From Methanoregula sp. (GTDB taxonomy: Archaea > Halobacteriota > Methanomicrobia > Methanomicrobiales > Methanospirillaceae): a DNA stretch of 64,000 bases. How positions within the stretch are numbered: position 1 is the first letter of the stretch; each line of letters begins with the position of its first letter. This document shows positions 1 to 64,000 of this stretch, in pieces. The stretch lies in NCBI GenBank assembly GCA_026625165.1, contig CP112999.1, forward strand, positions 1,550,001 to 1,614,000, given 5' to 3'. The position numbers and the translations under genes were made by a program. A model generated the notes under the pieces. The model worked only from the letters and a program-made list of their open reading frames with translations. It was not told where the DNA came from and ran no database searches.

Positions 1-318
1 GTTCTCTCCTTTTTTAATAAAGAAGTCCGCCCCGTTATTGAGGGCTTCGATTGCGGCATGCTCACCTCCAACGCCGGTGAAGATGATGACCGGGGTCATA
101 TCTCCGCGTGAACGGAGGATCTTGAGAAACGCGATCCCGTCTATCTCCGGCATATGATAATCAAGGATAATTGCATCAAACTTGTTTGAAGACAGGGAAC
201 TGAGCCCCTCATGTGCAGTGCGTGCGGTGCGGACAGAAACACCACCTACCCGTGAGAAATATTCCCGCATGGCTTCAAGTAGCGCGGGTTCATCATCAAC
301 AATAAGAACGGAGAGCAT
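1..318 (-). CDS. Response regulator receiver (REC) protein, 3' part outside window
   Basis: The reading frame starts with ATG at 318 and runs off the left edge still open, giving about 106 residues of a CheY-like receiver domain. The start reads MLSVLIVDDEP, with the acidic pair and the phospho-acceptor Asp in IILDYHMPEIDG, followed by the switch Thr in FTGVG and Lys in FFIKKGE. It is closely similar to the receiver domain of the next gene (483-1868), so the two are probably a tandem duplication. The output domain lies outside the window and cannot be named. Phosphotransfer from a nearby PAS histidine kinase is an inference from family knowledge. Confidence 0.85.
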   Translation of the reverse strand, partial: MLSVLIVDDEPALLEAMREYFSRVGGVSVRTARTAHEGLSSLSSNKFDAIILDYHMPEIDGIAFLKILRSRGDMTPVIIFTGVGGEHAAIEALNNGADFFIKKGEN

Positions 319-482
319 ACGACTGGTTCCTTGCAGGGGCTTTCGGATTGTCACGGTTATGTGACGGCCGGTTCACCCGGTTTCTATTCCTAATTGGTAT
401 AGGGTGACAGTATTATTTTATAGTTGACGTTTCATTTGAGAAGATTTCCTGCAACTTCTGCTGTATACTGTCAGCATCCTGA

Positions 483-1868
483 TTACACGGTTTCGCGTTT
501 GCGTTGGAACATCCGGTCCTTATTCATCCTGATAATTCCCTGAGCCCTCGCAAAGGCCTGCCGGGCTTCCTCGTCATGACCTATCTCCTTGATGCAGACA
601 CCAAGATGGTTCCATGCACTAGCATTATTGGGGTTAATATCCGTTACTTTTGAAAACGCGAGGATTGCCTTTTCAAAGATTTTCTTTTCACGGCGCAGGA
701 TGCCGATCGTTTCCAGGATCTCGCCGTAATCATAAACGTACTCCTCATCGCGGGGCGCCAGTTCGAGCGCCCGCTCGAAACTCTTTTGTGCATCCTCGAA
801 CCTGCCCATCTCTTTTAAACAGAGACCCCGGTCGTTCCAGATCTGCGGAAGGTTCTCATCGATCCCGACGGCACGGTCAAAGCATTTCAGGGCTTCTTCA
901 TATTTCCCTTCACGGTAATAGAGCTGGACGCCCTGTTTGTACGAAGATTTTGCCTTACCTGTGATCCGGTCAAGAAATCCCCCGGTAACTGATTCCTTGT
1001 CCCTGGAATCCGGTCCGGCAGCGGATGTACTAACCTGCGTTGCCGCAGGGACTCCTTTCATGCTGGTCCCTGCAATGTCGGTGATGTCGCGGACCGAACT
1101 CACCGCCCCGATAAAACCCCCCTTGCCATCGTAGAGCGGTTTTGCCCTCATCCAGAATACCGGTTCCCTGCCATCAGGTCGTGCCGCCCGAGTCCATGCG
1201 ACAACCGCTCCTTCTTCACGGTTTATTACAGCATAATCATGTGCGGCAAGCCCATCATCTGACTCAAAGATAAGGTCGATAAGCAGCAGCGCCTTTTTAC
1301 CAAAGAAAGGCACGGAGTATTCATGGTCTCCCCTGCCGACCATCATATCGGCAGTCACCCCGCTCAGTTCTTCCATCGCATGGTTCCAGGAAATAACCCT
1401 GCCTTCACAGTCGATGGCAAACATTGCCTCTTTTGAAAAACTCATCACGTCGGAGATGATCCTTTGCGATGTCCCAAGTGACCGGCCGACTGACCTCCGT
1501 TCCTTTGCCTGGCGGATCATATGATCGAGCTCGCGGAACTGTGTGCGGGGATCATCCCCTTTCTTTAAAAAAAAGTCCGCCCCGTTGTTGAGCGCTTCAA
1601 TCGCCGCATTCTCGCGCCCGACACCAGTGAAGATGATGATGGGGGTTAAATTCCCCTTTGCCCGGAGGATCTTTAAAAAATCGATCCCGTTGATTTCAGG
1701 AAGATAATAGTCAAGGACGATCGCATCGTACTCCTTTTTTGTAACAAGGTCCAGCCCTTCCTTGGTCGATGTGATCGTCTCGACCTTCATATCACCGGGT
1801 CGTTCAAGAAAGTGCCGGACGAGGTTTAGGATATCAGGTTCGTCATCAATGACAAGGACGGTGAGCAT
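483..1868 (-). CDS. Response regulator with REC, PAS and TPR domains
   Basis: A 461-residue cytoplasmic signalling protein. Residues 1-120 are a receiver domain (VLVIDDEPD, phospho-acceptor in IVLDYYLPEING, FTGVG, LKKGDD). Residues about 140-270 are a PAS domain with the motif GRGDHEYSVPFFG. After a low-complexity linker, residues 315-450 hold TPR units such as YEEALKCFDRAVGID and FEDAQKSFERALELA. There is no DNA-binding or kinase domain, so the output is probably a protein-protein contact through the TPRs. The ATG start is followed immediately by the receiver beta-1 strand. A second receiver gene follows downstream in the same orientation. Confidence 0.88.
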   Translation of the reverse strand: MLTVLVIDDEPDILNLVRHFLERPGDMKVETITSTKEGLDLVTKKEYDAIVLDYYLPEINGIDFLKILRAKGNLTPIIIFTGVGRENAAIEALNNGADFFLKKGDDPRTQFRELDHMIRQAKERRSVGRSLGTSQRIISDVMSFSKEAMFAIDCEGRVISWNHAMEELSGVTADMMVGRGDHEYSVPFFGKKALLLIDLIFESDDGLAAHDYAVINREEGAVVAWTRAARPDGREPVFWMRAKPLYDGKGGFIGAVSSVRDITDIAGTSMKGVPAATQVSTSAAGPDSRDKESVTGGFLDRITGKAKSSYKQGVQLYYREGKYEEALKCFDRAVGIDENLPQIWNDRGLCLKEMGRFEDAQKSFERALELAPRDEEYVYDYGEILETIGILRREKKIFEKAILAFSKVTDINPNNASAWNHLGVCIKEIGHDEEARQAFARAQGIIRMNKDRMFQRKRETV

Positions 1869-1924
1869 CGGGATACCTGCACGTATACATTACCTATAAC
1901 GCATAAGCAAAAAAGATTCTGGGG

Positions 1925-2413
1925 TTATTCCCGTTTCCCGAGCTCGTTGTCTAAGCAAAAGAGGTGCCCGGGAACATCGCCGATCGCCTTTATCTTTGCA
2001 AGGATCTCGCTTGCGTGCTCCTCTTCTTCCACCTGCTCTTTCACAAACCACTGGAGCATCTCGAATGTGGCATGATCTTTCTCTTTTACCGCGAGTTCTA
2101 CGAGTGCATGGATCATACCCGTGACCTTCTGCTCGTGTGCATATACTTCCTCAAAGACCTTACCGGCCGATGCCCATTTCGCCTTGGGAGCTTCAATGGC
2201 AGGCAGGTTCGCTTTTCCACCGCGGGCATGGATATAGTCATAGATTTTGAAGGCGTGCGCCTGTTCTTCCTTTGCCTGGATACGCATCCACCTGGCAAAT
2301 CCCTTCATGGTGCCGGTCTCAAAATATGCTGACATGCTGAGGTACAGGTATGCCGAGTACAGTTCGCGGTTGACCTGTTTGTTGAGCGCGTCTTCCATTG
2401 TCTTGCTTAACAT
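1925..2413 (-). CDS. ftn: Ferritin (ferroxidase iron-storage protein)
   Basis: The 162-residue product has normal non-haem ferritin length and begins MLSKTMEDALNKQVNRE. Ferroxidase-site features are visible: Glu in QVNRELYSAY, the E-x-x-H pair in AKEEQAHA, and the downstream Glu/Gln residues in VKEQVEEEEHASEI. It should form a 24-subunit cage that oxidises ferrous iron and stores it in the cytoplasm. A good ribosome binding site (AAAGGAG) lies upstream of the ATG. The copper ATPase and YHS genes follow the same strand upstream, but about 100 bases separate them, so co-transcription is uncertain. A metal or oxidative-stress locus is inferred. Confidence 0.93.
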   Translation of the reverse strand: MLSKTMEDALNKQVNRELYSAYLYLSMSAYFETGTMKGFARWMRIQAKEEQAHAFKIYDYIHARGGKANLPAIEAPKAKWASAGKVFEEVYAHEQKVTGMIHALVELAVKEKDHATFEMLQWFVKEQVEEEEHASEILAKIKAIGDVPGHLFCLDNELGKRE

Positions 2414-2515
2414 CTTTTTTCGCTCCTTTAACTAACGACAGTGTTACTTTGTCCTCTCTTAATGCTTTCGAATATGGAATAAAAAAGAAGGGAAAATTAA
2501 ACTTTTCATGATGTG

Positions 2516-2665
2516 TCAGGCATATTTGGCCGGGTCAGCATCAAACTTTTTCTTGCAGCCCGGGGCGCAGAAGTAGTACTTCTTTCCCTTGTAATCGCTG
2601 GTGAATTTTGCCGTCTTTTCGTCAACCGTCATCCTGCAGATTGGATCGATTGCCAAATGTTCCAC
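2516..2665 (-). CDS. Small YHS-domain protein coupled to CopA
   Basis: A 49-residue ORF starts with GTG at 2665, one base after the copA stop codon (2667-2669), with an AAGGAAG ribosome binding site inside the copA 3' end. The product is essentially one YHS domain: DPICRMTVDEKTAKF followed by YYFCAPGCKKKFDADP. YHS/TRASH domains bind metal through such cysteines and are often fused to copper ATPases. Here the domain is a free protein, probably translationally coupled to copA. A metal chaperone or sensor role is inferred. The start could alternatively be a TTG three codons later. Confidence 0.85.
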   Translation of the reverse strand: MEHLAIDPICRMTVDEKTAKFTSDYKGKKYYFCAPGCKKKFDADPAKYA

Positions 2666-2666
2666 C

Positions 2667-5102
2667 TCATGTTCTTCCTTGCTTTGCCGGAGGTATATAC
2701 CTTTTGAGCAGCAGCGAGAGCGAAACGACAGTTACAGAACTTGCCGCCATCGCAGCTGCCGCAAGTTCCGGGGAGAACGTTATCCCAAAAAAAGGGTACA
2801 GGACGCCTGCACCGACCGGGATCAACGCGGTGTTGTAGGCAAATGCCCAGAATATGTTGCCCCGGATCCTGCCCATCACCTGCTTTGAGAGCTGGATAGC
2901 CGCTACCGCATCGAGCAGGTCATCCTTAATCAGAACGATGTCCCCGCTCTCGATCGCAACATCTGTCCCGCTCCCGATCGCAATCCCCACGTCAGCCTGC
3001 GCCAGTGCGGGGGCGTCGTTGATCCCGTCCCCGACAAAAGCGACGGCCTTCCCCTCCTGCTGGAGGGTTTTTACCATCGCTGCCTTTGCATCGGGGAGCA
3101 CCTCGGCGATCACCTGTGTGATTCCTGCCTGCCGTGCAATCGCGTCCGCCGTGCGCCGGTTGTCCCCGGTGACCATGACGACCGCAATGCCCATATTGCT
3201 CATCTGGCTGACAGCGTCCTTTGAGCTCTCCTTGAGCGTGTCGGCGATAGCGATCATACCGGCAAACTGGCCGCCGGCTGATACCAGAACCACGGTCTTA
3301 CCGTCTTTTTCAAAACCGGAAATCCGGGCTTCGGCATCCGCGGGGATTGCAACAGCGTTCTCCTGCAGGAGCACCCGGTTCCCTACAAGCACAAATTCGT
3401 TCAGGACCGTTGCCGCTACCCCCTTGCCACCGAACGTGGCGAAATGCTCTGCAGGCCCGCTCTTTGCACCCCGCTCTTCTGCCTTCCTCACAACGGCCTG
3501 CGCCAGAGGGTGGGCCGAGTTCTTCTCGACTGCCGCGGCAAAAGAGAGGAGGGTCTCTTCGGTGATTCCGTAAGGGACAAGGTCGGTCACTTCCGGTTTT
3601 CCCCGCGTCAGTGTGCCGGTCTTGTCCACAGCGACGGTCGTGACCTTCTCCGCGATCTCGAGCGCCTCGCCGTTCCGGATCAGGATTCCCAGCTCGGCCC
3701 CGCGCCCGACACCCACCGTCACAGCTGTCGGTGTCGCAAGCCCGAGTGCGCACGGGCAGGCAACCACGAGAACGGAGATAAGCGCCGTCAGCGCAAAGAG
3801 CAGCGTGCTGTGGAATACAAGATACCATGCCGCAAACGACGCAAACGCAATCACGAGGACAACGGGGATGAAGTACGTGACCGCCACATCCGCAATTCGC
3901 TGCACCGGAGGTTTGTTCCCCTGCGCCTCTTCAACGAGCCGGATGATCTGGGCGAGCACCGTCTCTTTCCCGACATTTGTTGCTCTGACCGAGAGGACTC
4001 CGTTCTGGCTGATGGTACCGGCAACGACCCGTGCCCCCTTTGCCTTCATTGGCGGGACGGGTTCACCGGTGATCATCGCCTCATCCACATAGCTCTCGCC
4101 CGCGACGACCTCCCCATCAACCGGGATCTTCCCGCCAGGCTTCACGATCACGATATCCCCGACAGTTACATCTTCAACCGGGATCTCGGTCTCGTTCCCG
4201 TCTCGGATGATGATCGCGGTCTTTGGCTTGAGCCCGATTAGTTTTTTGATTGCGTCCGAAGTCCTCCCCTTTGCCCGGGCCTCGAGGTACCGCCCGAGCA
4301 TGAGGAACGATGCGAGCATGATCGCGGTATCATAGAACATGAACTCATGGGTGAGAACGATGGAGAACGTGCCCATCACCGATGCGGCAAACGAAACGCC
4401 GATCCCCATCGCATACATGACGTCCATGTTCAGCGTCCTGTGGGAGAGCGCGATCCACGCGGCGCGGAAGATGGGGTACGAGACGTAGATGAAGACAGGT
4501 GTTGCCACGATGAGCATCACGTACGGGAGCACGTGCATGGGGATGGGAAGCGGAACCCACATGGCGACCATCAGCGGGATGGAAACAGCAAACCCGATCG
4601 AAAACCGGAGGAACTTTTCCCGCAGGTCTTTTTCCCGGATCTTCTTCTCTACCTCCTCGCTTACTTCCTCGGAAAGCCCGATGTACTGGTAACCGGCATC
4701 CCCGATCGCCTTTTTCATGTCTGCAAGCGTCGTAATACTCTCGTTGTATGTCACGTACGCCTTCTCCGTTCCGAGGTTGACGGTTGCGACTGATACACCG
4801 GGAAGAGCACGGAGCGCGGCCTCGATCGTCTCGACGCAGGTGGCACACATCATCCCACCAACCTTGATCGTCGCCTGCCGGTTGATTACATCGTAGCCGG
4901 CGTCTTTTATCGCTCTTTCAAGGTCTGGAAGTTTCACTTTTTCCGGATCGAATTCAACATGCGCCGTGTCAGTGCCAAAGTTTACCTGCGCCTTTCCGAC
5001 ATCGTTGAGCCTTGAGAGGGATTCCTCGATATTGATGGCGCAGGTCGCGCAGTGCATGCCGGAAATTTTCAGTTCGGCTTTCTTCTTTTCAGGTTCGGGC
5101 AT
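2667..5102 (-). CDS. copA: Copper-translocating P1B-type ATPase
   Basis: An 811-residue heavy-metal pump. Two N-terminal HMA domains carry GMHCATC (about residue 15) and GMMCATC (about residue 83). The membrane metal site is the CPC motif in VVACPCALG (Cys449/Cys451), typical of Cu(I) pumps. The phosphorylated Asp is in DKTGTL (about 493). The actuator motif is ITGEPVPP, the nucleotide domain has the HP dipeptide (NSAHPLAQ), and the hinge is GDGINDAP. It exports copper ions through the cytoplasmic membrane at the cost of ATP. A YHS micro-gene follows after one base and ferritin lies further downstream, a metal-handling context. No copper regulator is seen beside it. Confidence 0.95.
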   Translation of the reverse strand: MPEPEKKKAELKISGMHCATCAINIEESLSRLNDVGKAQVNFGTDTAHVEFDPEKVKLPDLERAIKDAGYDVINRQATIKVGGMMCATCVETIEAALRALPGVSVATVNLGTEKAYVTYNESITTLADMKKAIGDAGYQYIGLSEEVSEEVEKKIREKDLREKFLRFSIGFAVSIPLMVAMWVPLPIPMHVLPYVMLIVATPVFIYVSYPIFRAAWIALSHRTLNMDVMYAMGIGVSFAASVMGTFSIVLTHEFMFYDTAIMLASFLMLGRYLEARAKGRTSDAIKKLIGLKPKTAIIIRDGNETEIPVEDVTVGDIVIVKPGGKIPVDGEVVAGESYVDEAMITGEPVPPMKAKGARVVAGTISQNGVLSVRATNVGKETVLAQIIRLVEEAQGNKPPVQRIADVAVTYFIPVVLVIAFASFAAWYLVFHSTLLFALTALISVLVVACPCALGLATPTAVTVGVGRGAELGILIRNGEALEIAEKVTTVAVDKTGTLTRGKPEVTDLVPYGITEETLLSFAAAVEKNSAHPLAQAVVRKAEERGAKSGPAEHFATFGGKGVAATVLNEFVLVGNRVLLQENAVAIPADAEARISGFEKDGKTVVLVSAGGQFAGMIAIADTLKESSKDAVSQMSNMGIAVVMVTGDNRRTADAIARQAGITQVIAEVLPDAKAAMVKTLQQEGKAVAFVGDGINDAPALAQADVGIAIGSGTDVAIESGDIVLIKDDLLDAVAAIQLSKQVMGRIRGNIFWAFAYNTALIPVGAGVLYPFFGITFSPELAAAAMAASSVTVVSLSLLLKRYIPPAKQGRT

Positions 5103-5287
5103 GGGCTCCTCCGCGAGGATTATACTATGAGGGGAAATTATCCTGCTCTTTGTACAAAAGGGTTGTGAGGGATCATGCTATCCTTCCTGTCCGGCCCATT
5201 ATGGCCGGTTTTATTTTCGTGCGAAAAAGCCCTGCCACAGGAATAAACAGGAGGACGGATAATCCTTTACCGGAGATTCACCCTGTC

Positions 5288-5956
5288 ATGAAAATCCTCG
5301 CCATCCATGGGAGCCCCCGGACGATCCGGAGCGGAACGCGAAAACTCGCCGGCTTTGTGCTGGAAGGAGCGGCAGACACCGGCGCGGAAACGGAGATGAT
5401 CGATCTCGCGGATCTCCGGGTCACGCCCTGCACGGACTGCGAGGGCTGCAGGATGACCGGCACCTGCGTATTTGATGACGATGTGCCCGAACTCCTGTCA
5501 CGTATGAGGGAAGCGGATGGGATCGTTTTCGGTTCACCGGTCTATATCGACAACGTCACCGGCCAGATGAAGATCTTTATCGACCGCCTCGCGGATGCAA
5601 TCCACTACCAGCTGCTGGCCGGGAGATACGGGTGCGCCGTTGCTGTCACGGAGGAATCGGGCGGTAATGAGGTTGTCGCGTATCTCGAACACGTGCTCAA
5701 TTACCTTGGCGTCATATCCGTTGGCGGCATCGGCATCGCAACACAGGGAGATGCCGGCGCGATCGATCGTGCGGAGCCGAATGCACGGGCGCTGGGAGAA
5801 AAACTTGCCGGCGCGATCCGGGACGGATATTCTGATCCTGCTCAGGAAAATATCCTTAGAGAAAACCGGCGGTACTTTAAAACAATCGTGGAAGCGGACC
5901 GCGACTTCCGCACAGCGGAATACGAGGAATGGAAAAGGAGGGGGTGGCTGGACTGA
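5288..5956 (+). CDS. Iron-sulfur flavoprotein / NADPH-dependent FMN reductase family
   Basis: The frame is open from 5150, but homology begins at the ATG at 5288 (MKILAIHGSPR), giving 222 residues. The N-terminal flavodoxin-like fold has the FMN phosphate loop HGSPRTIRSGTRK. The compact cysteine cluster CTDCEGCRMTGTC near residue 50 is characteristic of archaeal iron-sulfur flavoproteins that carry FMN and a [4Fe-4S] cluster. GSPVYIDNVTGQMK is the second flavin-contact region. These proteins move electrons from ferredoxin to oxidants such as O2 or peroxide in methanogens; the exact partner here is unknown. It is divergent from copA with about 185 bases between starts. Confidence 0.85.
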   Translation: MKILAIHGSPRTIRSGTRKLAGFVLEGAADTGAETEMIDLADLRVTPCTDCEGCRMTGTCVFDDDVPELLSRMREADGIVFGSPVYIDNVTGQMKIFIDRLADAIHYQLLAGRYGCAVAVTEESGGNEVVAYLEHVLNYLGVISVGGIGIATQGDAGAIDRAEPNARALGEKLAGAIRDGYSDPAQENILRENRRYFKTIVEADRDFRTAEYEEWKRRGWLD

Positions 5957-6005
5957 ACGGCAAAGGATTTGCTAGAGGATACCGGAAAGAAGGTTTCCTG
6001 CCGGA

Positions 6006-6266
6006 TCAGTCTTCCCGTCCCGGCTCTGATGGGGGCGTTGAGGTGACCTTCCAGTAAAATCCGGCCACACAGACGATGATCAAAACAGCTAACAGGATTG
6101 CGCTGAAGATATTTTCCGCAATATTTGTGCTGACCGATATATTCATGTGGACTATGTCATTGAAGATGCCGATCAACAAAGCGACAACCAAGAACAGGAT
6201 TGCACCGGTGATTATGCCAAGGATCACCGCAGCGGCAACGCGGAGCGGATCTGGTTTTACGGTCAT
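6006..6266 (-). CDS. Small membrane protein, unknown function
   Basis: An 86-residue protein with two predicted transmembrane helices. One spans about residues 10-33 (AAAVILGIITGAILFLVVAL) and the second about 50-70 (FSAILLAVLIIVCVAGFYW), with a short polar C-terminus. I do not recognise a family. The ATG at 6266 is preceded by a T/A-rich stretch with TTCATATAAAAAC on the opposite strand that could hold the promoter. It stands alone between the flavoprotein gene and a 530-base gene-free stretch. Confidence 0.6.
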   Translation of the reverse strand: MTVKPDPLRVAAAVILGIITGAILFLVVALLIGIFNDIVHMNISVSTNIAENIFSAILLAVLIIVCVAGFYWKVTSTPPSEPGRED

Positions 6267-6270
6267 GTGA

Positions 6271-6797
6271 AATTCTCTAAAGCATGGTGAACCTTATTCA
6301 TATAAAAACCCCGGGCACGGGTCCCGACTGTGCGAAAGTCAGGATCACGCCATTCTTCGCATAAATTGGGAGAGAATTCACCAATAATTGGTTATTTTGT
6401 CAAAATACGCATTTTAAACACACTATTTATGAATTTGAAAATCAGGGCAACAACGCGTTTCTGTGGCACGATAATCTGAAAAACGGACTGGACATCAGGT
6501 AAACCATACGAGGCCAAAAGAACGTTGCTAAATTGCACGGTTTTATCCCGCTATAAACGCGTATTTTTTGAAAATGCCCGATTAAAACAATATTTTCTGT
6601 CGGCGTGGACACCGCTTCCACTGGAGCGAAAAAGGCGGAAAGTTACCTGAAAATTTAAAGGCCGTATTAAGCGTATTTTGGCAAACGGGGCAAGATTTGG
6701 ATCATGGGGTTGCGGGAAGTGTAATGTGAACTGAATCTAACTAACAAACTGATGGCATCAACGAACATTTGAATGAAGGATTAAAAAATGACTGCAA
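6271..6797. other. Gene-free stretch, about 530 bases
   Basis: No ORF with coding character is seen on either strand. The stretch is richer in A and T than the flanks and contains short echoes such as GCGTATTTT near 6550 and 6670, with no perfect long repeat. The left end probably carries the promoter of the small membrane gene. The right end lies downstream of the 6798-7085 gene, so most of it has no assigned role. Confidence 0.5.
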
Positions 6798-7085
6798 TTA
6801 TACAGATTCTGTTAAGAATTTTTTATATTCTTTCAGCAGCGCCGCCCCGTATGCTTCTTTCTTTTTTGTCGGTACGTAGTTGAGGGCCTGAGTCCGCTTC
6901 AGGAGTTCTTCGGTGATCGATGTGTCCTCAGTGAGTTTCAGCTTTTTTACTTCTGCCAAAATCCAGTCAAGCTGGTCAATGCCGGTCTCTTTCCCGTCAA
7001 TTAAGATCATCTTGGTCTTGATCTTGTCGGGCGGGATGCCCCCGCAGATCGAGCAGTAGTACCCGTCCTTGTCGTCCCCGCCCAT
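6798..7085 (-). CDS. Conserved small protein with CxxC motif, unknown
   Basis: A 95-residue soluble protein starting MGGDDKDGYYCSICGG. A CxxC pair at the N-terminus may bind metal. The middle reads LIDGKETGIDQLDWIL and the end NYVPTKKKEAYGAALLKEY. I recall short methanogen proteins of this look annotated loosely as NAC-family factors, but I cannot confirm this and assign no function. It starts five bases after the stop of the cupin gene, so the two are an operon. Confidence 0.65.
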   Translation of the reverse strand: MGGDDKDGYYCSICGGIPPDKIKTKMILIDGKETGIDQLDWILAEVKKLKLTEDTSITEELLKRTQALNYVPTKKKEAYGAALLKEYKKFLTESV

Positions 7086-7089
7086 CTCA

Positions 7090-7464
7090 TTACTCCCGTA
7101 TCATCGTCAGGCTCATCTTGAACTTCGTGATCGCGGAAAGTGCGTGAGGGACGTTTGCCGGAAAAATAATCGTCTCTCCCTCTTTCATCTGGCATGTCTG
7201 CCCTGCAATCCAGACCTCGCATTCGCCCTCAAGGATCGTGACGAGCGCATCGTACGGCGTAGCGTGCTCGGAGAGCCCTTCGTTCTCGTCGAACGAGAAG
7301 AGTGTGATGTTGCCGGCTTTTCTCGAGATGATCATCCGGCTTGCGACCGTACCCTCGGCATAACTGACGAGATTTTTTAGGTTCAGGACTTTTCCCTTCA
7401 GATCCTCGCGCTTCTTATCCGCCTTTTCATGCTTATCCGGATCTTCAAACTTGTATTCCGCCAT
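7090..7464 (-). CDS. Cupin-domain protein
   Basis: The start is the ATG at 7464, which has a GAGGAG ribosome binding site; an in-frame codon at 7479 lacks one. The 124-residue product is a single small beta-barrel. Cupin motif 1 is degenerate (HATPYDALVTILEGECEV) and motif 2 reads EGETIIFPANVPHALSA, keeping a His. Such one-domain cupins often stabilise or sense small ligands in anaerobes. The substrate is unknown. The CxxC protein gene follows after four bases. Confidence 0.85.
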   Translation of the reverse strand: MAEYKFEDPDKHEKADKKREDLKGKVLNLKNLVSYAEGTVASRMIISRKAGNITLFSFDENEGLSEHATPYDALVTILEGECEVWIAGQTCQMKEGETIIFPANVPHALSAITKFKMSLTMIRE

Positions 7465-7529
7465 ACCGTTTCTCCTCACAAAGATGTAGGTGTGATCTGG
7501 TAATATTACCTGACCTCATTTATTATTCC

Positions 7530-7757
7530 TTATGATTCCCCGATCCTGATGATCTGCACCGGACAGAGATCTGCAGATTCCCTGGCGCACGCTTCAAATT
7601 CTTCCGGTGGGATTCCCTTTGCAATGTTTCCGTTAACGCGATACTTCTCCACAATCTGGCTGAACGAGTCATCGGGGTTCTCTTCGAAAAGACCGGGACA
7701 TGTCTTCTGGCACGTTCCGCAGCTGACACAGGTTCCGCGATCGATCTCAACCATCAT
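7530..7757 (-). CDS. [4Fe-4S] ferredoxin
   Basis: A 75-residue protein starting MMVEIDRGTC. The cluster-binding motif is CVSCGTCQKTCPGLF near residue 10, with the closing Cys-Pro in LCPVQII near residue 65. The long spacer between the two resembles single-cluster ferredoxins of the Desulfovibrio/Thermococcus type. It should act as a soluble one-electron carrier. It is a single-gene unit; the permease gene on the same strand ends about 110 bases downstream. Confidence 0.9.
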   Translation of the reverse strand: MMVEIDRGTCVSCGTCQKTCPGLFEENPDDSFSQIVEKYRVNGNIAKGIPPEEFEACARESADLCPVQIIRIGES

Positions 7758-7869
7758 AGTATCAATCCAGTCGCTGCATCCTTAAAAATTGTACCAGTTG
7801 GGGAACCTGCAGTATTTTTTCCCAAACCCAATTTGGAAACTTCTCTGTTTTTCTCTCGATACCAATCCT

Positions 7870-9141
7870 TTACATCAGGGCAAGAAACATCGCGTATACC
7901 GCCACCTGCAGGATCGTGAGCGGGATACCGGGCCGGGCAAATTCCCAAAACGTGAGCGTCTCCCCCTGCTTCTCGGCATTCTGGATAATGATGACATTGC
8001 TTGCCGCCCCTAGAATCGTAAGGTTGCCGGCAATCGTGCTCCCTGCGGCAAGAGCGAGGAGCTGAGCCGTTGTCCCTCCCGCCTGCATTATCATTGGCTG
8101 GAACAGGGCGACAAATGGGACATTTGAAATAAACTGGCTGATGACAACACCCGTTGCAAGGATCATCGGAACCGATGAAACTGCACCGGTTCCGACAAAC
8201 GACTGGAAGAACCCGGTCTGCCAGACACTTGCCATTAGTACAAACATGGCAGCAAAGAAGACCAGCGTGTACCAGTCAATCCCGGACAGCACCTTTATCC
8301 GGTCACCTGATAATATCAGGACCGGAGCTGCTGCACAGAGTGCAATGAGCGGAAGCGCAATCGCAAACTCCCTGCCGGCAAGTGACAGCACAACGTTCAC
8401 CGCAACCAGCGTGATGATGATGCCAAGCGAGCACTGGCAGATCCGCATGGAACGGGTATCAACGGGTTCAGGGGGTTGGTGCCGCAGCTGGCGGGACGAG
8501 AATTCTTTTCTATAGAATATCTTCAGGACTGCAAACGCGATGATGAGATTGATCAAGCTGGGAAGGGCAAGGTGCCATGCAAACGTGACAAACGGCGCTT
8601 GCATCCCGGTGTTCACCGCAACAAGAAGGTTCTGGGGGTTGCCGATCGGGCTCATCACGCTCCCTGTCGTTATCGCTACGGCAAGCGAGAGCAGGAGCAA
8701 CTTTGGGGAAATGCCAGACCTTGCTGCAAGGGTAAGGACGAGGGGGGTGCCGATAATTGCCAGCGTGTCGTTCATGAGGAACCCGGAGAGTATGCCCATG
8801 AACAGGATGAGGGTGATGACGAGCCGGTCAACGGTTAATGCACGGCGGAAGAGCCGGTACGAGATGAACCCGAGATACCCGCTTCTGACCAGCGCTTCCC
8901 CTACGACAAACATGCCAAATAAAAACACCATGACATCGATGTTGATCGCCCGCACTGCATCGGCCGGGGTTATCTGGCCAGAGAGAATTACAGCCAGCGC
9001 TCCGCCAAGCATGATCTGCCATATCCTTAAGGTAAACCTGCCCACCTGACGCACCGCGATCAGCAGGAACACGGCTGCAAGGACGATAACCGGGATGTAC
9101 GTATAATCCATGTATGAATGCGGGCTGATGAGGGTTGGCAT
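7870..9141 (-). CDS. ArsB/NhaD/SLC13-type anion or sodium transporter
   Basis: The chosen ATG at 9141 (MPTLISPHSYMD) has AAAAAGGA five bases upstream; an earlier in-frame codon at 9189 lacks a ribosome binding site. The 423-residue product has about 11 hydrophobic segments. Ion-transporter superfamily signatures are visible: VFLFGMFVVGEALVRSG in the first half, and GNPQNLLVA and ISNVPFVALFQP in the two re-entrant regions. Substrate could be arsenite, a carboxylate or Na+/H+; the sequence does not decide. No arsenic gene lies nearby. Confidence 0.82.
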   Translation of the reverse strand: MPTLISPHSYMDYTYIPVIVLAAVFLLIAVRQVGRFTLRIWQIMLGGALAVILSGQITPADAVRAINIDVMVFLFGMFVVGEALVRSGYLGFISYRLFRRALTVDRLVITLILFMGILSGFLMNDTLAIIGTPLVLTLAARSGISPKLLLLSLAVAITTGSVMSPIGNPQNLLVAVNTGMQAPFVTFAWHLALPSLINLIIAFAVLKIFYRKEFSSRQLRHQPPEPVDTRSMRICQCSLGIIITLVAVNVVLSLAGREFAIALPLIALCAAAPVLILSGDRIKVLSGIDWYTLVFFAAMFVLMASVWQTGFFQSFVGTGAVSSVPMILATGVVISQFISNVPFVALFQPMIMQAGGTTAQLLALAAGSTIAGNLTILGAASNVIIIQNAEKQGETLTFWEFARPGIPLTILQVAVYAMFLALM

Positions 9142-9375
9142 CCGGTCCTTTTTGATTGTAACAGAGTAACACATTGTTGAAGTCAACAATCGACCGCATC
9201 AGAAAGTACTCTACCATGAAACCGGGTCCGGTTGATTCATGCAACCACTTCATCCGTACAAAAGGACCATGAAAGACAGGATTGAAATTGAACTGTTGAC
9301 CAGATGTTAAAAAACAAAAGTTACCTGTTGTAAAAAGCGGAATTCTCAAATAGTCTTAAGCGAGAATTCCTGTGT

Positions 9376-9864
9376 ATGAAAATCAAGCTCGTAGTCCCGG
9401 TCGTCACAGTTCTCGTCGCACTCCTTGTCGTCGCGGGCTGTACCGGTGGGGGAAGTCAGACAACCCCGTCACAAACAGCAGCTCCGACTCAAGTTCCCAC
9501 GCTCGCCGTTTCAACAACCGTTTTCCCAACGGCTGCCGGCAGTTCAACCCAACCCGGCCCGACCCAGACGCTCCCTGCTGCAACTCCGGTCTCATTTTCA
9601 GTTGAAAAAGCTGGCACCTATTCGACAACAATCATCACAACCTTTGACGGTGGCAAAGGCATGAGCGGGGTAAGCAAGGTCGATGTCCGTGTCACCCGCG
9701 CTGATGGTACGGTCGTTACGGGGGTGCTCAAACCCTTAAAAGGCGAAACGGTTGAGCTGGAAGGGACCAAGGGCACGGACAGGGTTGAGGTTATCGTGAC
9801 CATGAATACCGGCTCCGTGTACAAGGTCATCGACCAGCAGATGCCGTACAAGACACGTGGCTGA
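9376..9864 (+). CDS. Secreted lipoprotein with Thr/Pro-rich linker
   Basis: A 162-residue protein with an N-terminal signal (MKIKLVVPVVTVLVALLVV) and lipobox VVAGC ending at about residue 21. A Ser/Thr/Pro/Gln-rich spacer follows (about 25-75), typical of extracellular archaeal anchors. A small C-terminal beta domain comes last (about 78-160). I do not recognise the domain. The gene is monocistronic and ends before a T-rich run. It lies back to back with the permease gene, so 9142-9375 must hold both promoters. Confidence 0.75.
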   Translation: MKIKLVVPVVTVLVALLVVAGCTGGGSQTTPSQTAAPTQVPTLAVSTTVFPTAAGSSTQPGPTQTLPAATPVSFSVEKAGTYSTTIITTFDGGKGMSGVSKVDVRVTRADGTVVTGVLKPLKGETVELEGTKGTDRVEVIVTMNTGSVYKVIDQQMPYKTRG

Positions 9865-9882
9865 TCTTAAAACATTCTTCAT

Positions 9883-9899
9883 CTTTTTCTTTTTTTTTT
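9883..9899 (+). terminator. T-rich transcription terminator
   Basis: ATCTTTTTCTTTTTTTTTTA follows the lipoprotein stop codon by about 18 bases. Archaeal RNA polymerase terminates at such oligo-T runs without needing a hairpin. Confidence 0.65.
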
Positions 9900-9990
9900 A
9901 AAAATGGTTTTTTTCATCAGCGTGCCGACAAGAGAGAGAATTATCAAAACAGGTAAACCCGGAATGGGGTTATTATAAGAGATTCTTTAA

Positions 9991-10674
9991 TTATTTTCCT
10001 CTCCTGACGTTCCAGTGAAGCAATACGCCATCACCCGTCTGACAGATATTACAAAGAGTAAGCCGGGGAAAATCAGCCTCGCCGATAAAACCGTTTCCAT
10101 CGGAGAGTGTAGGAGCATCCTTCCCACTGATGATGATATTACCGACAAATGTGTACAATTCATCGACAAGCCCCTTTGCAAACAGTCCGGCGATCAGAGT
10201 ACCGCCACCTTCCACCATAAGACGACGTACCCCCATCAGCGCCAGCTCTTCAAGCACCGATTCAAGGTCGACTTCATCCTTTCCGGCAACCACCACCTTT
10301 GAAAGTTTTCCTAACATGGCAACCTTTACCGGATCCGCCTGCTGCGACACCGCCACTACCCTCATGCCATCACCCTTACGGAGCACAGACGCATCAAGAG
10401 GGATGCGGGCAAAACTGTCTATAACCACCCGGACAGGATGCTCGTCTTTTCCCTGTTCTTTGCGTTTCTTCTTTAGATCATCAGATTTCACCGTGAGAGA
10501 TGGATCGTCTGCAAGCACCGTCCCGATGCCAACCATCACGGCATCGCTTTCAGCCTTGAGACCGTCCACCCTTATAAAGTCCTCGGCGCCCGAGATCTTC
10601 ACCTGCCGTCGCTCGCGGGTGGAGATCTTGCCATCTGCGCTCATCGCTACATTGACAACGACATGAGGGCGCAT
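9991..10674 (-). CDS. arfC: 2,5-diamino-6-(ribosylamino)-4(3H)-pyrimidinone 5'-phosphate reductase
   Basis: The ATG at 10674 (MRPHVVVNVAMSADGK) has AAAGGA upstream and gives 227 residues, the normal length of the archaeal enzyme; the open frame continues to 10797 but without homology. Features of the RibD C-terminal/DHFR-like reductase fold include SADGKIS, DAVMVGIGTVLADDPSL, and VEGGGTLIAGLFAKGLVDEL for substrate and NADPH binding. It reduces the ribosyl side chain after GTP ring opening, in riboflavin and F420/FO synthesis. The deaminase half of bacterial RibD is absent, as in archaea. It is divergent from the sensor kinase gene. Confidence 0.93.
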   Translation of the reverse strand: MRPHVVVNVAMSADGKISTRERRQVKISGAEDFIRVDGLKAESDAVMVGIGTVLADDPSLTVKSDDLKKKRKEQGKDEHPVRVVIDSFARIPLDASVLRKGDGMRVVAVSQQADPVKVAMLGKLSKVVVAGKDEVDLESVLEELALMGVRRLMVEGGGTLIAGLFAKGLVDELYTFVGNIIISGKDAPTLSDGNGFIGEADFPRLTLCNICQTGDGVLLHWNVRRGK

Positions 10675-10826
10675 AAATGATCCTTTGATCCTCAGGGTAT
10701 TATAGCAACCGGATGGACTGGAGCAGGACCAAAGAAACACCAGAGCGATACCGGATTTAAAAATCCTCACCATGAGGCTTGTACCAGAAGATTTCAACGG
10801 TTTTTTGCGGGTTTTTAGAGAATGTA

Positions 10827-10834
10827 TTTATAAA
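10827..10834 (+). promoter_or_regulatory. TATA box of the sensor kinase gene
   Basis: TTTATAAA lies about 27-34 bases before the ATG at 10861, and no Shine-Dalgarno sequence precedes that ATG. With the usual archaeal spacing the transcript would start within a few bases of the start codon, giving a leaderless mRNA. Confidence 0.6.
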
Positions 10835-10860
10835 AACAGCGTCAAAGAACTGGTATATAC

Positions 10861-12678
10861 ATGCATCGGTATATCGCCCTGCCGCGTTATTCCATCACCC
10901 ATACTGACTTTGTCCGACTCTGCGTCATCGTCTCGCTCTCCCTTTCGAGCATTTTTATCAGCTCCCTTGCACTTGCACGGAATATCCACACGATTTCCCC
11001 CCAGCTTTTCTATTTCCCGATCATTTATGCAGCCTATTTTTACCGCCGCAGGGGGATCTATGTCGCCGGTGCCTGCGCAATCGCCTACCAGGCTGTCGCT
11101 TATTACTATATTTTTCCTGACACGTTCAGCATGGGATATGCAACAGGGCAGTCGGTGCTCTTCATATGCGTTGCCGCGGCAGTTTCATACTTTACCGAAC
11201 GATTGACAACCAGTGAAGGCCGGTACCGGAGTATTTTTGAGAACTCACATATCGGGATCGTCTTTATTAACGTTGATACGCTCGCGATTACCCTTGCAAA
11301 CGGACATCTGGCAAAGATTTTGGGATATTCTCCTGACGAACTGGGAAAATTGACCATATCCCAGCTCTTCTATTCGCGGGATGAGCAGCGAAGATTTTTA
11401 AAACAATTAGGATCGGCGAGCCAATCGACCGGTATGGATACCCGGTTTGTGACAAAGAAAGGCGATCCAATCCGGGTCAGACTGTCGTGGGGGAAGCCTT
11501 CCGGGAACCAGGTGAGCCTTTCGGTTGTCGATATCAATGAGTTAAACCTCAACCTGCAGACAAACCTCACGTCCCTGAGTCAGAACGGGTTACTGATGGA
11601 TACAACACCTGTCGGAATGGTGATCACCAACAACCGGAAGATTGTTCGTTCCAACCCTTCCTTCAACTCATTTTCAGGATACAGGGGTGAAGATCTGGCC
11701 GGAAAGGATCTTGTCATGTTCGTCCATCCTGATGACCGGAAGGAGTTTAGTGACCTGGTATCAAGGTCAACGGGGAAGACGCAGGTTTTGATAAACCCGG
11801 AGTTCCGGTTCCTCACCAAATCAGGCGTGATCAAACGGGCGACACTGTTTTTCACCCCGTTTAATGATGACGGGATCCCTTCGGTACTCATCACGATCAT
11901 GGATATTTCCGAACGCGAGAGCCTCAAAGAACAGATCCGGCAGGACAATGAACGGCGGCGCGGGGTCATTACCAATGTGGCGCACGAGCTGCGCACGCCC
12001 CTCCAGCCCATCATCGGGTACCTTGATATGCTTATTGCAGACCCCGAAGAGTTTGGCATTTCCGAAGATACGAAAAAGATCCTTGGGCGGTGCCTCCAGA
12101 GCGCGGACCGGGAGCGCCGGATTATCAACCAGATGATTGACTTCTCTGTGATCGATTCCGGAAAGCTCCCGATCAATTATTCAACTTTTTCTGTCCGGGA
12201 ACTCTTAAAAAATATCAGCAATGCAAGCGGGTACTCTATGAAGGCTGATATTGCCTGTGATATCCCGCACGGTCTCACGTTTATAGGTGATGCACACAAG
12301 ATTTCGATTGTCATTGACTCGATACTTTCAAATGCGGTAAATTATTCCACACCTCCCCGGAAGGTAAAGATCACCTACAACTCGTCTGCCGATGACACCT
12401 ATCACCGGCTCGCCATCCGGGACAATGGAATCGGCATCACGGAAGCCCAGCTCGATGAGATCTTCGAGCCCTTCCATCTCGCTGACGCAGACCTGTTGAG
12501 CCGGAAGTATGAACGGATCGGACTCTCGCTCTCGATAGCAAAGGAATACATCCGGATGCATGGGGGTTACATCAGCGTCGACAGCGTCGTCAACCATGGC
12601 AGCACGTTTACCCTCCATATCCCAAAAATTCCTCATGAGGATGTCATCACGCCTGAATCCTTTGACCTGTGGTTGTGA
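10861..12678 (+). CDS. Membrane PAS sensor histidine kinase
   Basis: A 605-residue protein. Residues 1-115 hold about four transmembrane helices with no large external loop. PAS 1 spans about 120-225 (YRSIFENSHIGIVFIN) and PAS 2 about 240-360 (MDTTPVGMVITNN). The HisKA domain has the phospho-acceptor His near residue 375 in VAHELRTPLQP. The HATPase domain includes SILSNAVNYS (N box), RDNGIGI (G1) and a degenerate second G box (RIGLSLSIAKEY). The stimulus is probably sensed in the membrane or by the PAS domains. No receiver gene is adjacent; the receivers at 0-1.9 kb are possible partners. Confidence 0.9.
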   Translation: MHRYIALPRYSITHTDFVRLCVIVSLSLSSIFISSLALARNIHTISPQLFYFPIIYAAYFYRRRGIYVAGACAIAYQAVAYYYIFPDTFSMGYATGQSVLFICVAAAVSYFTERLTTSEGRYRSIFENSHIGIVFINVDTLAITLANGHLAKILGYSPDELGKLTISQLFYSRDEQRRFLKQLGSASQSTGMDTRFVTKKGDPIRVRLSWGKPSGNQVSLSVVDINELNLNLQTNLTSLSQNGLLMDTTPVGMVITNNRKIVRSNPSFNSFSGYRGEDLAGKDLVMFVHPDDRKEFSDLVSRSTGKTQVLINPEFRFLTKSGVIKRATLFFTPFNDDGIPSVLITIMDISERESLKEQIRQDNERRRGVITNVAHELRTPLQPIIGYLDMLIADPEEFGISEDTKKILGRCLQSADRERRIINQMIDFSVIDSGKLPINYSTFSVRELLKNISNASGYSMKADIACDIPHGLTFIGDAHKISIVIDSILSNAVNYSTPPRKVKITYNSSADDTYHRLAIRDNGIGITEAQLDEIFEPFHLADADLLSRKYERIGLSLSIAKEYIRMHGGYISVDSVVNHGSTFTLHIPKIPHEDVITPESFDLWL

Positions 12679-12804
12679 AATTGAATCAACCATGTCCAGA
12701 GCGCAGGATAAATGCAGGGGGTGATGCGATTAGTCGTTTCAATAGTTCCGGGAAACAATATCTTATCGATTGAAAATCGCATTGACAGAGTGAACAGCCG
12801 GAGA

Positions 12805-13242
12805 TTAGTCCGGCAACCGGCTCTTCCCGTTCCGTCTCTTTAACGCCCTGCATTTGTTAAAATAGGTTTCACCCCAGATCCAGGGCTGGTAGGTGCCGCA
12901 CATATGGGGTTTGATATCGTGGATGCTGCAGAGGTATCGCTTCCTGCCGACGCGGCGCAGGAACGGGCAGACAGCGGGATAGTCGTGGGTGACCGGGTCG
13001 CGCATTTCCACGGTGACAACATCGTGCAGCTCATCGGGCGCAAGGTCCGAGCAGTTCACCCATGATCCATCGTTTTTACAGGCAGCGAAGTTCCGGAGGA
13101 TGTCCTGCCTCCCCTGTTCGATCCAGCCAAACAGGTTCTCAGCCGTAGGTGTGATGCTGTCCCCAAAGATCCTGCAGCAAAGCCCACACTGTTCGCATGG
13201 TTCATCGCAATCCTGATGACCGTCTTCCTTGTGACCGTCCAT
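12805..13242 (-). CDS. YkgJ-type cysteine-cluster protein (UPF0153)
   Basis: A 145-residue soluble protein. The family mark CEQCGLCCRIFGD sits near residue 20, with further cysteines in NCSDLAP, CPFLRRVG, YLCSIHDIKP and HMCGTYQP. Such proteins are thought to chelate zinc or an Fe-S cluster; their reaction is unknown. The ORF lies convergent to the sensor kinase and downstream of the large kinase on its own strand, with about 125 bases between them. Confidence 0.82.
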   Translation of the reverse strand: MDGHKEDGHQDCDEPCEQCGLCCRIFGDSITPTAENLFGWIEQGRQDILRNFAACKNDGSWVNCSDLAPDELHDVVTVEMRDPVTHDYPAVCPFLRRVGRKRYLCSIHDIKPHMCGTYQPWIWGETYFNKCRALKRRNGKSRLPD

Positions 13243-13367
13243 TCCTGTCTTTAATTATTTATCCGCACATCTGGATAAGGTTTGATATCCTGCATAAGCA
13301 GAGTTACGAAAATAAAAGAAAGCACCGGATGAAGGTTTAGGGATCCATGATTTTGGGACCGGGGGAT

Positions 13368-16300
13368 TCACACTTCCCGGGACTTTTTTTCTTTGAGCAA
13401 AATATCAAACCGGGTACCCCTGTCCCGGTGCAATTCAATCGTCCCCATAAGTTGTTCGACAAGGCTTATTACAAGTTTTAAGCCAAGCGACTGGGAATTT
13501 CTCCAGTCAAGGTCAGCAGGAATTCCTACTCCGTCATCGGTAAAGACGACACTGATTATATCGCCGTCTTTTTTGATATTAAGAGAGATTCTACCCGTTC
13601 TCCCTTCAGGGAACGCATACTTCAGTGCATTTGAGAAGAGTTCATTGATGATAAGCCCCATCGGAATCGCGGTATTAATGTCTACAAACATATTTTCGAC
13701 ATCAATATCAAGGCTGATCGATTTCAGGCTGAACCCATAGAAATGGAATAGGATCTGGGTAATATCCCGGATGTACCCGGCAACATTGATCTTTGAGATA
13801 TCATGTGTCTGGTAGAGCCTTTCATGTACCATCGCCATTGCTTTGACCCTGTTCTGGCAGTCACGGAGCGCTTCAAGGCTTTTTGCATCCTTCACGTACC
13901 GTGACTGCAGGTTGAGGATGCTGATGATGATCTGCAGGTTATTTTTAACCCGGTGGTGGATCTCACGGAGGAGAATAACTTTTTCATCCAGCGATTGCTG
14001 GATCTTGTGTTCCGCTTCCTGATGATACCGGATCTCATCTTCAAGCAACAGGTTGGTTTTTTCAAGTTCCGATGTCCGTTCCTTCACTTTGTCCGCCAGC
14101 TCTTCGGTAAGCGTGCGGAGAGCCTCCTCCGCCTGTTTACGATCGCTGACATCCCGTATCGATTCAATCGCCCCGATGACGTTGCTCTGTGTGTCATAGA
14201 GAGGCGACGCAATGAACCAGAGATGGGCCCCTTTCCCATCGTAGAGACGCTCGATGAAAATTTCTGAAATGAACTGGTCTCCTTTCTTCTCAATTTTGGT
14301 ATACTTTTTCTTGATCTCCTCGTCTTCTTTCAAAACAAGGTCAATAAGTATCGGGCGTTTCTCGCCGTAAAACGGGATGCCGTACTCATGGTCCCCCCTG
14401 CCAAGCATATCCTGAGCACTGACACCGGTCATCTTTTCGATCGCACGGTTCCAGGCGATTATTTTCCTCTCACGGTCGATTGCAAATGTGGCATCGGGAA
14501 TGAAATTGATGATATCAGCAAGCTGGCGTTCTGAATTCCGGAGAGCTTCTTCCGCCAGTTTTTTATCAGTCGTGTCCCTTCCGACTGACTGGTATTCAAC
14601 CACCCTGCCATCCTTATCAAAGATTGTACGATCGCTCCACCGCTGCCACCTTATCTCCCCGGACGGCATGACGATGCGGTGTTCGATAATCTCAACAGGA
14701 TTAGCCGGTGTGAGCCGGGCAAGATGCTCCTTCATCAGACGGGCATCATCTGCAGGTATGACCACACAGTGATGCCTGCCTATACATGCCTGTTTATCCA
14801 GCCCGAAATATTTACAATATGCATCGTTGACAAAAGTGAGCCTGCCGTCAGATGTAAAACGGCAGATAAACTCGGTCTGGTCTTCGACCACATTCCGGTA
14901 ACGTTCCTCGCTCTCGCGGAGTGCGTCTTCAGCCCGTTTTCGTTCCAGAACTGGCCGTGTGGTGATCACAATGCCATCCACTCCTGCAACTCCTGTGAGG
15001 TTTACCCCGATCGCTTCAACAGGGATATAGTGCCCATCTGCCTTCCTTATCCGGAATTCTGTCGGGGCGCCGGGGTTTGTCCGTGCATATACCTCATCAA
15101 GGGATTCCCGCACCCGATCCCGGTCATCAGGGTGGATAAACTCAACAGGATGTTTCCCGATAACTGAACCGGGGGGATACCCGAGGATTCTCTCCGAAGA
15201 AGGGGAATCATAGATGATCGTCTGGTCCCTGTCAAGGATCCTGATAATATCCGTAGAGTTCTGGATCAGCGACCGGAACCGTTCTTCGCTCTCAGCGAGA
15301 GCCTGTTCTGCGATCCTCCGTTCAAATCGTTCAAGGAAGGATGCAACAAGATCTGCGACCGATGCTACAAAATCCTGTTCGGGAACCGACCATTCTCTCG
15401 TAAGTCCGGTATGCTCATGAGAGATTATGCCTGCGATCTGCCCCCCCTGCCGGATCGGGACATCCAACTTGGACGTGATACCAAGAGGGACAAGGTATGT
15501 ATCGGTAAACTCCGTTGTGCGTTCATCATTGAGGGCATCGGTTGCTGCAATCGTCCGGTCATTATCGAGTTCCTTAAAATACCGGGGATAATCTGCCCGT
15601 TTGAGACGCATTCTGCAGGAATATCTGTCTGCTGTCCGGTCATAGGACTCATAGCAGACCATTTCAGACCGGTCATCTGATAACCTCCAGAAGCTCACCC
15701 GGGCAATGCCGAGCGTTGTTGCATCGATCTCCGCAACCTTACGGAAGAATTCATCAGGGTCCCCCGGCTGCATCTTGCTGATCTGGAGGAGTGCTTTATG
15801 GGTACGCAGGGAAAAACGGGTCAGCCATTTCTCTTCTTCTTCGTTTTCTTTGTTTTCTGTAATATCATTAAAAAAATTGAGCGATGCTGGGGTTCCTTCC
15901 CAAGTTATTTTTACCGTCCTGACCTCCAGCCATCGATTCACTCCTGATTTGGTAATAATCCTTAACGTGTAGGAAGACCGGATGTTGCCCGATTGTATCC
16001 CTCCCTTGTGCCGGGATAACAATTCCCTGTCGTCCGGGTGAAGGAATGTGTCAAAAGGCCTGCCCCCAAGCTCCTGTTCGGAATATCCGGAAATTTCACA
16101 GCATTTCGGGTTGACAAAAACAAAATAATTGCCCTGGATGATTGCGATGCCTTCGTTTGCGTTCTCCACGATAAGCCGGTACCGTTCCCGGGTATCCCTG
16201 AGTTTTTCTTCTGCCTCTTTTCGCTCCGTGACATCCGTGACAACCCCTTCAATTGCCTCAGGGTGCCCCTGTTCATCACGGAGGATGTTGAAACGCTGGT

Positions 16301-16700
16301 GGAGCCAACGGGTTACCCCTGATCTATGGATGATCGGAAATTCATAAAATGGAGGGACCTCACCCCCGGCCAGTTTGTTCTTTGTGTCAATGAGCTGGTC
16401 GCGAAACAAAGGATGAATGATATCTTCAATAAACCATGGTTTCCGGTAAAAGTCCTCCGGTGTGTACCCGGTAATATCCAGCGCAGCAGGGCTCACGTAT
16501 TCAAAACGTCCCTCTGGAAGGGATATGTGATAGATGATTTCCGAAGAGTTTTCAGATATAATAAAAAAATTTTCCAGCGGGTCTTTTCCTGATATCTTTT
16601 TTTCTTTAAAATCCGGTAGCTTATGGATTTTCAGACCTTTTTTTTGATGTGTTTTGGATTTTTTCGGATTATTATTTTTATTTTTTTTTAATTTTCGCAT
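13368..16700 (-). CDS. Multi-PAS/GAF sensor histidine kinase (HisKA_2 type)
   Basis: An 1110-residue soluble kinase. After a Lys/Asn-rich N-terminus come PAS 1 (about 45-160, [16 protein letters not shown]), PAS 2 (170-285, [15 protein letters not shown]), a GAF domain (about 300-455), PAS 3 (470-590, [14 protein letters not shown]), PAS 4 (600-715) and PAS 5 (725-870). PAS 5 carries the [13 protein letters not shown] motif. A coiled coil precedes the HisKA_2 dimerisation domain with the phospho-acceptor in [14 protein letters not shown]. The HATPase ends the protein ([28 protein letters not shown]). No membrane segment is visible, so it senses cytoplasmic signals, perhaps redox. The start is followed by a run of Lys codons. 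Confidence 0.92.
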
Positions 16701-16787
16701 GTAATTGAATATTATCGAATTATCTCATCAATCTTGGGGTTGGTCAGCAAACTAAGATAATTATTAATAGATCGATCAAAAAGGAGT

Positions 16788-16861
16788 GCTGCTATGGGGA
16801 TTCGAACCCCAGTCGCGAGCGTGAGAGGCTCGCATGATTGGCCGGACTACACTATAGCAGC
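16788..16861 (-). tRNA. tRNA-Glu (CUC)
   Basis: Read on the minus strand, 74 bases fold as a cloverleaf. The acceptor stem is GCTGCTA/TAGCAGC, the anticodon stem CGAGC/GCTCG with loop CTCTCAC (anticodon CUC), and the T arm GGGG-TTCGAAT-CCCC. The 3' CCA is not encoded. A TATA-like TTAAATG on the complementary side at about 16890-16897 sits at the right distance upstream. Confidence 0.95.
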
Positions 16862-17050
16862 CTGCTCATCTAGGTGGGTGGTTCGTGCACTTAAATGTTG
16901 TTTTACGGGAGAATGATCTGGTTTTGATCCCGTTTTTTCTGATATCGCCACCATGCTCCCCCCCTATCATGAAACCAAAAAATTTTCATCAGGTAAAGGA
17001 CGATACAAAAGATAATTAACCGTTGCATCACACGTATCTCGTTGATAGAT

Positions 17051-17446
17051 ATGGTCAATAACAGAAATGAACGAGCTGTATCAGAAGTGATGGGGACGAT
17101 CCTGATGGTCGCTCTTGTAGTGATCCTTGCCGCGGTTATTGGTTCAATGGTGTTTGGTCTTGTTGGAATCATGAAGAATCCCAATCTTGTCGGAGTGTCC
17201 GCAGTCAAATTCAATACTACCCATGTCCTTGTGACATTCACTGGCGGAGAGAAAGCTGACCAGTTGTACAACCTGACTGTTTCGATGAATGGTGGTTCCC
17301 CACAACCCATGACCCAGGGAACCAAATCCATGACCGTGGGGAACTCATCCTTTTTCAGCGGTGCCACCTCCGGGAGCGATCATCTTGTTATCGTTGGGTA
17401 TTTCGCTGACGGGACACAGCAGGTCATCATGGATACCTACCTGTAA
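17051..17446 (+). CDS. Archaeal type IV pilin-like protein (DUF1628 type)
   Basis: The ATG at 17051 (MVNNRNERAVSEVMG) is preferred over a TTG nine bases earlier. The 131-residue product has a short charged leader, the prepilin processing region before AVSEVMGTILMVALVVILAA, and one hydrophobic helix followed by a beta-rich external domain. This is the class III signal peptide cut by archaeal prepilin peptidase (EppA/PibD type). The mature protein would polymerise or sit in the membrane as a minor pilin. No assembly ATPase or peptidase gene is near. Confidence 0.88.
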   Translation: MVNNRNERAVSEVMGTILMVALVVILAAVIGSMVFGLVGIMKNPNLVGVSAVKFNTTHVLVTFTGGEKADQLYNLTVSMNGGSPQPMTQGTKSMTVGNSSFFSGATSGSDHLVIVGYFADGTQQVIMDTYL

Positions 17447-17603
17447 TTCCAACCCCCTGTTTTTTCCCGAAATTCGCAAAAAAAAGTTTGGATTGCATAA
17501 CCCATTCTTATCCCCACCTCTTTATTATTCCAGACGACAATAACTGGAGACGAGTGGCAGCCAAACGATCCCTGTGCGATCGCCTTGTTGCCGGGGTGTC
17601 CTG

Positions 17604-18716
17604 ATGAGTGGCCTTGAGGATCAGATCCGCGAACTGGAGGATGAGCTCCAGCGGACGCCCTACAATAAAGCCACGTCAAAGCATATCGGGAGGGTAAAGG
17701 CAAAGATCGCACGGCTGCGGGACGAGGCAGTCACCCGCGCGATGAAAGCCGGTGGGGGCGGCGAAGGGTACTCGGTCAAGAAATCAGGAGACGCGACTGC
17801 CGTGCTTGTCGGGTTCCCTTCGACAGGTAAGAGTACTCTGCTCAACCAGCTGACCGGGACGCAGAGTGCCGTGGCAGCATACGCTTTTACCACCCTCACC
17901 GTTGTCCCCGGTGCGCTTGAACACAAAGGGGCAAAGATCCAGATCCTTGATATTCCCGGGCTCATTGCCGGTGCCGCGATGGGGAAAGGGAGGGGAAAAG
18001 AGGTGATCGGAGTCGTGCGCAGTGCCGATATCATTGTTATCCTCGTTGATGTCTTCAACCAGCAGCACGTTGATGTTCTAATAAAAGAGTTGTACAATGC
18101 AGGGATACGGATCAACTGCAAAAAACCTGATATCACCATCAAGAAGACCGCGTATGGTGGCGTACGGTTGTCCGCTGTGGGGACGCTGGACCTTGACATC
18201 GATGAAGTCCGGTCAATCCTTGCAGAAAGCAAGATGATGAACGCCGAAGTCCTTATCCGCGGCAATGCGACACAGGAGGATTTTATCGACGCCGTACAGG
18301 GCAACCGCATCTATGTCCCGGCGTTTATCGCTGTGAACAAGGTCGACCTTGTTGAGCAGGAGACCTCGGACACAATCGAGCGGAACCTGTTGCAGCGGTT
18401 CAAAATCCCGCCGATCATGATCTCTGCACAGGCGGGCTTTCACATGGAGGAGCTCAAAGATGCAATCTACGATTCACTCGGGTTTATCCGTGTCTTTTTA
18501 AAACCCCATGGCGAGGAGGCGGATCTCAAAGAGCCGCTCATCATCAGGAAAGGAAGCAACGTGCAGGACGTCTGCACCAAGCTCCACCGGGATTTTGTGC
18601 ACCGGTTCCGTTATGCCCGCATCTGGGGAAAATCCGTCAAACACCCGGGACAGCGTGTCGGGCTCCCGCATAAACTCAGGGACGGCGACCTGCTCACCAT
18701 TATCATTGAACACTGA
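17604..18716 (+). CDS. DRG/Obg-family GTPase with TGS domain
   Basis: The ATG at 17604 (MSGLEDQIRELEDEL) has GGGGTG upstream and gives 370 residues, the usual DRG length. The coiled N-terminus is followed by the G domain: P loop VGFPSTGKSTLL (about 75), switch TTLTVVPG, DIPGLIAGA, and NKVD (about 250). A C-terminal TGS domain begins near 290 (FIRVFLKPHG) and ends GLPHKLRDGDLLTI. DRG proteins bind ribosomes and act in translation or ribosome assembly. The gene is apparently alone. Confidence 0.93.
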   Translation: MSGLEDQIRELEDELQRTPYNKATSKHIGRVKAKIARLRDEAVTRAMKAGGGGEGYSVKKSGDATAVLVGFPSTGKSTLLNQLTGTQSAVAAYAFTTLTVVPGALEHKGAKIQILDIPGLIAGAAMGKGRGKEVIGVVRSADIIVILVDVFNQQHVDVLIKELYNAGIRINCKKPDITIKKTAYGGVRLSAVGTLDLDIDEVRSILAESKMMNAEVLIRGNATQEDFIDAVQGNRIYVPAFIAVNKVDLVEQETSDTIERNLLQRFKIPPIMISAQAGFHMEELKDAIYDSLGFIRVFLKPHGEEADLKEPLIIRKGSNVQDVCTKLHRDFVHRFRYARIWGKSVKHPGQRVGLPHKLRDGDLLTIIIEH

Positions 18717-18748
18717 CCGTTACCGGCATTTATCTTTTCAAATAAGGA

Positions 18749-19075
18749 TTATTTCTTGATCCCACCCTGCGACATGGTTTTTCCCTGTTCCAGTGTTTTG
18801 GTCATATCCTGCGCATATGTTGTATTGCTGATCCCAAGCACGTTCATGACATCGTGAACAAGGGAAAGAATTGCGTCCACGCAGGCATTCAGCCATTCCA
18901 TCATCTCAGTCATGGATTCCTTGGTACCGGGCAGGGCAGTCCCTTTCTGAGGGACTGTGACATTCAAGCTCTGGGCTTTATTAATTATATCGTCATCTGC
19001 CGATCCTGCTGCTGATGTAGGAACTGTAAGAACAACAAAGATGAACAAGATAAAAACCAATGGTAAAATCCTCAT
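18749..19075 (-). CDS. Small exported protein, unknown
   Basis: The ATG at 19075 starts a clear signal peptide (MRILPLVFILFIFVVLTVP, cleavage probably after SAA), giving 108 residues; the longer open frame to 19195 has no support. The mature part is helical and polar, with one amphipathic stretch (MMEWLNACVDAILSLVHDVM). I do not recognise a family. It is convergent with the DRG gene, 33 bases apart, and divergent from the TPR gene. Confidence 0.6.
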   Translation of the reverse strand: MRILPLVFILFIFVVLTVPTSAAGSADDDIINKAQSLNVTVPQKGTALPGTKESMTEMMEWLNACVDAILSLVHDVMNVLGISNTTYAQDMTKTLEQGKTMSQGGIKK

Positions 19076-19321
19076 ACAGGAGCATCCTAACCCTACACCT
19101 TTTATCGGGATTTTTTTGTATAAAAAGGTAATTATTTCATCATGCAGAATTCTGCAGCACCATCCAATGTCCGATGAGTGTCCCGAGATAATCACATTGC
19201 CACAGGGGAATTCCGGACATCAAAATTATGGGAGGCAACCTTGTGGTTCTCCCGTCTGCCTAATTTATATAATGTGCTGGAACAATTACACTGCTAGGGA
19301 CGATAAAAGGAGTCGGGCGGA

Positions 19322-21466
19322 TTGGGCATCTTTGATAAGGTTCTCCCTCATCATAAGGCTAAAGAAGATCAGCCAGCAGCCCATCACGCAGACAAACCCG
19401 CACACCACGCGCTCGGGGCGTCAACTGGGGCTCTTGAATATGACCCCCAGAGCGTGACATTCTGGATACGCAAGGGGCACAACCATTGTTCTGTCGGCGA
19501 GAGCAGTGAAGCATTTTTATGCTACGAGAAAGGGCTCGCGATCGAGCCTGATAATGCTGACCTCTGGGTTCACCGCGGGATTGCGTTGGGAAACCTTGGG
19601 AAATGCACCGAAGCCATTTCATCCTTTGATAAAGCCCTGGCATTAGACCCCGCGAATGTAAATGCAGCTCTTAACCGTGGGGTGGCACTCGGGGCAATCG
19701 GGAAGTGCGAGGAGGCACTGGGCGCATTTGACAGGACGCTTCAGGGGAACCCTGATAATGCTCTTGCATGGTACAACAAAGGCGTCGCCCTGCTCCTTTT
19801 AGGAAAACAGGGGGAAGCAACCAGTGCATATGAAAAGGCTTTTGAGATAAGCCCTGATCTCCCGGTCATTCCTGAAAATATCCTCACCATGTTAAACAAG
19901 AGTGCCATCCTTGAGAACGTCGGAAAGAATGAGGAGGCACTGCAGGTGCTCGACCAGGCGCTTTCCGTGAACCTGAAGTGCACGGAGTGCTGGATACGCA
20001 AGGGCAGGATTTTCAGGAAACTAGGCAAGTTCAAGGAGGCAGTCTGGGAGATAGAGCGTGCGATCGCGGCTGCCCCCCATGACACGGTTGCACTTGAAGA
20101 ACTCAGGATAACTCTCATCGGTCTGGGAAAACTTGAAGGCGCGGTGTGGGCATTTGAAAAAGCGCTTGAGCTCAACCCAAATGATCCCGACGCATGGTGC
20201 GGCAAAGGTGATACCTGTTTTGCGCTCGGGAACCCTGCCGAGGCTCTTGCAGCGTTTGAAAAAGCGCTCGCGCTGGACCCGAATAATATCCCGGCACTCA
20301 CCGGCACGGCAGATATCTTCCGGAAGACTGGTGAACATGCACTTGCAGTCGGGAAATACGATGCTGTGCTTGATATCGATCCCTCGCGTGCCCGTTGCTG
20401 GTACCACAGGGGGATCTGCCTCCAGACACTTGAAAACTACAAAGAAGCGCTTGCATCCTACCGTAAGGCGATCTCGCTGGGGCTTGATGATGCGGACCTG
20501 TATTACGGAGAGGGGGTTGTGCTCTCAAGCCTCTCATGGCACCTTGAAGCATCTGATGCATTCACACGGTGCCTCAAGAAAAACCCCAATAATGCGGTGG
20601 CATGGTATAACCACGGAGTTGTCCTTGAAAAACTGGGACGTCACCAGGAGGCACTTGCTGCATATGACCATTCGATTGCCCTTGATCCGGCAAGCATCTC
20701 TTCATGGTACAACAAGGGCGTTGTGCTTGAAGCGCTGGGGAAGGATGAAGATGCGATAAAGGCATACGACCATGTCCTCTCTCTCGATCCCAATAACGAA
20801 CATGCCATCTTTAACAAAGGCGTTGCTCTCGAGCATCTTGGGAAAGAGACAGAAGCAGTCCACGCCTTTACCCGGGCACTCGACATCGATTCCCGGGACA
20901 AGGAGGCCCTTCTTGCAAAAGGGATGGCACTGGAGCATCTCGGAAAAATGGATGAGTCCCTGCAATGTTACGATGAATCCCTGTCGCTTGACGAGAAGAA
21001 TGTCTGTGCATGGGAGCGCAAAGCCGAGATCCTTGAAAAGGAGGAGAAATATTTCGAAGCAGCGGAATGTTACGAACGCGCAATCTCCCTTGACCCGAAC
21101 CTTACGGAGGCCCGGGAAGGCCTGAGCCATCTCCAGCCATGCCTTGACATTATCTGCACAAAAACCCGGAAAAACCCGTCGGGGTGGTTTACCATGGAGA
21201 TGCTTTTAAAAAATACCGGTAAAGCGTTTGCCTACGATGTTTCCATGAGTATCCCTGCATGTGAGGACGTAAAAATTCCCAAAACCTTTGTTGTCGCTAA
21301 CGGGCAGGAGAAAAGCGTTGTCGTCCATGTGTTGCCCGGGATAAAATCCAAGGATATAGTAGAGATCTGCACCCTCTACCATAACGGTATTGGCAAGAAT
21401 TATGAACAGAAACTCCCTGTCCCGCTGGTGGAAAAAGACGGAGGGGAAAACCCGGAACCCCGATAA
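19322..21466 (+). CDS. Long TPR-repeat protein with C-terminal beta domain
   Basis: Translation probably starts at TTG 19322 (MGIFDKVLPHH), which has AAAAGGAG 10 bases upstream and a TATA-like TTTATATAA near 19264. The 714-residue product has a His/Ala-rich N-terminus, then about 16 TPR units (residues 45-600) with the repeated pattern A-W-Y-N-K-G-x-x-L. The last 110 residues form a beta-rich domain (LDIICTKTRKNPSGWFTMEM) that resembles CARDB-like modules. No signal peptide is seen. It is probably a cytoplasmic scaffold; partners are unknown. Confidence 0.85.
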   Translation: MGIFDKVLPHHKAKEDQPAAHHADKPAHHALGASTGALEYDPQSVTFWIRKGHNHCSVGESSEAFLCYEKGLAIEPDNADLWVHRGIALGNLGKCTEAISSFDKALALDPANVNAALNRGVALGAIGKCEEALGAFDRTLQGNPDNALAWYNKGVALLLLGKQGEATSAYEKAFEISPDLPVIPENILTMLNKSAILENVGKNEEALQVLDQALSVNLKCTECWIRKGRIFRKLGKFKEAVWEIERAIAAAPHDTVALEELRITLIGLGKLEGAVWAFEKALELNPNDPDAWCGKGDTCFALGNPAEALAAFEKALALDPNNIPALTGTADIFRKTGEHALAVGKYDAVLDIDPSRARCWYHRGICLQTLENYKEALASYRKAISLGLDDADLYYGEGVVLSSLSWHLEASDAFTRCLKKNPNNAVAWYNHGVVLEKLGRHQEALAAYDHSIALDPASISSWYNKGVVLEALGKDEDAIKAYDHVLSLDPNNEHAIFNKGVALEHLGKETEAVHAFTRALDIDSRDKEALLAKGMALEHLGKMDESLQCYDESLSLDEKNVCAWERKAEILEKEEKYFEAAECYERAISLDPNLTEAREGLSHLQPCLDIICTKTRKNPSGWFTMEMLLKNTGKAFAYDVSMSIPACEDVKIPKTFVVANGQEKSVVVHVLPGIKSKDIVEICTLYHNGIGKNYEQKLPVPLVEKDGGENPEPR

Positions 21467-21518
21467 AGGATACTGCAAAAAACCTTCCGGCACTTTTTTA
21501 ACGATGGGAAAAACCCGT

Positions 21519-21773
21519 TCACTTCCTTCCTCTGATCATCCCGATAAGGATGAGTGCGAGGCCGAGTATTGAGATAAGAATCGCCGGGGATTTTCGGATA
21601 AAAAACGCAAGCGACGGCTCTGATTCCAGCCCGGAGATGAGCAGGGAGCCTTAGGTCGAGGTAAAGGAGATGATGTCATTGGAAAACAGGAATTCTCCGG
21701 GGAGGACAAACGCGATGATCCCGATGATCAGTGCGATGATCCCGAGCATTTTGGCGAGTCGGGCAAGGGTCAC
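21519..21773 (-). pseudogene. Small two-helix membrane protein broken by an in-frame TAA
   Basis: A GTG at 21773 with AGGAG upstream opens a frame reading VTLARLAKMLGIIALIIG, a first hydrophobic helix. It meets TAA at 21651-21653 after FTST. The same frame then continues without interruption through GSLLISGLESEPSLAFF and a second helix (SPAILISILGLALILIG) to a TGA at 21519. The two halves look like one 84-residue protein with a single C-to-T change of a CAA codon. TAA rules out pyrrolysine. A sequencing error is the other explanation. Confidence 0.65.
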
Positions 21774-21927
21774 GGTGCTCCTGATAAGGGGTGATGGTGC
21801 AGGAACAATATAGTTTTTGGAGATAAAGGGGGAGAGACAGGAAAGCTGTTTCAGATATGATATGCCGATAACGGGATATTGGCAAGGTACCCGGTCTTTA
21901 TTATGTCAGGTAGTTTCCATCATCTGA

Positions 21928-23073
21928 TCACCGATCACGTATCGCTGCCGAGATCGCATCAACCGGCGCATCCGTCTTGATCCCATACCCTGAATAATGG
22001 GTTCGGGTCGCAGCGAACCCCTGCGAAGCAAGACGTCCAATAACCGTTGTGATCTCCGGTGGCGACACGCTGAGCCATTTCGCAAAGACATGGTAATCGT
22101 AATGGGACGATGTGTCAAGCTCCCCTGCACAGATCGCAAGGAGTCTTGTTAGATCCTTTTTTGTCCCCAGTTCCATGCCCTCAATCCGTTCCTGCATCCG
22201 TGCAAGGAGCGGCCGGTCATTGATGCTGCCAAGCCAGAGTGGGCCTATGGGCTCCATGAGTCCGCCGCAGTGCGGGCATGCATTTTTTTCCGCAATTATA
22301 CCCGGTGATTCTTTCCGGTAAGGGCATGTTTTGCACTGGAGCACAAAACCGATCCGGGCAAGCGTGCGGTCAGCTGCACGTGCACCGCCGACAAGCCGCA
22401 GGTGGAGCCGGAAGAAGTGCTCACGGGCAAAACAGAAGAGCGGTTCGATCCCCCGGTCGTACTTGATTGTTTCCCGTGCAGCAAAACCAAGAAGAACGCG
22501 CAACCCGACCTCCGCATGGAACTCGGTATTTCTTGGGGTGGCGAAGTACCGGCGCATTCCCGCCTTCAGGTGAGCCCCGCAGAGTGGTGCCGTATCGGTG
22601 GCAGTCAAAAAAAGATACCGGCGTGCTCCTCGTATCCCGGCATCGGCAAACGGGGCAGGAGTGCCAAAAGGGTCGATGTCAACGGCATCAAACCGTCGTT
22701 CCGAGAGCAGTGCCCGTGCATCCCGTCGCACAAACTCGATGGGCAAACCGGTATGTTCAATGTTCTTTTCAATGAGGGCGATTGCTTCAGGGTCACGGTC
22801 GTTGATTGTGACATGAACCCCGCATTCACGGGCAATCCGGATCCCCCTTACCCCGGTCGCTCCCATTGCATCGAGGTAATCCTTGGGAGCAGGTTCAACG
22901 CAGGTGCAGAAAAGGACGGTTGCGTCGCGGTTCAGTTCCATACGACGGTTGAAAAAGACAGCGCCGGTGTTGGGAGGGAAACTGGTCGTGGCATCCTGCA
23001 CCGGAACAAAAAACGCAGTCCTGCCTTCCGTCGCCTCAACAAGTTCCATTTCAGCAGGACTGTTCGGGCTCAA
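21928..23073 (-). CDS. trm1: tRNA (guanine26-N2)-dimethyltransferase
   Basis: A 381-residue SAM-dependent enzyme making m2,2G26 in tRNA. The N-terminus has TEGRTAFFVP and VFFNRRMELNRD; the SAM site includes DAMGATGVRGIRIA, and the catalytic-type motif VDIDPFGTPAPF is clear. A C-terminal zinc-binding part has CKTCPYR and CPHCGGLMEPIGPLW. The frame allows TTG at 23073 or ATG at 23049; neither has a strong ribosome binding site. It is divergent from tRNA-Arg, a possible substrate, with a shared promoter gap of 37 bases. Confidence 0.94.
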   Translation of the reverse strand: MSPNSPAEMELVEATEGRTAFFVPVQDATTSFPPNTGAVFFNRRMELNRDATVLFCTCVEPAPKDYLDAMGATGVRGIRIARECGVHVTINDRDPEAIALIEKNIEHTGLPIEFVRRDARALLSERRFDAVDIDPFGTPAPFADAGIRGARRYLFLTATDTAPLCGAHLKAGMRRYFATPRNTEFHAEVGLRVLLGFAARETIKYDRGIEPLFCFAREHFFRLHLRLVGGARAADRTLARIGFVLQCKTCPYRKESPGIIAEKNACPHCGGLMEPIGPLWLGSINDRPLLARMQERIEGMELGTKKDLTRLLAICAGELDTSSHYDYHVFAKWLSVSPPEITTVIGRLASQGFAATRTHYSGYGIKTDAPVDAISAAIRDR

Positions 23074-23077
23074 AAAC

Positions 23078-23087
23078 CTTATACATA
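23078..23087. promoter_or_regulatory. TATA-like element between trm1 and tRNA-Arg
   Basis: CTTATACATA lies about 25-30 bases upstream of the tRNA-Arg 5' end. The complementary strand offers TATGTATAAG just before the trm1 start. With 37 bases between the two genes, the two promoters must overlap. Confidence 0.5.
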
Positions 23088-23110
23088 TGCCTCGGCAAAT
23101 GGTATGGGGA

Positions 23111-23185
23111 GGGCGAGTGGCTTAGCCCGGACATAGCGTCAGCCTCCTAAGCTGAATGCCGGGGGTTCAAATCCCCCCTCGCCCG
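23111..23185 (+). tRNA. tRNA-Arg (CCU)
   Basis: 75 bases fold as a cloverleaf with acceptor stem GGGCGAG/CTCGCCC and discriminator G. The anticodon stem TCAGC/GCTGA holds loop CTCCTAA (anticodon CCU). The T arm GGGGG-TTCAAAT-CCCCC is perfect. CCA is not encoded. Confidence 0.95.
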
Positions 23186-23249
23186 TCAATAATTCACATT
23201 TCTTCTCGAGCAGTTTAATAGGATGTCAGTCAAAATAGTTGATTGCGCC

Positions 23250-24092
23250 ATGAGCCTTCAGGGATATATTGCCATCACCCGCCCTCTCAACGCGGTTGTC
23301 TCCGGTCTTGCAGCAGCTCTCGGTTACCTGATTGCGACGGGCACACTCATCCCTGCGACCCTGATCCTTATCCCCATTGTGATACTGATCACAGCTGCCG
23401 GTAATGTCATCAACGATTACTTTGATGCAGATATTGATGCAATCAACCGCCCACGGAGGCCTATCCCATCCGGTGAAGTAACGCGGACTTCTGCCCGGTC
23501 GTATGCAATCATCCTCTTTTTAGCTGGCGTCCTCCTCTCCCTGTTTACCAACCCGCTCTGTATTGCTATCGCCATCTTCAATTCCCTTCTCCTCATCGCA
23601 TATGCCGGCAGGCTGAAACGTGTGCCGGTGTCCGGCAATATCGCCGTCTCCTGCCTAGCTGCCAGCATCTTTTTATTTGGCGGGGCGTTCGCAGGGATTG
23701 GGGGTCTGGTACGGAACCTGCCGCTTGGGACCATCACGTTCTTTGCAATGATGGCGCGGGAACTGCTCAAGGATGCTGAAGATGTCAAAGGCGATGCAGC
23801 GGGAGGCGCTCGTACGCTTCCCATGAATATTGGGATCAGGAGCACCGGCCGGATTGCCTTTTCCTGCGGAGTCATTGCGATCTGCGTAAGCCTTCTCCCC
23901 GGCCTTTGGTGGGGCAGCATTTATGTCGCGGGGATCGGGTTTGTTGACCTGTTCATCCTTGCCGGTATTTCCCGCGTCCTTCCTTGTGAAACCCCTGCCT
24001 GTGTCACGGCATCCCGGGCAACAACCATGCTCAAAGCCGGCATGTTCGCATCGCTTATCGTCTTTGCGCTTGCCGCAGTGTTTATGAAATAA
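23250..24092 (+). CDS. UbiA-family digeranylgeranylglyceryl phosphate synthase
   Basis: The ATG at 23250 (MSLQGYIAITRPLNA) matches the usual N-terminus and leaves a TATA-like TTTAATA about 33 bases upstream; a frame-matching ATG at 23223 is the alternative. The 280-residue protein has about eight membrane helices. The two Asp-rich motifs are NDYFDADIDAINRP (about 62) and KDAEDVKGDAAGG (about 175), which bind Mg-prenyl diphosphate. It most likely adds the second geranylgeranyl chain in archaeal ether-lipid synthesis. Another UbiA prenyltransferase role is less likely. Confidence 0.88.
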   Translation: MSLQGYIAITRPLNAVVSGLAAALGYLIATGTLIPATLILIPIVILITAAGNVINDYFDADIDAINRPRRPIPSGEVTRTSARSYAIILFLAGVLLSLFTNPLCIAIAIFNSLLLIAYAGRLKRVPVSGNIAVSCLAASIFLFGGAFAGIGGLVRNLPLGTITFFAMMARELLKDAEDVKGDAAGGARTLPMNIGIRSTGRIAFSCGVIAICVSLLPGLWWGSIYVAGIGFVDLFILAGISRVLPCETPACVTASRATTMLKAGMFASLIVFALAAVFMK

Positions 24093-24165
24093 CCAATCCT
24101 CCGGCCCTTTAGCACCCAAGCAACAGGTTTATCCCGCACCCAAACCTCAACTACCATGAGGAGCA

Positions 24166-24579
24166 ATGGCAAAGGTATTCCAGAAGGGAGACACGTTCTT
24201 TGCACAGAGAGGCGCGTATTTTGACGGCAATGTCAGGATCGACGGAAATTTCATCGTACCTGCACACACGCATTTCTGGGGCAGGCTCAACGTCAGCGGA
24301 CAACTCGAGCTCGGCCCCCGCTCAAGCGTAGCGCTTGGCATCTCCTGCGGTAGTGCCATCATCGGGAGTAATGCACGGATTAAGGGGCCGATCGTCGCAA
24401 CTGGGGATGTCACCGTGCTTGACCATGCCATCGTGCATTCCATACAGGCAGACGGTAAAGTGATCCTGCGCCAGGGCGTCCGTGTAGGCGACGTTGCAGC
24501 AGGCGACACCCTGTTTATTCACGGTAAAATCAAGAGCGGGAAGTTAATCGGAAAGAACGTAAAAGTCCTGGGGGACTGA
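24166..24579 (+). CDS. Bactofilin-like polymer-forming protein
   Basis: A 137-residue soluble protein with ATGAGGAGCA just before the ATG. It is a run of short beta-strand turns (GAYFDGNVRIDGNFIV, NVSGQLELGPRSSVALG, GSNARIKGPIV) typical of right-handed beta-helix proteins such as bactofilins. No membrane segment or enzyme motif is seen. Its last 36 bases overlap the 3' end of the DUF116 gene on the other strand. A scaffold or envelope-associated role is inferred. Confidence 0.7.
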   Translation: MAKVFQKGDTFFAQRGAYFDGNVRIDGNFIVPAHTHFWGRLNVSGQLELGPRSSVALGISCGSAIIGSNARIKGPIVATGDVTVLDHAIVHSIQADGKVILRQGVRVGDVAAGDTLFIHGKIKSGKLIGKNVKVLGD

Positions 24580-25245
24580 AGACGGATCGGCACCGAGGAT
24601 CGCTATTTCGTATACGTCAGACCAGTTGACCAGGGTCTCAACACATCCCTCTTTTGCGGTTACAACCCCCATTGCCACGAGCCCGATCTTATCAGCCATG
24701 TCAATACCCTCTTTTACCTCAGAAAGGCACCCGATACCGATGATCGCTTTCGGCCTGTATTTTTTAACCATCCGTTTGATGAACGACGACCCGGGGACGA
24801 CAAAGACCCGGTAGCCCATCTTTTCCAGAAGAAGGTGAGTCTGGCCGATGGTGCACTGCCCGCATGCCCGGCATTTGAGCCCTTCAGGGGTCAGGTGGGC
24901 CGGGCAGCGGGAAGAACGAAGACACTGGGGCAAAAAGATCGCACGATCGACAACAGGCACCCGTTCGAAGTCACTCTTGCTCATCGTGTTGTGGAGTTTG
25001 ATGAAAAATGAAAGCATCTCACGGTCTTCAAGGCCCAGCAGCCGGAAGATCGCCTTTGCAAACCCTTCTGTAAAGACAAGCCCTGCACGTAAAAATCCCG
25101 GGAAATACAGCCTGCCCTTTTTTATCGAGTGGAGCGATATGATTACCAGTACAAATGCGAGCAGCACCATGCCAAGAATGATGATGACCGTAACCACACC
25201 AATGATCGTCATCAGCCCTTCATACGGTGCAAGTGAGAGATCCAT
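24544..25245 (-). CDS. DUF116 membrane-anchored cysteine protein
   Basis: A 233-residue protein with one N-terminal membrane helix (about 10-37, IIGVVTVIIILGMVLLAF). The cytoplasmic DUF116 part has cysteines in LPQCLRSSRCPAHL, LKCRACGQCTIG and GIGCLSEV, plus the conserved VVPGSSFIKRM. The clustered cysteines suggest Fe-S or zinc binding. The function of the family is unknown. It is the last gene of a four-gene minus-strand operon with mtnA, the HdrA-like gene and the gamma-CA gene, 25 bases after mtnA. Confidence 0.83.
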   Translation of the reverse strand: MDLSLAPYEGLMTIIGVVTVIIILGMVLLAFVLVIISLHSIKKGRLYFPGFLRAGLVFTEGFAKAIFRLLGLEDREMLSFFIKLHNTMSKSDFERVPVVDRAIFLPQCLRSSRCPAHLTPEGLKCRACGQCTIGQTHLLLEKMGYRVFVVPGSSFIKRMVKKYRPKAIIGIGCLSEVKEGIDMADKIGLVAMGVVTAKEGCVETLVNWSDVYEIAILGADPSSVPQDFYVLSD

Positions 25246-25270
25246 ACCGGTAAACGCTCCGTTTGGTGTA

Positions 25271-26314
25271 TTATCTGATCGTGCGGTGATACGTTAATGC
25301 TTTCATATCAATAGGCGGGTGCAGGACGCCCCGTTCGGTGATGACAGCGGTGACCAGTTCCATCGGGGTCGCGTCAAATGCGGGATTTTTCACCTTCACC
25401 CTTTCCGGGACAATGGTGCGTGTCCCACATCGGGCTACCTCATCCCTCGAACGCTCTTCAATCATTACCTCTTTTTCAACAAGATCCGAGTCAAATGTCG
25501 AGATCGGAGCTGCCACGTAGAACGGGATCCCGTGATACCGGGCACATACCGCGTGCATGTAGGTGCCAATCTTGTTAAAGACCGCGTCGCGGGTGATCCG
25601 GTCCGCCCCGACAACGACGCAGTCGATGGAGGATGTGCGCATCAGGTGCGCTGCCATGGAATCGGTGATCACGGTCACATCGATCCCGTCACTTAAAAGT
25701 TCCCATGCCGTCAGGCGGGCACCCTGAAAAAGCGGGCGGGTCTCGCAGGCGATCACCTTAACGTCCTTTCCCTGCCCGGCAGCAGACCGTATCACGCCAA
25801 GTGCCGTCCCCCATGACTTGCAGGCGAGTGCTCCGGCATTGCAATGGGTAAGCACCGTGCACCGTTGAGGGAGCAGTGACGTCCCATGTTCCCCAATCGC
25901 GTGGCAACATGCTTCGTCCTCGCGAGCAACTGCCTGTGCTTCAGCCATTGCGATCGTTTTTGCTGCACCGGCAGACTCCGCTTTTTCCAAAGCGCCAATG
26001 ACCCGGTTGACCCCCCATGAGAGGTTGATCGCTGTCGGTCGCGTGGAGATGAGAAAATCGCCATTCCTGCGCATCTCTTCGAGAAATTTCTCAGTATCCC
26101 TTTTTTTGCACTTCGCTGCTGCAAGCGCTATGCCAAACGCCCCTGCAACACCGAGAGCGGGAGCGCCACGGACTTCAAGCCTCCTGATGGCAGTAGCGAG
26201 CCGCCGGACTGTCGTGCACTCGACAACAATATAGCGCCCGGGCAGCTTCGTCTGGTCGATATACCGTATACATCCGGCACTATCGTCCCATGCAATGGTA
26301 TCAGCTCGTTTCAC
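25271..26314 (-). CDS. mtnA: S-methyl-5-thioribose-1-phosphate isomerase (eIF2B-like)
   Basis: A 347-residue protein of normal MtnA length. Marks are RGAPALGVAGAFG (about 48), the catalytic Cys in THCNAGALAC (about 160), SMAAHLMRT, and the catalytic Asp in GADRITRDAVFNKIGT (about 240). It isomerises methylthioribose-1-phosphate in salvage of methylthioadenosine, and in methanogens also the 5-deoxyribose analogue. Its ATG overlaps the stop of the HdrA-like gene by four bases, so they are co-translated. An eIF2B-alpha role is excluded by the catalytic residues. Confidence 0.92.
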   Translation of the reverse strand: MKRADTIAWDDSAGCIRYIDQTKLPGRYIVVECTTVRRLATAIRRLEVRGAPALGVAGAFGIALAAAKCKKRDTEKFLEEMRRNGDFLISTRPTAINLSWGVNRVIGALEKAESAGAAKTIAMAEAQAVAREDEACCHAIGEHGTSLLPQRCTVLTHCNAGALACKSWGTALGVIRSAAGQGKDVKVIACETRPLFQGARLTAWELLSDGIDVTVITDSMAAHLMRTSSIDCVVVGADRITRDAVFNKIGTYMHAVCARYHGIPFYVAAPISTFDSDLVEKEVMIEERSRDEVARCGTRTIVPERVKVKNPAFDATPMELVTAVITERGVLHPPIDMKALTYHRTIR

Positions 26315-27597
26315 GCTGACCGCGTCCTTGTAGCATCGATGAAGGCACGCATTGCTGCAGACCCTGCATGCGCAACAGAGTCGGGGATATCTTTCGGGGC
26401 AGTTGTTGTCCCGGCAATATAGATGCCTGGTTTAATGGTTGAGACGGTATCCACTGCATCGTTTAAAGGTTTGATAAACCCGGTCTCCTCCAGCAGGATC
26501 CCGAGCCGTTGGGCGATGACTGCACTATCCCGGGCGGGCCCGATTCCGACGGACAGGACAACAAGGTCAGGGTGCAGGAGGACGACTTCGCCGTTCTCGG
26601 TATTCTCGACCTGGATGACCATTCCCCCGTTATCAGTTCGCACATCGGACGGCATACCATGCAGGAACCGTATCCCCATCGATTTTGCCCGTTCGAAATA
26701 TTCTTCATATCCCTTGCCGTAGGCTCGGATGTCAATATAGCATATGGTGACCTCGGTCTCCGGGTGCTTTTCCTTGATCAGGATTGCATTCTTGATCGCC
26801 TGCATGCAGCAGACGCATGAGCAGTACGGGCGACCTATGCTCATATCCCGCGAGCCCACGCACTGGAGGAATACAACGCTTTTTGGCACCTCCCCATCAC
26901 TCATGCGCATGAGATTTCCCATTGTAGGACCGCTTGCATTGATCATCCGCTCAAGCTCGAGGCTCGTGATAACATCAGGCAGGACAAGGTGACCGAACTG
27001 CCCTTTTTTCCGGGCATCAAAGACCGTATACCCGGTGGCAACAATGACGCTGGCGGCCGGAATCCTGACCGTTGTCACCTCGTCATTTTTCCTGATAGCA
27101 TCGAGCCCGCATACGTCATAGCACAACCCGCATTCGATACAGTGATCGGCATCTTTGATGACAATATCCGGAACCGGTTGCGGCTGAGGTTTATAGATTG
27201 CCTTCCGTATACCGATACCTGCATCGAACCGGTTGTACACCTCGACCGGACAGACCTGGATGCAGTCCCCGCACCCGTTGCAGAGCGACTCGTCGACATA
27301 TCGCGGGTTCTTTTTGACAGTCACAATAAAGTTGCCTACGTCACCCTCGACCGACTCCACCTCCGAACAGGTGTAGATTCTGATGTTTTTGTGACGACTG
27401 ACTTCGGCCATCTTGGGGGAAAGGATGCACATGGAGCAGTCATTCGTGGGAAATGTCTTGTCCAGCTGCGCCATGTGCCCGCCGATCGATGGCTCGCGGT
27501 CGACAAGATGGACAACAACACCGTGATTGGCAAGGTCAAGCGCTGCCTGGATGCCGGCAACACCCGCCCCGATTACAACCACGTCACCCATGGGCAT
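26311..27597 (-). CDS. Short HdrA-like FAD/Fe-S protein
   Basis: A 428-residue flavoprotein of the HdrA/QmoA family. The FAD site is VVVIGAGVAGIQAALDLA, followed by EPSIGGHMAQLDKTFP and DCSMCILSPKM, a family mark. Two [4Fe-4S] motifs follow: CNGCGDCIQVCPVEVY (about 110) and CIECGLCYDVCGLDAI (about 153). A second Cys group, CSCVCCMQAI, lies near 265. Canonical HdrA is about 650 residues with extra terminal Cys and ferredoxin domains; those are missing here. No hdrB or hdrC is adjacent. It probably transfers electrons to an unknown partner; flavin-based bifurcation is not shown. Confidence 0.82.
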   Translation of the reverse strand: MPMGDVVVIGAGVAGIQAALDLANHGVVVHLVDREPSIGGHMAQLDKTFPTNDCSMCILSPKMAEVSRHKNIRIYTCSEVESVEGDVGNFIVTVKKNPRYVDESLCNGCGDCIQVCPVEVYNRFDAGIGIRKAIYKPQPQPVPDIVIKDADHCIECGLCYDVCGLDAIRKNDEVTTVRIPAASVIVATGYTVFDARKKGQFGHLVLPDVITSLELERMINASGPTMGNLMRMSDGEVPKSVVFLQCVGSRDMSIGRPYCSCVCCMQAIKNAILIKEKHPETEVTICYIDIRAYGKGYEEYFERAKSMGIRFLHGMPSDVRTDNGGMVIQVENTENGEVVLLHPDLVVLSVGIGPARDSAVIAQRLGILLEETGFIKPLNDAVDTVSTIKPGIYIAGTTTAPKDIPDSVAHAGSAAMRAFIDATRTRSA

Positions 27598-28078
27598 ACT
27601 CCGTCGCGAGCTGGATGTACGACCGCGCGTTGGTCAGGATGTACTCTTTCTGGGCACTGGTCGCCTGTTTGATCACTTTTCCGGGAACCCCAACAACAAC
27701 AGAACCCTCCGGGATATCAGCCCCCTCGGTGACAACAGCACCTGCTCCGATCAGCGAACCAGAACCGACTTTGGCACCGTTCAGGACAATTGCCCCCATC
27801 CCGACAAGCACCTGGTCGCCGAGCGTGCACCCGTGCAGGATCGCCCCATGCCCGACGGAAACGTTGCTGCCGATGATCACCGGGTGTCCTTTGCTCGTGT
27901 GGACAACGCAGTTATCCTGGACGTTCGAGCCTTCACCGATGATAATCCGGTCTTTGTCAGCCCGCACAACCGCTGAAAACCAGATGCTTACGTTCGCCGT
28001 GAGGGTGACATCCCCGATAACCGTTGCATTGGGGGCAACAAAGAGCGGGTTGCCGACGACCTTTCCATCCATACCCAT
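27584..28078 (-). CDS. Gamma-class carbonic anhydrase-like hexapeptide protein
   Basis: A 164-residue left-handed beta-helix protein starting MGMDGKVVGN; the open frame to 28252 only runs through the opposite gene. Metal-ligand histidines are in CVVHTSKGHP and VSVGHGAILHGC, matching the three-His site of YrdA/Cam proteins. The acidic loop of true Cam is absent, so carbonic anhydrase activity is uncertain. Its last 14 bases overlap the HdrA-like start. Only 30 bases separate its start from the divergent coaD gene. Confidence 0.88.
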   Translation of the reverse strand: MGMDGKVVGNPLFVAPNATVIGDVTLTANVSIWFSAVVRADKDRIIIGEGSNVQDNCVVHTSKGHPVIIGSNVSVGHGAILHGCTLGDQVLVGMGAIVLNGAKVGSGSLIGAGAVVTEGADIPEGSVVVGVPGKVIKQATSAQKEYILTNARSYIQLATEYAHG

Positions 28079-28108
28079 AATACCATAGGAAATTAACGTA
28101 CAGAGAGT

Positions 28109-28567
28109 ATGAAGGTTATGGTAGGAGGTACGTTCGACCCCCTGCATGACGGACACAAGAGCCTCCTTAACCGGTCTTTCGGTCTTGCCGGAAACAAAGG
28201 GCAGGTCGTGATCGGGCTCACCACCGACCCTTTTGCGAGCAGGAAAATCCACCCGACCCGGCCATTTGATATCCGGAAGAAAGAGTTAATCGACTATATC
28301 TCCGGCCAGGATTTTACCGCAGAGTGGGTCGTTGAACCACTCAGTGACCGGTTCGGTTCTGCCCTTGACACGGACTTTGACGCAATCGTCGTATCTGAGG
28401 AGACCCTCCCTGTCGCAGTGGAGATCAACCGGCTGCGTCGCGAACGGGGAAAAAAGAAGGTGGATATCCACCAGATCACATGTGTGCTCGCAGAGGACGG
28501 ACACTGGATCTCATCAACAAGGATCTGTCGGGGCGAGATCGATGTTCACGGGAACCTGATCAGATGA
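28109..28567 (+). CDS. coaD: Phosphopantetheine adenylyltransferase, archaeal type
   Basis: A 152-residue nucleotidyltransferase. The ATP site is the HxGH variant in VGGTFDPLHDGHKSLL, with a lysine patch RKIHPTRP and the second signature ISSTRICRGEID. It adenylylates 4'-phosphopantetheine in coenzyme A synthesis. The archaeal form differs from bacterial CoaD in lacking the usual second motif. Its last eight bases overlap the 3' end of pyrI on the other strand. Confidence 0.92.
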   Translation: MKVMVGGTFDPLHDGHKSLLNRSFGLAGNKGQVVIGLTTDPFASRKIHPTRPFDIRKKELIDYISGQDFTAEWVVEPLSDRFGSALDTDFDAIVVSEETLPVAVEINRLRRERGKKKVDIHQITCVLAEDGHWISSTRICRGEIDVHGNLIR

Positions 28568-29033
28568 TGTGGCTTGTCAGATCCTTTGCTATTACCCAGT
28601 CGCAGTACGTGCAGTGAAGCCCTTTTGGCGTGACAAGAAACCTGCTTCGGATCGGCTCGTTTGTATTTGAGATGCAGCCTGGGTTGGGGCAGCGGACGAG
28701 CCCTTCGATCATGTCAGGAATTTCGACCCCCTTCTTTTCACAGACCTTATAGTTACGGATGATGTTTATCGTTGCCTTGGGTGAGATCAGCGCAATCCGA
28801 TCCACCTCTTCTTTGGAGAGTTCACGGTTGGAGAGCTTCACGATATCTTTCTTGCCCATCTGCCCGCTCAGGACGTTGGTGGCAATGGAGAGCGCTTCCT
28901 GGGTTGTGCCGGTGATGCCGAGGATCTTTACGACATTGAGCGCTTCACCCGGTGCAATATGATCGATGACCGTGCCGTTCTGGATACGCCGCACCAGCAA
29001 CCCTTCGTTCTCTGGATCCTCCGTCTTTTTCAT
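28560..29033 (-). CDS. pyrI: Aspartate carbamoyltransferase regulatory subunit
   Basis: A 157-residue protein. The nucleotide-binding half has LLVRRIQNGTVIDHI and ALNVVKILGITG. The C-terminal zinc domain carries four cysteines in RCPNPGCIS and LHCTYCDWVI. It binds PyrB and gives allosteric control by CTP and ATP of the first committed pyrimidine step. Its ATG overlaps the pyrB stop by four bases, so the pair is translationally coupled. Confidence 0.96.
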   Translation of the reverse strand: MKKTEDPENEGLLVRRIQNGTVIDHIAPGEALNVVKILGITGTTQEALSIATNVLSGQMGKKDIVKLSNRELSKEEVDRIALISPKATINIIRNYKVCEKKGVEIPDMIEGLVRCPNPGCISNTNEPIRSRFLVTPKGLHCTYCDWVIAKDLTSHII

Positions 29034-29929
29034 TGCAGCACCTGCAGGAGCATCGCCATCCTCACCGGGACGCCGTTTTTGGACTGTTCAAAGTACTTCG
29101 CATGGGAGAGCAGGTCAACCCTCGGATCGATCTCATCCACCCGGGGCAGGGGGTGCAGGACGATCGCCTGTTTTTTTGCGTCCTTCAGCAGTTCAGGGGT
29201 GATCCGGTAACTTGAAGCGACATTGAAGTAGGACGCGGAGTCCGGGAACCGCTCGCGCTGGATCCTTGTCACGTAGATCACATCGACATTGGTGATCAGG
29301 TCTTTGATGTTGTCATGCTCGGTGATCTCCATGCCTTTTTCTGAAAGGTCTGAATGAAGGGAGGTAGGGAGTTCGAGCCCCTTGGGAGAAACTGTATGGA
29401 GGTGCACATGATACAGGGAGAGTGCCGATGCAAGGGAGTGCGCAGTCCTGCCGTAGCGCAGGTCCCCTATGAGTGCTACATTAATCCCGTCAAGCTTCAT
29501 GGACTGCCGGATCGTATAGAGGTCGAGCAGCGTCTGGGACGGGTGCTGCCCGGCGCCGTCTCCCGCATTGATCACCGGCACACTGGCAAACTGTGCAGCA
29601 AGCCGTGCCGCTCCTTCCTTGGGGTGCCTTATTACAATCGCATCGGCATACCCGCTCACCACCCGGATCGTATCTGCAAGCGTTTCGCCTTTTGCAATCG
29701 AGCAAGCTTCAACGCTGCCCACTGAGATGGACGTGCCGCCGAACCGTGCCATCGCCGCTTCAAAGCTCATCCTGGTTCGTGTGCTGGGCTCAAAGAAGAG
29801 CGTTGCAAGTATTTTTCCCATCAGCGCGTTTTTGTCGTATTTCTGGGCATCGATGCGCTTTGCATTGTCCAGCAGCCTGTCGATCTGCCTGCGGTCGAAA
29901 TCCCCAATCGATATAATATGACGCGTCAT
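29030..29929 (-). CDS. pyrB: Aspartate carbamoyltransferase catalytic subunit
   Basis: A 299-residue enzyme. Substrate motifs are present: carbamoyl phosphate site STRTRMSFEAAM (about 50), GDGAGQHPSQTLLDLYT (about 125), and HPLPRVDEIDPRVD (about 260). It joins carbamoyl phosphate to aspartate in pyrimidine synthesis. Length and motifs match archaeal PyrB. pyrI follows with a four-base overlap. The start lies about 160 bases from the divergent aminotransferase gene. Confidence 0.97.
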   Translation of the reverse strand: MTRHIISIGDFDRRQIDRLLDNAKRIDAQKYDKNALMGKILATLFFEPSTRTRMSFEAAMARFGGTSISVGSVEACSIAKGETLADTIRVVSGYADAIVIRHPKEGAARLAAQFASVPVINAGDGAGQHPSQTLLDLYTIRQSMKLDGINVALIGDLRYGRTAHSLASALSLYHVHLHTVSPKGLELPTSLHSDLSEKGMEITEHDNIKDLITNVDVIYVTRIQRERFPDSASYFNVASSYRITPELLKDAKKQAIVLHPLPRVDEIDPRVDLLSHAKYFEQSKNGVPVRMAMLLQVLQ

Positions 29930-30091
29930 CTCCCCTCCGTTCTCTCTCTGCTGTACATACGTTAGCGCGTGGGGTATTACCTATCTTTCGGGTACTGTCC
30001 TTTTTGTCCCCTGACCAAAGGAGAATGATATTATCCGATCGGGCAGCACCTGTATGTATACTATCCTGAATTAGTGTGAGGGAGAAAACCC

Positions 30092-31183
30092 GTGTATATT
30101 CCCATAGCAAAACCTGTCCTCGGCCATGATGAGATTGTCGCAGCAAGTGAGGTTCTCATGTCTGGCATGATCGCACAGGGTGAGAAGGTGGCCGAGTTCG
30201 AAAAGGCATTTTCCGACCTCTGCGGCACTACTCATGCGGTCGCCACCAGCAACGGGACAACCGCGCTGCATGCCGCCCTGCTTGCCGCCGGTATCGGCCC
30301 GGGTGATGAGGTGATCGTCCCTGCATTCTCGTTTTTTGCCACGGCAAGCAGCGTCTCCATGTGCGGCGCAACACCGGTTTTCTGCGATGTTGACGAACAG
30401 ACGTTTAATATCAATGCCTCTCAGGTTGGGGAGAGGGTGACACCGAGAACAAAGGCGGTCATAGGCGTTCATCTGTTCGGCCAGCCCTTTGATGTGCCCG
30501 CTGTCCAGCAGGTCTGCGAGGCACACAACCTGACGCTGATCGAGGACGCGGCGCAGGCCCATGGAGCTCGCCTGAACGGTGAACGGGTCGGGGGCTTTGG
30601 GCACTTTGGCTGTTTCTCGTTCTATGCCACCAAAAATATCACGACCGGGGAAGGCGGCATGGTAACCACAAGCGAGAAGGCATTAGCAGAACGTCTCCGC
30701 CAGATCATCAACCACGGGCAGACGGAAAAATATCTCCATACGCGCCTTGGGTACAACTACCGCATGACCGATATCGCAGCAGCAATCGGGCTTGTGCAGC
30801 TCAAAAAACTGGAAAAATTCAACCTCCGCAGGAGGAAAAATGCAGATTACCTTACGGCAAATATCAGGTGCAAAGGGATCATCACCCCGTCAGTAGCAAA
30901 CGGGGCATTCCATGTCTATCACCAGTATGTCATCCGGCTCACGCAAGAGTTCCCGCTAAAAAGGGCGGAGTTCCTTGATTTCCTGAAAACAAAAGGGATC
31001 GGGACTGCCGTCCATTATCCTCTCCCGATCCACCGGCAGCCGATGTATGCACTGGAAAATGATCCGGACCCCTGCCCGGTCTCCACAAGACTCAGCTCGT
31101 GCGTGCTCTCCCTGCCTGTACACCCTCTGCTTGACGGAAAGGAACTGGCATATATCTGTGATACCATCAACCGGATGGGATAG
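30092..31183 (+). CDS. DegT/DnrJ/EryC1/StrS-type sugar aminotransferase
   Basis: Starts with GTG at 30092 (MYIPIAKPVLGHDE) behind GAGGGAG. The 363-residue PLP enzyme has the family run ATSNGTTALHAALLAAGI, the PLP-contact IEDAAQAHGA, and the Schiff-base Lys in FYATKNITTGEGGM (about 188). It transaminates a keto-sugar nucleotide; homologues such as WbpE/WlbC work at C3. The next gene, an oxidoreductase, starts two bases after the stop codon, so the operon is tight. The substrate is inferred from neighbours only. Confidence 0.9.
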   Translation: MYIPIAKPVLGHDEIVAASEVLMSGMIAQGEKVAEFEKAFSDLCGTTHAVATSNGTTALHAALLAAGIGPGDEVIVPAFSFFATASSVSMCGATPVFCDVDEQTFNINASQVGERVTPRTKAVIGVHLFGQPFDVPAVQQVCEAHNLTLIEDAAQAHGARLNGERVGGFGHFGCFSFYATKNITTGEGGMVTTSEKALAERLRQIINHGQTEKYLHTRLGYNYRMTDIAAAIGLVQLKKLEKFNLRRRKNADYLTANIRCKGIITPSVANGAFHVYHQYVIRLTQEFPLKRAEFLDFLKTKGIGTAVHYPLPIHRQPMYALENDPDPCPVSTRLSSCVLSLPVHPLLDGKELAYICDTINRMG

Positions 31184-31184
31184 C

Positions 31185-32099
31185 ATGGACGTCGGTGTGA
31201 TCGGTGCAGGTGCCATGGGGAGAAACCATGTTCGGGTCTATTCAGAATTAAAAAATGTCGGGGCTGTCGGAGTATTTGACGTAAACCATACGGCCGCAAA
31301 AGACATTGGTGAACGGCACGGTGCCCATGTCTGTAATTCAGTTGAGGATCTTCTTGCCAAGGCAGAGGCGGTAAGTATCTGCGTGCCGACTCAGCACCAT
31401 GCAGAGATCGCAAAGAAGGCATTTGCAGCAGGGTGTTCGGTCCTGATCGAAAAACCGATATGCGCCAGTTCAAAAGAGGCGCGTGAGCTGATGAGGACAG
31501 CACCGGAAGATATCTGTGTGGGGGTAGGGCATATCGAACGGTTCAACCCGATCGTTGGCGAGATCAAAAAGATCATGGATACGCCGCTCTATGTCGAGAT
31601 GAAACGGCACAACCCGGCATCGGCACGGGTGAAAGGGAGCTCGGTGGTCGAAGACCTGATGATCCATGATATCGATATCCTGCAACACATTCTCTTTGAA
31701 AATAAGCCGTGCACGCTTCATGTGGCTGGAAATCCCGATGTGTGCAGCGTTCTAATACAGTGCGGAAAAGTTCCCGTCTCGCTCTCTGCGAGCAGGAAGT
31801 CGTCCAAAAAGATCCGGTTGATCTATATCGAACAGGAGGAGTTCACCATTGAAGGGGATTTTATGTCTCAGGAGGTGACCATCTACCGCAAGCCGGGCCA
31901 GTACCATGTCGAGGACGAACGGTATGTGCAGGAGAACATCATTGAAAAAGTGATGGTGAACAAGCTCGAACCCTTAAAACTCGAACTCGGGACCTTTGTC
32001 GATTGTGTAAAGTCCGGACACCCGTTCCCCATTACTCCCTCTCAGGCGATACGCAACCTCGAAATGTGTGAATCGATACGAACCGGGTTCTCCTCATAA
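31185..32099 (+). CDS. Gfo/Idh/MocA-family sugar oxidoreductase
   Basis: The ATG at 31185 (MDVGVIGAGAMGRNH) directly follows the aminotransferase stop; upstream frame is not conserved. The 304-residue enzyme has the Rossmann motif VGVIGAGAMG, VPTQHHAEIA, and the family Lys motif LIEKPICAS (about 92). A catalytic-type His is in DLMIHDIDI (about 161). Homologues such as WlbA/WbpB oxidise C3 of UDP-GlcNAcA before transamination. That role fits the order aminotransferase/oxidoreductase/dehydrogenase. Confidence 0.88.
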   Translation: MDVGVIGAGAMGRNHVRVYSELKNVGAVGVFDVNHTAAKDIGERHGAHVCNSVEDLLAKAEAVSICVPTQHHAEIAKKAFAAGCSVLIEKPICASSKEARELMRTAPEDICVGVGHIERFNPIVGEIKKIMDTPLYVEMKRHNPASARVKGSSVVEDLMIHDIDILQHILFENKPCTLHVAGNPDVCSVLIQCGKVPVSLSASRKSSKKIRLIYIEQEEFTIEGDFMSQEVTIYRKPGQYHVEDERYVQENIIEKVMVNKLEPLKLELGTFVDCVKSGHPFPITPSQAIRNLEMCESIRTGFSS

Positions 32100-32111
32100 T
32101 AAGTGCTTCCT

Positions 32112-33545
32112 ATGACACTGGCATCTCTTCTTAAAAAAAGGGGCCCCATCAAAAGGATCGGGGTTGTCGGTATGGGGTATGTCGGCATCCCCGCAGCTGC
32201 CCTTTTTGCCGCGTCGCCGAAGTTTGACTCTGTCTTAGGGTTCCAGCGAAACTCCCCATCATCCGGGTATAAGATTGCGATGCTGAACCAGGGCGAGTCC
32301 CCGATGAAAGGCGAGGAACCCGGCCTTTCCGATCTTCTTTTTAAAGTCGTGTCAAAAGGTAAATTTTCCTGCACCTCCGACTTTTCAAAGATTGCCGGGC
32401 TTGATGCGGTTACGGTCGCTATCCAGACACCTTTTGCCGATAATGACGACCTTCTGCCTGATTTTTCCGCGCTCATGGAGGGGCTTTCAGAAGTAGGCAG
32501 GCACCTTACGCCCGGCACGCTTGTTGTGCTTGAGTCTACGGTCACGCCCGGAACAACTGATGGATTTGCCCGGGAGATCCTTGAACGGGAATCGGGATTG
32601 AGGGCGGGTGTGAACTTTGCGCTTGCCCATGCGCCAGAGCGGGTCATGGTCGGCAGGCTGATCCGGAATATCCGGGAGCACGACCGTATCGTAGGCGGGA
32701 TCGATGAGACAAGCACGCGGCGGGCCACAGAATTGTATGCGCCGGTCCTCACGACCGGGAAGGTCATCCCGATGACAGCACGGGCTGCCGAAGTGACCAA
32801 AACAGCGGAGAACACGTTCCGTGACCTCCAGATTGCTGCAGTAAACGAGCTCGCCCTGTATTGCGAGGCGATGGGGATCAATTTCTACGATGTCAGGGCC
32901 GGTGTTGACAGTCTTAAAGGCGAGGGAATCACCCGCGCCATGCTCTGGCCCGGTGCAGGTGTCGGAGGGCACTGCCTGACTAAAGACACGTACCACCTTG
33001 AACGGGGTGTCCAGCTGATGGGCAAAGGGGCTCTTGATTACCCGGAAGGCGAGCCTTCGCTCTATGTCCTTGCCCGCAGGATCAATGATTTCATGCCCGT
33101 CCATATGGTCCGGCTTACCCTTGAAGCGCTGAAACGGGTGAAGGTATCACCGAAAGGAGCGCGCATTGCTCTCCTCGGCTGGGCGTTTCTTCCGAATTCC
33201 GATGATACCCGCAACACCCCTGCCGAACCGTACCGTGACCGCCTGCTCAAAGAAGGTTCCTCGGTACAAGTCCATGACCCTTATGTCAGCGGGTATCAGG
33301 GGGTGCCGGTGCTGGGAGATCTGGATGATGCAGTCCGGGGCGCAGACGCGATCATCATCTTTGCCGGCCACCACCAGTACCGGGACCTTGACCCGGTCAG
33401 GCTCCGGAAACTGTCGGGAAAAGCCCATCCCGTGATCGTGGACGGTCGCAACATGGTCGATCCCGATGCATTCATACGGTGCGGGTTCGTTTACAAGGGA
33501 ATCGGGCGGGGCGACAAGAACAGCCACGCGATCGTGAAAGTTTAA
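32112..33545 (+). CDS. Nucleotide-sugar (UDP-GlcNAc/ManNAc) 6-dehydrogenase
   Basis: Start at ATG 32112 or GTG 32103; neither has a clear ribosome binding site. About 477 residues. The NAD site is IGVVGMGYVGIPAA, the Lys of the substrate site lies in AAEVTKTAENTFRD (about 232), and the catalytic Cys is in GAGVGGHCLTKDTY (about 288). The C-terminal domain has LGWAFLPNSDDTRNTPA. It oxidises C6 of a UDP-aminosugar to the uronic acid. With the two upstream genes it would give a UDP-diamino-uronate precursor for surface or N-linked glycans; that pathway is inferred. Confidence 0.9.
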   Translation: MTLASLLKKRGPIKRIGVVGMGYVGIPAAALFAASPKFDSVLGFQRNSPSSGYKIAMLNQGESPMKGEEPGLSDLLFKVVSKGKFSCTSDFSKIAGLDAVTVAIQTPFADNDDLLPDFSALMEGLSEVGRHLTPGTLVVLESTVTPGTTDGFAREILERESGLRAGVNFALAHAPERVMVGRLIRNIREHDRIVGGIDETSTRRATELYAPVLTTGKVIPMTARAAEVTKTAENTFRDLQIAAVNELALYCEAMGINFYDVRAGVDSLKGEGITRAMLWPGAGVGGHCLTKDTYHLERGVQLMGKGALDYPEGEPSLYVLARRINDFMPVHMVRLTLEALKRVKVSPKGARIALLGWAFLPNSDDTRNTPAEPYRDRLLKEGSSVQVHDPYVSGYQGVPVLGDLDDAVRGADAIIIFAGHHQYRDLDPVRLRKLSGKAHPVIVDGRNMVDPDAFIRCGFVYKGIGRGDKNSHAIVKV

Positions 33546-33626
33546 TCCCTCCTAAATTTTTAAGTGCACGGTTCTGTTGGTCTTTTTTTAAGATTCCATT
33601 ATATTCCGGGATACGGAGTACCTTGC

Positions 33627-34400
33627 ATGGATATAACGATCCGCGACCGTTTCACTGCCCTCTGGCAGCAGTACTTCCCGGGTGCAGACCTCCCCATAAC
33701 ACTGGAATTCCGGCAAGAACCGGCTCTTCTAAAAAAAGTCCCGCAACCTGATGGCTGGCGCTGCCTTATCTGCCAGATCGGCCGTGTCAGGAACGGGACG
33801 ACGCTTGCCTTCGAAGCCCGCTCGATCACCTGCGGGGGCGGGCTCATGTATGCAGGGTATTCCGACAAGCGCCCGCCGCACTTCCGGTATTTTCTCTCGC
33901 ACGGGAAGGAAGGTGTTATTGAGGGCGAACGGTACAAACAGACGCCGGAGATTGTCGATGCCTGGGATAAGCTCATCCCTCCCTTTTCCCAGCAGGGAAA
34001 GGACTTGGTCTTTGCCCGGTGGGACAAGCTGACCGGAAAGGATAATCCCGGCGTGGTCATCTTCTTTGCCCGGCCAGAGGTCATGAGCGGACTTTTTACG
34101 CTCGCGAACTTCGACCGGAGCGATCCGAACGGGGTCATCTGCCCCATGGGATCGGGGTGTAGTTCCATCATCTACTACCCGTGGCTCGAGCAGCAGAAGG
34201 AAGACCCGAAAGTCGTGCTGGGCATGTTCGACCCGTCCGCACGGCCGTGCGTGCCTCCCGATGTCCTGACCATGGCGTTCCCGATGAAGCGGTTTTTAAA
34301 GGTGATCGGGTTCATGGAGGAGAGTTTTCTCACGACGAAGACGTGGGATACGGTGAAGAAGAAGATCGGGCGGAGTGTGGCACTCTCTGATAAAAAGTGA
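33627..34400 (+). CDS. DUF169 family protein
   Basis: The ATG at 33627 (MDITIRDRFTALWQQY) begins the homologous part, giving 257 residues; the longer frame to 33564 is unlikely. Family traits include PDGWRCLICQIGRV, SITCGGGLMYAGY and MGSGCSSIIYYPWLE, with several conserved cysteines. DUF169 proteins have no proven role. It is alone, about 80 bases after the dehydrogenase and convergent with the frameshifted gene at 34455. Confidence 0.75.
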   Translation: MDITIRDRFTALWQQYFPGADLPITLEFRQEPALLKKVPQPDGWRCLICQIGRVRNGTTLAFEARSITCGGGLMYAGYSDKRPPHFRYFLSHGKEGVIEGERYKQTPEIVDAWDKLIPPFSQQGKDLVFARWDKLTGKDNPGVVIFFARPEVMSGLFTLANFDRSDPNGVICPMGSGCSSIIYYPWLEQQKEDPKVVLGMFDPSARPCVPPDVLTMAFPMKRFLKVIGFMEESFLTTKTWDTVKKKIGRSVALSDKK

Positions 34401-34454
34401 GATAAGAGGGGTACGCCTCCCGCATTCATCCCGTTTCCTTCCTCTTTTCCTTCC

Positions 34455-34957
34455 TCATCGCAGGTCCGGCACGGTGTCTGCCCACTCCTCCACCCGCCTG
34501 CGGATCGCGTTGTCGGCATAGGACGCAACCGTAATCCGGTCGCGGGCCAGGCTCACGAAATAGAATCCGTGTGCAGCGTCGTGGCACTTCAGGTAACAGA
34601 AAAGAGGTCAGCCTCCCGGACGTGGGAGACCTTCCAGCGGTGGGCGGCGATGTTGGCCATGTTGGTGATCATGGATGCGCTGCCGGTCTCGTACCCTTCA
34701 ACCGAGTCGTACACTTCCGAGCTGGTGCCCACCTGCTTCCCGTTCCCGTCATGGTAAACGAACTTTGCCGTGTACCGCTCCCGCACCGGCATCATCGGCG
34801 GGAAGACCCGCTTTCTGGCATGGTATGCGGTGCACCCGAGCGGGTTTTTGACAATGAGCATCCGGACTACCAAGGAAAACTTCCCGATGTCCGGGAAAGG
34901 GTTTTTCAGCGTTCGCACGGCACTGCTGGTTCCGGGTCTCTTGCGGAAATGGGTCAT
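34455..34957 (-). pseudogene. Frameshifted paralogue of the 36658 gene
   Basis: The reading frame opens with ATG at 34957 behind GGAG (MTHFRKRPGTSSAV) and stops at 34589. After a one-base shift at about 34593 it continues LKCHDAAHGFYFVSLARDR to a TGA at 34455. The whole is 503 bases, exactly one less than the intact paralogue at 36658-37161 (504). Paralogue reads gtc-atc-ctg-aag; this copy reads gtt-ac-ctg-aag, so a single base is missing. Function unknown. Confidence 0.8.
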
Positions 34958-35089
34958 GGCAACTCCTGCTCCCAGGCGTCCTGCAGGGAAAGGAGAATCA
35001 TGTGGTCTGCAGGAGGTCTTCTGATTTTCTTTGTACTGGAATGAGCAAGAGCGCTAAATTCTTGGTGGTCGGTTGCGTGGGGTGACTGG

Positions 35090-35105
35090 GGGTCGCATGG
35101 GTACA
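35090..35105 (+). repeat. 16-bp repeat, copy 1
   Basis: GGGTCGCATGGGTACA, identical to the core of the 21-bp inverted repeats at 35239 and 35337 and in the same orientation as the copy at 35340. It lies in gene-free DNA. Confidence 0.8.
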
Positions 35106-35238
35106 AAGCGTGTTGGCGGCGCATGGTCCCGGTTCTGCTGGCTTATGCCGATAATTCCCTTTTCTTTGTCGTGATCAATGGGTCCGGACGGATGGTTACC
35201 AAGCCTTGCAACTCCAATGCCCGGGCGCTTTAAAGACA

Positions 35239-35259
35239 TGTGTACCCATGCGACCCACA
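35239..35259 (-). repeat. 21-bp inverted repeat, left arm
   Basis: The sequence (core TGTACCCATGCGACCC) is the exact reverse complement of 35337-35357. The arms are separated by 77 bases of A+T-richer DNA with no gene. It may be an operator, a phage or element end, or a recombination relic. Confidence 0.8.
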
Positions 35260-35336
35260 CAGACCCTTCCGGTTTTTATGTAAAAATGAAGGAATTTTAC
35301 TTCGGAAATTCACGTGCAGTCAGAAATTTTTAATGA

Positions 35337-35357
35337 TGTGGGTCGCATGGGTACACA
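35337..35357 (+). repeat. 21-bp inverted repeat, right arm
   Basis: Right arm (core GGGTCGCATGGGTACA), exact reverse complement of 35239-35259. It lies about 60 bases upstream of the tandem palindromes at 35416 and 265 bases before the antitoxin gene. Confidence 0.8.
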
Positions 35358-35415
35358 CTGAATGGAGGAGTATTTTGCGGGCCGTGTGATGCCTGATGTG
35401 AGGCAGTTAGTAACG

Positions 35416-35451
35416 TTACAGATATTCTGTAATATTACAGGAAATCTGTAA
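35416..35451. promoter_or_regulatory. Two tandem 17-bp palindromes, likely operator
   Basis: TTACAGATATTCTGTAA (35416-35432) and TTACAGGAAATCTGTAA (35435-35451) are near-identical dyads two bases apart, centre to centre 19 bases. Such spacing suits cooperative binding of a dimeric regulator. They lie about 170 bases upstream of the antitoxin start. The bound protein is unknown. Confidence 0.6.
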
Positions 35452-35621
35452 GGTTAAGGACAGTTATTTTGCGCGTGAAAATATTTTTGGCGGGAAAATT
35501 TTTGGATTTTGAAGATATTAAGCGGGAAAACCCGGAAAGAAGGGAATAGTGTAGTGTGAATCTGCGTGTCATACGACATGTTGTAATGGTTTTAAGTATT
35601 TACAACGTTTACAGCATGATC

Positions 35622-35822
35622 ATGTCAGCGGTGAAGCGGTTGCCGGTTTCCGAGAAAGTCTGGAAAGAGCTCGGAGCGATGAAGGGCGCCGGCCAGACCT
35701 ATGACGATCTCATCGAGGATATGATCGAACGGGTCAAGAAAGCCCGGCTTGAGGAAGACGTGAAGATTTGGGAGAACTGCCCGGATTCGGAGTATGTGTC
35801 CCTTAAGGAGATCAAGGATTGA
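35622..35822 (+). CDS. Putative antitoxin of the RelE-type pair
   Basis: The ATG at 35622 (MSAVKRLPVSEKVWKEL) starts the conserved part, 66 residues; ATG at 35616 is possible. There is no ribosome binding site, but TTTAAGTA at about 35592 could be a TATA box for a leaderless mRNA. The N-terminus resembles small antitoxins (SEKVWKELGAMKGAGQTYDDLIEDMIERV), with an acidic C-terminus. Its stop overlaps the toxin start (TTGA), so they are coupled. The family is short and weakly conserved. Confidence 0.75.
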   Translation: MSAVKRLPVSEKVWKELGAMKGAGQTYDDLIEDMIERVKKARLEEDVKIWENCPDSEYVSLKEIKD

Positions 35823-36109
35823 CCTTCGAGGTGAAGGTCCGGAATACAGCCGATGCGTTCATCGCTACTGTGCCTGAAAAATCCCGCCGTATCATTAAAA
35901 ACGCCCTTGAAGGTCTTGAGACAGCCCCGTTTCCCGGCAGCGGCGGTAATAAGGAAATAATTATTTTACGGGGCGGCAGGGAAATACACAGGCTTCACAT
36001 TGCCCGGACCTATACCGCATTTTACAGCGTTGACAAAGAGACGCGGGTCGTCAGGGTCCATGAGATTCTCACGATTGAGCAGGCACACAAGAGGTACGGG
36101 CGGTTGTAG
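35819..36109 (+). CDS. RelE/ParE-family toxin
   Basis: A 96-residue basic protein starting at TTG 35819 (MTFEVKVRNTADAF), overlapping the antitoxin stop by four bases. It shows the family pattern: helices near IATVPEKSRRIIKNALEGL, then GGREIHRLHIARTYTAFYSV, with an Arg in RLHIAR and a basic tail. RelE toxins cut mRNA in the ribosome; ParE acts on gyrase. The exact target cannot be told here. Start with TTG suggests low translation relative to the antitoxin. Confidence 0.82.
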   Translation: MTFEVKVRNTADAFIATVPEKSRRIIKNALEGLETAPFPGSGGNKEIIILRGGREIHRLHIARTYTAFYSVDKETRVVRVHEILTIEQAHKRYGRL

Positions 36110-36657
36110 GCAATCACTTTTTCGTGCTGTCCGCAATGGCATAAGTCCGCGTGAGGGTGGGGAGGGTTTCTCAACAATAACCAGAACAGAGAATGTATTC
36201 ATCCCTCCTGACATGGTATAGCGGATGATCGTGATTTTGATCTCCCTGACCAGGAACCGGTGTTTCCCGAAAGATTCGGGCAACCCCATCCCCGGTTCTT
36301 AAAAAATCTTCAGGGGAGGTTACCCAAAATATGTGCCTGACCCCCCCTAACCATCAGATTGTATCCGCAATTACTTTTCAGTCGTAAAATCGCATAAAAA
36401 CCGGGCCTGAAAACAGAAATGGCCGGAGGGGGTCGCACCACTTTTTTTGGTGGAGGGAGGGGGCCCCCACCCCCCGCATCCAACCGTCCGCACGATCACG
36501 ACCTGCACCATTTCCACGCCGTGAATATGGAGAAAAATGGAGAAGACGGGTTGTCCGGAACGGTACGCGAAAGGAGGTTGCAACCATAGCCGCATGACCC
36601 CCTCCGACCCCCCCTGCCCGGTGCAAGCAGTCCTGATACACAATAACGAGGACCCCC
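36110..36657. other. Gene-free stretch with G/C-rich tract
   Basis: No convincing ORF on either strand. A run of G-tracts (GGTGGAGGGAGG) leads into the perfect dyad GGGGGCCCCC at 36459-36468. A T7 run flanked by CACC and GGTG lies just before it. The right end carries the ribosome binding site (AACGAGGA) of the next gene. Confidence 0.5.
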
Positions 36658-37161
36658 ATGGCACAATTCAAACAGAAGAATACGGCGAAGAGTGCAGTTC
36701 ACGCCCTTCGCCACCCCATTCCTGATATCGTTGCATTCAACACAGTCGTCAGGTCATTGATCCTCAAAAACCCGTTCGGGTGCACATCCTACATGAGCGC
36801 GAAGAAGAACCATCCCCCGCTCGAAACGGTACGGGAGATGTATACCGCGAAATTTGTGTACGAGAATACGAAAGGGAAGCAGATCGGATACGGGCTGGAT
36901 ATGTACAACTCCATCGACGGCTACCAGAACGGTATTGCCGCCGTGATCTCGAACATGGCAAACATTGCAGCGCATGGCGGGAAGGTACATCATGTCCCTG
37001 CTGCCGATCTCTTCTCGGTCATCCTGAAGTGCAACGACCCGAAGGCCGGGCTGTACTTCCTGAGTATCGCCCGCGATCGGGTGACACTCTCCTCATACAA
37101 TGATGAGGGGATCCGCTCCCGGGTAGAAAAGTGGGCGGACGGGGTGCCGGGGCTGAAGTAA
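36658..37161 (+). CDS. Unknown 167-residue protein, intact paralogue of 34455
   Basis: ATG at 36658 (MAQFKQKNTAKSAVH) after AACGAGGA. I do not recognise a family. Conserved between this protein and the frameshifted copy are KNPFGCTSY, a MYTAKFVYEN-like strand, SNMANIAAH and ADLFSVILKC, plus RSRVEKWADGVP at the end. There is no signal peptide or membrane helix. Two hairpins follow the stop codon. The pair flanks the toxin-antitoxin module. Confidence 0.7.
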   Translation: MAQFKQKNTAKSAVHALRHPIPDIVAFNTVVRSLILKNPFGCTSYMSAKKNHPPLETVREMYTAKFVYENTKGKQIGYGLDMYNSIDGYQNGIAAVISNMANIAAHGGKVHHVPAADLFSVILKCNDPKAGLYFLSIARDRVTLSSYNDEGIRSRVEKWADGVPGLK

Positions 37162-37190
37162 GGGGAGTCCTGAAGGGACGCGCCCCTAGA

Positions 37191-37256
37191 GAAGAACCGG
37201 GTTCTTCGATTAATCAAATGTCGAGGACATGAGATTGGAGAAGAATGAAGTTCTTC
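37191..37256. repeat. Two near-identical hairpins
   Basis: GAAGAACCGGGTTCTTC (37191-37207) has 8-bp arms. GAAGAATGAAGTTCTTC (37240-37256) has 6-bp arms. Both are followed by CGATT. They sit in the 3' flank of the 36658 gene and may be terminators or repeat copies. Confidence 0.55.
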
Positions 37257-37378
37257 GATTTGGCCGGGGTTGACAGGAGATTGTTAAAATGGTCGAACAA
37301 AAAAGGCGGGGCGTGATTCCCTGCCTTTTCATTAATCCCTCATACCATTCAGAAAATCACGATTACTACCATTGTTTC

Positions 37379-40300
37379 CTATTCAATCACTCTGATCGTA
37401 TCACTCCCACGAAATTCGATTGGATTTCCGTTCACAATCACGTTTCCAACCACCGTGAACGTAACCGCATCACCCGGAACAATCCCGACCAGATCCTGTC
37501 TCTCGAACTTTGCAATATATTCACCCCCTCCTGTCGCGTGTCCACTCTTTGCGTGAGCGCCTTCGCACACAAGCGAAGCGACATCGATATTATTCACGTT
37601 ATATCCCGAAGGCAGGGTGATGAACGCGGTAAAAACACCTTTGCTTTTCAGGTTGAGGGTTTCGGGTTCGATTCTGATTGTCGCCGGAATTGTGCCTGGT
37701 GTCGGGGTTGGTGTCGGAGTCGGGGTCGGTGAAGTAACGGTGATGTAATCCGGCTTCGTGATAGTATCGCTACCGTCAGGATTTGTCACTGTCAGGGACA
37801 CGGTAAATTTTCCCACGGCTGAATAGACATGGACCAGGTTCCGACCTGTTGCAGTCACTCCGTCACCGAAGTTCCATGACCAGCTGGTTGGTGATCCGGA
37901 CGAGGTATCCGTGAACGCGACTGCAAGAGGTGTATTGCCTGACGTGGTGTTGACCAAGAAATTGGCAACCGGTAGAACCGGGGATGAAACAGAGATATAG
38001 TTCACTTTGGTAGCGGTATCACTGCCGTCCGCGTTGGTTACATGCAGCGAGACAGTATAGATGCCCGCCGATGAGTAAACATGGACCGGGTTCCGGTCCG
38101 ATGACCCTGCGCTGTCGCCGAACGTCCAGCTCCATCCTGTCGGTGAACCCGTGGACAGATCAGAAAATGAAACCGCAAGAGGCACTTTCCCGGATGTGAT
38201 GTTGGCAGAGAAGCCGGCAACCGGAGGAACCAGCGAAGTTACGATGATATAATCCGGCCGGGTCTCGGTATCGCTGCCGTCAGCATTTGCCGCGGTTAAT
38301 GAAACAGTGTATTTTCCGGCGGTCGTGTAGATATGAACCGGATTTTGCACGGTTGATGTGGTACCATCGCCGAAGTTCCATACCCAACCATCCGGTGTAT
38401 TGGTTGAAGTGTCGGTAAAGGCTATCACGAGAGGTGCATTACCGGTTGTGGCATTCGCGGTGAAACCTGCATCGGGCGGGATGCGTGGAAGGACGATTAT
38501 GTAATCGGTCTTTGTTATCGTGTTGCGCCCATCGGCATTTGTTGCTTTCAGGGATATTGTGAACGTTCCGGCAGTCGTGTATATGTGAACCGGGTTTTGT
38601 TCAGGAGCACTATTACCATCACCGAAGTCCCATAACCACTGGGTTGGTGTATTGGCCGAGGTATCGGTAAAGGCAACGGTGAGCGGGTTTTTTCCAGATG
38701 TGACATTGGCAGTGAAGTTCGCAACAGGTGGTGAGAGCGAGGTTACCGTTATGTAATCCGGTTTTATTACTGTGTCATTGCCATCTACATTTGCTGCCTT
38801 CAGCAAGATTGTGAAATTTCCTGCTGTAGTGAATCCGTGTAATGGGTTTTTATCGGTAGAGTTAGTGCCATCACCGAAGTCCCAGTACCAGCTGGTCGGG
38901 GTATTTGTCGACAGGTCTCTGAACCCGACAAGCAGAGGGACAGTTCCGGAGACAGGATTTGCAGTAAAGTTTGCGGCCGGGGGTATGAGCGGGATAACAG
39001 TAATGTAATCCGGCAGCACTTTTGTATCGCTGCCATCAGTGTTTGTTGCATTCAGCGATACTGAAAATACACCAGAGGATGTATAGGTATGGATCGGGTT
39101 TTGTCCGGTGGAATTGGTACCGTCGCCGAAGTCCCAGTACCAGCTAGTTGGGGAGCCTGTTGAGGTATCGCTGAACGATACCGTCAGGGGAACTTTCCCG
39201 GAGATGGGATCTGCCGTGAAGTTTGCAGCAGGTATCGTGAGCGGGAAGACCGTGATATAATCCGTCCTTGTTAACGAATTGCTCCCAACAGCATTTGTTG
39301 CCGCAAGTTTTATTGCATAGGTACCTTGTGTGGAATAGACATGGGCGGGGTTCTGGTCGGTTGTGTTTGTGCCATCGCCAAAGTCCCACATCCAGTCCGT
39401 TGGTGAACCGGTTGAAGTGTCGGTGAAAGCGACAGCCAGCGGGACTTTGCCGGACGTGACGTTTGCGGTGAAATCGGCAACCGGGGGCGGGGATACGTTA
39501 CCGACAATGATGTAATACTCTTTTGTCAGCCAGTACGGTTCTTCATGGGTTCCGTAGTACGTCAGGGTGACGTTATAGACACCATCAGAAGCATATTCAT
39601 GGTAAATTGTCCGGGGTGATGGATATTCCTCCGGCCAGTAATAGCTGTCATCCCCGAAATCCCAGTACAATCCCAGCGCTTTCTCATAATCCTGAGTGAG
39701 ATCGGTGAACGTAACATTCAGTGGGGCCGGCCCGCGTGTAGGTTCTGCGGTGAAATTCGGATATAATCCCTTGACAACGCTGATATAATCCGAGTAAGCC
39801 GACAACCTACTTACGTCATCAGTGACATTGAGAGTAACGGTATAGTCACCATATAATTCCCCGGGAGTTTCGTTGAAGATATGGATCGGATTCTGTAGTG
39901 TCGAATTTGTCCCGTCTCCGAAATCCCACGACCAGTTGGTGATAATACCGGTGGATGTATCATTGAACGCGACAGCCAGCGGTGCCATGTGGTTCTCCCA
40001 AGTATAATTCGATGTAAAGCCGGCAACAGGTGCAGGATTGGGATAGATGGTGATATAATCCGCTCTGGAGATCGTATCGCTGCCCAGATCGTTCCATGCC
40101 ATGAGGTTGACGGTATAATTCCCGCCAGTCTGGTACGTATGCAAAGGATTCCGGAGTGTCGAATTCGACCCGTCACCGAAGTCCCAGTACCATTTTATCG
40201 GTGAGGCATCCGAGGTGTCGGTGAATTGGACGACCAGCGGGTAAGAGCCGACGGTGGGCGAGGCGGTGAAGTTGGCGAACTGGCGGGCGTAAACGAGAAA

Positions 40301-40909
40301 CTTGATCCCATAATCCCCCGGTTTTGTCTCACCAACGAACACCCAGACCGGCTCTAAGTTGGTATCTCCATCACCTTTTTGATAATATCTTAGTCGGATA
40401 ATATCGATAAATGCACTTACATTAGCCGGTCTCCAATCGTTTTTCATTGTCTCATCTCGCAACAATTTTTCAACCGCCTTCGTTGCGGGAATGATGGATA
40501 CATTGCCGGTATAAGTCAGGGTCCTCCATCTTTTCCTGATCTCCAAGGGTTCACCATCCGAACCCAGTTCAATACGGATTCCATCAGTATCCCCATCAAG
40601 AGACAATCCGTTGACCCGTCTGCCAAAAGCAACGGTTGTTGTGACAGGTTTTTTGGATATAACTTCCCCGGTACCTGTTTGATGTTCTAAGTAATTCGTC
40701 TCGCTCCAGGAAAAAACTGCATCCGAGGGTAAACCACCATATTGTTCCATTACCCTCGTTGCCACTTCAGGGGCATCCTGTTCAGAGGTTACATTTTCTT
40801 TAGGGCTCATTACATCACCCAGTGCTTTAAATAAAGTATCCCCTTCACGAACGGTGGCGCGATAAACAGGTATGGAAGCAGGAACTTCAGGAACTGCGGC
40901 GTTGATCAC
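37379..40909 (-). CDS. Giant PKD-repeat surface protein
   Basis: The frame with a canonical start (GTG 40909) encodes 1176 residues. Residues 1-210 match the N-terminal domain of the neighbour at 41046. Ten PKD units follow (residues about 215-1040), each with a WYWDFGDG-like motif; one (GLYWDFGDD) is divergent. A TPTPTPTPTP linker and a small C-terminal domain end the protein (IRVIE). The true start is probably upstream: a signal helix (ITILVILIGFSGFII) is encoded in frame before 40909 but has no ATG/GTG/TTG. ATA at 41059 with GAGGA upstream is the best candidate. It is likely extracellular adhesive protein. Confidence 0.85.
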   Translation of the reverse strand: MINAAVPEVPASIPVYRATVREGDTLFKALGDVMSPKENVTSEQDAPEVATRVMEQYGGLPSDAVFSWSETNYLEHQTGTGEVISKKPVTTTVAFGRRVNGLSLDGDTDGIRIELGSDGEPLEIRKRWRTLTYTGNVSIIPATKAVEKLLRDETMKNDWRPANVSAFIDIIRLRYYQKGDGDTNLEPVWVFVGETKPGDYGIKFLVYARQFANFTASPTVGSYPLVVQFTDTSDASPIKWYWDFGDGSNSTLRNPLHTYQTGGNYTVNLMAWNDLGSDTISRADYITIYPNPAPVAGFTSNYTWENHMAPLAVAFNDTSTGIITNWSWDFGDGTNSTLQNPIHIFNETPGELYGDYTVTLNVTDDVSRLSAYSDYISVVKGLYPNFTAEPTRGPAPLNVTFTDLTQDYEKALGLYWDFGDDSYYWPEEYPSPRTIYHEYASDGVYNVTLTYYGTHEEPYWLTKEYYIIVGNVSPPPVADFTANVTSGKVPLAVAFTDTSTGSPTDWMWDFGDGTNTTDQNPAHVYSTQGTYAIKLAATNAVGSNSLTRTDYITVFPLTIPAANFTADPISGKVPLTVSFSDTSTGSPTSWYWDFGDGTNSTGQNPIHTYTSSGVFSVSLNATNTDGSDTKVLPDYITVIPLIPPAANFTANPVSGTVPLLVGFRDLSTNTPTSWYWDFGDGTNSTDKNPLHGFTTAGNFTILLKAANVDGNDTVIKPDYITVTSLSPPVANFTANVTSGKNPLTVAFTDTSANTPTQWLWDFGDGNSAPEQNPVHIYTTAGTFTISLKATNADGRNTITKTDYIIVLPRIPPDAGFTANATTGNAPLVIAFTDTSTNTPDGWVWNFGDGTTSTVQNPVHIYTTAGKYTVSLTAANADGSDTETRPDYIIVTSLVPPVAGFSANITSGKVPLAVSFSDLSTGSPTGWSWTFGDSAGSSDRNPVHVYSSAGIYTVSLHVTNADGSDTATKVNYISVSSPVLPVANFLVNTTSGNTPLAVAFTDTSSGSPTSWSWNFGDGVTATGRNLVHVYSAVGKFTVSLTVTNPDGSDTITKPDYITVTSPTPTPTPTPTPGTIPATIRIEPETLNLKSKGVFTAFITLPSGYNVNNIDVASLVCEGAHAKSGHATGGGEYIAKFERQDLVGIVPGDAVTFTVVGNVIVNGNPIEFRGSDTIRVIE
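40501..40870 (-). repeat. Tandem-duplicated N-terminal coding segment, copy 1
   Basis: Near-identical at DNA level to 41571-41941, with long runs of identity such as CTTCCCCGGTACCTGTTTGA. It codes for the shared N-terminal domain of the two PKD proteins (EQDAPEVATRVMEQYGG). Boundaries are approximate. Confidence 0.7.
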
Positions 40910-41045
40910 AATACCTCTGGAAGAATTATCGATTGATATCGATGTCCCTTCATTGACCGGAGCTCCCTGTACTGGAATGATAAATCCTGAAAATCCGATC
41001 AGGATAACCAGTATTGTAATTAAAATTGGAAAATTCTCAAGAGGT

Positions 41046-42161
41046 TCACGGTTCCTTATCGTTCCTCATCGCAGTTGTTTGGTTTTCGATCAGCTTGGTT
41101 GAAGTAGTGTCAATATGTAGCGATTGATTTGGCAGAACCGTGATATAATTCGTTCTTGAAATTGTATCACTGCCGTGCTCATTCCAGACGGTGAGATTGA
41201 CCGTATAATTACCAGATTTCAGGTAAGAGTGTGTGGTGTTCCGGAGTGTTGAGTTCACGCCGTCACCAAACTCCCAATACCATTCAACCGCAGCAGTTTG
41301 TGAGGTGTCAGTGAATGAAACAGGTTCTGATATAAAGACGGTTGTCGGCGTCCCAGAAAAGTCCGCGAATTGCCGGGCGTTGATGATATACTTGAGCCTG
41401 TTACCTTCCGGCTGTCTTTCACCAATAAACACCCAGACCGGCTCAAGATAGGTATCGCCATTTCCGGTTTCATAATACCGCAGGACAATAGTATCAATGA
41501 GGACACCGACATGATTCGTCGCCTCAAAATTTTCAACAGCCTTCGCTCTTGGAATGATGGACACATTACCGGAATAGGTCAGTGTCCTCCAGGTTTTCCT
41601 GAGTTCTAGGAGTTCGCCATTCGAACCCAGTTCAATGCGGATTCCATCAGTATCCCCATCAAGAGACAATCCATTGACCCGTCTGCCAAAGGCAACGGTT
41701 GTTGTAACTGGTTTTTTCGATATTACTTCCCCGGTACCTGTTTGATGTTCTAGATAATTCGTCTCGCTCCAGGAAAAAACAGCATCCGGGGGCAATCCTC
41801 CATACTGCTCCATCACTTTCCTGGCCACTTCAGGGGCATCCTGTTCAGAGGTCACATTTTCTTTAGAGCTCATCACATCTCCCAGTGCTTTATAGCGTAT
41901 ATCTCCATCACGAACGGTAGCATGGTAGAACGGTATGGATGACGGTGGGGATGAAGCGTTTATCGTAATAATCCCTATCGGTGATTCAATACTTGCGGAT
42001 ACAATTTCTCCCGGTTTAGTCCCATTGGACACCGGGCCTTTTTCCAGTTGTTTTTCATTTGTTAAGGCAGAGAACGGATTATTGAAAAACAATGATAATA
42101 AAATTCCTGCGCAGAAAATGGAGGTAATTATTATAAACCAGGTTTTCATAGTGATTTTCAT
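41046..42161 (-). CDS. Secreted PKD-domain protein, short paralogue
   Basis: The ATG at 42161 (MKITMKTWFIIITS) sits behind GAGGGAGAG; a frame start at 42191 is less likely. About 371 residues. A signal helix is followed by the shared N-terminal domain (TVRDGDIRYKALGDVM, EQDAPEVARKVMEQY) and one PKD unit (VEWYWEFGDGVNSTL). The C-terminus is a polar tail without an anchor. Stop codon overlaps the proposed ATA start of the giant gene. It follows 42167 by five bases. Confidence 0.82.
   Translation of the reverse strand: MKITMKTWFIIITSIFCAGILLSLFFNNPFSALTNEKQLEKGPVSNGTKPGEIVSASIESPIGIITINASSPPSSIPFYHATVRDGDIRYKALGDVMSSKENVTSEQDAPEVARKVMEQYGGLPPDAVFSWSETNYLEHQTGTGEVISKKPVTTTVAFGRRVNGLSLDGDTDGIRIELGSNGELLELRKTWRTLTYSGNVSIIPRAKAVENFEATNHVGVLIDTIVLRYYETGNGDTYLEPVWVFIGERQPEGNRLKYIINARQFADFSGTPTTVFISEPVSFTDTSQTAAVEWYWEFGDGVNSTLRNTTHSYLKSGNYTVNLTVWNEHGSDTISRTNYITVLPNQSLHIDTTSTKLIENQTTAMRNDKEP
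41571..41941 (-). repeat. Tandem-duplicated N-terminal coding segment, copy 2
   Basis: Second copy of the segment at 40501-40870, about 1070 bases away. The high DNA identity in both coding positions and silent sites points to recent duplication or gene conversion. Confidence 0.7.
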
Positions 42162-42166
42162 TATTC

Positions 42167-43252
42167 TCAACTCTCCCTCACGCAATTCCAATGTTGATAG
42201 ACATAATCATTATCATTCGGATATTCATCAGGCTCGATAATCCCATAACCGGGCAGATGATCATTTTTATATTGTTCTTCATTATCAAACCTGACAGCTC
42301 CCCCCACCGGAATTTTTATATTTGGATCATGGATATAATCCGGAGCCTGAATACTGTAATATGTATCAATTGTAGCATTTCTCCAGGCTTGTGCAAGAGG
42401 GTATTTCTCTTCTTTTGTGTAATAGAAGAATTGTTTTGGTAAATTCGTATTCCCCGACGTTGCTGTTGTAAATCCAAAAATACCATGAGTGGTGCCCAAT
42501 GCTTTATTCCACAAAGGATCTCCTAAGGCGAGGCATACATCAAAAACCACCCATTTATTTTTTGTATTCCACCTTCCGGCAACATCTACAGGCGTAAGTT
42601 GGAAAGTGGTTCCATCACGTCTTAATAATGTTATACCAGATGATGATGGATCCGGATCATTTGGGTTATACCATCCATGACCCGTATGCCAATGAAATGT
42701 ATTTTCAGCAAGTCCACCACCATTAAATCCGAGATCGACTGATGTTACATTGAGATCTTTATGATAAAAAACTGGTTCCCCCCATCCTGCAGATTTTAAC
42801 TTATCAATTACTATTTGGCATTCTGTATCTTGCTGAAATCTGGAATCAGGTTCACTAAAGGGATTATAATATACGCTCGTTATCGAATACGTCTTCGTAA
42901 TCATCGAAGCATCCGGTTGTGTCCCCAGCACAATCTTCTCCGGCCAGTTGTTCGTCTCAATCCTGAGATTGGAAAATGCCGGATTACCGGCCAGTGCATA
43001 ATTGATATAAGTCCATAGGATCGGCGGATTGAGTGGGTTATCATTATTATCAGTAAATACGTAATTCCAGAATGTTGTATCCCCCACAAGATAATCTTCC
43101 GAAGGGAGACTGGTAACCCCGCTCAGCATAAGCAGGGTATCTACTCCTCCGCCCCGGCCTTCGATCAGCGAATTTGAGTTCAGGCTGAGCTCCGAACTAT
43201 GACCGGACTGGTCAGAGGATCTGACACTCCATACAACCCTGATTGGATACAA
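42167..43252 (-). CDS. C-terminal part of a probably frameshifted secreted protein
   Basis: The frame runs from about 43252 (TTG, reading MYPIRVVWSVRSSDQSG) to 42167 for 361 residues, and overlaps the preceding gene by 73 bases in another frame. It contains a beta-sandwich-like start (VWSVRSSDQSGHSSEL), GLAENTFHWHTGHGW and KWVVFDVCLALG, which recall DUF6345-type modules. It lacks its own signal peptide or good start. Reading across the C5 run at 43253-43257 with one more C joins it to the preceding frame. Confidence 0.7.
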   Translation of the reverse strand: MYPIRVVWSVRSSDQSGHSSELSLNSNSLIEGRGGGVDTLLMLSGVTSLPSEDYLVGDTTFWNYVFTDNNDNPLNPPILWTYINYALAGNPAFSNLRIETNNWPEKIVLGTQPDASMITKTYSITSVYYNPFSEPDSRFQQDTECQIVIDKLKSAGWGEPVFYHKDLNVTSVDLGFNGGGLAENTFHWHTGHGWYNPNDPDPSSSGITLLRRDGTTFQLTPVDVAGRWNTKNKWVVFDVCLALGDPLWNKALGTTHGIFGFTTATSGNTNLPKQFFYYTKEEKYPLAQAWRNATIDTYYSIQAPDYIHDPNIKIPVGGAVRFDNEEQYKNDHLPGYGIIEPDEYPNDNDYVYQHWNCVRES

Positions 43253-44199
43253 GGGGGATAACCGTAGAGATTTGTACTGGATATATCCCCGGAGATGATG
43301 TCGCCGGTATTCACGATCTCCCGTGGGGAGAAATATCCCGTGATCCTGCCGTTGTAATCATGCATCCATGTGGTGATGTCCCATGTTTCGGGGTAATAAT
43401 TCCATTCCAGGACAGATGCAAAGGCAACTGCTCCGTTGTTATTCACTTCGAATCCTTCTTCTTCGATGGCTAAGTACTGTACCTGATTTGGGGTTGTTGT
43501 CAGCGGCGGGCTGGGCACCTTCCATTGTGCAGAGTAGTTTTTAAGATATTCCAAACCCATGTCATCCGGGGTATCAAATGTCACCCGTTCGATCCAATAC
43601 GCGTGGGGATTGTCTGCACCTGCAGTTGAAGCCCCGAGTGTTGTATAACCGGCCGATTTACCGGGAGTGGTTCTATCAGGGATATTATCATTTTCACCGG
43701 ACTTTTCTTTGATCTCAACCAGAATCAGGTTATTGTTGGAAATGACATACGTAATGTTGTCTCTTTTATAGAGTACCGAACCCGAAGGAACTTCGTGAAC
43801 ACATGTTGCTGGTAGTTGTCCCCGGGGAGTCGGAACCAGCTTTGCCTGTGCGTCATCTGCCGCAAACAATTGTTGTCCCGTTGAATCGAATACAGTTGTC
43901 ACTCCGTCTTTTGTGTGGTGAATGATCGATCCTGATGGGATCGTGACGGCAGCGGGAGTTTCAGAAGCAACAGCCATGCGTGCTTTCTGAGAAACTGCAG
44001 ATCCCACGGACGGACTCAATTCCTTATCGATGATGATTTTTGATTGAGTCTTATCAAACTGCAATGCCGGGAGTTGATAGGTATCAACGTTAATAGTTCC
44101 GTTACTTGTTGTATCAGGTTTTGCAACGACATCCGAAACAACAATCCCTGACAGTAACAGGAATGTCAGGAGTATGATGCCAAATCCTTGTGATTCCAT
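43180..44199 (-). CDS. N-terminal part of a probably frameshifted secreted protein
   Basis: A 339-residue frame starting at ATG 44199 (MESQGFGIILLTFLLL) with a signal peptide ending near VAKPDTT. The middle reads PAAVTIPSGSIIHH and the end AIEEEGFEVNNNGAV and MHDYNGRITGYFSP, a pattern like neprosin-type or lectin-like secreted domains. After the C5 homopolymer the sequence GDISSTNLYGYPP would continue in the frame of 42167-43252. As annotated it stops at 43180. Confidence 0.7.
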   Translation of the reverse strand: MESQGFGIILLTFLLLSGIVVSDVVAKPDTTSNGTINVDTYQLPALQFDKTQSKIIIDKELSPSVGSAVSQKARMAVASETPAAVTIPSGSIIHHTKDGVTTVFDSTGQQLFAADDAQAKLVPTPRGQLPATCVHEVPSGSVLYKRDNITYVISNNNLILVEIKEKSGENDNIPDRTTPGKSAGYTTLGASTAGADNPHAYWIERVTFDTPDDMGLEYLKNYSAQWKVPSPPLTTTPNQVQYLAIEEEGFEVNNNGAVAFASVLEWNYYPETWDITTWMHDYNGRITGYFSPREIVNTGDIISGDISSTNLYGYPPCIQSGLYGVSDPLTSPVIVRSSA

Positions 44200-44619
44200 T
44201 CTTTATCCACCATTTTTCGTTGTCCGGTGGCACGATCCAAATCTTCATGAGGAGAGAAGATTATTGTATCATGCCTATTCGGCAGGATGAGGTTCCCCCA
44301 GATTTCCAGGTCAGGTGATCCTTTCCTTTTCCATTTTGACTTTAATCTGTATACATTCATAGCTGTGACGAATATTCATTGATGCGATGAATATAAACCC
44401 GCCAGGACCTAGATTTACACCCGCGAGCGGGATAGATTCATCTGAATCCTCAAGGATAGTTTTTCAGATTCCTGATATATTACAACCTATTTTAATATTA
44501 CAAACCCATTGAAAATTTTAATGGCTTTGAAATACTTGGAGCAATTTTTTATTAGAGACCGGGTTCTCCAGTGCAGGATAAAAAATAGGCCTTCCCTAAA
44601 TTCAATATGAATTAATAAT
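44200..44619. other. Gene-free stretch, about 420 bases
   Basis: No convincing ORF; a short open frame at 44166-44360 overlaps the secreted gene and has no coding character. The stretch is A+T-rich and presumably carries the promoter of the surface-gene array (to the left) and the 3' end of the trmI operon (to the right). Confidence 0.5.
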
Positions 44620-45345
44620 TTACTTCCTCGCAATCGTCACATACCCCGAGTGACACACTGATGTCGAGGGCCTCGTCCCGCGTTTTGACCGTGTCATCTC
44701 CCGCTCGATCAGCTCGTGGGTATGGACTTCGGAAAACAACGTGGATGCTGCATCGACGACAGCCCCCATCTGCTCCAAAAAAGGCGTGTAGCAGGCGAGG
44801 TATCCGCCGGCCCTGAGCAGGGCATGTGCATGGATGATATGCTCCGAAGCGACCTGCATGTCAAGGTGCACGACATCGAAACTTCCTTTCGCTTCGAGGA
44901 AATCGGCGGCCACTGCCTCGACATTATCGAGCTTTGCCTCGGCAATGTTCTTCTGTGCCAGCGCTGAAAATTCCGGACGGATCTCGTAGGTCTTCACAGT
45001 TCCTGCCACCCCCCCGAAGTAGATCGCCGCAATGCCGCTGCCGGTGCCGGCATCCAGCACGTCATCCCGGCGGTTCATCCCGGTATAGGCAATGACAAGC
45101 CCGATATCCTTGGGCAGCATGGGTGCGCCGGAGCGTTTGCCGTGGGTAAAAAAGTCGGTCGGCCGCGGGATGCGGACGGTGAACTGGGAACCGTTGTGGG
45201 TGGTCACTACATCCCCGCCGTCCATCCCGATAAGCGTGCCGAGATCGACCTGCCCTTTGTCGGTCGAGAATGTGCCGGTGCCGGCCCGGATCCAGTATTC
45301 CCGGCCCTCTCCTACAAGCAGGACACGGTCATCCGGTTCAATCAT
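44620..45345 (-). CDS. trmI: tRNA (adenine-N1)-methyltransferase
   Basis: A 241-residue SAM enzyme making m1A57/58 in tRNA. It has a small N-terminal beta domain, then the SAM site VLDAGTGSGIAAIYFG (about 102), with DVVHLDMQV and the C-terminal RGTRPSTSVCHSGY. The ATG overlaps the NAC stop codon (ATGA), so translation is coupled. It ends the minus-strand operon recJ-like/PUA/nac/trmI. Confidence 0.93.
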   Translation of the reverse strand: MIEPDDRVLLVGEGREYWIRAGTGTFSTDKGQVDLGTLIGMDGGDVVTTHNGSQFTVRIPRPTDFFTHGKRSGAPMLPKDIGLVIAYTGMNRRDDVLDAGTGSGIAAIYFGGVAGTVKTYEIRPEFSALAQKNIAEAKLDNVEAVAADFLEAKGSFDVVHLDMQVASEHIIHAHALLRAGGYLACYTPFLEQMGAVVDAASTLFSEVHTHELIEREMTRSKRGTRPSTSVCHSGYVTIARK

Positions 45346-45683
45346 GTTTTTGTGAGACGCAGGATGGCTTCGGCAATGTCGCCGTGTGTCGCAACAAGCG
45401 CACCTTTTGCCGCCTCTTCGGGAACGCCTGCCTGTGACGCGACCATGGTGATATCTTCCGTGGGGATCTCGGGTACAGGTTCCACAAAACGGGGCTGGCC
45501 GACAATCTGGTACGTGGTGACGCCCTGCATGGTCATGGCCGTCACTTCAGCCGCATCGAAGACATAGCTGCCCTTTGGGGTTTTGATCACGATCTCCTGC
45601 ACGTCCTCGATTGGCTCGACATTCATGCCAAGCTTCTTCATCATCGCCTTCATCTGGCGCGGGTTCACATTTCCAGGTAGCAT
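45342..45683 (-). CDS. nac: Nascent polypeptide-associated complex (NAC) protein
   Basis: A 113-residue ribosome-associated chaperone. The N-terminus MLPGNVNPRQMKAMMKKLGM is typical of archaeal NAC, followed by the beta-barrel (DVQEIVIKTPKGSYVF) and a C-terminal UBA domain (EDITMVASQAGVPEEAAKGAL). It binds emerging chains at the exit tunnel. Three bases separate it from the PUA gene. Confidence 0.94.
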   Translation of the reverse strand: MLPGNVNPRQMKAMMKKLGMNVEPIEDVQEIVIKTPKGSYVFDAAEVTAMTMQGVTTYQIVGQPRFVEPVPEIPTEDITMVASQAGVPEEAAKGALVATHGDIAEAILRLTKT

Positions 45684-45686
45684 TGC

Positions 45687-46163
45687 TTATCCACTCCCCT
45701 GCCGTACTGTTACCGCTCTACCGTAATTAAATGCCAGCATCTCCGCACCGGAAAGCATCGCAGTCCCGCATGCGACCAGCCAGTCCTCTCCTGCAACCAC
45801 CAGCACTTCGTCACCGGCCCGGATCGCAGGGTCCGCTGCAACAACATGCTTGGCAAAGGCATTCTTCCCCTGTGCCACAAACTCTGCCACATCGTCCCGG
45901 ATAACCACACGGTACTGCGGCGGCAAAAGGATCGCGTGCAGGCGACGGGCTCCTTCGATGCCCAGCGTTAACCTGCCATCCTTCGCACGGACTGTCGCGA
46001 GACGTTTGCTATCCAGCATGACCTGGCGGATGCGCCCGGTGGTCGACAGGATAAATTCGCAACCCTCCGGAAAGAGGCCGGTGCCTGCCAGACCCCCGAA
46101 CTGGAAATCAGCGATGGCCTGGACCCGACGCACAAGACTGTTCTTTGAGTATTCTGTTGACAC
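45687..46163 (-). CDS. PUA-domain RNA-binding protein
   Basis: GTG at 46163 (MSTEYSKNSLVRRVQ) with AGGAG upstream gives 158 residues and overlaps the recJ-like gene by 56 bases; the longer frame to 46256 is antisupported. The PUA domain covers about 70-155 (YRVVIRDDVAEFVAQGKNAFAK, RAGDEVLVVAGEDWLVACG). The first part resembles archaeosine-related PUA proteins. It probably binds tRNA or rRNA; the substrate is unknown. Confidence 0.82.
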   Translation of the reverse strand: MSTEYSKNSLVRRVQAIADFQFGGLAGTGLFPEGCEFILSTTGRIRQVMLDSKRLATVRAKDGRLTLGIEGARRLHAILLPPQYRVVIRDDVAEFVAQGKNAFAKHVVAADPAIRAGDEVLVVAGEDWLVACGTAMLSGAEMLAFNYGRAVTVRQGSG

Positions 46164-47508
46164 GGGTAACAAACTCCTGTTCTGCAGTTCTTGGAATAAA
46201 TGCTCCTGCTGCAATCTTATGCCCGCCGCCTCCGCCGCCATATTCTGCGGAGGCATCGCTGATCGCCTGCTGGAGGTCGATGCCGCGCTTCACAACCCGT
46301 TCGGTTGTCCGCATGGATACCTTTGTCAGGTTATGGTCTTCCGGCAGGGAGCACATGATCAGGATCGGTTTTGCACTGTTCAGTTTGGACAGGGCCATTC
46401 CCGCACCTATGCCGACAATCGTATCCGGGTAACGTGCCCCGACATGGATGTACTGGACACATTCGAGTTCGGTCACGCCGGTGTCCATGATAAAGCCGAG
46501 CAGGTCACGGATGATGGCGCGGTGGTTGGTGAGCATGTGCTCTGCCTCACGGTACGCGTTTCCGCGGTCACCCCGCAGGATCGCTCCCCCCACCTTCGGG
46601 CGCGCCCACCTGCCGCAGGCGTTTAAGAGCGTTGCGTATTCCTGCGCGTTGCGCAGCGGGGTGCGGGCGGGTTCATCAGGGAAATGGTAGGTCTCGGCAA
46701 GGAGCCGGTCTACCGGTTCGCCGTTGGCGATCAGCTGCTCTGCAAGCGCGGATATGATGGTCCGCCGGTCCTCCACCGGGTATTCCTCCCAGACAAGCCA
46801 TTTCCCATCGACAGTCTGCTGGCGGACATTGAGCCGGCGCAGGAACTGTATTGCGCCCTCGGGGTTGTTGCTGATCCCTTTGATAAACGGGTCGTCATTG
46901 TAGGCAAGCGACAGGTAGAGCGGGCGCGTGGCAGTGCCGTAGCAGTTGAGATCCTTTTTGCGCACCTCGGTATTCCCGTGCCGCATGCCGTCCTCAACAA
47001 TAATATCGCGTGCAAGCCCCACAAGGGCGCAGGTTTCCCGTGCCATCATATCACCGACATTACCGATGACCGCAAGCTTGGCAAGATCAGTATTTGACGT
47101 ATCCATCGCCTTTGCGATCAGGTACGCGACACCGGCCGCACTCATTTTGCCGTGACCGCCGGACAGGCAGTTAACCTCCCGGTACTGGCGCGAACAGGGC
47201 TGGCTGACATGGTGGTCGACAATCAGGATCTCGTGCTCGAGAAAACCGCGCTCAAAAAGGAGGTTCTGCTGACCTGCTCCAAGGTCTGTGAAGATCTTAT
47301 ATGACGTATCGGCCGGCACCTGCGGCATGGTCAGCGGTTCCAGCTGCCGGACAAAGACTGATTTGCAGGGGATCCCTGTGCGGGTAATCGCCTGCGAAAG
47401 GATTGCCTCACTTGCAATACCATCGGCATCGATATGGGAGATGATGGTTATGTCGCCTGCCGCTGCGATCGTCTCTGCAGCTGCTTTTACATCATCACAA
47501 AAGCCCAT
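46108..47508 (-). CDS. RecJ-like DHH-family exonuclease
   Basis: The ATG at 47508 (MGFCDDVKAAAETIA) gives 466 residues. DHH phosphoesterase motifs are visible: ISHIDADGIAS (about 24), DLGAGQ and VDHHVSQP (about 90). DHHA1-type motifs near the C-terminus include GGGGGGHKIAAGAFIP. Archaeal RecJ/GAN proteins partner with GINS or act on DNA/RNA ends. It is divergent from nnr and is the first gene of the operon leading to trmI. Confidence 0.88.
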   Translation of the reverse strand: MGFCDDVKAAAETIAAAGDITIISHIDADGIASEAILSQAITRTGIPCKSVFVRQLEPLTMPQVPADTSYKIFTDLGAGQQNLLFERGFLEHEILIVDHHVSQPCSRQYREVNCLSGGHGKMSAAGVAYLIAKAMDTSNTDLAKLAVIGNVGDMMARETCALVGLARDIIVEDGMRHGNTEVRKKDLNCYGTATRPLYLSLAYNDDPFIKGISNNPEGAIQFLRRLNVRQQTVDGKWLVWEEYPVEDRRTIISALAEQLIANGEPVDRLLAETYHFPDEPARTPLRNAQEYATLLNACGRWARPKVGGAILRGDRGNAYREAEHMLTNHRAIIRDLLGFIMDTGVTELECVQYIHVGARYPDTIVGIGAGMALSKLNSAKPILIMCSLPEDHNLTKVSMRTTERVVKRGIDLQQAISDASAEYGGGGGGHKIAAGAFIPRTAEQEFVTRVNRILKEQSCASGPGHR

Positions 47509-47551
47509 CCTGCATATTAATAGGGACTTCTTACACATGAATTGTACTGGC

Positions 47552-48961
47552 ATGTGGCGGGACGGTATCGAAGCATTCCTTGAGAAGGGAATCATCTCTC
47601 CGGCAAGGATGCGGGCAGTGGACAAAAATGCGGCCGCGCTCGGAGTGAGTTCACTCCAACTCATGGAGAGCGCAGGCAGGGCGCTTGCCGGGTGTGCGCT
47701 GGACAAGAATCCCGCCCGGGTTCTCATCCTCAGCGGTAAGGGTAACAATGGCGGGGACGGAATGGTGGCGGCACGCTACCTCCAGCACGGTGTGGAAACG
47801 GATGTCTGCTATGTAGACACCCGGGGGCGCTCCCCATCCTGCGAACACCAGCTCAAGGCGCTTGCCCATTGCAGCACCCGGCTCCATCCTGTCATGTGCA
47901 GGGATGATGTGCAAAACCTGCATGCCCTGTTTGAACAGGCGGACGTGATCATCGACGCCCTGCTTGGCACTGGCGCATCCGGCACACTTCAGGAACCACT
48001 CGCCGCAAGTGTTGAACACGCGAATGCATCACACGCAACGATCATTGCCGCAGATGTCCCGACACCGGGGATGCGGGCCGATGTGATCTGTGCGTTCCAC
48101 CGTGCAAAGGTGGATGGGTCTCTGGTCATGGATATCGGCATCCCGGTGGAAGCGGAATGCTGTGTCGGGCCCGGCGATCTCCTTCTCCTGCCGGTGCGGC
48201 AAAAGGATGCCCGTAAAGGGGATGGCGGGGAAGTGCTCGTGATCGGCGGCGGCCCATACCAGGGCGCCCCCTATCTTGCGGGACTGGGTGCGTTGCGGGC
48301 GGGAGCCGACATTGTCCGGATCGCATCGCCGGTCTTCGAGCCGGTTCCTGACCTGATCTACGAACCGATGGGCGCCAAAAAGATTGGCAGGGAACATATC
48401 GAACAGCTCATTGCGCTTGTGAAGAACGCAGATGTTGTTGTCTGCGGTAACGGGCTTGGTTCCGAAAGCCACGACGTTGTCTGTGCCGTCGCTCCCCACT
48501 GCAAAAAAGCGGTCTTTGATGCCGATGCCCTGCGGCTCCCGCTGCCTGTGGCACAGCAGGAAACGGTCTATACTCCCCATGCTGGGGAATTTGCCCGGAT
48601 CACCGGAAAATCCCTTCCCGGCGATCCGGTAGCACGGGCACAGGCCGCACTGGACGCACAGATTCCGGGGACGCTCCTGTTAAAAGGGCTGGTCGATGTG
48701 ATCACGGACGGCACGCGGACACGGTTCAACCTCACCGGCTGTCCTGCAATGACTGTCGGTGGCACCGGTGATGTCCTTGCCGGTGTGGCAGCCGCCCTGC
48801 TCTGCCACATTCCTGCATTCGACGCAGCATGCATCGCTGCCTATGTAAACGGGAGGGCAGGCAAGGTCGTGGAAACGGAGCGGGGAAACGGGATGCTTGC
48901 CTCTGATATCGTAGACAGGATCCCTGCCGAACTGTTTTTGGAGCGTGAAGATTCTGGTTGA
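47552..48961 (+). CDS. nnr: Bifunctional NAD(P)HX epimerase/dehydratase
   Basis: ATG at 47552 (MWRDGIEAFLEKG) or 47537; TATTAATA at 47514-47521 favours the downstream start. About 469 residues. The YjeF_N epimerase half has VLSGKGNNGGDGMVAARYL (about 55) and IDALLGTGASG. The ribokinase-like ADP-dependent dehydratase half has IGGGPYQGAPYLAG, TPHAGEF and NGVGGTGDVLAG-like TVGGTGDVLAGVAAA (about 410). It repairs hydrated NADH/NADPH. Its stop lies inside moaC (17-base overlap). Confidence 0.9.
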   Translation: MWRDGIEAFLEKGIISPARMRAVDKNAAALGVSSLQLMESAGRALAGCALDKNPARVLILSGKGNNGGDGMVAARYLQHGVETDVCYVDTRGRSPSCEHQLKALAHCSTRLHPVMCRDDVQNLHALFEQADVIIDALLGTGASGTLQEPLAASVEHANASHATIIAADVPTPGMRADVICAFHRAKVDGSLVMDIGIPVEAECCVGPGDLLLLPVRQKDARKGDGGEVLVIGGGPYQGAPYLAGLGALRAGADIVRIASPVFEPVPDLIYEPMGAKKIGREHIEQLIALVKNADVVVCGNGLGSESHDVVCAVAPHCKKAVFDADALRLPLPVAQQETVYTPHAGEFARITGKSLPGDPVARAQAALDAQIPGTLLLKGLVDVITDGTRTRFNLTGCPAMTVGGTGDVLAGVAAALLCHIPAFDAACIAAYVNGRAGKVVETERGNGMLASDIVDRIPAELFLEREDSG

Positions 48962-49424
48962 ATTCACCCATATCAAAAGAGACCATGCACAGATGGTGGA
49001 CGTGACGGAAAAGGATGATGTCGTACGCGAGGCGGTGGCATCAGGCAGGATCTACCTGCGGGATGAAACGCTTCGTGCAATCCATGAAGGAAAAGTCGTG
49101 AAAGGCAACGTGCTTGCCACTGCCCGTGTTGCGGCGACGATTGCGATCAAGGATACCCCCCGCATCATCCCCATGTGCCATACGATTCCCATCGGCGCCA
49201 TCACGATTGATTTTGTTGAGGATGCCGGGTTCATTGAGGCGACAGTGCGGGTGAAGTCAATGGGAAAGACTGGGGTCGAGATGGAAGCGCTCACCGGGGT
49301 GTCTGTGGCATTGCTCACCATCTGGGACATGGTAAAATCGGCAGAGAAGGATAACAATGGGCAGTACCCTGTCACACGCATCGCAGAGATCCGCGTCCTT
49401 GAAAAACGCAAGGGCGGGAAGTAA
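48945..49424 (+). CDS. moaC: Cyclic pyranopterin monophosphate synthase
   Basis: GTG at 48945 (MKILVEFTHIKRDHAQ) overlaps nnr by 17 bases. The 159-residue enzyme carries DHAQMVDVTEKDD at the N-terminus, the active region IPMCHTIPIGAITIDF (about 78) and EMEALTGVSVALLTIWDM (about 110). It makes cPMP for molybdopterin/tungstopterin, needed for formylmethanofuran dehydrogenase in methanogens. It ends the nnr-moaC pair. Confidence 0.95.
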   Translation: MKILVEFTHIKRDHAQMVDVTEKDDVVREAVASGRIYLRDETLRAIHEGKVVKGNVLATARVAATIAIKDTPRIIPMCHTIPIGAITIDFVEDAGFIEATVRVKSMGKTGVEMEALTGVSVALLTIWDMVKSAEKDNNGQYPVTRIAEIRVLEKRKGGK

Positions 49425-49442
49425 AGCGGGACACACGAGCAC

Positions 49443-49541
49443 TTTTATAACCCGCCGGCCATACTATTAAGGAACACGGGATCCGTCCCGTAAAAAAGGA
49501 ATGTAGCTTGGAGACAAGCCGAACCTTACAGGTGATATTAC
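49443..49541 (+). promoter_or_regulatory. Promoter and structured 5' leader of rpl15e
   Basis: TTTTATAA at 49443-49450 is a good TATA box. RNA starting near 49470 could fold into a three-way junction: closing helix TAAGG (49468-49472) with CCTTA (49524-49528); hairpin 1 ACGGGA-TCCG-TCCCGT (49476-49491); hairpin 2 GCTTG-GAGA-CAAGC (49506-49519) with a GNRA tetraloop. The ribosome binding site AGGTGAT follows directly. This could be an autoregulatory site for L15e. Confidence 0.55.
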
Positions 49542-50132
49542 ATGGTAAAATCAATGTATGCCTATGTCAGGGAGGCATGGAAGAGGCCTGACAAAAGCGA
49601 TGTGGATGCACTCCTCTGGGACCGGATGCAGGTCTGGCGTCGTGAGGGAAGCGTAGTCCGTGTCGAACACCCGACCCGGATCGACCGTGCTAGGGCACTC
49701 GGGTACCGCGCGAAACAGGGTATCGCCGTTGCGCGCGTGAAAGTCCGCAGGGGCGGTCGCCGGCGCTCGCGGTATGTCCGCGCCCGCCGTACCGCCCGTA
49801 TGGGCAAGAACCGGCTTACGCCTGCAAAGAGCCTTCAGCGCATTGCAGAGGAACGCGCATCCCGCAGGTTCCCGAACATGGAGGTGCTCAACTCCTACTG
49901 GGTCGGGCAGGACGGTAAGCTCAAATATTACGAGGTTATCCTTGTTGACGGGCACCACCCGGCGATAAAAAGCGACCGGAAGCTTGCATGGATCGGGGAA
50001 GCAACCCAAAGCGGGCGTGCCGAGCGCGGCAAGACTTCGGCGGGGCGCAGGGGACGCGGGATGGGCACCCGTGGTTCCGGGACGGAAAAGACCCGCCCCT
50101 CCATCCGCTCCCATGCAAACCAGGGCAAATAA
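49542..50132 (+). CDS. rpl15e: 50S ribosomal protein L15e
   Basis: A 196-residue very basic protein of full archaeal length. [35 protein letters not shown] and [16 protein letters not shown] are typical. It binds 23S rRNA in the large subunit. It begins the conserved operon rpl15e-rnp3-rnp2-psmA-sbds. A leader of about 70 bases with predicted structure precedes it. Confidence 0.96.
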
Positions 50133-50162
50133 TCTTATCCCTTTTTTAAGCAACATCTCTGC

Positions 50163-50804
50163 ATGATGATCACCGACTCCTGTGTCTATCCCCGTCCGCT
50201 CGGAGATTCTTCGGTGAGGCGCATGGCTCTCGTTGCGCACGAGTTTGGTTTTGACAGCCTTGTTGCGGTCAATACCCCGCCGTGCAAACATTTCGGGGTT
50301 ACCGTGGAGACCGGCATCGTAATCGGAGAGATGCCGGCACCAGAAGTTACCCGCGAGGTAAAGCGCTCCAGGGAGACGGGGGCCATTGTATCCGTGATGG
50401 CAGGCGACAACGGGAGGAACCGCATGGTGCTTGGCATACGGGGTGTTGACATCCTCTGCGGGATTCACAAAACCGACCGGCACGCGTTCGACCATGTGAC
50501 CGCAAGGATGGCGGCGGATAACGGTGTTGCGGTCGACATCAGCCTTGAGCCGGTCATCCACGGGCGGGGGATGTCACGACAGAAGGCACTGGACCGGTAC
50601 CATGATATCCTGCTGCTGCACCGGAGGTTCGAATTCCCGCTTGTGCTCTCGACCCATGCAAGATCGGTGCTGGACATGCACCCGGTGCGGGAGTTTTCCG
50701 GTCTTGCATCGGTCATCGGGCTTGACCTTTCCGATGTAGAACAGGCGCTGTCCCATACAGGACAGATGCGATCTTTGCATTCCGCTGTCAGGGTGGTTAC
50801 ATGA
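50163..50804 (+). CDS. rnp3: RNase P protein component 3 (Rpp30)
   Basis: A 213-residue TIM-barrel-like protein. DSCVYPRPLGDSSVRRMAL at the start, VAHEFGFDSLVAV, and later LVLSTHARSVLDMHP match archaeal Rpp30. It joins the RNase P holoenzyme that cuts 5' leaders of tRNAs. Its stop overlaps the start of rnp2 by four bases, matching coupled synthesis of the partner pair. Confidence 0.94.
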   Translation: MMITDSCVYPRPLGDSSVRRMALVAHEFGFDSLVAVNTPPCKHFGVTVETGIVIGEMPAPEVTREVKRSRETGAIVSVMAGDNGRNRMVLGIRGVDILCGIHKTDRHAFDHVTARMAADNGVAVDISLEPVIHGRGMSRQKALDRYHDILLLHRRFEFPLVLSTHARSVLDMHPVREFSGLASVIGLDLSDVEQALSHTGQMRSLHSAVRVVT

Positions 50805-51295
50805 CGGCCAGGCCCCCCACGCTCCGGGAAAAGCGCCGGTATGTGCTTACCCGAATCGAGCCTGCCGGTACCGCTCCCGATCCAAAGGAAATGTACTATT
50901 CGGTATACGAAGCTGTGACATCCCTCTGGGGCGATGCAGCCGGTGCGCTGATACATGTGGCAGTGATCGCGGTTGAGGGGGATTATGTAATCGTGCGCTG
51001 CCGGAGGGGAGCCGAACGAGAGCTTGCAATAGCCCTCTCCACTGTTACTTCCTGCGGGGGGAAACGGGTGGCACTGCGCTCAGTTGCCGCATCCGGGACA
51101 ATCGAGAGCCTGCGTGAGCGGATTTCAGAATTTAAGGATAAAGCGCAGGTTCCAGGAGTGCCATCAGAATGCACGATCGACGGTATGGCCTTTTCGGTCT
51201 GCCATTGTGCAGGTCAGAAGATTGATGTGATTGAAAAGGGATTTAAAAATACAACACGATTCTTTTTGACAAGAGAGGATCTGGAGGATTCATAA
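50801..51295 (+). CDS. rnp2: RNase P protein component 2 (Pop5)
   Basis: A 164-residue protein with the alpha-beta Pop5 fold: [15 protein letters not shown] at the start, [17 protein letters not shown] and [13 protein letters not shown]. It forms a heterotetramer with Rpp30 in RNase P. The stop codon overlaps the psmA ATG by one base. The C-terminal third is longer than in some archaea. Confidence 0.94.
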
Positions 51296-52017
51296 TGCAA
51301 CCACAATACCAGATGGGATATGATCGGGCGATCACGGTTTTTTCACCCGATGGCAGGCTGTACCAGGTGGAATACGCGCGGGAAGCGGTAAAGCGGGGGA
51401 CGACCGCAGTCGGGATCAAGGCAAAGGACGGTGTCGTCCTGATCGTGGACAAGCGCGTAAGCAGCAAGCTGCTCGAACCCTCGTCGATAGAGAAAATTTT
51501 CAAGATTGATGAGCACATCGGCGTCGCCTCGTCCGGACTTGTCGGGGACGCCCGTGCACTGGTCGATCGGGCCCGTGTCGAGTGCCAGATAAACCGGGTC
51601 TCTTACGACGAACAGATCGGGGTCGAGACGCTCGCAAAGAAGCTCTGCGACCACATGCAGACCCTCACCCAGTACGGCGGCATCCGCCCGTACGGGACTG
51701 CGCTCCTGATCGCGGGCGTGAGTGACGGCGAGTGCCGGCTTTTCGAGACCGACCCCTCCGGCACCCTGCTCGAATACCGGGCGACCGGCATAGGGATCGG
51801 GCGGCCTGCGGCAATGAAGGTCTTTGAAGAAGAGTATACTCCGGAAATGGAAGTAAAAGATGTCATCCTCCTTGGCTTAAAGGCACTGCACTCCGCGACG
51901 GAGGGCAAGTTCGATGTCGACACGGTCGAGATCGGGGTTATTTCAAAGGATAATGCGGTGTTCCGCAAGATGACCAAGGAAGAAGTCGCAGGGTTTGTCG
52001 GGCAGTTCAAACAGTGA
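51295..52017 (+). CDS. psmA: Proteasome subunit alpha
   Basis: A 240-residue subunit. The alpha signature [22 protein letters not shown] covers the gate N-terminus. [20 protein letters not shown] and [17 protein letters not shown] are well conserved. It forms the outer rings of the 20S core and carries no N-terminal threonine. The position between rnp2 and sbds is conserved in Euryarchaeota. Confidence 0.97.
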
Positions 52018-52023
52018 CCGCAT

Positions 52024-52728
52024 ATGATCCCGCTGGAAAAATCAGTGGTAGCAAGGCTGGAAAGTTACGGGGAGCGCTTCGAGCTCCTCGTTGACCCGGA
52101 CCAGGCTGCAAAAGTGCGGCAGGGCGAAAAGATCGATATCGAGGAGGTTGTTGCCGCCCTCAATGTCTTTTCCAACGCATCGCGGGGCACCAGGGCGTCC
52201 GATGAGTCGCTCACCAAGGTCTTCCATACCACTGATTTTCCCGCGGTCGCCCACCGGATCATCGAGAAGGGCGAGATCCACCTTACCGCCGAACAGCGCC
52301 GGCACATGATCGATGAGAAACGCCGCCGGGTCATTACGTTCATTGCCCGCAACGCGGTTAACCCCCAGACAGGGCATCCACATCCGCCCCAGCGCATCGA
52401 GATGGCGATGGAGGAGGCACGGGTGAACATCGATCCCTTCAAGCACCTCGATGAGATGGTCAAGGAAACGGTCAAGGCGCTGCGCCCCATCCTCCCGATA
52501 CGGTTTGAGGAACTCCGGCTTGCGATCAAAATACCGGCTGATTTTGCTGCAAAAGCGTACGGCGATATTGCTGCTGCGTCCACCATGGAAAAAGACGAGT
52601 GGCAGAAGGATGGTTCATGGATCTGTGTCGTCAGGATCCCCGCCGGCATCCAGACCGAGTTTTACGACCTGATCAACAAGATCACCAAGGGCGAAGGGGT
52701 CGTCAAGATCCTCAATCAAGTATATTAA
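52024..52728 (+). CDS. sbds: Ribosome assembly factor SBDS
   Basis: A 234-residue protein. MIPLEKSVVARLESYGERFELLVDP opens the N-terminal SBDS domain; LTKVFHTTDFPAVAHRIIEKGE leads into helical domain 2; domain 3 includes IRFEELRLAIKIPADFAAKAYGDI. It helps mature the large subunit by acting with EF-2-like proteins. In many archaea rrp4 and exosome genes follow; here rpl37ae follows after 42 bases. Confidence 0.96.
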   Translation: MIPLEKSVVARLESYGERFELLVDPDQAAKVRQGEKIDIEEVVAALNVFSNASRGTRASDESLTKVFHTTDFPAVAHRIIEKGEIHLTAEQRRHMIDEKRRRVITFIARNAVNPQTGHPHPPQRIEMAMEEARVNIDPFKHLDEMVKETVKALRPILPIRFEELRLAIKIPADFAAKAYGDIAAASTMEKDEWQKDGSWICVVRIPAGIQTEFYDLINKITKGEGVVKILNQVY

Positions 52729-52770
52729 TCGTCACGACAAATTGTGTAAGACATACTGGTGGTAATTTTT

Positions 52771-53070
52771 ATGGCAGCTTCAAATCAGACAGCAAAGGGA
52801 AAGGTGACGGGGAGTTCCGGACGGTTCGGGTGCAGGTATGGCAGGTTTACCCGAAAGCGTGTCGCTGATGTCGAGAAGGTTTCACGCGCATACCACCGCT
52901 GCCCGCAATGCGACATGGTTTCCGTGCACCGCCACGGCACTGGCATCTGGGAATGCCGGAAGTGCGGGTACAAGTTCGCCGGCGGCGCATACCAGCCCAT
53001 GACCCCCATGCTGCGCATCGCGATGCGCACGTTCGACCGTACACTTGAGAAGGATACCAGCAGGGCCTAA
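52771..53070 (+). CDS. rpl37ae: 50S ribosomal protein L37Ae
   Basis: A 99-residue protein with a C4 zinc finger: CPQCDMVSVHRHGTGIWECRKC. Basic N-terminus GRFGCRYGRFTRKRV binds rRNA. ATG at 52771 follows GGTAATTTTT, a modest ribosome binding site. It sits between sbds and rpoP as in other archaea apart from the missing exosome genes. Confidence 0.95.
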   Translation: MAASNQTAKGKVTGSSGRFGCRYGRFTRKRVADVEKVSRAYHRCPQCDMVSVHRHGTGIWECRKCGYKFAGGAYQPMTPMLRIAMRTFDRTLEKDTSRA

Positions 53071-53082
53071 CCCGGGTCTGTT

Positions 53083-53217
53083 ATGGTCAGCTCCTACAAG
53101 TGTGCACGGTGCAAACAGAAAGTCGAGATCGATGTCAATGTCCGGTGTCCCTATTGCGGCCACCGCATCCTTTTTAAGGAACGCGGTGCGGCGATAAAAG
53201 AGATCAGGGCGCGGTAA
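53083..53217 (+). CDS. rpoP: DNA-directed RNA polymerase subunit P (Rpb12)
   Basis: A 44-residue zinc protein. [20 protein letters not shown] shows the C4 site, followed by [11 protein letters not shown]. Start at ATG 53083, 13 bases after the L37Ae stop. The subunit sits near the Rpo3 platform of the polymerase. Confidence 0.94.
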
Positions 53218-53309
53218 AGGACCACGAATCTCACCGTTCTCCAGTACACAAGACCAATACATTTTTTTCCTGATTTTCATAAATTTCATCGTGATTGAAC
53301 GTGAACCCG

Positions 53310-53546
53310 ATGCCCCATCAAGCAGTGTTCCGGTTCAGGACAAAAAACGCTCAAAAAATTTACCGGGCGCTTCTTCCCGAGATGCCTGACGAGGTGAACC
53401 CGCGGTCAGTGGCACGCTGCACGCTTGAAAGCGACGATATGCTGGTCCTTTCCGTGACCGCAGACGATATCCCGGCACTCCGCGCAGCGCTCAATATGCA
53501 CCTCCGGCTCATCAGCGTGGCAGATGAAATGCAGGACCTTATCTGA
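53310..53546 (+). CDS. pcc1: KEOPS complex subunit Pcc1
   Basis: A 78-residue protein from ATG 53310 (MPHQAVFRFRTKNAQ); GTG 53301 or TTG 53295 are possible. The fold pattern EVNPRSVARCTLES, MLVLSVTADDIPALRAALN and LRLISVADEM matches Pcc1. It dimerises and joins Kae1-Bud32-Cgi121 in t6A tRNA synthesis. A TATA-like ATAAATTT at 53279 is compatible with a leaderless start. Confidence 0.88.
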   Translation: MPHQAVFRFRTKNAQKIYRALLPEMPDEVNPRSVARCTLESDDMLVLSVTADDIPALRAALNMHLRLISVADEMQDLI

Positions 53547-53706
53547 CCGCTTTTACCATTTAGCTGGTTGTGCCAGACCACCGTGGTGGGTGCAGGGGAT
53601 TACTTATTTTTACCGCTGAACCGTACACTATACCACAACAGGCACACGGTGCCGTAACCTCATGCACCGGTTCCCGGGTTCCTGAATACAACCACACGGA
53701 GTGTTA

Positions 53707-54072
53707 ATGATGAACAATATCTCACCCAAAGTCCAGAACCAGGTTGCGATGCTCCAGCAGGTGCAGCAGCAACTCCAGACGATCCTGTCCCAGAAGGCGC
53801 AGTATGAGATGGCAGCTCGCGAGGCAAAGCGGGCGCAGGAAGAGATCAAAGACCTGCCCGAAGATTCCGCGATGTACATGAGCGTGGGGTCTGTAATGAT
53901 GCAGAAGAAAAAAGATGTCGTGAACTCAAAGCTTTCTGAAAAGGTGGAGATGCTCGAACTGCGTATCAAGTCATTAGAGAAACAGGAGAAGATGCTGCAG
54001 GGTAAATTTGAGCAGCTGCAGGCGCAGATCAAAGCTGCGCTCGAAGGAAAAGGCGCACCGACAGCAGCGTAA
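53707..54072 (+). CDS. pfdB: Prefoldin beta subunit
   Basis: A 121-residue coiled-coil protein with a beta hairpin in the middle (SAMYMSVGSVMMQKKK). QNQVAMLQQVQQQLQTILSQ begins the coil and EKQEKMLQGKFEQLQ ends it. It forms the hexameric chaperone with prefoldin alpha. ATG at 53707 or 53710; GGAG lies just upstream. A G+C-rich dyad CCACC-GT-GGTGG at 53578-53589 in the gap before it may terminate the pcc1 operon. Confidence 0.93.
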   Translation: MMNNISPKVQNQVAMLQQVQQQLQTILSQKAQYEMAAREAKRAQEEIKDLPEDSAMYMSVGSVMMQKKKDVVNSKLSEKVEMLELRIKSLEKQEKMLQGKFEQLQAQIKAALEGKGAPTAA

Positions 54073-54115
54073 TATTTTTTTTAATTTTTTGGTTTTTAAA
54101 AAAAATTAAAAAGTA
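54073..54115. terminator. Bidirectional T/A terminator between pfdB and leuA
   Basis: ATATTTTTTTTAATTTTTTGG on the plus strand and a run of A's (AAAAAAAATTAAAAAG) on the other side give oligo-T tracts on both strands at the ends of the convergent genes. Confidence 0.65.
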
Positions 54116-55633
54116 TCATTTCCGGTAGATCAGGTTGATCGCGTTGACCAGCGCCTCGACAGATGAAAGGACGATATCGTCCCCACTCCCGCTTGCATCA
54201 TAGATCTTCCCGTGCTCGTCCTCGACAGCAATGGTCACGTGGCACATCGCATCCGAACCCCCGCTGATAGCTTCGATGTTAAACTCTTTTAACTGGATTC
54301 GGGCTGGTACGATCCCGAAGATTGCATTGAGCGCCGCATCGACCGGGCCGTTTCCCACGCTTGAGAATACATGCTCCTTACCGTTGACGGTCGCCTTGAC
54401 ACTTGCAGTCGGGATCATATGGTTCCCGGTCATGATTGCGATGTCCTGCAGAGCAAGCACCTTATGGTTCAGTTCGATGCCCATCGTGCTCTCCGCGATC
54501 TCATAGAGGTCGGCGTCGGTCACCCGTTTCCCGCGGTTTGCGACCGCTTTTACCTTCTCAACAATCGTATCGAGCTGGGCATCTGTCGGACAGATATGGG
54601 CATCTGTGAGCATCTGGCGCACTGCGTGCCTGCCTACATGTTTGCCGAGCGTGAGCCTCCGCCGGTGCCCGACCATCTCGGGTGTCATGATGCCGGGTTC
54701 AAACGTAGCCGCGTTCTTGATGACCCCGTGGGAATGGATCCCGCTCTCATGCGAGAACGCATTCTCCCCGACAACCGGCTGGGTGGGGGGGATCGTGATC
54801 CCAGAGAAGCGTGAAACAATCCGGGAGGTCTCGACAAGCCGTTCCTTTTTAATGCCGGTGCGTATTCCGTAGATCGATTCCATGATCATCACGGTCTGCC
54901 CGAGGTCTGCGTTCCCCGCCCGTTCCCCAAGCCCATTGACAGTCACCTGCACCTGCGATGCACCGGCTTCCACTGCAGCGATGGTGTTGGCCACCGCCAG
55001 ACCGAAATCGTTATGGCAGTGCACATCGATGGGGCAGTCTACCTCCCGTGCGATCCGCGAGATGAGCGTCTTCATGCCGGACGGGGAAATAACCCCAACG
55101 GTGTCAGGCACATTTATGATTGTCGCCCCGGCAGCTGCGGCGGTCTGGAACACCTGCATTAAGTAGTCCCAGTCGGTCCGGGTCGCATCCATTGCCGAGA
55201 ACATACACTGGTCCACATGGTCGCGGACGTAACGGATGATCCCGTCGGAGATGGCAAGCACCTCCTCACGGCTCTTGTTGATCGTGTTTACCCGCTGGAT
55301 GTCAGATGTCGGGATGAAGACGTGCACCATATCGACACCAGCGTCAAGGCAGGCGTCGACGTCTGCTTTTGTCATGCGGGAAAGCCCGCAGATATTCGCC
55401 TCAAGACCGAGCTTTTTGATTGCAGTGACCGTCTCCTTCTCGGCTTTGCTGGATGCGGGGAACCCCGCTTCAATGGCATGGACGCCGATGTCGGAGAGCT
55501 GGCGTGCGATCTCGAGTTTCTGTTCAAAGGTGAATGCTATTCCCGGGGTCTGTTCTCCGTCCCGGAGCGTGGTATCAAAAACAGTCACTTCTCCACGGGC
55601 ATTGCTATCGGTGAAGAAGACAATCTCCCGCAA
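54116..55633 (-). CDS. leuA: LeuA-type 2-isopropylmalate or citramalate synthase
   Basis: A 505-residue enzyme of the HMGL family with a C-terminal LeuA regulatory domain. Marks are FDTTLRDGEQTPG (about 20), NVPDTVGVISPSGM, and the metal site VHCHNDFGLAV (about 210), plus GLGERAGNADLG. The C-terminal domain has SVGNGPVDAALNAIFG. LeuA makes 2-isopropylmalate; the close CimA makes citramalate, and the sequence does not separate them. Starts at TTG 55633, or GTG 55588 with GGAGA upstream. TTTATATAA on the minus strand at about 55672-55680 is the probable TATA box. Confidence 0.85.
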   Translation of the reverse strand: MREIVFFTDSNARGEVTVFDTTLRDGEQTPGIAFTFEQKLEIARQLSDIGVHAIEAGFPASSKAEKETVTAIKKLGLEANICGLSRMTKADVDACLDAGVDMVHVFIPTSDIQRVNTINKSREEVLAISDGIIRYVRDHVDQCMFSAMDATRTDWDYLMQVFQTAAAAGATIINVPDTVGVISPSGMKTLISRIAREVDCPIDVHCHNDFGLAVANTIAAVEAGASQVQVTVNGLGERAGNADLGQTVMIMESIYGIRTGIKKERLVETSRIVSRFSGITIPPTQPVVGENAFSHESGIHSHGVIKNAATFEPGIMTPEMVGHRRRLTLGKHVGRHAVRQMLTDAHICPTDAQLDTIVEKVKAVANRGKRVTDADLYEIAESTMGIELNHKVLALQDIAIMTGNHMIPTASVKATVNGKEHVFSSVGNGPVDAALNAIFGIVPARIQLKEFNIEAISGGSDAMCHVTIAVEDEHGKIYDASGSGDDIVLSSVEALVNAINLIYRK

Positions 55634-55768
55634 CTATGTTACGAGCCATACCAAATCATTCGCATGCAAGTTATATAAATAAGACCGTAATTTGGGGCAG
55701 ATACGGGGAATCGGGCGGTATAACGATACGTTTAATACCCGATCATCCCTATAGTATGAGCGCAGTGC

Positions 55769-55875
55769 CCCGCCTTAACTCAGACTGGTAGAGTGCGCGG
55801 CTGTAGTATGGTTTACCGACATTAGGTAACTGCGCGGCTACCGCGATGTCCCCGGTTCGAATCCGGGAGGCGGGA
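55769..55875 (+). tRNA. tRNA-Tyr (GUA) with an intron
   Basis: The exons make a 74-base cloverleaf: acceptor CCCGCCT/AGGCGGG with discriminator A, anticodon stem CGCGG/CCGCG, loop CTGTAGA with anticodon GUA, T arm CCCCGG-TTCGAAT-CCGGGA-type. A 33-base intron (55807-55839) sits after position 37, the canonical archaeal place. TTTAATA at about 55734-55740 is the likely TATA box. Confidence 0.88.
55807..55839 (+). other. tRNA-Tyr intron
   Basis: 33 bases between G37 and A38. It contains the hairpin TTACC-GACATTA-GGTAA and ends with TGCGCGGCT, a 9-base copy of the 5' exon sequence at 55794-55802. The splicing endonuclease would remove it at a bulge-helix-bulge. Confidence 0.75.
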
Positions 55876-55891
55876 CATCTGTTCCATATCT

Positions 55892-55964
55892 GCCCAGGTA
55901 GTGTAGTGGCCTATCATGATTGCCTGTCACGCAATCGACTCGGATTCGAATTCCGACCTGGGCG
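55892..55964 (+). tRNA. tRNA-Asp (GUC)
   Basis: 73 bases with acceptor GCCCAGG/CCTGGGC, discriminator G, anticodon stem ATTGC/GCAAT with loop CTGTCAC (anticodon GUC) and T arm CGGA-TTCGAAT-TCCG. It follows tRNA-Tyr by 16 bases, so both are likely one transcript. A T8 run (55969-55976) ends it. Confidence 0.95.
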
Positions 55965-55997
55965 TCTGTTTTTTTTAAAGACCTGTTTTTCAGCTTA

Positions 55998-56618
55998 TTA
56001 CCGGATCTTCCCTGCTGCCGTCCCAGCAATATTTTTTAAGACTTCGTAATCCGTGGTCGTCCCCTTCATCTCGATTTGTTCAAGGACATCCTTTTTGGTA
56101 AAGATCACGGTATAGGTCATGATGCCGTACTGGTCATTGGCGTCAATGAGCCGTAGGGCGATAGACCGGTCGCCGGTTTTCGGGAACGGCAGTTCGGTGA
56201 CCGATACCGAAGCGTTCACCCGTGTCATTATATCGGATTTGGCCTCATCAAAGATGATCCTGATGCGGTCAAGTGGGTAGGTGCTGATCTGCTGGGTGAT
56301 GCCCGTGATATCATAGTTTTGAGTGTTCATCCGGTAAAACGCGACGTAATATCCTTTCTTCCACCCCTCGTCCCGCGCCAGCACCTTGACATCTGAGTAT
56401 GCAACCTCCGAGCGTTCCCTGATGACATACCCCTGCGGTAAATCAGAGAGCTGGAGTGCCATACCGGACGGCTCGACCGTCGAGGTTCTGCTCTCCGGTG
56501 TGGGGGATAAAGTCTGCAGTGTTGTCGGTGGGATTAACTGAGGGCCCGGATCAAGGAGAAAACACCCTGCGGTAAACATAGTGCAGATGAGGATTCCCAT
56601 GATGATTGCTTGGTTCAT
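55998..56618 (-). CDS. Secreted lipoprotein, unknown
   Basis: A 206-residue protein. The signal MNQAIIMGILICTMF ends in lipobox TAGC (about residue 19). A Pro/Thr/Ser linker leads to a soluble domain from about residue 55 (ALQLSDLPQGYVIRERSEV) with no recognised fold. It is convergent with the tRNA-Tyr/Asp unit. Confidence 0.7.
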   Translation of the reverse strand: MNQAIIMGILICTMFTAGCFLLDPGPQLIPPTTLQTLSPTPESRTSTVEPSGMALQLSDLPQGYVIRERSEVAYSDVKVLARDEGWKKGYYVAFYRMNTQNYDITGITQQISTYPLDRIRIIFDEAKSDIMTRVNASVSVTELPFPKTGDRSIALRLIDANDQYGIMTYTVIFTKKDVLEQIEMKGTTTDYEVLKNIAGTAAGKIR

Positions 56619-56639
56619 AATCCCTGCCTAAACTGGGAT

Positions 56640-57082
56640 ATCCAAGATAAAATTGTTTTATGTATAGTGTTGTACGCAATAATCATGAGCAGAGGACAGT
56701 ATAAATTGCCACAATAACCGGCAACAGGTGGGGATTCATGACTGACCTAACGGAGCCGGAAATTGGCCTGATTACAATTTGGCCTCGTTTGCCCGGCTTT
56801 TAAAAATCCTGATGGATTCGCCTTATGTCTCATCTCTTCTGGATTCGACAAAGCAAAGGGGCCTATGGGGTCTTTTTGTGGACGTTTGCTCCGGCTGTCG
56901 CAAACAACCATTTGAGAAGACCAGTTTAGTATAAAAAGTTAGGTCTTCGATTAAAAAAACCGTTTAGGGTACCACGGGGATAAGAGAGTGAAAAATGGGT
57001 TTAACCGTTGCATCTCCCACCCCCATACCACAAATCCTTTTTTGCCACCGGACAAACCAGTGGTAAGAATGGAGGATCGTTG
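56640..57082. other. Gene-free stretch before the tandem PH-like genes
   Basis: No convincing gene. A 21-codon open frame with ATG at 56738 has no coding character. CAGTATAAATTGCC at about 56698-56710 is a TATA-like site of unclear use. The right end has the GGAGG ribosome binding site (57072-57076) for the next gene. Confidence 0.5.
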
Positions 57083-58393
57083 ATGGGCGCCCCCGACCTG
57101 CACGGAGATGAGTCTGTTATCCTGAAAACCCCGGATGTTTTTGTCAAATCCATCCCATTTGAGGCGGTCCTTACCAACAAACGGATCATCCTGATTGACC
57201 GGGAAAATGACCTTGTTCCGCCCAAAGATATCCTGCTTGCGACCATCCGGGATGTTCAGCCCGGTGAAAACGCTATCCGCGACCTGACCCTCAGCCTTGC
57301 GATCATCGCCACTACCGGTGAGACCCGGAAGATAGTGCTCACATTCTCCGGTAAATCAGGAGCCAAAAGAAAACGGGAGCGGGATGAATGGGTGCGGGCG
57401 CTCCAGAAGCATACTCGTTCATCATTGAAAAAAGTGTTCAGTACCGTTATCCCCGGCCTCAATCCGGAAAAAAAAGCAAAATTCCCCGACACTGCACCGG
57501 TACGGAGCGGGAGTCCGTCCCTGCCTCTGGAGAAAAAGTCAGTTGATGCTGTAGAACCCCAAAAAAAGATCGGACAAAGTGCTCCTGCGATTCCCTCACC
57601 GCTTAAACCAGCACCCCTTCCCGCACCTTTGTTCTGTTCCCGGTGCGGTAGTCGTGCACCTGCAGGTTCCTTGTTCTGCGTCCGGTGCGGTGCAAAGATT
57701 GTCGTGCCGGAACAAGAGCCACCCTCGACTTATGCCAACACTGGCACCCGGCCCTCACCTCAGCCGGCCCGGGCTTTGCAAGCCAAAAAGGAGAGATGGC
57801 AGGTCCTGCCGCAACTATTCCGGCGAAAAGATCGCCTGCCGGAACCCGGCCCCGGCGTCCCGCCATCAAAGGGCGGACGGCCGGGCGGCTCCAATAAAAA
57901 GGCATTTATGATCATCGCAGTCATCGCAATCCTTATCATTGTGATCGGAGGCGTGGTATTTGCCATAATTAACTTCCTGAACAATACACCTGCCGCTGAT
58001 GGCGGGACAACCGGTACCGGCACGAAGATTGCCACACCCACCCCGACATTTGTTTTTGTTGAAAAGACTGCCGCACCGATTCCTGCAAAAGGTGTATGGG
58101 TCAGGGTCAGTTACATCGGGATGTGGACCGGGTCATACGGGACAGCGGATGCCCTGAAATCAGTAACAGGTTCCGGCGAATACCTGTATGAGGTCGAAAA
58201 TCCCAACACGACAATACAGGCAACATTCCAGCGGGCAGATACCTCCAGCCGCCCGCATGAGCTGGTTGTCGGGATCTATAAAAACGGGGTGCTGATCAAG
58301 CAGGGCGTTACCACAGTCCCGCATGGGACTGTTGATATTACAGTCGACCCGAACACTGCAAAACCAACCAGTGCCCAGACAACAGGAAAATGA
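57083..58393 (+). CDS. PH-like, zinc-ribbon, single-TM protein with outer domain (copy 1)
   Basis: ATG at 57083 (MGAPDLHGDESVILKT) has GGAGG upstream; 436 residues. Residues 1-125 form a PH-like or bPH domain (VFVKSIPFEAVLTNKRIILID) ending RERDEWVRALQKH. A zinc ribbon follows near 185-205 (CSRCGSRAPAGSLFCVRCG). After a linker a transmembrane helix comes at about 275-297 (AFMIIAVIAILIIVIGGVVF). The C-terminal external domain has GVWVRVSYIGMWTGSYGT. The gene at 58479 repeats the same layout. Function unknown. Confidence 0.8.
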   Translation: MGAPDLHGDESVILKTPDVFVKSIPFEAVLTNKRIILIDRENDLVPPKDILLATIRDVQPGENAIRDLTLSLAIIATTGETRKIVLTFSGKSGAKRKRERDEWVRALQKHTRSSLKKVFSTVIPGLNPEKKAKFPDTAPVRSGSPSLPLEKKSVDAVEPQKKIGQSAPAIPSPLKPAPLPAPLFCSRCGSRAPAGSLFCVRCGAKIVVPEQEPPSTYANTGTRPSPQPARALQAKKERWQVLPQLFRRKDRLPEPGPGVPPSKGGRPGGSNKKAFMIIAVIAILIIVIGGVVFAIINFLNNTPAADGGTTGTGTKIATPTPTFVFVEKTAAPIPAKGVWVRVSYIGMWTGSYGTADALKSVTGSGEYLYEVENPNTTIQATFQRADTSSRPHELVVGIYKNGVLIKQGVTTVPHGTVDITVDPNTAKPTSAQTTGK

Positions 58394-58478
58394 TGACATT
58401 TTTTAAAAATTCGCCTGTCCTCACCACAAACACTTTTTTGCCTTCAGACAAACCACTGTAAAGGAAGAATGTGGTAAT

Positions 58479-60206
58479 ATGGGCGACCCTGAGCTTCATG
58501 GAGACGAATCCATAATTTTAAAAACACCAAATGTTTTTGTCAAATCCATCCCTTTTGAGGCAATCCTCACCAACAAACGTATCATCCTCATTGACCGGAA
58601 AAAAGAACTCCTGCCGCCAAAGGATATACTTCTGGCAACCATGCGGAGCGTTGAGGCAAGTGAAAATGCAATCCGGGACCAGATCCTCACTATATCGATC
58701 ATAACAAATTCCGGTGAGACCCGTCAGGTGGTCCTCACCTTCTCCCGGGAGGCGGGAGGGAACCGGAAACGGGAGCGCGACGAGTGGGCAAAGGCGTTAA
58801 AACAGCACACGACTTCATCGTTCCAGCAGGCGATCCGTAATGTGATCCCATCGATGGATAAAGAGCAGAAGAAGAAACCGCAGGAGCCACCCTCCCAGAA
58901 AATCGAGATCACAAGCAGGCCTGCAGGAAAAAAGGAGATCGATATAGTCCAGCCCATAAAAAAGATCGTGGAGACGACCCAGTTGCCCCCTGTACCTGTT
59001 GAGACATCGTCCCTTCCGGCCGGCTCGTTCTGTTCAAGGTGTGGCAACCGCGTGCCACCGGAATCCGTGTTCTGCAACCGGTGCGGTTCCAAGGTTGTAG
59101 CACCCGGGGCACTGGAAATGGTCGAGCCATCCTCCACCCAGCCGGCACCGCAACCGGTACCTCAGGTTTCTGTCTCCACCCCGGCACAGGTTGAGATCCC
59201 TATCGCTGACCAGAATGTGCCCCCTCACATACCTATGGTCCCTGCAGAGCAGCTTGAACGTAAAGAGCGCCCCATTGAAGAAGTGATCCGGTCAATCGAA
59301 CCTTTGATTGAGGACTCGGTGCCAAGGACTGAACCGGCACCCCTTGTGCCGTCCCACTTTCCCGCTGTGCCTGAACCTGCAGCACAACCAGAAGATTTAA
59401 CTGCGATTCCTCCTGCGGGCGAACCCACCCAGCAACCTGCCACCGCAGCGCAGCCATCACCGGTAAAACGGTCAATTCTGCCGCAGTTGTTTTTACGAAA
59501 AGATCTCCCCCAGCACCCTGCTCCTGCAACCATACCCCCGGTTTCCCCACCCCCTGCCGAAAGCCCTGCAACGGGCCCACGACGCAAACTGTATGCCATA
59601 ATCGCAATCATCATCGTAATCATAGCAGTCATCGGAGGGGCATTTGTTTTTATGAAATCCCAGCAGGGAAAACAAGACGCGGAAACCACCCCTGCGGCAA
59701 CACCGCCGGCAACCCCTATCCCTACCCCCGTTCGCACAACAGCAGTCCCAACAACGGTCATGACAACAATCCCGATCCCGACAACACCCCCGCAACCGCT
59801 CATTCCCCAGACAGGGGTATGGGTGAAGGTGAGTTATGCCGGAGCATGGTCGGGATCTTATGGCACCCCGGGGAACCAGGCACCGGTGTCCGGTTCCGGC
59901 GACCAGCTCTACCAGATCCCGGTCAAGGAGGGAGGGATGATTCAGGTATCATTCCAGAAGAGTGACGGATCAGGAAATCCCCTGGCAGTGGAGCTCTACA
60001 AGGACGGTACCCTTATCAAGAGCGATAAGACTGCAGTTCCCAAAGGTGCCGTCGATTTATTGGTCGACTTCAAACCCCCGGCCACTCCCACGGTAAAACC
60101 AACCAGCACCCAGACCGCGGTCAATACAACTGCAACCCCGACTGTAACCCCCACAACCTCCCCAACCGGGAATGTGACAACAGTGCAGACCACAACACCT
60201 TCATAA
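58479..60206 (+). CDS. PH-like, zinc-ribbon, single-TM protein with outer domain (copy 2)
   Basis: ATG 58479 (MGDPELHGDESIILKT); 575 residues. The PH-like domain (about 1-125) is highly similar to the first copy. The zinc ribbon CSRCGNRVPPESVFCNRCG lies near 185. A longer Pro/Glu-rich linker precedes a membrane helix at about 372-392 (LYAIIAIIIVIIAVIGGAF). The outer domain GVWVKVSYAGAWSGSYGTP is followed by a Thr-rich tail. Gap from copy 1 is 85 bases. It may form complexes with copy 1. Confidence 0.8.
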   Translation: MGDPELHGDESIILKTPNVFVKSIPFEAILTNKRIILIDRKKELLPPKDILLATMRSVEASENAIRDQILTISIITNSGETRQVVLTFSREAGGNRKRERDEWAKALKQHTTSSFQQAIRNVIPSMDKEQKKKPQEPPSQKIEITSRPAGKKEIDIVQPIKKIVETTQLPPVPVETSSLPAGSFCSRCGNRVPPESVFCNRCGSKVVAPGALEMVEPSSTQPAPQPVPQVSVSTPAQVEIPIADQNVPPHIPMVPAEQLERKERPIEEVIRSIEPLIEDSVPRTEPAPLVPSHFPAVPEPAAQPEDLTAIPPAGEPTQQPATAAQPSPVKRSILPQLFLRKDLPQHPAPATIPPVSPPPAESPATGPRRKLYAIIAIIIVIIAVIGGAFVFMKSQQGKQDAETTPAATPPATPIPTPVRTTAVPTTVMTTIPIPTTPPQPLIPQTGVWVKVSYAGAWSGSYGTPGNQAPVSGSGDQLYQIPVKEGGMIQVSFQKSDGSGNPLAVELYKDGTLIKSDKTAVPKGAVDLLVDFKPPATPTVKPTSTQTAVNTTATPTVTPTTSPTGNVTTVQTTTPS

Positions 60207-60535
60207 ACTTATCCCTTTTTATCTCAACGGTAATAGATACTCTGCCGGGGCCGATCCTCCGATATCTTTTTTCCGGCGCGTCCCCGTTTTAAAAAGGACT
60301 TATCATGCAGGACTCACATTTTTTGATAAATGCCCCCCTTTAAGCCATTGGCATCGCTCATGCCGTGGTTAAAGCTAGTTTCAGGCTCTTTATCGTTTTT
60401 ATCGTCGGCTTCTGTTATGTTCCGGTCGCTATACTCAACGAGCCCCGTGGGAGGTCCATTTGTAATTCCCGTGAGTATAGCAACGCTCGTCATTGTATTT
60501 TGTGTCTGACTCCTGGTTGGGGAGATTAAAAAAGA
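60207..60535. other. Convergent gap with inverted repeat
   Basis: GCTATACTCA (60428-60437) and TGAGTATAGC (60472-60481) are a perfect 10-bp inverted repeat separated by 34 bases. The remaining DNA has no ORF. Both flanking genes end here, so a bidirectional terminator is plausible. Confidence 0.55.
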
Positions 60536-61462
60536 TTAGGGTTTTTTCTCCTGCTGTTGGGGAGCAGGAGATGTCGCTGCATTTTTATTCTTTTTCCAGC
60601 GGTAGATACCATAGGCAGCACCGCCAATGATAATGAGGGGGAGGAACGTGAAGAAGAGGATGATCAGTGCATCGATCATCCCGAGGAACCCGCTGATCCC
60701 TTCGTTGATCGCGGTCACAAAGGAATGCCCGGTTTCGCCACCGACCGGCTCGGGCTCCTGCAGGTTCACGGTTATTGTGGAGAGGTCGATCCTGCTGTTG
60801 AGGTACCGCATTCTGCCCTCGATCCTGTCCAGCGCGGTCTGCACCTGGTTGATCTGTGCCTGGATTTTGATGACGTCCTCGATTTTGTCGGCCTTCTTCA
60901 TAATCTGATTGTATTGCGCGAGCTGGTTCTGGTAAGAGGTCTTCTGGGCCTGCAGGTCAACATACTCCTCGGTCACGTCCTGTCCGGAGGTCGAAACGGA
61001 TTTTATTGTACCGACCGCCTTGACACCTTCCATGGTCGGTTCAAACTGTTCCTGCGGGACGCGGATCACGATTGTTGCAGAGAGCCGGTTGTTGTAATTT
61101 TTCTGGATGTTTGAAGACGAAAGGTACCCGCCTTTCTGCACCGCAAGCGCTTTTAACGCATCAACAGATGCTACAACGTCTTTGACTTCAATGGTTGCGG
61201 TCCCCGTCTTGACGATTTTTGTCTCGATACCAGTGCCCGGGACGGTGGCGGTATCGCCGGATGCCAATAAAGCGGGAGTGGGGATTGCCATCGGGTACGG
61301 GGCAGCAGCTTTCTGCTCGGAAAGCCCCTGCCAGTTTGAGTCCCCCACACTCCCCGCTGATGACGTCCTCTGGTTTGGCACTACGCTGTCTGCAATCCCC
61401 ATGCAGCCGGTGGCTGCGACAGCACAGCACACCAGAATGAGTGCGACAAGTTTGTAGTTCAT
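60536..61462 (-). CDS. DUF4349 lipoprotein with coiled coil and TM helix
   Basis: A 308-residue protein. Lipobox VAATGC is near residue 20. The DUF4349 body has GTATIEVKDVVASVDALKA and a coiled coil (TSYQNQLAQYNQIMKKADKI). A C-terminal membrane helix at about 265-287 (FFTFLPLIIIGGAAYGIYRW) ends with basic residues. Family members occur in bacteria and archaea with unknown role. It is monocistronic. Confidence 0.88.
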   Translation of the reverse strand: MNYKLVALILVCCAVAATGCMGIADSVVPNQRTSSAGSVGDSNWQGLSEQKAAAPYPMAIPTPALLASGDTATVPGTGIETKIVKTGTATIEVKDVVASVDALKALAVQKGGYLSSSNIQKNYNNRLSATIVIRVPQEQFEPTMEGVKAVGTIKSVSTSGQDVTEEYVDLQAQKTSYQNQLAQYNQIMKKADKIEDVIKIQAQINQVQTALDRIEGRMRYLNSRIDLSTITVNLQEPEPVGGETGHSFVTAINEGISGFLGMIDALIILFFTFLPLIIIGGAAYGIYRWKKNKNAATSPAPQQQEKKP

Positions 61463-61653
61463 ACCAATCCATCAACTGCCGGAATATATAGTTTCATGGT
61501 AAACTGCGAAGGAATTTGCAGTTATAGGGAGATATATAAAAGCGATCTGCAGGAAATTTCAGCGGTTTGCGGTTCTCCTTTGGGATGTGCATATTTTTAC
61601 CAATTTGGTGATCGGGCTTAAATAATTCCTAGGAGATGTACCTGTGGAGACAG

Positions 61654-62259
61654 ATGATGCCAGAAAATACCGTACCTGAAAAACCGGAAGGGGCCGAAGA
61701 GATAGAGAAAGGCGGACTTGAGAGCATGGTCAAAGCGCTGCAAAACAGCACTGACCCGCAGGTCCGGCAGTATGCTGCATACCTTCTCGGCGAGGCAAAG
61801 AACCCGCGTGCCATCCGGCCGCTGATCGAGGCACTTGCAGACTTTGACAAGTCTGTCCGGGAGCAGGCAACACTCGCCCTCTCCACCATTGGCAAGGCAG
61901 CAGTCGAACCACTTACCGCTGCGATGAAGGAACCAAAATGGGAGACACGGTACCGGGCTGCGGAAGCGCTGGGAAAGATTGCTGATGAAAAGGCAGTCAA
62001 GCCGCTGATTGCAGCGCTCAAGGATAACCGCGACCATGTGCGGTACATGGCAGCAAAAGGGTTGCGTGAACTCGGTGATTCCGATGCGCTCGAACCCATG
62101 ATCATCCTGCTCAAGGACGAGAACAAGTATGTCAGGATGATGGCGGTGCGGGCACTTGGGGGTATTGGCGGGAAAAAGGCAACCGCAGCTCTTGAGAAGG
62201 CGCTTGAAACTGAGAAGAATGCGCAGGTAAGGGAGACGATCTCCGAGGCGCTGCAATAA
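61654..62259 (+). CDS. HEAT-repeat protein (PBS-lyase type)
   Basis: ATG at 61654 (MMPENTVPEKPEG) has GGAG at a good distance; ATG 61636 lacks one. About 201 residues with five to six HEAT-like units, e.g. VRQYAAYLLGEAKNPRAIRPL and TRYRAAEALGKIADEKAVKPL. No enzymatic motif is seen. It probably acts as a scaffold. It is convergent with metG, 33 bases away. Confidence 0.85.
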   Translation: MMPENTVPEKPEGAEEIEKGGLESMVKALQNSTDPQVRQYAAYLLGEAKNPRAIRPLIEALADFDKSVREQATLALSTIGKAAVEPLTAAMKEPKWETRYRAAEALGKIADEKAVKPLIAALKDNRDHVRYMAAKGLRELGDSDALEPMIILLKDENKYVRMMAVRALGGIGGKKATAALEKALETEKNAQVRETISEALQ

Positions 62260-62292
62260 GAAAAAGGATTAGGATAGAGCCCTATACCTTTT

Positions 62293-64000
62293 TTATCGTA
62301 TCTTACTGCCCGGCTCTACCTGTCGTAGCGGCACGAGCAGCGAAGCCGCATCCCCTGCCGCAAGGATCATCCCGTTGCTCTCCACGCCGAAGATTGTTGC
62401 GGGTGCAAGGTTGGTGACTACGACAACATCTTTTCCGACTATCTCGTCCGGGTTGTAGAACTGCTGCATGCCGGCAACAATCTGGCGTTTTTCCGGACCG
62501 ATGTCAATAACCAGTTTTAAGAGCTTGTTTGATTTTGGCACTGGTTCACAGGACAGCACTTTACCTGTCCGAATGTCCAGTTTCTGGAATTCCTCAAATG
62601 TAACCACAGGGATCTTCTCCGATTTTTTGTCTGCTTCTTTCACGCGCTTCTGGAGCAGGGCGTCGAGCTCTGCAACCTGCGTATCCTCCATTCTGGTAAA
62701 GAGCGGTTTTGGTGCCGGGATACCTGCCGCCCTGATCTTCTCTGTTGCTTCAGAGATCGGGTGACCTGCGAGTGCATCTGAATATCCCAGCATCGCCCAG
62801 CACTCCTGCGCTTTTGCAGGCATCACCGGTTCGATAAGAAGGGTGACGGCTTTGATGAGCTGGACGCAGTTTTTAATCACCTGTGCGGCAGCGGCACGGT
62901 CGGTTTTAATTAGTTTCCACGGGGCATTGCCCTGCATGTGCGTATTTCCAAACGCCGCAAGGCCCATGATTGCGTCTATCGCACCTTTGAATTCATAGTC
63001 CTGCATGAAGCCATGGACCGATTTTGTGCATTTCTCAATTTCAGCGATGATTGCGGGGCCGGCTATTCCTTCTGGTATCCCGCCAAATTCCTTGTTAGCA
63101 AAGAAGAGGGTGCGGTACACGAAGTTGCCAAAGATGTTGACCACTTCGTTGTTGATCCGCTCGCCAAAGACCTTCCACGAGAAGTTCAGTTCCTTGGTGT
63201 GGTTGGTGTACGAGAGCAGGTAATAGCGCAGGTAATCAGCGGGCAGGCCTTTGTCAAGGTAATCGTCATTTGTCCAGACCACATATCCCCGTGACTTCGA
63301 GAACTTGTGGTCGTCCACCTTCACCATCCCGGATGCAACAATCGCGTACGGCACGCCATAGCCTGCTCCTTGTAACAGTGCCGGCCAGAAGATACAGTGG
63401 TGGTAGATGATGTCCCCACCGATGAAGTGCGTAACCCGGTTGTTGCCGCACCAGTATTTCTTCCAGTCATTGCCGGTCTTTTCTGCCCATTCCTCGGTGA
63501 ACGCGATGTACCCGATCGGGGCATCCACCCAGACATACACGACGAGATCGTCACGGCCGGGGAATTTCACGCCCCAGTCCAGGGTCCGGGTTATACACCA
63601 GTCATGTAGCTCCTCCTTAATCCACCCGATTGCGTAATTCTTTGCATTGGTGGTGCCTTTCACCGTCTCGAGATAGGGGAGCAGGAAATCCTTGAACCCG
63701 CTGAGCCTGAAAAAGTAGTGCTCCTGGTCCCGGAACTCCGCTTTTGTACCGCAGACTTTGCAGACCGGTTCTTTTATCTCGCCGGGTTCCAAGTGCTTGC
63801 CGCATCCCTGATCGCACTCGTCCCCACGGGCAGCAGCTCCACAGTGCGGGCAGACCCCTTCGACATACCGGTCGGGCAGGAACCGCCGGCATTTCGTGCA
63901 GTACGCCTGGTGGACGACCTGTTTGTACACATACCCCTTTTTGATGAGCGACCCGACGATTTTGGTTGTCCGGTTCTGGTTGGTCGGGTCATCGGTCATG
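62293..64000 (-). CDS. metG: Methionyl-tRNA synthetase, 5' part outside window
   Basis: 569 codons are in the window and the frame runs off the right edge. The HIGH site lies beyond the window. Present are four-Cys zinc motifs (CTKCRRFLPDRY, CPHCGAAARGDECDQGCGK, CKVCG), the KMSKS-type loop KFSKSRG (about residue 236 of this part), and the C-terminal EMAP-like tRNA-binding domain (DIRTGKVLSCEPVPKSNKLL). It charges tRNA with methionine. Confidence 0.95.
   Translation of the reverse strand, partial: MTDDPTNQNRTTKIVGSLIKKGYVYKQVVHQAYCTKCRRFLPDRYVEGVCPHCGAAARGDECDQGCGKHLEPGEIKEPVCKVCGTKAEFRDQEHYFFRLSGFKDFLLPYLETVKGTTNAKNYAIGWIKEELHDWCITRTLDWGVKFPGRDDLVVYVWVDAPIGYIAFTEEWAEKTGNDWKKYWCGNNRVTHFIGGDIIYHHCIFWPALLQGAGYGVPYAIVASGMVKVDDHKFSKSRGYVVWTNDDYLDKGLPADYLRYYLLSYTNHTKELNFSWKVFGERINNEVVNIFGNFVYRTLFFANKEFGGIPEGIAGPAIIAEIEKCTKSVHGFMQDYEFKGAIDAIMGLAAFGNTHMQGNAPWKLIKTDRAAAAQVIKNCVQLIKAVTLLIEPVMPAKAQECWAMLGYSDALAGHPISEATEKIRAAGIPAPKPLFTRMEDTQVAELDALLQKRVKEADKKSEKIPVVTFEEFQKLDIRTGKVLSCEPVPKSNKLLKLVIDIGPEKRQIVAGMQQFYNPDEIVGKDVVVVTNLAPATIFGVESNGMILAAGDAASLLVPLRQVEPGSKIR

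Follow-up and report, generated by a model that had tools for sequence, protein, structure and literature searches.

Three-site DNA arrays beside genes for small basic proteins in methane-producing archaea: apparent protein-DNA addressing systems

Results

Two arrays and their genes in the window

The window (the whole stretch of DNA analysed, 64,000 nucleotides, from Methanoregula sp.) contains two arrays of short boxes, each next to a gene for a member of the same 167-residue protein family. In array 1, a 21-bp inverted repeat with 100% complementary arms separated by 77 nt provides box B (35239-35259, minus strand) as its left arm and box C (35337-35357, plus strand) as its right arm. Box A (GGGGGTCGCATGGGTACA, 35088-35105, plus strand), assigned from sequence and geometry, lies further left; this third copy (35087-35105) matches 35337-35355 with 95% identity over 19 nt, and the exact 16-mer at 35090-35105 is common to it and to both arms. 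The start distances are 151 bp from A to B and 99 bp from B to C, making this an array of the 151/99 type. Between B and C there is a mid-spacer motif at 35292-35307 (GAATTTTACTTCGGAA, a degenerate form of TTTTACGnCGTAA), which was recognised by position and consensus and given no strand. The array is intergenic: on one side a leftward gene starts at 34957, and on the other toxin-antitoxin-like genes run rightward from about 35556. The space between the leftward gene and box A holds a promoter-like block on the minus strand (35052-35070; TTGGTGGTC plus the bases to its left, read on the plus strand), which includes TTGGTGGT at 35062-35069. The leftward gene itself (gene 1, 34589-34957, minus strand) belongs to the 167-residue family and is frameshifted: its open reading frame of 122 residues ends at an in-frame stop, and the homology continues in another frame. 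Relatives have intact copies, and the frameshift may be real or a sequencing error.

These results agree with an earlier note on the same DNA, which had picked out a perfect 21-bp inverted repeat and a further copy of its 16-base core in gene-free DNA. The same note had judged a chance origin unlikely and had proposed a genome search with the 16-mer. That search, of the 2,174,862 bp single contig, found four exact copies, these being the three in array 1 and one at C1:1214435-1214450; within the window, allowing up to three mismatches, there are three matches, all exact, where 0.66 would be expected. Chance is ruled out as the source of the copies by these counts. With only four copies in the genome, the 16-mer is therefore not a frequent word scattered without pattern, which is what the note had said would speak against it.

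Array 2, whose boxes and motif were assigned by sequence, is arranged the other way round. It has box C at 36325-36347 (minus strand; core GGGGGGGTCAGGCAC at 36333-36347), a mid-spacer motif at 36379-36391 (minus strand; GATTTTACGACTG), box B at 36428-36450 (plus strand; GGGGGTCGCACCACTTTTTTTGG) and box A at 36585-36602 (minus strand; core GGGGGTCATGCGGC at 36589-36602). It stands upstream of gene 2 (36658-37161, plus strand), an intact basic paralog of 167 residues and the candidate cognate DNA-binding protein. The first 19 bases of its box B occur exactly at three places in the genome, including the window, and at a fourth place the sole difference falls at the position left free in the pattern. 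In array 2 and in other arrays of the same genus, the GGGGTC half alone is common to boxes A, B and C.

The two arrays are separated by a toxin-antitoxin pair (35556-36109, plus strand), in which weak Pfam matches point to an antitoxin like VapB and a toxin like ParE/RelE. On its 5' side are a near-palindrome of 25 nt (TAACGTTACAGATATTCTGTAATAT) and a direct repeat of 19 nt in three copies (..GGCGGGAAAA), at 35411-35456 and 35463-35530, which may be an operator or promoter. At another locus, L065, a neighbouring gene is similar to the VapB-like antitoxin.

Occurrence in genomes

When one genome from each of 84,980 species was scanned, the exact 16-mer turned up in 72 stretches. Methanoregula or Methanomicrobiales account for 31, which are the ones analysed here and include every one of the ten stretches that match twice; the other 41 have a single match each. 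The 17-base box of array 1 (family F1) is present in 13 of 199 genomes of the order, namely the genome studied here and 12 of genus g3, and is absent from the other three genomes of its own genus; the strict B-C pair is present in 10 of 199. No relative was found in the viral contigs, plasmids and phages searched, and a virus or plasmid origin was discarded on these grounds. Apart from the home array (that beside its gene), the genome studied here has one further exact F1 box, within a mixed array. Provided that the gene-1 frameshift is real, it and the scarcity of F1 boxes look like decay. The same genome also has a dispersed array near C1:419692 (L248), with B box GGGGGTCGCACCACTTTTT and A and C boxes GGGGTCAyGyrGGTACA, and no 167-residue gene within the 3 kb examined.

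Controls with reversed patterns gave no match in any genome for the F1 box, the strict B-C pair and families F2, F4 and F6 (described below). They gave one match for F3 (in G159) and two each in G059 and G137 for F5; in the genome studied here they gave one for the 16-mer at up to two mismatches and two for the array-2 box at up to three.

Architecture of the arrays

Across Methanoregulaceae, the arrays have a single canonical order, A(+), B(-), C(+), with box consensus GGGGGTCGCRTGGGTACA. Such triples of alternating orientation make up 29 of the 35 clusters found at 33 loci, these being the 31 stretches above plus two loci of the genome studied here. In F1 arrays, B to C is about 101 bp, and A to B is about 105, 140 or 151 bp. 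Pooling 71 triples from four box families (19 of which were taken by hand from the F2 and F3 loci and include orthologs from genomes G137 and G081) gives A-B distances of 101-105 (n=33), 139-141 (n=10), 148-152 (n=24) and 162-163 bp (n=2), two further values of 32 and 47 being probably spurious, and B-C distances of 98-103 (n=57), 77-79 (n=2) and 122-126 bp (n=11). In this pooled set the discrete classes fit a lattice of steps of about 11.5 bp.

The spacers are dissimilar, apart from a motif resembling TTTTACGnCGTAA halfway from B to C. The score of this motif is 9.94 out of 12 where shuffled B-C spacers give 8.01, and it is central in 90% of cases compared to 21%. Short (105) arrays have a similar motif between A and B by eye, for which the motif model gives little excess. 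The motif has a single orientation in the arrays aligned, and no recombinase was recognised, so that an invertible promoter was rejected. In eight orthologous arrays of G137 and G081, identity is 96.3% in the boxes, 86.5% in the spacers and 79.4% in the flanks, the figure for the boxes being inflated, since boxes served to find the loci.

The 167-residue protein family

In genomes with boxes, a gene that encodes a 167-residue protein and reads away from box A has one array upstream. The family to which it belongs is present in 165 of the 199 genomes of the order, often as many paralogs, with 10 in the genome studied here. In a tree of 68 members (one 9-residue fragment was left out, and array labels were set by eye) the rows with arrays fall together in a single 32-row clade (SH-aLRT support 100), the other 36 rows having no arrays; the single row of the clade labelled array-free has just 119 nt of upstream sequence. 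A uniform count, based on detection of similar box pairs, finds such a pair upstream of 24 of 32 members of the array clade and of none of the 36 others, and still of 13 of 21 when the 11 rows of the F1 clade are removed. The promoter-like block is distributed in the same way (25/32 against 0/36).

The two groups also differ in charge. Net charge is +2 to +14 in the array clade (n=31) and -12 to -4 in the others (n=36), so that there is no overlap, the former being all basic and the latter all acidic. A basic array clade next to an acidic sister is what might be expected had one branch gained DNA binding. The hypervariable columns of the array-clade proteins are 3, 46, 49, 57, 154 and 158. The acidic sister clade (36 rows) is of equal length, without arrays, and widespread in Methanomicrobiales.

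An apparent exact correspondence between the top-scoring proteins and the genomes with boxes was set aside as partly circular, because the alignment used (A1) was built from those loci; moreover, G089 and G129 have the F1 box, and the proteins adjacent to it fall outside the F1 clade.

Structural and family searches gave weak matches. Foldseek found no match to the 167-residue protein at E<=1e-3. The best VIA structure comparison has a Z of 6.7, in the noise range; a TBP-like fold (a DNA-binding saddle) has Z of 5.0-5.9 and rmsd of about 2.9 over about 80 residues, also in the noise range, and was not used. A Pfam scan of 14 members gave no transposase family at E<=1, and gave DUF1508 for seven of them at E<=1 (best E 2.2e-5); the similarity to yegP (2k8e) has E 0.024. 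The likeness to YegP/UPF0339 (DUF1508) proteins is thus weak, and differs from membership in that the window copies are under the Pfam gathering cut-off of 22 bits, gene 1 scoring 13.7 bits and gene 2 having no match. The literature titles and opening lines of abstracts that were searched mention no DNA-binding role for DUF1508.

Orthogonal box families

The paralogs differ in their upstream boxes, the GGGGTC half being constant and the second half variable. Besides F1, boxes of five further families were identified: F2 (GGGGTCTGTGGTGAAA) upstream of paralogs in G137 and G081, F3 (GGGGTCAGTGAGGGACA) in G157, F4 (GGGGTCGGAGGTGGAAA) in G089, F5 (GGGGTCGGGCnGGGGCA) in G059 and G093, and F6 (GGGGTCGGGCGGTGTAC) in G195. 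All six families searched are dispersed, mainly in genomes that have the matching gene beside a home array. There are 23 F2 boxes in G137 and 20 in G081, with 0-2 in five other genomes; 14 F3 boxes in G157 and none in six others; and 17 F4 boxes in G089, with 0-1 in ten others. F5 boxes occur in three of nine genomes, each of which has a gene of the family beside a box, and F6 boxes were seen in G059, G179 and G089, genomes in which no clear F6 home gene was found. At the F2 and F3 loci, which were examined in full, the geometry and the mid motif equal those of F1. The mid motif is therefore shared, and what is specific to the paralog is the second half of the box.

Two hybrid arrays were seen, one with F1 boxes and an F4-like box (L136, G089, about 534 kb) and one with F2 boxes and an F4-like box (L258, G081, about 1434 kb).

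Context and fate of the dispersed arrays

The dispersed arrays are intergenic. Relative to a uniform distribution they cluster near the home gene for F2 in G137 (KS p 0.003), F4 in G089 (KS p 0.0004) and F5 in G059 (p 0.03), though not for F1 in G089 (KS p 0.26), and the clustering is weak when the comparison is made with the arrays of the genome's other families (combined p 0.05). Arrays overall favour the half of the chromosome proximal to Orc1/Cdc6 (pooled KS p 1.5e-4); there are better anchors than Orc1/Cdc6, and clustering at the origin was rejected for this reason.

The gene context bears on whether the paralogs might be transcription regulators that act on operator arrays, one at the regulator's own promoter and others dispersed as a regulon to control the genes next to them. 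Phased operators with several sites are normal for regulators, and home arrays lie just upstream of the promoter-like block, which is a putative promoter, in the array clade and not in the other rows. Some dispersed arrays also lie upstream of genes, for example gap. However, the block is found at 10 of 12 home arrays and at none of 40 dispersed ones, so that the dispersed sites are not at promoters as those of a regulon would be; 16 of 55 arrays (both neighbours called, home arrays included) lie between convergent genes, compared to 23 of 144 gaps longer than 200 bp at the same loci; and a strict F1 array is present at just 4 of 30 gap-gene loci. We consider this explanation unlikely, while ranking it next after the bridging role discussed below.

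The gap loci also bear on the loss of arrays. Where the array is missing, the intergenic region is often shorter, although several are long too, and in G059 a decayed A box is kept beside a deletion, showing that arrays can be lost. A second alternative, which fits less well and which we regard as improbable, is a selfish system like REPIN/REPtron, in which the boxes are moved by the cognate protein. It would account for a cognate gene beside a repeat, for dispersed intergenic copies, for several orthogonal families per genome and for presence or absence between species, and there are boxes inside a multi-copy element in G137 and G081. Against it, the Pfam scan recognised no transposase, the dispersed arrays of one genome have no common spacers, G137 and G081 have most of the array positions examined in common, and the gap locus is a deletion with a decayed A box remaining. 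The multi-copy element is a MITE-like repeat of 345 bp with its own ends (TGCTCTGGAGAAA and TTTCTCCAGAGCA), found at L119-L122, L125-L131 and L134, and it mixes families, carrying F1 boxes B and C with an F6-like third box.

An RNA element acting like an attenuator, for which A-B and B-C pairings could indeed form exclusive hairpins, is very improbable, given that A and B combine freely at their variable R base (A/G in 12, G/A in 5, combinations that would mismatch in RNA being as common as those that would pair) and RNA pairing is therefore not kept, that no Rfam family matches at E<=1 except mir-351, far under its cut-off, and that the spacings follow a DNA-like lattice.

Discussion

The earlier note had offered three readings of the repeat. 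Protein-binding sites fit best, because the boxes are kept at fixed spacing in otherwise unrelated spacers, lie upstream of one basic clade, and have a second half linked to the paralog. Ends of an element are not supported for array 1, as the spacers are not common to the copies; boxes do ride on the separate MITE-like element in two relatives. Sites for a mobile system are a less likely reading, with no transposase recognised and with loss at the single presence/absence locus examined.

We therefore come to the following proposal, which is built on sequence comparison and which we consider probable: that the repeat serves the adjoining basic 167-residue protein as a DNA-binding array of three sites, with a separate box for each paralog, autoregulation at the home array, and dispersed copies bound in trans that bridge loci. 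The array geometry, the association of boxes with proteins, the orthogonality of the box families and the split in charge are observed, and from these the binding itself, looping, autoregulation and bridging are inferred. Each array-clade paralog would recognise its own 16-18-bp box by the constant GGGGTC half and the paralog-specific half, and this recognition is the part in which we have high confidence. The protein would be bound to A, B and C jointly on phased DNA, which may be bent or looped about a second, shared factor at the TTTTACGnCGTAA motif midway. The home array, just upstream of the promoter-like block of the gene, would most likely set the protein's own level. The dispersed arrays would be bound in trans and might join distant loci, in the manner of a DNA-bridging or domain-organising protein; that bridging is their main role is the reading preferred here, put forward tentatively and on balance doubtful.

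Some parallels are worth adding. Autoregulated transcription factors with looped multi-site operators exist, and the three like sites upstream of the promoter-like block, at helical-like spacing, resemble these; the dispersed arrays differ, having no such block and not avoiding places where genes converge. MatP-matS and ParB-parS are chromosome-organising proteins with dispersed sites. The likeness is one of systems, consisting of a chromosomal gene, a dispersed short site and an uneven spread along the chromosome; as for sites in one region, F2, F4 and F5 are clustered relative to uniform and weakly relative to other families, and F1 is not. Unlike them, the arrays have three oriented sites with fixed, phased spacing, and one order contains numerous paralogs whose site families differ, the protein having no recognised relation. 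REPIN-RAYT (PMC3116915, PMC3733652) has a repeat beside a cognate gene, dispersed inverted doublets and several specificities. The arrays are likewise scattered between genes, with one next to its cognate gene, and have several specificities. RAYTs are HUH/tyrosine transposases, however, and the 167-residue protein matches no transposase family; the boxes are not palindromes and form triples at fixed spacing with unrelated spacers. Boxes are also carried by the MITE-like unit in G137 and G081. In logic, REPIN-RAYT, along with MatP-matS and ParB-parS, appears to be the closest known system.

The three-site arrays of methane-producing archaea are a newly recognised family; with a small basic protein gene matched to each box family, and most families scattered through their genomes, they look like a set of distinct systems for protein-DNA addressing. 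No description of these arrays was found in literature titles and the beginnings of abstracts, subscription papers being mostly outside that coverage. A bolder and rather unlikely version is that they constitute a new class of archaeal chromosome-address systems, in which a basic clade has split into many orthogonal protein-box pairs, several per genome, each gathering its own scattered arrays into a higher-order structure in the part of the chromosome near its gene. If the proposal is true, an uncharacterised protein family would gain a DNA-binding role, about a dozen natural variants of protein and site specificity on one scaffold would provide material for a recognition code, and the organisation of the chromosome in mesophilic methanogens would become directly testable.

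Follow-up and report, generated by a model that had tools for sequence, protein, structure and literature searches.

In Methanoregula sp., the gene for ribosomal protein eL15 (L15e), rpl15e, is preceded by a TATA box, two hairpins and a Shine-Dalgarno sequence, and it is followed on the same strand by genes for two RNase P proteins, the proteasome alpha subunit and SBDS (Table 1). The window, which is the whole 64-kb stretch of DNA that was analysed, gave four matches when scanned against Rfam 15, namely three tRNAs and RF03144, the eL15-Euryarchaeota ribosomal protein leader. The RF03144 match covers the entire model at a score that in Methanoregula sp. is only slightly above the family cut-off, and its first stem corresponds to 49477-49490 of hairpin 1. 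The match lies in the 5' UTR of rpl15e, as it does in relatives, and ends 11 nt upstream of the ATG of the gene that carries PF00827; the TATA box suggests that the leader is transcribed. Further upstream, the end of the moaC gene contains a 38-nt segment (49381-49418) that is 84% identical to another site in the same genome (G000:C1:837092-837129).

Table 1. Features of the rpl15e leader and of the genes that follow it, in window coordinates
Feature	Position	Strand	Evidence or remark
TATA box TTTTATA, rpl15e promoter	49443-49449	+	sequence
UAAGG, proposed 5' strand of a helix closing both hairpins, judged outside the structure	49468-49472	+	pairs with CCUUA in 65.6% of cells
Hairpin 1, ACGGGA-UCCG-UCCCGU, perfect	49476-49491	+	95.4% of cells paired; 3 of 6 pairs changed on both sides
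RF03144 match	49477-49530	+	34.9 bits, gathering score 33.7 bits; full model 1-48
AGG, 5' strand of the hairpin 2 basal stem	49497-49499	+	pairs with CCU 49524-49526 in 47 of 47; invariant
AAUGUA (AAUGUR), internal loop, 5' side; likely binding site of eL15 (predicted)	49500-49505	+	AATGTR or GATGTR in 60 of 60 genomes
Hairpin 2 apical stem, GCUUG-GAGA-CAAGC	49506-49519	+	98.9% of cells paired; 3 of 4 counted pairs changed on both sides
CGAA (YGAA), internal loop, 3' side	49520-49523	+	invariant GAA after C or U
CCU, 3' strand of the hairpin 2 basal stem	49524-49526	+	invariant in the 47-sequence alignment
Shine-Dalgarno AGGUGA, 3 nt 3' of the basal stem	49530-49535	+	sequence
rpl15e, ribosomal protein eL15 (L15e)	49542-50132	+	ATG at 49542; Pfam PF00827 Ribosomal_L15e, E 2.5e-80
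RNase P p30	50163-50804	+	Pfam
RNase P Rpp14/Pop5	50801-51295	+	Pfam
Proteasome alpha	51295-52017	+	Pfam
SBDS	52024-52728	+	Pfam

Conservation of the leader among relatives

With the RF03144 model, the leader was found in 58 of 61 genomes (that of Methanoregula sp. included), 50 of them above the cut-off, and in 51 of 120 genomes sampled across the phylum. Methanosarcina acetivorans and Haloferax volcanii are among the carriers of the family. To avoid circularity, the DNA 5' of each of the relatives' eL15 genes was also read directly, independently of the model. All 60 genomes that have an eL15 gene carry the core AGG-AAUGUR ... YGAA-CCU upstream of rpl15e, five of them with a single A to G change such that the loop reads GAUGUR where the rest have AAUGUR; YGAACC is present in all 60. 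The direct reading recovered the core in two genomes missed by the model, G020 and G056.

Several of the divergent leaders are informative in their own right. An insert of about 50 nt interrupts the loop of hairpin 2 upstream of rpl15e in G020 (L052) and leaves the core intact on both sides, which suggests that the apical loop of hairpin 2 may be dispensable. The leader of G056 (L087) keeps the core, has a long apical part and lacks a recognisable hairpin 1. In G008 (L040), hairpin 1 has a different sequence (GUAAGA-UGAG-UCUUAC) that still pairs, which is compensatory evidence, assessed by eye, from outside the alignment described below.

The rpl15e leader is real, strongly conserved and already known as a member of RF03144, and we identify it with high confidence as a euryarchaeal eL15 ribosomal-protein leader. 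The family was published in 2020 as a predicted leader by Eckert and Weinberg, who rated the eL15 motif 'Y' (PMC7247131), and it supplies the described case that a first-pass annotation of this DNA lacked. That annotation had nonetheless predicted a protein-binding leader for L15e, a prediction that is borne out to the extent that all relatives tested have the leader 5' of rpl15e and that its stems covary. The Methanoregula leader shares with RF03144 two consecutive stems, the basal stem, the AUGUR/YGAA internal loop and a site just 5' of rpl15e, and it differs in little more than an insertion of 5 nt between the two hairpins and its near-threshold score.

Fold and covariation

Covariation was assessed on an alignment of 47 sequences from which near-duplicates and six divergent or long-element sequences (G008, G020, G042, G047, G056 and G057) were omitted, the omission of these six slightly favouring hairpin 1. 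The two-hairpin fold is paired in 97.5% of the cells of this alignment, and 6 of its 13 pairs have changed on both sides. Its covariation score is 0.232 compared with 0.075 in shuffles, none of 500 shuffles reached 0.232, and when the fold was slid along the alignment the score did not exceed 0.082. Fold energy is less telling, since the 99-nt stretch folds no better than shuffled sequences (z -0.60; 54 of 200 shuffles fold as well), whereas the 54-nt core has a modest advantage (z -2.25; 4 of 200 as good). The decisive evidence for the leader is therefore conservation and covariation, not fold energy.

Both hairpins that the first-pass annotation described as perfect are present in the sequence, and when relatives were aligned, as it had proposed, both were conserved with compensatory changes, which was not so for the UAAGG/CCUUA helix that it placed around them. 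The loop of hairpin 1 is of the UNCG type in most relatives (UCCG, UGCG, UACG or UUCG) and is closed by an A-U pair. With AGG and CCU paired, hairpin 2 becomes a longer stem that bears the almost invariant asymmetric internal loop AAUGUR/YGAA. Its apical loop was correctly read as a GNRA tetraloop, GAGA, in Methanoregula sp., but GAAA, UUUU, CACC, UUCG and others occur among relatives, and since this loop is free to vary, the GNRA motif is incidental. The conserved information resides in the internal loop.

The basal stem AGG/CCU is paired in 100% of the cells of the alignment, comprises 3 bp or more in each of the 60 genomes and is paired in the Rfam model. Covariation is uninformative for these pairs because they never vary; the basal stem is a predicted helix, supported by this very lack of variation, by the Rfam model and by minimum-energy folding of 49468-49528.

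Promoter and ribosome binding site

The TATA box was already located by the first-pass annotation, and in most relatives the best TATA-like match begins 32-35 nt 5' of hairpin 1. Archaeal transcription usually starts about 26-27 nt from the centre of the box, and the start for rpl15e is predicted near 49472-49474. With this start, UAAGG would be mostly or wholly untranscribed, and the earlier proposal that the RNA begins with this sequence probably does not hold, as it lies at or before the predicted start. Also noted at first pass was that the structure stops just before the ribosome binding site, and this agrees with the position of the Shine-Dalgarno sequence here and with the occurrence of a similar sequence 0-4 nt 3' of CCU in most relatives. 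Within 49523-49533, ACCU and the AGGU of the Shine-Dalgarno sequence could form a 4-bp hairpin in Methanoregula sp.

Discussion

The most likely mechanism by which the leader acts is autogenous translational repression by eL15. The transcript would start a few bases 5' of hairpin 1 and the leader would fold into two consecutive hairpins, the second consisting of the basal AGG/CCU stem, the AAUGUR/YGAA internal loop and a variable apical stem. Free eL15 in excess of 23S rRNA may then bind the internal-loop stem and stabilize it beside the Shine-Dalgarno sequence, blocking the 30S subunit. Since the basal stem is only 3 nt from the Shine-Dalgarno sequence (0-4 nt in most relatives), a bound protein would cover the landing site of the ribosome, and we consider the repression step probable. 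Structured 5' UTRs that are thought to bind the ribosomal protein they encode are also known from the L1 leader of Methanococcus, whose structure and ligand are unrelated to those of the eL15 leader. The archaeal S15 and L4 leaders are likewise thought to bind their encoded proteins and to lower expression, again with unrelated structures and ligands (PMC7247131).

Eckert and Weinberg considered eL15 the likely ligand because rpl15e is the sole ribosomal gene downstream of the motif (PMC7247131). Our analysis shows where the leader lies, its conserved fold and its promoter geometry, whereas the ligand and the repression are inferred, as in their study, and so is the translational level of the block; our search of the literature found no binding or reporter experiment on the eL15 leader. 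An alternative is that the same structure exerts its control by way of mRNA stability, or by way of some cellular RNA-binding protein that is not eL15, given that gene neighbourhood is the only ground on which the ligand has been assigned and that 5'-terminal hairpins can protect mRNA. We regard this alternative as improbable, since the leader tracks rpl15e in every relative and the internal loop shows much stronger conservation than a hairpin serving only stability would require.

A different fold was proposed in the first-pass annotation, in which UAAGG pairs with CCUUA (49524-49528) to close a three-way junction around both hairpins. All five bases are complementary in Methanoregula sp. and its close relative G006, and in a few relatives altogether, and the inner A-U and G-C pairs can often form elsewhere. 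Of the outer pairs, however, one is broken in 24 of 36 sequences and the other in 26 of 47, and the innermost pair is broken in 18 of 47. Moreover, the junction would compete for CCU, which pairs with AGG at 49497-49499 in all sequences, one of its strands falls at the predicted start site or 5' of it, and minimum-energy folding of 49468-49528 selects another pairing. We therefore reject the three-way junction, which is very improbable on the pair counts and the promoter geometry. Because UAAGG and CCUUA are poorly paired and CCU is needed by the basal stem, the conserved structure, as read from the alignment, is two consecutive hairpins. Less likely still is a switch between two pairing partners of ACCU (49523-49526), the core and AGGU (49530-49533) of the Shine-Dalgarno sequence; the minimum-energy fold of the predicted transcript does contain the ACCU/AGGU mini-hairpin, but binding of eL15 would open the Shine-Dalgarno sequence, which is the wrong sign for feedback, and only 13 of 60 genomes allow a mini-hairpin with a loop of at least 3 nt, so we rejected it as not conserved.

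If repression by eL15 is the mechanism, it may be asked whether the internal loop imitates the protein's site on rRNA. The loop has been likened to a bulged-G module, and rRNA mimicry was called unclear (PMC7247131). Like that module (sarcin-ricin or loop E), the leader has GUR and GAA on the two sides of its internal loop, but it departs from the canonical AGUA/GAA in that U rather than A precedes the G and the last purine may be A or G. A match to the core was not found in the 23S rRNA of Methanoregula sp., where the best partial matches to the 5' strand carry 2-3 mismatches and structured searches gave 4 matches compared with 2.4 in shuffles, which is the level of chance. This 23S rRNA thus offers no clear copy of the core, and without one rRNA mimicry, the usual support for a ligand, is not established. 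A stretch resembling the core is presumably present in yeast 25S rRNA.

This analysis adds one member to a catalogued leader family and corrects the fold that had been proposed for it. In every one of the 60 genomes, gene coordinates place RNase P p30 directly behind rpl15e and on its strand, and because this gene is always found there, control of downstream genes by the leader is possible and could extend to the whole RNase P/proteasome operon. The stronger combination, in which the leader sets the whole rpl15e-RNase P-proteasome-SBDS run and eL15 recognises a fold that is no copy of its site on rRNA, seems unlikely. That the leader is always linked to a gene for RNase P nevertheless makes operon-wide control a testable side question, and if such control is real, it would tie the supply of ribosomes to RNA processing and to protein turnover.
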